From contig CAMLGP010000075.1 in the NCBI GenBank assembly GCA_946479535.1, forward strand, positions 1 to 8,922: 8,922 nt of DNA. The letters are read 5' to 3'. The translations under genes were made by a program, and so were the position numbers. Source of the stretch: an uncultured Bacteroidota bacterium (lineage in GTDB: Bacteria; Bacteroidota; Bacteroidia; Chitinophagales; Chitinophagaceae). Shown here piece after piece: positions 1 through 8,922 of the stretch (position 1 is the first letter of the stretch; every line of letters starts with the position of its first letter). Under the pieces are notes generated by a model. The model had not been told where the DNA came from, made no database searches, and saw only the letters and a list, made by a program, of their open reading frames with translations.

Positions 1-1
1 A

Positions 2-208
2 AAGGTTCCCATAAAGGAAGAGAACAAACCGGTTTCTGGGATAGGTATTTCCAATGTCCGTAAAAGACTGGAACTACTTTACCCTGGAAAACATGAACTT
101 GCCATTCGTGAGGAAGAAGATGTATTTATTGTAAAGCTTGCCGTTGAACTGGAAAGAGATTCTACGGTAAAAACCGTTAAAGCAATTCCTGAATTGACCC
201 ATGCCTGA
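2..208 (+). CDS. LytS-type sensor histidine kinase, C-terminal end (partial)
   Basis: This is the last 68 codons of a gene that begins before the window. The translation carries the C-terminal ATP-binding glycine box of the His_kinase/LytS family: G-I-G-I-S-N-V-R-K-R-L at about residues 13-23, followed by E-L-L-Y-P-G-K-H, then a closing beta-strand pair (LAIREEEDVFIVKLAVEL). In this family the domain binds ATP and phosphorylates a histidine, then passes phosphate to a LytTR regulator. The stop TGA (206-208) lies inside the downstream regulator gene, whose ATG begins at 201. The 8-base overlap suggests translational coupling and identifies the two as a cognate pair. The sensing and dimerisation parts are outside the window, so the stimulus cannot be inferred. 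Confidence 0.9.
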   Translation, partial: KVPIKEENKPVSGIGISNVRKRLELLYPGKHELAIREEEDVFIVKLAVELERDSTVKTVKAIPELTHA

Positions 209-920
209 AACCAGGACTATAAAATGCCTGATCGTTGATGATGAACCTCCCGCTCGTGAGGTGCTTCGGCATTATGTAGCACAGCTTCCTTCTCTTGAAA
301 TAGCGGCAGAATGTGAGAATGCCATCCAGGCCTTTGCTTTTTTACAAAAACAGCCTGTTGATCTCATTTTCCTTGATATAAGGATGCCTCAGTTAAATGG
401 CAATGATTTCCTGAAGTCATTGTCTAATCCTCCTTTGATCATATTTACTACCGCCTATTCTGAATATGCGGTGGAGGCTTATGAACTGAACGTAGTGGAT
501 TACCTGGTCAAACCTGTAAGATTTGACCGCTTTCTGAAATCCATGCAAAAAGTATTTGCTGTCTATAATATGAAACCGGTAGCAGAGCCAGCTATAGCAG
601 AAGAAAAGAAAATTGAACCTTTTGTTTATTTCCGTGCAGATCGTAAAATGATCAAAGTAATGCTAGATGATATCCTGTATATCGAGAGCATGAAAGATTA
701 TATCAAGATATTCACCAGGCAGTCAGTTATTATTACCAAGCAGTCCATTAGCTCAGTTGAAGCCATGCTTCCTGAAAAAGAATTTGTAAGAGTTCACCGA
801 TCTTATATTGTTTCACTCAAAAAGATCAGGTCCTTCACCAATGAGTTGATGGAAATTGAAAAGACGGAAATACCAATCGGTAAATTATACAGGAACGTGG
901 TAATGAAAATGTTGGGCTGA
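201..920 (+). CDS. LytTR-family response regulator
   Basis: This 239-residue protein is a two-component transcription regulator. Residues 7-120 form a receiver domain with the acidic pair D13/D14, phospho-acceptor D59 (in FLDIRMP), the T84 switch (FTTAYSEYAVEAY) and K104 (YLVKP). A charged linker (about 126-139) leads to a LytTR DNA-binding domain (about 140-239) with the family hallmarks L-Y-I-E-S-M-K-D-Y at 159-167 and F-V-R-V-H-R-S-Y at 195-202. Phosphorylation by the upstream LytS-type kinase is expected to drive binding to direct repeats near target promoters. The ATG at 201 overlaps the kinase stop and has no Shine-Dalgarno sequence in front of it, so translation probably depends on the upstream gene. 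The target genes cannot be told from this window. Length and all key residues are normal. Confidence 0.95.
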   Translation: MPETRTIKCLIVDDEPPAREVLRHYVAQLPSLEIAAECENAIQAFAFLQKQPVDLIFLDIRMPQLNGNDFLKSLSNPPLIIFTTAYSEYAVEAYELNVVDYLVKPVRFDRFLKSMQKVFAVYNMKPVAEPAIAEEKKIEPFVYFRADRKMIKVMLDDILYIESMKDYIKIFTRQSVIITKQSISSVEAMLPEKEFVRVHRSYIVSLKKIRSFTNELMEIEKTEIPIGKLYRNVVMKMLG

Positions 921-937
921 TCCCGTAGCTATCCGGA

Positions 938-3295
938 TTAGAGTATTCTCAACTTCGCGTAATTCAACATGATCTTCTTCTCTCCATTATGCTCAAACTT
1001 TACGGTAGCAATTGGATTATGAGCGGCACCTTCCATTTTGACCACTTCTCCAAATCCAAATTTCTGATGCTCTACTTTCTGACCTACCTGAAGGTCTGTA
1101 GTATCGCTGGCTTTGAAGTCCGATGAAGGAATATGTTCCACTACCTTCGGGTAATTTGTTTTAGGCGCCAGATAAGGTGTTGAGGAAGTGGAGGCTTTTG
1201 GAGGAGCTCCATAACGTCTTTCAGCTTCTTTTACATCATTGTAATCACCGCCACCAAAACCACCCTTCATTCTCTCAAAGGCTGATCCGCCTGACCAGTT
1301 ATTCATACCCTGGTTACGCGTACCTCCGCCAGCAAAACTTCTGTCAATAAGTTCACCAGGTATTTCTTCAATGAAGCGGCTTGGTTCATTCTGCACCAGG
1401 TTACCAAAACGGTAACGCGTATTGGCATAGGTGATCCAGAGTTTTTTCTTGGCCCTTGTGATCACTACATAAAATAGTCTTCTTTCCTCTTCCAGTTCTT
1501 CCCTGGTATTGATTGACATGGCATTCGGGAAAAGCATCTCTTCCAGTCCGGCTGCAAACACTACCCCAAATTCCAGGCCTTTGGCTGCATGGATGGTCAT
1601 TAGTTTTACTGTATCTGCATTGGGATCTTTTTCATCTGAATCCGTTAACAGCGTGATCTGTTGAAGATAGGCGCCGAGACCTTTATCAACCAGCTCTCCA
1701 TCCTCATTATCCGGACTTTCCACCCACTCTTTAATGGAGTTCAATAATTCCTGAATGTTTTCATATCGTGCCAGGCCTTCCGTACTCTTATCATTAAATA
1801 GTTCGCGCACTATATTAGTCTGCTTTCCCACATGTGTTGCCACTTCATAAGCATTCTGCCTTGTCAACATACTGGCAAAGCTTTTCATCATGGTCACAAA
1901 ATCCTGCAGAGCCGTCAAAGTGCCTGCACGGAACCCATATCGATCTGCATTCTCCAGCACTTCCCAGATGGAAATATTACTTTCATTGGCTGCAAGCACC
2001 AGTTTATCAATAGTGGTCTTGCCAATACCGCGAGCTGGATAGTTGATGATCCGTTTCAGCGCTTCTTCATCTCTTGGATTCACCAGGAGACGCAGGTAAG
2101 CAACCAGGTCTTTTATTTCCTTCCGTTGATAAAAGCTGATGCCACCATACATTGTATAGGGAATGCCCATCCGCCGTAATGCTTCTTCAAATGACCGGCT
2201 CTGGGCGTTTGTACGATAAAGTATGGCAAAATCCTTATTGGGAAAATGATTTCGGAGCTTTTGTTCCTGGATTGTATCCGCTACAAATTTTCCTTCCTCA
2301 TTATCTGATACCGTGCGCACCAGTCTGATCTTCTCCCCCTCCCCGTTCTCTGTAAACAATACCTTTTCAATCTGGCCCTTGTTATGACTGATCACTTCAT
2401 TAGCCACCTTCAGTATATTCTTGGTACTTCGGTAATTCTGTTCCAGTTTGATCACCGCTACATTATCATAATCCTTCTGGAATTGCAGGATGTTCTGAAT
2501 GGTGGCGCCGCGAAAGCTATAGATACTCTGGGCATCATCACCTACCACGCAAACATTTTCATGCATGGCACCCAATAGTTTTATGATCTCGTATTGTGCA
2601 GGGTTGGTATCCTGGTACTCATCAATAAGGATGTATTTGAATTTGCGCTGATACTTGCTCAAACTTTCCGGGAAATTTTTAAGAAGCTCATAGAACTTCA
2701 GCAACAGATCATCAAAATCCATGGCTCCGTTCTTAAAGCACCTTTTTACATAGGCATCATAGATCTGTGCGATAGCGGGCCGGTTGGAGCGCATATCTTC
2801 CTGCTGAATATAATAATCTGTGGCATATTCTGCCGGACCAACCAGTGCATTTTTGGCGGAAGATATTCTGTTATAAACGGTATTGGGTTTATAATGTTTA
2901 TCGTCGAGATTCAATTCATTGATAACTGTCTTTACCACACTTTTGGCGTCATCGGTATCATAAATAGTGAATTGATTAGGATATCCCAGGCGATGTGCCT
3001 CTGCACGAAGGATCCTTGCAAAAACTGAGTGAAAGGTGCCGATGTATAAATTGCGCGCTTCGTTATTTCCAAGGATGCGTTCTACCCGCTCTTTCATTTC
3101 TTTGGCGGCCTTGTTGGTAAAAGTAAGTGCGAGTATATTAAAAGCATCCACACCTTTAGACATCAGGTGAGCGATTCGGGTAGTTAATACTTTGGTCTTG
3201 CCGCTCCCGGCTCCAGCAACAATCATCAATGGGCCATCGATATGTTGTACGGCTTCCTTTTGCCTCTCGTTCAAATCCTTCAGGTAGTCTTGCAT
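938..3295 (-). CDS. uvrD: UvrD/PcrA-type ATP-dependent DNA helicase (SF1A)
   Basis: This 785-residue superfamily 1A 3'-5' DNA helicase acts in nucleotide excision and mismatch repair and in clearing proteins from DNA. All core motifs are visible: Q-motif glutamine Q12 (LNERQKEAV), Walker A AGAGSGKT at 27-34, motif Ia TFTNKAA at 58-64, GTFHS at 86-90, Walker B DEYQDT at 225-230, motif III GDDAQSIYSFRGA at 252-264, motif IV QNYRS at 286-290, motif V TIHAAKGLEF at 567-576 and motif VI around 602-619 (VVITRA). A glycine-rich flexible linker (about 655-685) leads to a C-terminal Tudor-like domain (about 736-785, LQVGQKVEHQKFGFGEVV). In PcrA/UvrD that domain contacts RNA polymerase. The start fits the family, with the Q-motif about 10 residues in. 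The gene is convergent with the response regulator and divergent from the YtxH-like gene. PcrA and UvrD cannot be told apart here. Confidence 0.97.
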   Translation of the reverse strand: MQDYLKDLNERQKEAVQHIDGPLMIVAGAGSGKTKVLTTRIAHLMSKGVDAFNILALTFTNKAAKEMKERVERILGNNEARNLYIGTFHSVFARILRAEAHRLGYPNQFTIYDTDDAKSVVKTVINELNLDDKHYKPNTVYNRISSAKNALVGPAEYATDYYIQQEDMRSNRPAIAQIYDAYVKRCFKNGAMDFDDLLLKFYELLKNFPESLSKYQRKFKYILIDEYQDTNPAQYEIIKLLGAMHENVCVVGDDAQSIYSFRGATIQNILQFQKDYDNVAVIKLEQNYRSTKNILKVANEVISHNKGQIEKVLFTENGEGEKIRLVRTVSDNEEGKFVADTIQEQKLRNHFPNKDFAILYRTNAQSRSFEEALRRMGIPYTMYGGISFYQRKEIKDLVAYLRLLVNPRDEEALKRIINYPARGIGKTTIDKLVLAANESNISIWEVLENADRYGFRAGTLTALQDFVTMMKSFASMLTRQNAYEVATHVGKQTNIVRELFNDKSTEGLARYENIQELLNSIKEWVESPDNEDGELVDKGLGAYLQQITLLTDSDEKDPNADTVKLMTIHAAKGLEFGVVFAAGLEEMLFPNAMSINTREELEEERRLFYVVITRAKKKLWITYANTRYRFGNLVQNEPSRFIEEIPGELIDRSFAGGGTRNQGMNNWSGGSAFERMKGGFGGGDYNDVKEAERRYGAPPKASTSSTPYLAPKTNYPKVVEHIPSSDFKASDTTDLQVGQKVEHQKFGFGEVVKMEGAAHNPIATVKFEHNGEKKIMLNYAKLRIL

Positions 3296-3299
3296 GTTG

Positions 3300-3332
3300 C
3301 GAATTTACGACAAGGCGGCATGCAGGGGTAAA
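3300..3332 (-). promoter_or_regulatory. Candidate Bacteroidota-type promoter of the helicase gene
   Basis: Reading the minus strand, TAAATTCG (3300-3307) resembles the Bacteroidota -7 element TAnnTTTG with one mismatch. TTTA (3329-3332), 21 bases upstream, resembles the -33 element TTTG. The -7 element sits only four bases before the helicase ATG, so the transcript would be leaderless or nearly so. This is a pattern match only. Confidence 0.35.
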
Positions 3333-3398
3333 GTCTGGCCTGATATTTATATCTATAACAGTATAAAACTTATTCTCAACAAATTAAAACCGAGACGT

Positions 3399-3626
3399 AT
3401 GAACAAATTTTTGACCGGGTTAGCGATCGGTATCGCGATAGGGTGCTTGATTGCCCCGGATAAAGGCACGGAAACCCGCCGGAAGCTGAGTACAAAAGGT
3501 AAACAGCTGAAAGACCAGTTCAATGATTTTGTGGATTCCTGGGCAGAAAAAATTGACTCACTGAGAGGAGAAACAGAAGATTTTATGGACGAAACAGCGC
3601 CGCGGGCAAAACCATACACAGTATAA
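3399..3626 (+). CDS. Small YtxH-like membrane protein
   Basis: This 75-residue protein resembles the YtxH family. It has one N-terminal membrane segment (about residues 4-19, FLTGLAIGIAIGCLIAP) followed directly by the family-like D-K-G-T-E-T-R-R-K-L stretch at 21-30, which resembles the AP-x-x-G-x-E-T-R-x-x-L seen in YtxH proteins. A charged, helical, probably coiled tail (31-65) follows. YtxH proteins are linked to general stress in other bacteria, but their biochemical role is unknown. I chose the ATG at 3399 because the membrane segment starts there. The frame is open back to an ATG at 3294, but that would overlap the helicase start codon and the shared promoter region and would add an atypical 35-residue lead. 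The gene is monocistronic and ends 22 bp before a strong hairpin terminator. Confidence 0.8.
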   Translation: MNKFLTGLAIGIAIGCLIAPDKGTETRRKLSTKGKQLKDQFNDFVDSWAEKIDSLRGETEDFMDETAPRAKPYTV

Positions 3627-3648
3627 GGACCATCCTCGCCCACAAAAT

Positions 3649-3698
3649 AAAAATTCAAAAGTATTAAGTCCGGAAGGGCCATTTACTTTTGAATTTTT
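3649..3698. terminator. Strong bidirectional intrinsic terminator
   Basis: A perfect 15-bp inverted repeat pairs AAAAATTCAAAAGTA (3649-3663) with TACTTTTGAATTTTT (3684-3698) around a 20-base loop. The plus strand continues with T-rich sequence; the minus strand reads into TTTTTATTTTG. It serves the YtxH-like gene (stop at 3626). Its symmetry, together with the minus-strand open frame ending at 3702, suggests it once served a convergent gene as well. Confidence 0.8.
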
Positions 3699-3701
3699 TA
3701 T

Positions 3702-3896
3702 TTATACCGAATACGACCAATACCAGGTTACCTTATCTTTTGAATTCTGATTAGCCTGATCCCTGCAAAGAAGAATAGGGATTCCAGATGTCAGTATCTG
3801 CCTGAAATTATATGTTGTTCCATTCGGGTTAAGAAATTCATCGCAGCCAGGATAAGTCCTGCAATGCCCGGCAGTGTTAGTATTATACGCAGGTTT
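3702..3896 (-). pseudogene. Possible 3' remnant of an unrecognised gene
   Basis: A minus-strand frame is open for 64 codons and ends in TAA at 3702-3704, four bases from the T-flanked hairpin. It contains no ATG, GTG or TTG, and a TAG (3897-3899) lies directly in front, so as it stands it cannot be translated from a normal start. The translation has a balanced, soluble, protein-like composition: four cysteines, then a C-terminal K-V-T-W-Y-W-S-Y-S-V. I do not recognise the family. I read it as the 3' end of a gene whose 5' part has been lost or shifted. A second minus-strand frame (about 3799-3927) includes a hydrophobic run, N-L-R-I-I-L-T-L-P-G-I-A-G-L-I-L, which may be the frameshifted upstream part or chance. 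A 64-codon open stretch can also arise by chance. Confidence 0.3.
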
Positions 3897-3899
3897 CTA

Positions 3900-4320
3900 T
3901 TTTCGATATTACCCTTTTGATATTATAAACAAAGCTTATGCCTTATGATGGCATGATGAGGAGGAAATTTGCTTTGGAGTATGTGAATTCACCTACACAA
4001 TAGCTTGAGGTGATAAAATAAAAAAAGGGCCAGAATAAAAATTCAGCCCCTTAATAAAATCCAATATCCAATGAAAAACTGATTAGATAAGTTCAAAACC
4101 TATGCCACTACGCATTCATGCCTTGCCAATACAAAGAAGGAAACCTTAAATGTGTAAGCTCTTTCCACTTTGGGAAAACGATTACCCATTATTGATTTAT
4201 ACCAAATTGACAATTCCCTGACTTTACAACCATTAAAGACCTGTTAAACCATAAATTAATGGCATCTGCGGGCATGATAAATGCGTTAACCCAATAGCAG
4301 CTAAGAAACAAACTCCACAC
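3900..4320. other. Gene-free stretch upstream of the subtilase gene
   Basis: I find no supported gene in these 420 bases. The region holds a 5-bp hairpin (ATGCC 3938-3942 with GGCAT 3950-3954) and a minus-strand terminator-like hairpin near 4025-4052. An ATG at about 4052 on the plus strand is followed by a stop after three codons. The longest small frames (for example a 29-codon minus-strand frame, about 4125-4190 and below) have no recognisable product. No clear TAnnTTTG-type promoter is visible before the ATG at 4321, so the subtilase promoter remains unassigned. Confidence 0.5.
4015..4052 (-). terminator. Orphan minus-strand terminator-like hairpin
   Basis: Positions 4025-4036 pair with 4041-4052 (AAGGGCCAGAAT against ATTCAGCCCCTT: 10 of 12 pairs, loop AAAA). 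On the minus strand the stem runs directly into a T-tract (TTTTT, A, TTTT). This is the shape of an intrinsic terminator for leftward transcription, but no minus-strand gene is recognisable between it and the rightward subtilase gene at 4321. Confidence 0.5.
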
Positions 4321-5502
4321 ATGATATTGCGAAAGATCCTGATTCCAGCCATCGCCTGTTTAATAGCCTTTGCCTCCTGTAAAAAGGAGGGGAACTCAAA
4401 GAATGCGGCTACTGCATCTCCTGATGACTGTGTACAGAGCGCTGCAGCATCAAGTGGCAGCGTGATTGAAGGGCAATACATTGTTCTTTACAAGGACAAT
4501 GCAATCAACGCCAAAGGTATTACAGCGCAACGCATGAATGAATTCACCCAGGATGCGCTGTCCAGAAATAATATTAGTGAAAAGGCATTGCAGGAAAGTT
4601 TCGCCGGCGAACCGGGCGGTTTTATTGCCGCTCTTTCTGAAAGTGAAGCCGCCAGGTTACGCAAGGATGAAAATATTGAGGCCATTGAACCAGACAGGAT
4701 CATTGCTCTCAGCAATTGCTTTACTGTTGTAGCACCCCGGCTGGTCACCTGGAATATAGAGAGGATCGGTTATGGAAATGGTATTGGAAAAAGAGCCTGG
4801 ATTATTGATACAGGGATCGATTTTGACCACCCTGATCTGAATGTAGATGTTTCAAAAAGTAAAAGTTTTATTTCAGGAGTAATTTCTGCCGATGATGAGA
4901 ATGGCCACGGTACACATGTGGCTGGCATTATCGGTGCAAAGAACAATACATTTGGCGTATTGGGTGTTGCCTCTGGAGCAACCCTGGTTTCCTGTCGCGT
5001 TCTGGATAAGGATGGATCCGGTTCACTCTCTAATATCATCCAGGCATTATCCTATATCAGCGCTAACGCTTCCCCTGGCGATGTTGTAAATATGAGTGTA
5101 GGTGATGATGACGGTATTTCCGAAATTCTCGACAGACAGGTACAATCTGTGGCTTCAAAAGGAATTCTGTTTTCAATTGCCGCAGGCAATGAACATACAG
5201 ATGCCAATAAATATTCTCCAGGAAGAGCAAGTGGTCCCAATATTTTCACTGTAACAGCTATTGACAGCCTTGACAATTTTGCCAGTTTTTCCAATTACGG
5301 AAATGATGTGGTGGACTATGCAATGCCAGGGGTTAAAATTTTATCAACCTATATCGGCAACAAATATGCGTATATGAGTGGTACCTCCATGGCAGCTCCG
5401 CATATGGCCGGACTCTTATTACTCAAGGGTGCCGCTTTTTCCAAAAACGGATTTGCAAAGAATGATCCGGATGGAACTCCGGACCCCATCGCGCATTTCT
5501 AA
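4321..5502 (+). CDS. Lipoprotein S8 (subtilisin-like) serine peptidase
   Basis: This 393-residue secreted protease begins with a signal peptide (about 1-19) ending F-A-S-C-K-K-E, so Cys20 is the likely lipidated residue and the enzyme should be membrane-anchored outside the cytoplasm. Residues about 50-130 resemble the I9 inhibitor/propeptide (G-Q-Y-I-V-L-Y-K-D at 51-59; I-E-A-I-E-P-D at 119-125). Family knowledge says this domain is usually removed after folding; here the lipid anchor would sit on it. The peptidase domain (about 140-375) has the full triad: D163 (IIDTGIDFDHPDL), H196 (NGHGTHVAG) and S356 (GTSMAAPHMAG), with oxyanion N290 (AAGNEH). The chain ends soon after the catalytic domain with no sorting or adhesion domain. 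The substrate is unknown. It is monocistronic and shares a terminator with the convergent barrel gene. Confidence 0.93.
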   Translation: MILRKILIPAIACLIAFASCKKEGNSKNAATASPDDCVQSAAASSGSVIEGQYIVLYKDNAINAKGITAQRMNEFTQDALSRNNISEKALQESFAGEPGGFIAALSESEAARLRKDENIEAIEPDRIIALSNCFTVVAPRLVTWNIERIGYGNGIGKRAWIIDTGIDFDHPDLNVDVSKSKSFISGVISADDENGHGTHVAGIIGAKNNTFGVLGVASGATLVSCRVLDKDGSGSLSNIIQALSYISANASPGDVVNMSVGDDDGISEILDRQVQSVASKGILFSIAAGNEHTDANKYSPGRASGPNIFTVTAIDSLDNFASFSNYGNDVVDYAMPGVKILSTYIGNKYAYMSGTSMAAPHMAGLLLLKGAAFSKNGFAKNDPDGTPDPIAHF

Positions 5503-5595
5503 AAATAAAGTTGCTTACAGTAAACGATTGCATCTTACTTTTTAATGATTATTTATTTAGATAAACGAGTTTCTTTTTTGCTTACTATGGAACAA

Positions 5596-5628
5596 AAAAG
5601 GCGTCTGACCCTAATCATGACGCCTTTT
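5596..5628. terminator. Bidirectional terminator between convergent genes
   Basis: AAAAGGCGTC (5596-5605) pairs perfectly with GACGCCTTTT (5619-5628), and TGA/TCA extends the stem inside. The plus strand continues CATTTTT and the minus strand continues TTGTTCC after its T-run. The hairpin lies between the stops of the subtilase (5502) and barrel (5652) genes and can end both transcripts. Confidence 0.85.
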
Positions 5629-5651
5629 CATTTTTAAATATTTTAAATCGC

Positions 5652-6506
5652 TTAATATCTTGTGGCAGGACATCCTGCTTTCTTATCTCTTTTATAAGCC
5701 GGTAAGCCTGCAATCTGTTTGTATTTATCAAAGAAGTAACGTACTGTATAGGTAACCGCGATATAGTAATAACCGTCCTTGTTCTTTGGGTTACCACGCA
5801 CTGATCCAGCGGCAGGGTAAGGACCTGCACCTACTTCATCTCCGCGATAGGCAAGATCAACTGATTGCTGTCCTTTCAAATCCAGTAATAATGCCGGATC
5901 TACATAGGTTCCACTCACATCATCCAGGAGATCGCCGAATGTATAACGATAACCGAATTCCAGTCCAAGCCGCATATCTTCATTTAATGATCTTTCTATA
6001 CCGATTCCCATTGGAATGCATAATTGGGTAAGGCCATATTTCTTCACCCCGTCAATTACCCCTTCACCTTCAGTAGCCAGAGGTTGAAGTTTTACTTTCT
6101 GACCATTTGCATCTTTTGTTGTGGGATTGAAATGAAATACACCTACTCCGGCAAATGCATAAGGTATCCACCAGCTTTCATTAGGATCTAGGAAGCTGTA
6201 CTGACCCCCCAGTTCCCATTCAAAAAGGCCTGATTTAAAATTCAGATTTCTTGCCTTCATGCTTTCAGTGCCCTTTTTATCATCTCCCGTTAAGGAAGTA
6301 AGAGTAAGATAGCTGCGGGCCGAGATCTTTTCGGTAAGGTCATAACGGACACCGAGAGACCCCATCAGTCTGTTTCCGGAAAGTGTAATTGAATGTGCTT
6401 TTAAATCCCCTGTGTATCCGGCAAGGCCGAGACGGCCTGAAAAGTGAAAATTCTGGGCAGAGCAAAATAAAGGCAGGCTGAACAGCCCGATAAGTAGTTG
6501 TTTCAT
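5652..6506 (-). CDS. DUF6089-type outer-membrane beta-barrel protein
   Basis: This 284-residue protein has a type I signal peptide (MKQLLIGLFSLPLFCSAQ, cleavage about residue 17 or 18; the residue before Cys15 is Phe, so it is not a good lipobox). Alternating amphipathic strands typical of a small outer-membrane barrel follow. Landmarks resembling the Bacteroidota DUF6089 family are G-Y-T-G-D-L at 30-35, A-G-V-G-V-F-H-F-N-P at 119-128, L-Q-P-L-A-T-E-G-E-G at 140-149, L-G-L-E-F-G-Y-R at 180-187 and F-G-D-L-L-D-D-V-S-G-T-Y at 190-201. A final aromatic strand (Y-Y-Y-I-A-V-T-Y-T-V-R-Y-F-F at 246-259) is followed by a short basic tail ending C-P-A-T-R-Y. The molecular role of the family is not established; a structural or transport role in the outer membrane is inference. 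No convincing promoter was found upstream, and the 5' side faces the 11-bp repeat region. Confidence 0.85.
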   Translation of the reverse strand: MKQLLIGLFSLPLFCSAQNFHFSGRLGLAGYTGDLKAHSITLSGNRLMGSLGVRYDLTEKISARSYLTLTSLTGDDKKGTESMKARNLNFKSGLFEWELGGQYSFLDPNESWWIPYAFAGVGVFHFNPTTKDANGQKVKLQPLATEGEGVIDGVKKYGLTQLCIPMGIGIERSLNEDMRLGLEFGYRYTFGDLLDDVSGTYVDPALLLDLKGQQSVDLAYRGDEVGAGPYPAAGSVRGNPKNKDGYYYIAVTYTVRYFFDKYKQIAGLPAYKRDKKAGCPATRY

Positions 6507-6697
6507 TTGGTTCGAATTAAAAGGTGCTGGCTAAAGAACGCTTTTTTGAACAAATTAGTATACCCGGATACTTCCTTTTTTAAGTGTTATGATAACAGAA
6601 TCAGTGATTTAGAAGAAATTATTAATTTCAGCAAGGATTTGGGGTTAAGCCTGATTTGTAATAGGGTTTCCAGTCTGGGCCTGGCTATTTCGCTGCA

Positions 6698-6751
6698 TTT
6701 GTGTTGCTAAAGTATTTTCTTTTGTTGCTTGCTTCTTGCTTGTTTCTTGCT
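6698..6751 (-). repeat. AGCAA-type 11-bp units, leftward block
   Basis: On the minus strand, AGCAAGAAACA (6751-6741), AGCAAGAAGCA (6740-6730) and AGCAACAAAAG (6729-6719) are three adjoining 11-mers. After a 10-base gap, AGCAACACAAA (6708-6698) is a fourth. An extra out-of-phase AGCAA core occurs at 6733-6729. The five-base core is constant and the next six bases vary but are A-rich. Confidence 0.85.
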
Positions 6752-6810
6752 TCATTTACGCTGAAAAGTGCCCATTTTTAGCAACAAACAAGCAAGGAAC
6801 AAGCAACGAA
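6721..6810. repeat. Long imperfect inverted repeat (31-bp stem, 28-base loop)
   Basis: Positions 6721-6751 pair with 6780-6810: 27 of 31 positions are Watson-Crick, two more could form G-T wobbles and two are mismatched. The loop is 6752-6779. Both arms are made of AGCAA-type 11-mers in opposite orientation, so the stem is a by-product of, or the reason for, the head-to-head array. Neither side carries a proper T-tract after the stem, so it is not an ordinary terminator. Confidence 0.85.
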
Positions 6811-6877
6811 TAAGCAATAAAGGGGGTGTTTTTAGCAAGAATCAAGCAAGAGGAGAGCAAGAATGAAGCAAGCCGGC
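6775..6877 (+). repeat. AGCAA-type 11-bp units, two rightward blocks of four
   Basis: AGCAA cores start at 6780, 6791, 6802 and 6813, and again at 6834, 6845, 6856 and 6867. Spacing is exactly 11 bp within each block and 21 bp between blocks. Each block is preceded by TTTTT (6775-6779 and 6829-6833). Units are AGCAACAAACA, AGCAAGGAACA, AGCAACGAATA, AGCAATAAAGG, then AGCAAGAATCA, AGCAAGAGGAG, AGCAAGAATGA, AGCAAGCCGGC. Confidence 0.9.
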
Positions 6878-6917
6878 CAGGGCAGCAGGCCACATCGGAA
6901 AGGCCTTTTCACCGCTT

Positions 6918-7027
6918 ATTGCATTCCAACTGCACTCCGACTGCAGCTGGACTGCATCTGGACTGCATCTCGACTGCACTCCATCCTTTTACATCCTCTT
7001 TGTATCCTGCCTGCATCCTTTATGCAG
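6918..7027. repeat. Second 11-bp array: ACTGCA-type units grading into CCTnTTTGCAT-type
   Basis: Six adjoining 11-mers run from 6918: ATTGCATTCCA, ACTGCACTCCG, ACTGCAGCTGG, ACTGCATCTGG, ACTGCATCTCG, ACTGCACTCCA. In the same register follow TCCTTTTACAT, CCTCTTTGTAT, CCTGCCTGCAT and CCTTTATGCAG, whose shared features are ATCC junctions at 6983, 6993, 7004 and 7015. The core differs from the AGCAA family, but the period is the same. As 11 is not a multiple of three, and frames here are not conserved, the array is unlikely to be coding. Confidence 0.85.
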
Positions 7028-7042
7028 ATTCAGCTTTAAAGG

Positions 7043-7068
7043 GAAAAGAAAAACACAGAAAGCTGTTT
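7043..7068 (-). terminator. Weak candidate terminator of the acylase gene
   Basis: About 17 bases after the acylase stop, the minus strand reads AAACAG, loop CTTT, CTGTGTTT, then TTCTTTTCCC. This is a 6-bp stem with one bulged base followed by a T-rich tail. The position fits a terminator but the stem is short. Confidence 0.3.
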
Positions 7069-7085
7069 GCCAGAGATTTTCTGTA

Positions 7086-8922
7086 TTATTTGACCGGGTG
7101 GTAAGTCCTCTCCGCCTTACGCAGAATGGTCTCCTTGTCCAGTGTCATCGGTTTTGTCTTTTGCTGACGGAACAGCTCCTCCTGATCTCGAAAATGGGGA
7201 GAATCCGGGTGGCTGGATGAACCGAAGGTGTTGACGGATTCTATGAGGGGTAAACCATTTTTGGGGTAGCGTACAAAACAGATATATGCATCTCCTGATA
7301 CAACTTTACGAATTCCATTCCTGTATGGCTCTGCATAAGCAGCAGCTAAAACATCGGGTAATCCATTTGCAGAACGCTCCTCATTTCCACGAACCAGTTT
7401 TTGAATATCACCCAGGGTAATTGAAACGCTTCCAAAATATTTTAACAGATAATCATTTGCATATTGATAGGCATTGATACTCTCCTGCCTGGTTAACTGT
7501 CGGGATGGCTGTCCTTTTAATCTGTCAGCCACATAATGATAGATCACTAAAAAAATGGCAGCGCCATTACTGCCAGCAATAGCTCTGCGGTCCCATAGCT
7601 GAAATCTGGTGATAACATTTTTCAATGCAGGATAATCGTTCGCAGACAAACTTAACATTGTATCGATGCCGTAAGGATATTTCAGGTCCTTCGGCAACTG
7701 GTTATCGAATTTGATTCTCTTGAAAGTGGAATAATCAAATTGTTTTATATCCCTTATAAGTTCTGTAAATCGTTGACTGCGGTTATTGTGATAAGTTTCA
7801 AATCCATCATTCCTGTCAAATTTTTTACTATCCAGATTATAAGCAGGATCTGTGGCGAGAAAAGGAGAATGATTGGTGTTATACAAATATCCCGAACCGG
7901 GATTAATGTACTGTGGCAATTCACTAATCGATTTAAAGCTGTTCCATAGTGTAGCCGATGTATTGCCGGGAACTGTACTCTTCCAGTCATATTGCGGATC
8001 AGGATTACGACGGGGAAGCTTGCCATTGCTGATATAAAAGATAGTATCATACCTGTCTGCATACATGATATTGAACATTGGCAGGCTGGTCATGCTAATG
8101 GCTTTATAGAATTCAGTAAAGTTGTGAGCTTTGTTCATTCGGTACCATTCTTCCAGCGCCTTAATATCCATATTGGCGGGAAGTCTTATGGAAAAAACAC
8201 CTTTGCCGGTCTTTACTGTTGCACCGTATTTACTCCAGTATATTTTTTTACCGATGGTAACAGGCACGCCTTTTACTTTCAGTTTTGCCTTTTTCACTTC
8301 CAGATTCACCCATTTGCCATCAAATTTGTATTGATTGCTGTTAGAAGGGTTCATTTCCAGCTGAAACACATCAATCTTATCCATGTAGTTTACAGTATGC
8401 GCCCATCCCAGGTTTTCATTGGTGCCATGAAAGATCAGGCATCCTCCCGGAAAAACGCCACCAAGCATATTCCAACCCTGCTCAGTTTGTATATGCGCTT
8501 CATAGAATGCCGAAGGCCCTTCCAGCGGTTGATGTGCATTGATTGCAAGAAAAGCTTCACCCGTCTTGGTTCGTGAAGGATGAACAGCTATGGCATTAGA
8601 GCCTTGTGGATTAAATCCTGGAATAGTTGCTATTTTCCCTCCTAAAACCCGTGGTAACACGTCTTCAAGACCGCAGAACATGCTTAAGGAAAATATTACG
8701 GCAGTGAGATAATCTTTTTCATTAAATGGGAAAACCGCCTTGTATTTGATCTGTTTTGGAAATGCCTTGCCATACGCATTTAAGCCGGCCACGTATCCCC
8801 TGACCAATTCTAAAAAATCAGGGCTAAGTGTTTGCCATTGTTGTTCTACTATATCCCTGCACCGGAAGAGTTTTATAACATAATCTGCTTCTGCACCTTT
8901 TCTTCCCAAAGAAGAACCCAGC
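7086..8922 (-). CDS. Penicillin-acylase-family (Ntn) amidohydrolase, N-terminus outside the window
   Basis: The last 611 codons are present; the frame is open to the window edge. A TTG at 8907-8909 is in frame but is an internal leucine (L-G-S-S-L-G-R-K-G-A-E-A-D-Y), not a start. The family is recognised by the processing site G-S-N-A-I-A-V, whose serine (codon 8598-8600) is the expected autocatalytic cleavage point and N-terminal nucleophile of the beta chain. The downstream I-N-A-H-Q-P-L-E-G-P, W-D-R-R-A and G-S-S-S-H-P-D-S-P-H-F-R-D-Q segments match conserved beta-chain regions. About 504 residues after the serine is a normal beta-chain length. These periplasmic or secreted enzymes cut amide bonds of acylated substrates such as beta-lactams, acyl-homoserine lactones or lipopeptides; the H-Q-P-L-E-G-P variant belongs to a less studied branch and its substrate is unknown. 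A signal peptide is expected upstream but not visible. Confidence 0.9.
   Translation of the reverse strand, partial: LGSSLGRKGAEADYVIKLFRCRDIVEQQWQTLSPDFLELVRGYVAGLNAYGKAFPKQIKYKAVFPFNEKDYLTAVIFSLSMFCGLEDVLPRVLGGKIATIPGFNPQGSNAIAVHPSRTKTGEAFLAINAHQPLEGPSAFYEAHIQTEQGWNMLGGVFPGGCLIFHGTNENLGWAHTVNYMDKIDVFQLEMNPSNSNQYKFDGKWVNLEVKKAKLKVKGVPVTIGKKIYWSKYGATVKTGKGVFSIRLPANMDIKALEEWYRMNKAHNFTEFYKAISMTSLPMFNIMYADRYDTIFYISNGKLPRRNPDPQYDWKSTVPGNTSATLWNSFKSISELPQYINPGSGYLYNTNHSPFLATDPAYNLDSKKFDRNDGFETYHNNRSQRFTELIRDIKQFDYSTFKRIKFDNQLPKDLKYPYGIDTMLSLSANDYPALKNVITRFQLWDRRAIAGSNGAAIFLVIYHYVADRLKGQPSRQLTRQESINAYQYANDYLLKYFGSVSITLGDIQKLVRGNEERSANGLPDVLAAAYAEPYRNGIRKVVSGDAYICFVRYPKNGLPLIESVNTFGSSSHPDSPHFRDQEELFRQQKTKPMTLDKETILRKAERTYHPVK

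Follow-up and report, generated by a model that had tools for sequence, protein, structure and literature searches.

Dispersed palindromes shape bacterial chromosomes. To our knowledge, the familiar families owe their movement to RAYTs or IS transposases and lack an internal helical period, and we know of no REP for which an internal 11-bp step is a feature. In the parC site of plasmid R1, repeats lie in two blocks about a centre. The ParR protein of the same plasmid works with 11-bp repeats, of which at least two are needed according to the relevant part of PMC9426499, and a title cited there speaks of ten direct repeats flanking a promoter. REPs are described, in the sections of PMC3116915 and PMC3733652 that deal with them, as short, non-coding, extragenic, palindromic, multi-copy, hairpin-forming and non-autonomous sequences of 20–40 bp with a GTAG or CGTC tag. 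Arrays of the heptamer TAACTGA are reported from Beggiatoaceae, Cyanobacteria and five Bacteroidetes, and in the genome described they are placed mostly just upstream of start codons (PMC4679880, the part on these arrays). Among the matches listed in searches of the open-licence PMC literature there was no paper on 11-bp arrays of the kind considered below in Chitinophaga or Bacteroidetes.

The window analysed here is a stretch of 8,922 nucleotides from an uncultured member of the Chitinophagaceae. It carries a block of AGCAA-led 11-bp units within a 579-base gap (6507–7085) whose flanking genes, for a DUF6089 protein and a penicillin amidase, are both read from the minus strand. A second 11-base array with a different core (6920–7018), absent from the original prediction for this locus, starts about 50 bases past the first. 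Our best reading is that the block belongs to a family of non-coding palindromic elements, dispersed in multiple copies through some Chitinophagaceae, soil bacteria related to Segetibacter. The carriers are a Segetibacter genome and a genus with large genomes (G106, G416, G418 and G444) that we guess to be Chitinophaga. The features are as follows.

5652–6506, minus strand: DUF6089 outer-membrane beta-barrel gene, used as synteny anchor
6704–6708, minus strand: outer left core TTGCT, 21 bp from the next core
6725–6751, minus strand: inner left block, cores at 6725–6729, 6736–6740 and 6747–6751
6758–6762, minus strand: fourth inner left core, degraded to ACGCT and aligned to AAGGT in L001, the nearest relative
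6763–6779, no strand: centre GAAAAGTGCCCATTTTT, whose GAAAAA also occurs in three copies in the genome of that relative (G001)
6780–6817, plus strand: inner right block, four AGCAA cores starting at 6780, 6791, 6802 and 6813
6818–6833, plus strand: spacer with a G run and a T run before the outer block, giving the 21-bp step
6834–6871, plus strand: outer right block, four AGCAA cores starting at 6834, 6845, 6856 and 6867
6920–6978, plus strand: second array, unit TGCAyTCCGAC, six TGCA cores at 6920, 6931, 6942, 6953, 6964 and 6975
6983–7018, plus strand: tail of the second array, ATCC at 6983, 6993, 7004 and 7015 (one step of 10)
7086–8921, minus strand: penicillin amidase gene, running off the window

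All twelve AGCAA-led cores that had been reported in two orientations are exactly where they were placed, the four leftward ones (TTGCT) ending at 6751, 6740, 6729 and 6708 and the eight rightward ones starting at the positions listed, and the steps of 11 within blocks and 21 between blocks are exact as well. The 31-bp stem drawn from the inner units is present, with four mismatches: 27 of 31 positions match between 6721–6751 and 6780–6810, across a 28-base loop. Inside this apparent loop lies an additional degraded core in 11-bp phase, ACGCT at 6758–6762, which the original prediction lacked and which gives the left arm four inner units, equal to the right arm. Both arms then read as four units, a step of 21 and further units. 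The proposed comparison with shuffled intergenic sequence bears out the regularity, since the 579-base region holds eight pairs of AGCAA 11 apart on both strands together, whereas 1000 dinucleotide shuffles averaged 0.014 such pairs and never had more than one.

Set beside the described systems, the family to which this block belongs resembles REPs and REPINs in being an extragenic palindrome in several to many copies. Its members, however, measure roughly 95–250 bp overall, with outer edges that fade, and are built of 11-bp units, and GTAG, as judged by eye, lies inside some units and marks no constant end. Like a MITE, the family is multi-copy and gene-free, has inverted arms and includes one insertion with an empty site (L258, below), but defined terminal inverted repeats and a clear target duplication are not apparent in it, and it has the 11-bp step. 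With ParR/parC it shares several 11-bp units with a constant core, one helical turn apart and in two blocks about a centre; unlike parC, its units are head-to-head rather than direct and it is dispersed over the chromosome. The TAACTGA arrays are also intergenic, occur in many sets in some genomes and are patchily distributed, including in Bacteroidetes, but they repeat a fixed 7-base sequence without spacers and mostly stand just before start codons (PMC4679880, same part). AGCAA arrays in phage replication genes have the same core, variable spacers and a step of 10 or 11 bp, but are mostly coding and run in one direction. The earlier statement that no standard feature class fits was therefore too strong, as REP/MITE-like palindromes and iteron arrays come close.

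Relatives were sought through the DUF6089 protein, which gave 12 loci, and the search for further arrays covered genomes of relatives. The nearest, L001, comes from a Segetibacter metagenome assembly and has 94% protein identity in DUF6089; the DNA around the block is 84–85% identical and gene order is kept. L001 retains the inner-arm layout with a single-base gap at the centre and many bases differing, and the outermost units do not align. Over the alignable arms, 40 of 50 core bases are identical as against 25 of 51 spacer bases (Fisher P = 0.0017, for this one pair of genomes), and the centre and T-run gap agree at 20 of 24 bases. Spacing and cores thus appear to be what is kept. Phase and orientation survive at the orthologous site, the opposite of the alignment outcome that would have refuted the original prediction. 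Cores better conserved than spacers are expected of phased binding sites, one of the two roles then offered beside a structured RNA, and the original interpretation is partly supported.

The genome of L001 (G001, a 4.6-Mb draft) yields 13 matches to three AGCAA cores at 11 bp, falling at three loci, and no match to a reversed-control pattern. All three copies are head-to-head with four inner units per arm, some cores being changed at one base; beyond the inner units the step widens to 22 in the left arm and 21 in the right before further units follow. Like the window block, these copies are mirrored about a GAAAA-led centre, in which GAAAAA continues as ATTT in two copies and as CATCAAAAACT in the third. 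The spacer before the outer right block reads GGGGCTRTTTTT in two copies and GGGCCCTTTTTT in the third, with the 21-bp step in all.

Further 11-bp-phased AGCAA arrays, which the original prediction had proposed to look for, are thus present in relatives, in G001 and also in G106, G416, G418 and G444. The head-to-head pattern occurs in 5 of 394 genomes of the family (G001, G106, G043, G188 and G377), and a close pattern in 1 of 148 genomes of the phylum, G106 itself. We rejected G043 and G188 as element copies because their matches lie inside ORFs of 321 and 319 codons, the former with no Pfam match; G377 has a single head-to-head match, which is intergenic. About 14 loci of two types are found in G106, one with the unit TAGCAAGGATG around AAACACCAGTGTTT, the other combining GAACGAAGGTT as its inner unit with AGCAAGGAT as its outer one. 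Across the family the unit core is AGCAA, or AGCAAGGAT in the large genomes, with a looser spacer, and the large-genome units are longer than those of the window (AGCAAGGATNN). A search with AGCARGGATNNAGNARGGAT matched 9 of 79 genomes of the large-genome genus, its control giving no matches; four of the nine (G106, G416, G418 and G444) contain a multi-copy palindrome, and each of the remaining five gives 1 to 3 matches, some of them not palindromic. A form of ~95 bp occupies 19 loci in G418 (one a 28-base fragment), 10 in G416 and 10 in G444 (one a 25-base fragment), and was not found in G458 or G398. By eye, the strands of copies are mixed along the replichores. Window positions 6690–7035 had no match among 72,556 plasmids, nor did one G106 element among 50,697 phage records. 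Beside a type-A element, the G106 locus L042 also contains two extra 11-bp families, GAGTCCAANNN and AAAGGGCNNNN, three units each by eye, at about 1690–1725 and 1361–1394.

The copies are both dispersed and inherited: among the 29 loci of G416, G418 and G444, no two loci of one genome have common flanks (E 1e-20, over 150 bp), and 8 of the 10 G418 loci fetched have one or both flanks in common with a copy in G416 or G444. At L258, G418 contains about 125 extra bp (126 or 123 bases) inside the T-run of a terminator, and the site is empty in G416 and G444, where the flanks meet at the T-run. Because G418 is nearer to G416 (94–96% identity around the site) than to G444 (89%), an insertion is a simpler explanation than two losses. 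The junctions share only the T-run, with no clean target duplication. A second empty-site comparison, at L253, met rearranged flanks, and L258 is the single insertion seen of two tried. A TATTATTTTAAC-like motif noticed by eye near several G106 arrays was considered as a terminal repeat and rejected, being no more enriched than a control motif, with no inverted pairs found. Two orthologous sites differ by inversion, of the element centre at L252/L266 and of the whole element at L267/L262, which suggests exchange or strand switching between the arms. Arm positions pair in 457 of 506 cases, and swapping right arms between copies of one genome lowers the figure to 450.0 (sd 2.5, P = 0.006); this count required a common centre or arms and took in 23 of the 29 copies, leaving out L266, L269, L272, L274, L275 and L277. 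In L273 and L265 the same compensating change is found in both arms. The small excess of covariation is compatible with a hairpin kept by selection, or with one arm being corrected from the other. The family thus displays dispersal mostly between genes, a common layout, inheritance at orthologous sites and one insertion, and a dispersed family that has been newly inserted at least once makes a regulatory or RNA role specific to a single locus less likely.

No ORF of at least 80 codons spans the element at 14 of 18 loci, three of which are overlapped by one at the edge; at the remaining four a spanning ORF of 80 to 194 codons is present, including a 92-residue ORF in the window. With the neighbours of non-window copies read as ORFs only, copies are found in tandem, convergent and divergent gaps. 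They are enriched next to intrinsic terminators. In G416, G418 and G444, 14 of 29 copies have one no more than about 90 bp away, as do 6 of 13 in G106, or 20 of 42 in total; of 400 random non-coding positions in G418, 76 (a fifth) do. The window copy has no intrinsic terminator beside it.

The second array in the window has a core unrelated to AGCAA, with the repeat TGCACTCCGAC in direct order. Repeats of TGCANNNNGAC occur at four loci in G001, one of them orthologous to the window's second array, and in none of 58 other relatives. By eye, a similar ATC-rich tail follows the G001 copies, closely in two of the four. One of the G001 copies sits right after a terminator.

This second array belongs to a class of unrelated 11-bp arrays. 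We measured self-similarity at lags 5–30 outside ORFs in 1.76 Mb from five genomes, with the G106 and G418 stretches chosen partly for known copies, and obtained 14 non-coding arrays at lag 11 and 9 at lag 22. Lags 6, 7, 18, 26 and 27 gave 1, 2, 1, 1 and 1 arrays, and all other lags, including 8–10 and 12–17, gave none. The AGCAA/GAACGAAGG families account for six of these 14 lag-11 arrays, and of the other eight, one (G001 C1:3345) is simply AT-rich and one (G395:44490) is a perfect palindrome. Units unrelated to AGCAA include GTGGACTTGAT, ACATAGGCTTT, ATAACTCTCAG, ACGAAAGGGCA and ATCCTGGGGTT; outside the 14, lag-11 arrays of TACGGGATNGA (G418:128946) and GATGGTTCAGT (G106:3293554) lie under nominal ORFs. 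A second detector, which called an exact 6-mer occurring three times at a fixed lag in G418, G106, G001 and G395, found 13 non-coding arrays at lag 11, two of which are one array in a duplicated G395 stretch and one of which, in G418, falls by eye within a coding stretch that is rich in lysine and perhaps disrupted. Lags 7–10 and 12–21 together gave it one array, at lag 9. No lag-11 array was found in G002 by either detector, and no non-coding one in twenty other Chitinophagaceae (334 kb, the first stretch of one contig each). In those twenty (L388–L407), lags 7 and 14 lead, with 3 non-coding arrays each, and these are perhaps heptamer arrays like those of PMC4679880. Given that unrelated 11-base arrays occur in some related genomes, the 11-base step itself seems to matter.

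Arrays of AGCAA are also found in viral contigs (L103–L222, L424–L500 and L501–L615). Degenerate arrays at 10 bp lie within same-strand ORFs in 79 of 83 cases and those at 11 bp in 83 of 92 among the matches listed. Nine proteins selected from such arrays gave four Pfam matches to DUF6291, two to DUF1376 and one to Lin1244_N, and four of the nine hit PHROGs annotated as replication initiation, primosomal or DnaD-like loader. That phage initiator families as different as these (DUF6291, DUF1376, Lin1244, DnaD-like) have an iteron core in common is worth recording in its own right. Five-unit AGCAA stretches number 115 at period 10, at least 120 at periods 11 and 12 alike, and 13 at period 13, and these viral counts do not single out period 11. 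The head-to-head pattern appeared at 1 of 120 viral loci among the matches listed, L160, where the TTGCT runs are unevenly spaced. We rejected spread of the element by phages on the strength of viral AGCAA, as most degenerate arrays lie in ORFs, several of them replication-type; the viral arrays are a likeness of design, not of descent.

These data bear on several other origins for the block. It might be a set of iterons for a replication initiator of the phage or plasmid type, or a centromere of the ParR kind, which the chromosome has either retained or recruited. The replication-type genes among the viral arrays at 10 and 11 bp are in keeping with such an origin, as are the 29 viral stretches of the shuffled core ACAGA at 11 bp against at least 120 for AGCAA and the need of R1 ParR for two or more 11-bp repeats (PMC9426499, as above). 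We nonetheless regard it as improbable: phage arrays are unidirectional and within a gene whereas the window family is inverted and mostly between genes, the large-genome units are longer and other arrays have unrelated cores, and period 10 is about as common in viral contigs as far as seen. In addition, no initiator or ParR gene adjoins the window array, whose neighbours are the DUF6089 and penicillin amidase genes, and no parM or parR is present among the window genes. A structured RNA or a bidirectional terminator formed by the long hairpin, which takes up the other half of the original functional proposal, seems to us decidedly unlikely, even though the plus strand of 6698–6877 folds at −63.3 kcal/mol compared with −44.8 (sd 3.9) for 200 shuffles (z = −4.75; the minus strand gives z = −2.93) and the arms of kindred elements covary. 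The window block matches no Rfam family at the gathering score, and positions 6450–7150 have no promoter-like site by the sigma-70 consensus, which may not suit Bacteroidota. Moreover, a separate intrinsic terminator adjoins nearly half of the copies counted in other genomes, and tandem, convergent and divergent gaps hold copies alike. Short, mostly intergenic, multi-copy palindromes with covarying arms would also be expected if a RAYT (Y1/HUH) transposase had moved a classical REP/REPIN, but this origin is largely refuted for the genomes searched and is, in our judgement, most improbable. The Y1 transposase family PF01797 is found in two of seven array genomes (G106 and G458, 23 bits each) and is absent from G001, G416, G418, G444 and G398, while 5 of 14 control genomes are positive, and no 11-bp array was found in the 1.5 kb to either side of the Y1 genes in G106 and G458.

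The common period raises a different kind of explanation. Mutation or copying that proceeds in steps of 11 bp, one helical turn, could make functionless intergenic tandem arrays of many sequences, the palindrome arising via strand switching. The period that units as unrelated as those listed above and that of the second window array have in common, with lags 8–10 and 12–17 empty in the period scan and one array at lag 9 in the second detector, speaks for such a process, and the inversions of a centre and of a whole element at two orthologous sites fit strand switching. It is nevertheless unlikely, since spacers have diverged more than cores between the window and L001 with the spacing kept, and elements of ~95 bp that are about 90% alike stand between unrelated flanks, so that dispersal is needed beyond local duplication. 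Tentatively, and with more doubt than belief, we also entertain the broader idea that Segetibacter- and Chitinophaga-like genomes hold a class of intergenic arrays, the window block among them, whose sole common property is the 11-bp period and which dedicated machinery makes or maintains. Each array would have its own core and variable spacers, in direct or head-to-head order, and the machinery would be a family of DNA-wrapping proteins or a copying enzyme that steps one helical turn. The preferred reading, of a dispersed element, has points against it as well. Our search found neither a binding protein nor a transposase for it (PF01797 being weak in two of seven genomes), and a mobile element alone does not explain the common 11-bp step of unrelated arrays. 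Also on this side of the balance are the lone insertion, the small size of the covariation excess, the window copy with no terminator near it, the single genome pair behind core conservation, in which the outermost units fail to align, and the five genomes of the large-genome genus with few matches.

We lean slightly towards a specific form of the dispersed-element reading, in which a REP/MITE-like palindrome serves as a putative helically phased protein-binding array. In each element, 11-bp units make up two arms that face each other head-to-head across a short centre. As the step equals one helical turn, an oligomeric protein could bind all cores on one face of the DNA and may thereby wrap or bridge it. 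The arms would stay able to pair as a hairpin or cruciform if a folded strand is the form in which the element is copied or moved, or if each arm serves to correct the other, and the same putative binding protein may also mobilise the element. If the period proves to be locked at 11 bp across unrelated sequences in one lineage, this would point either to a novel Bacteroidota protein that binds the chromosome or to a novel route by which repeats are made.
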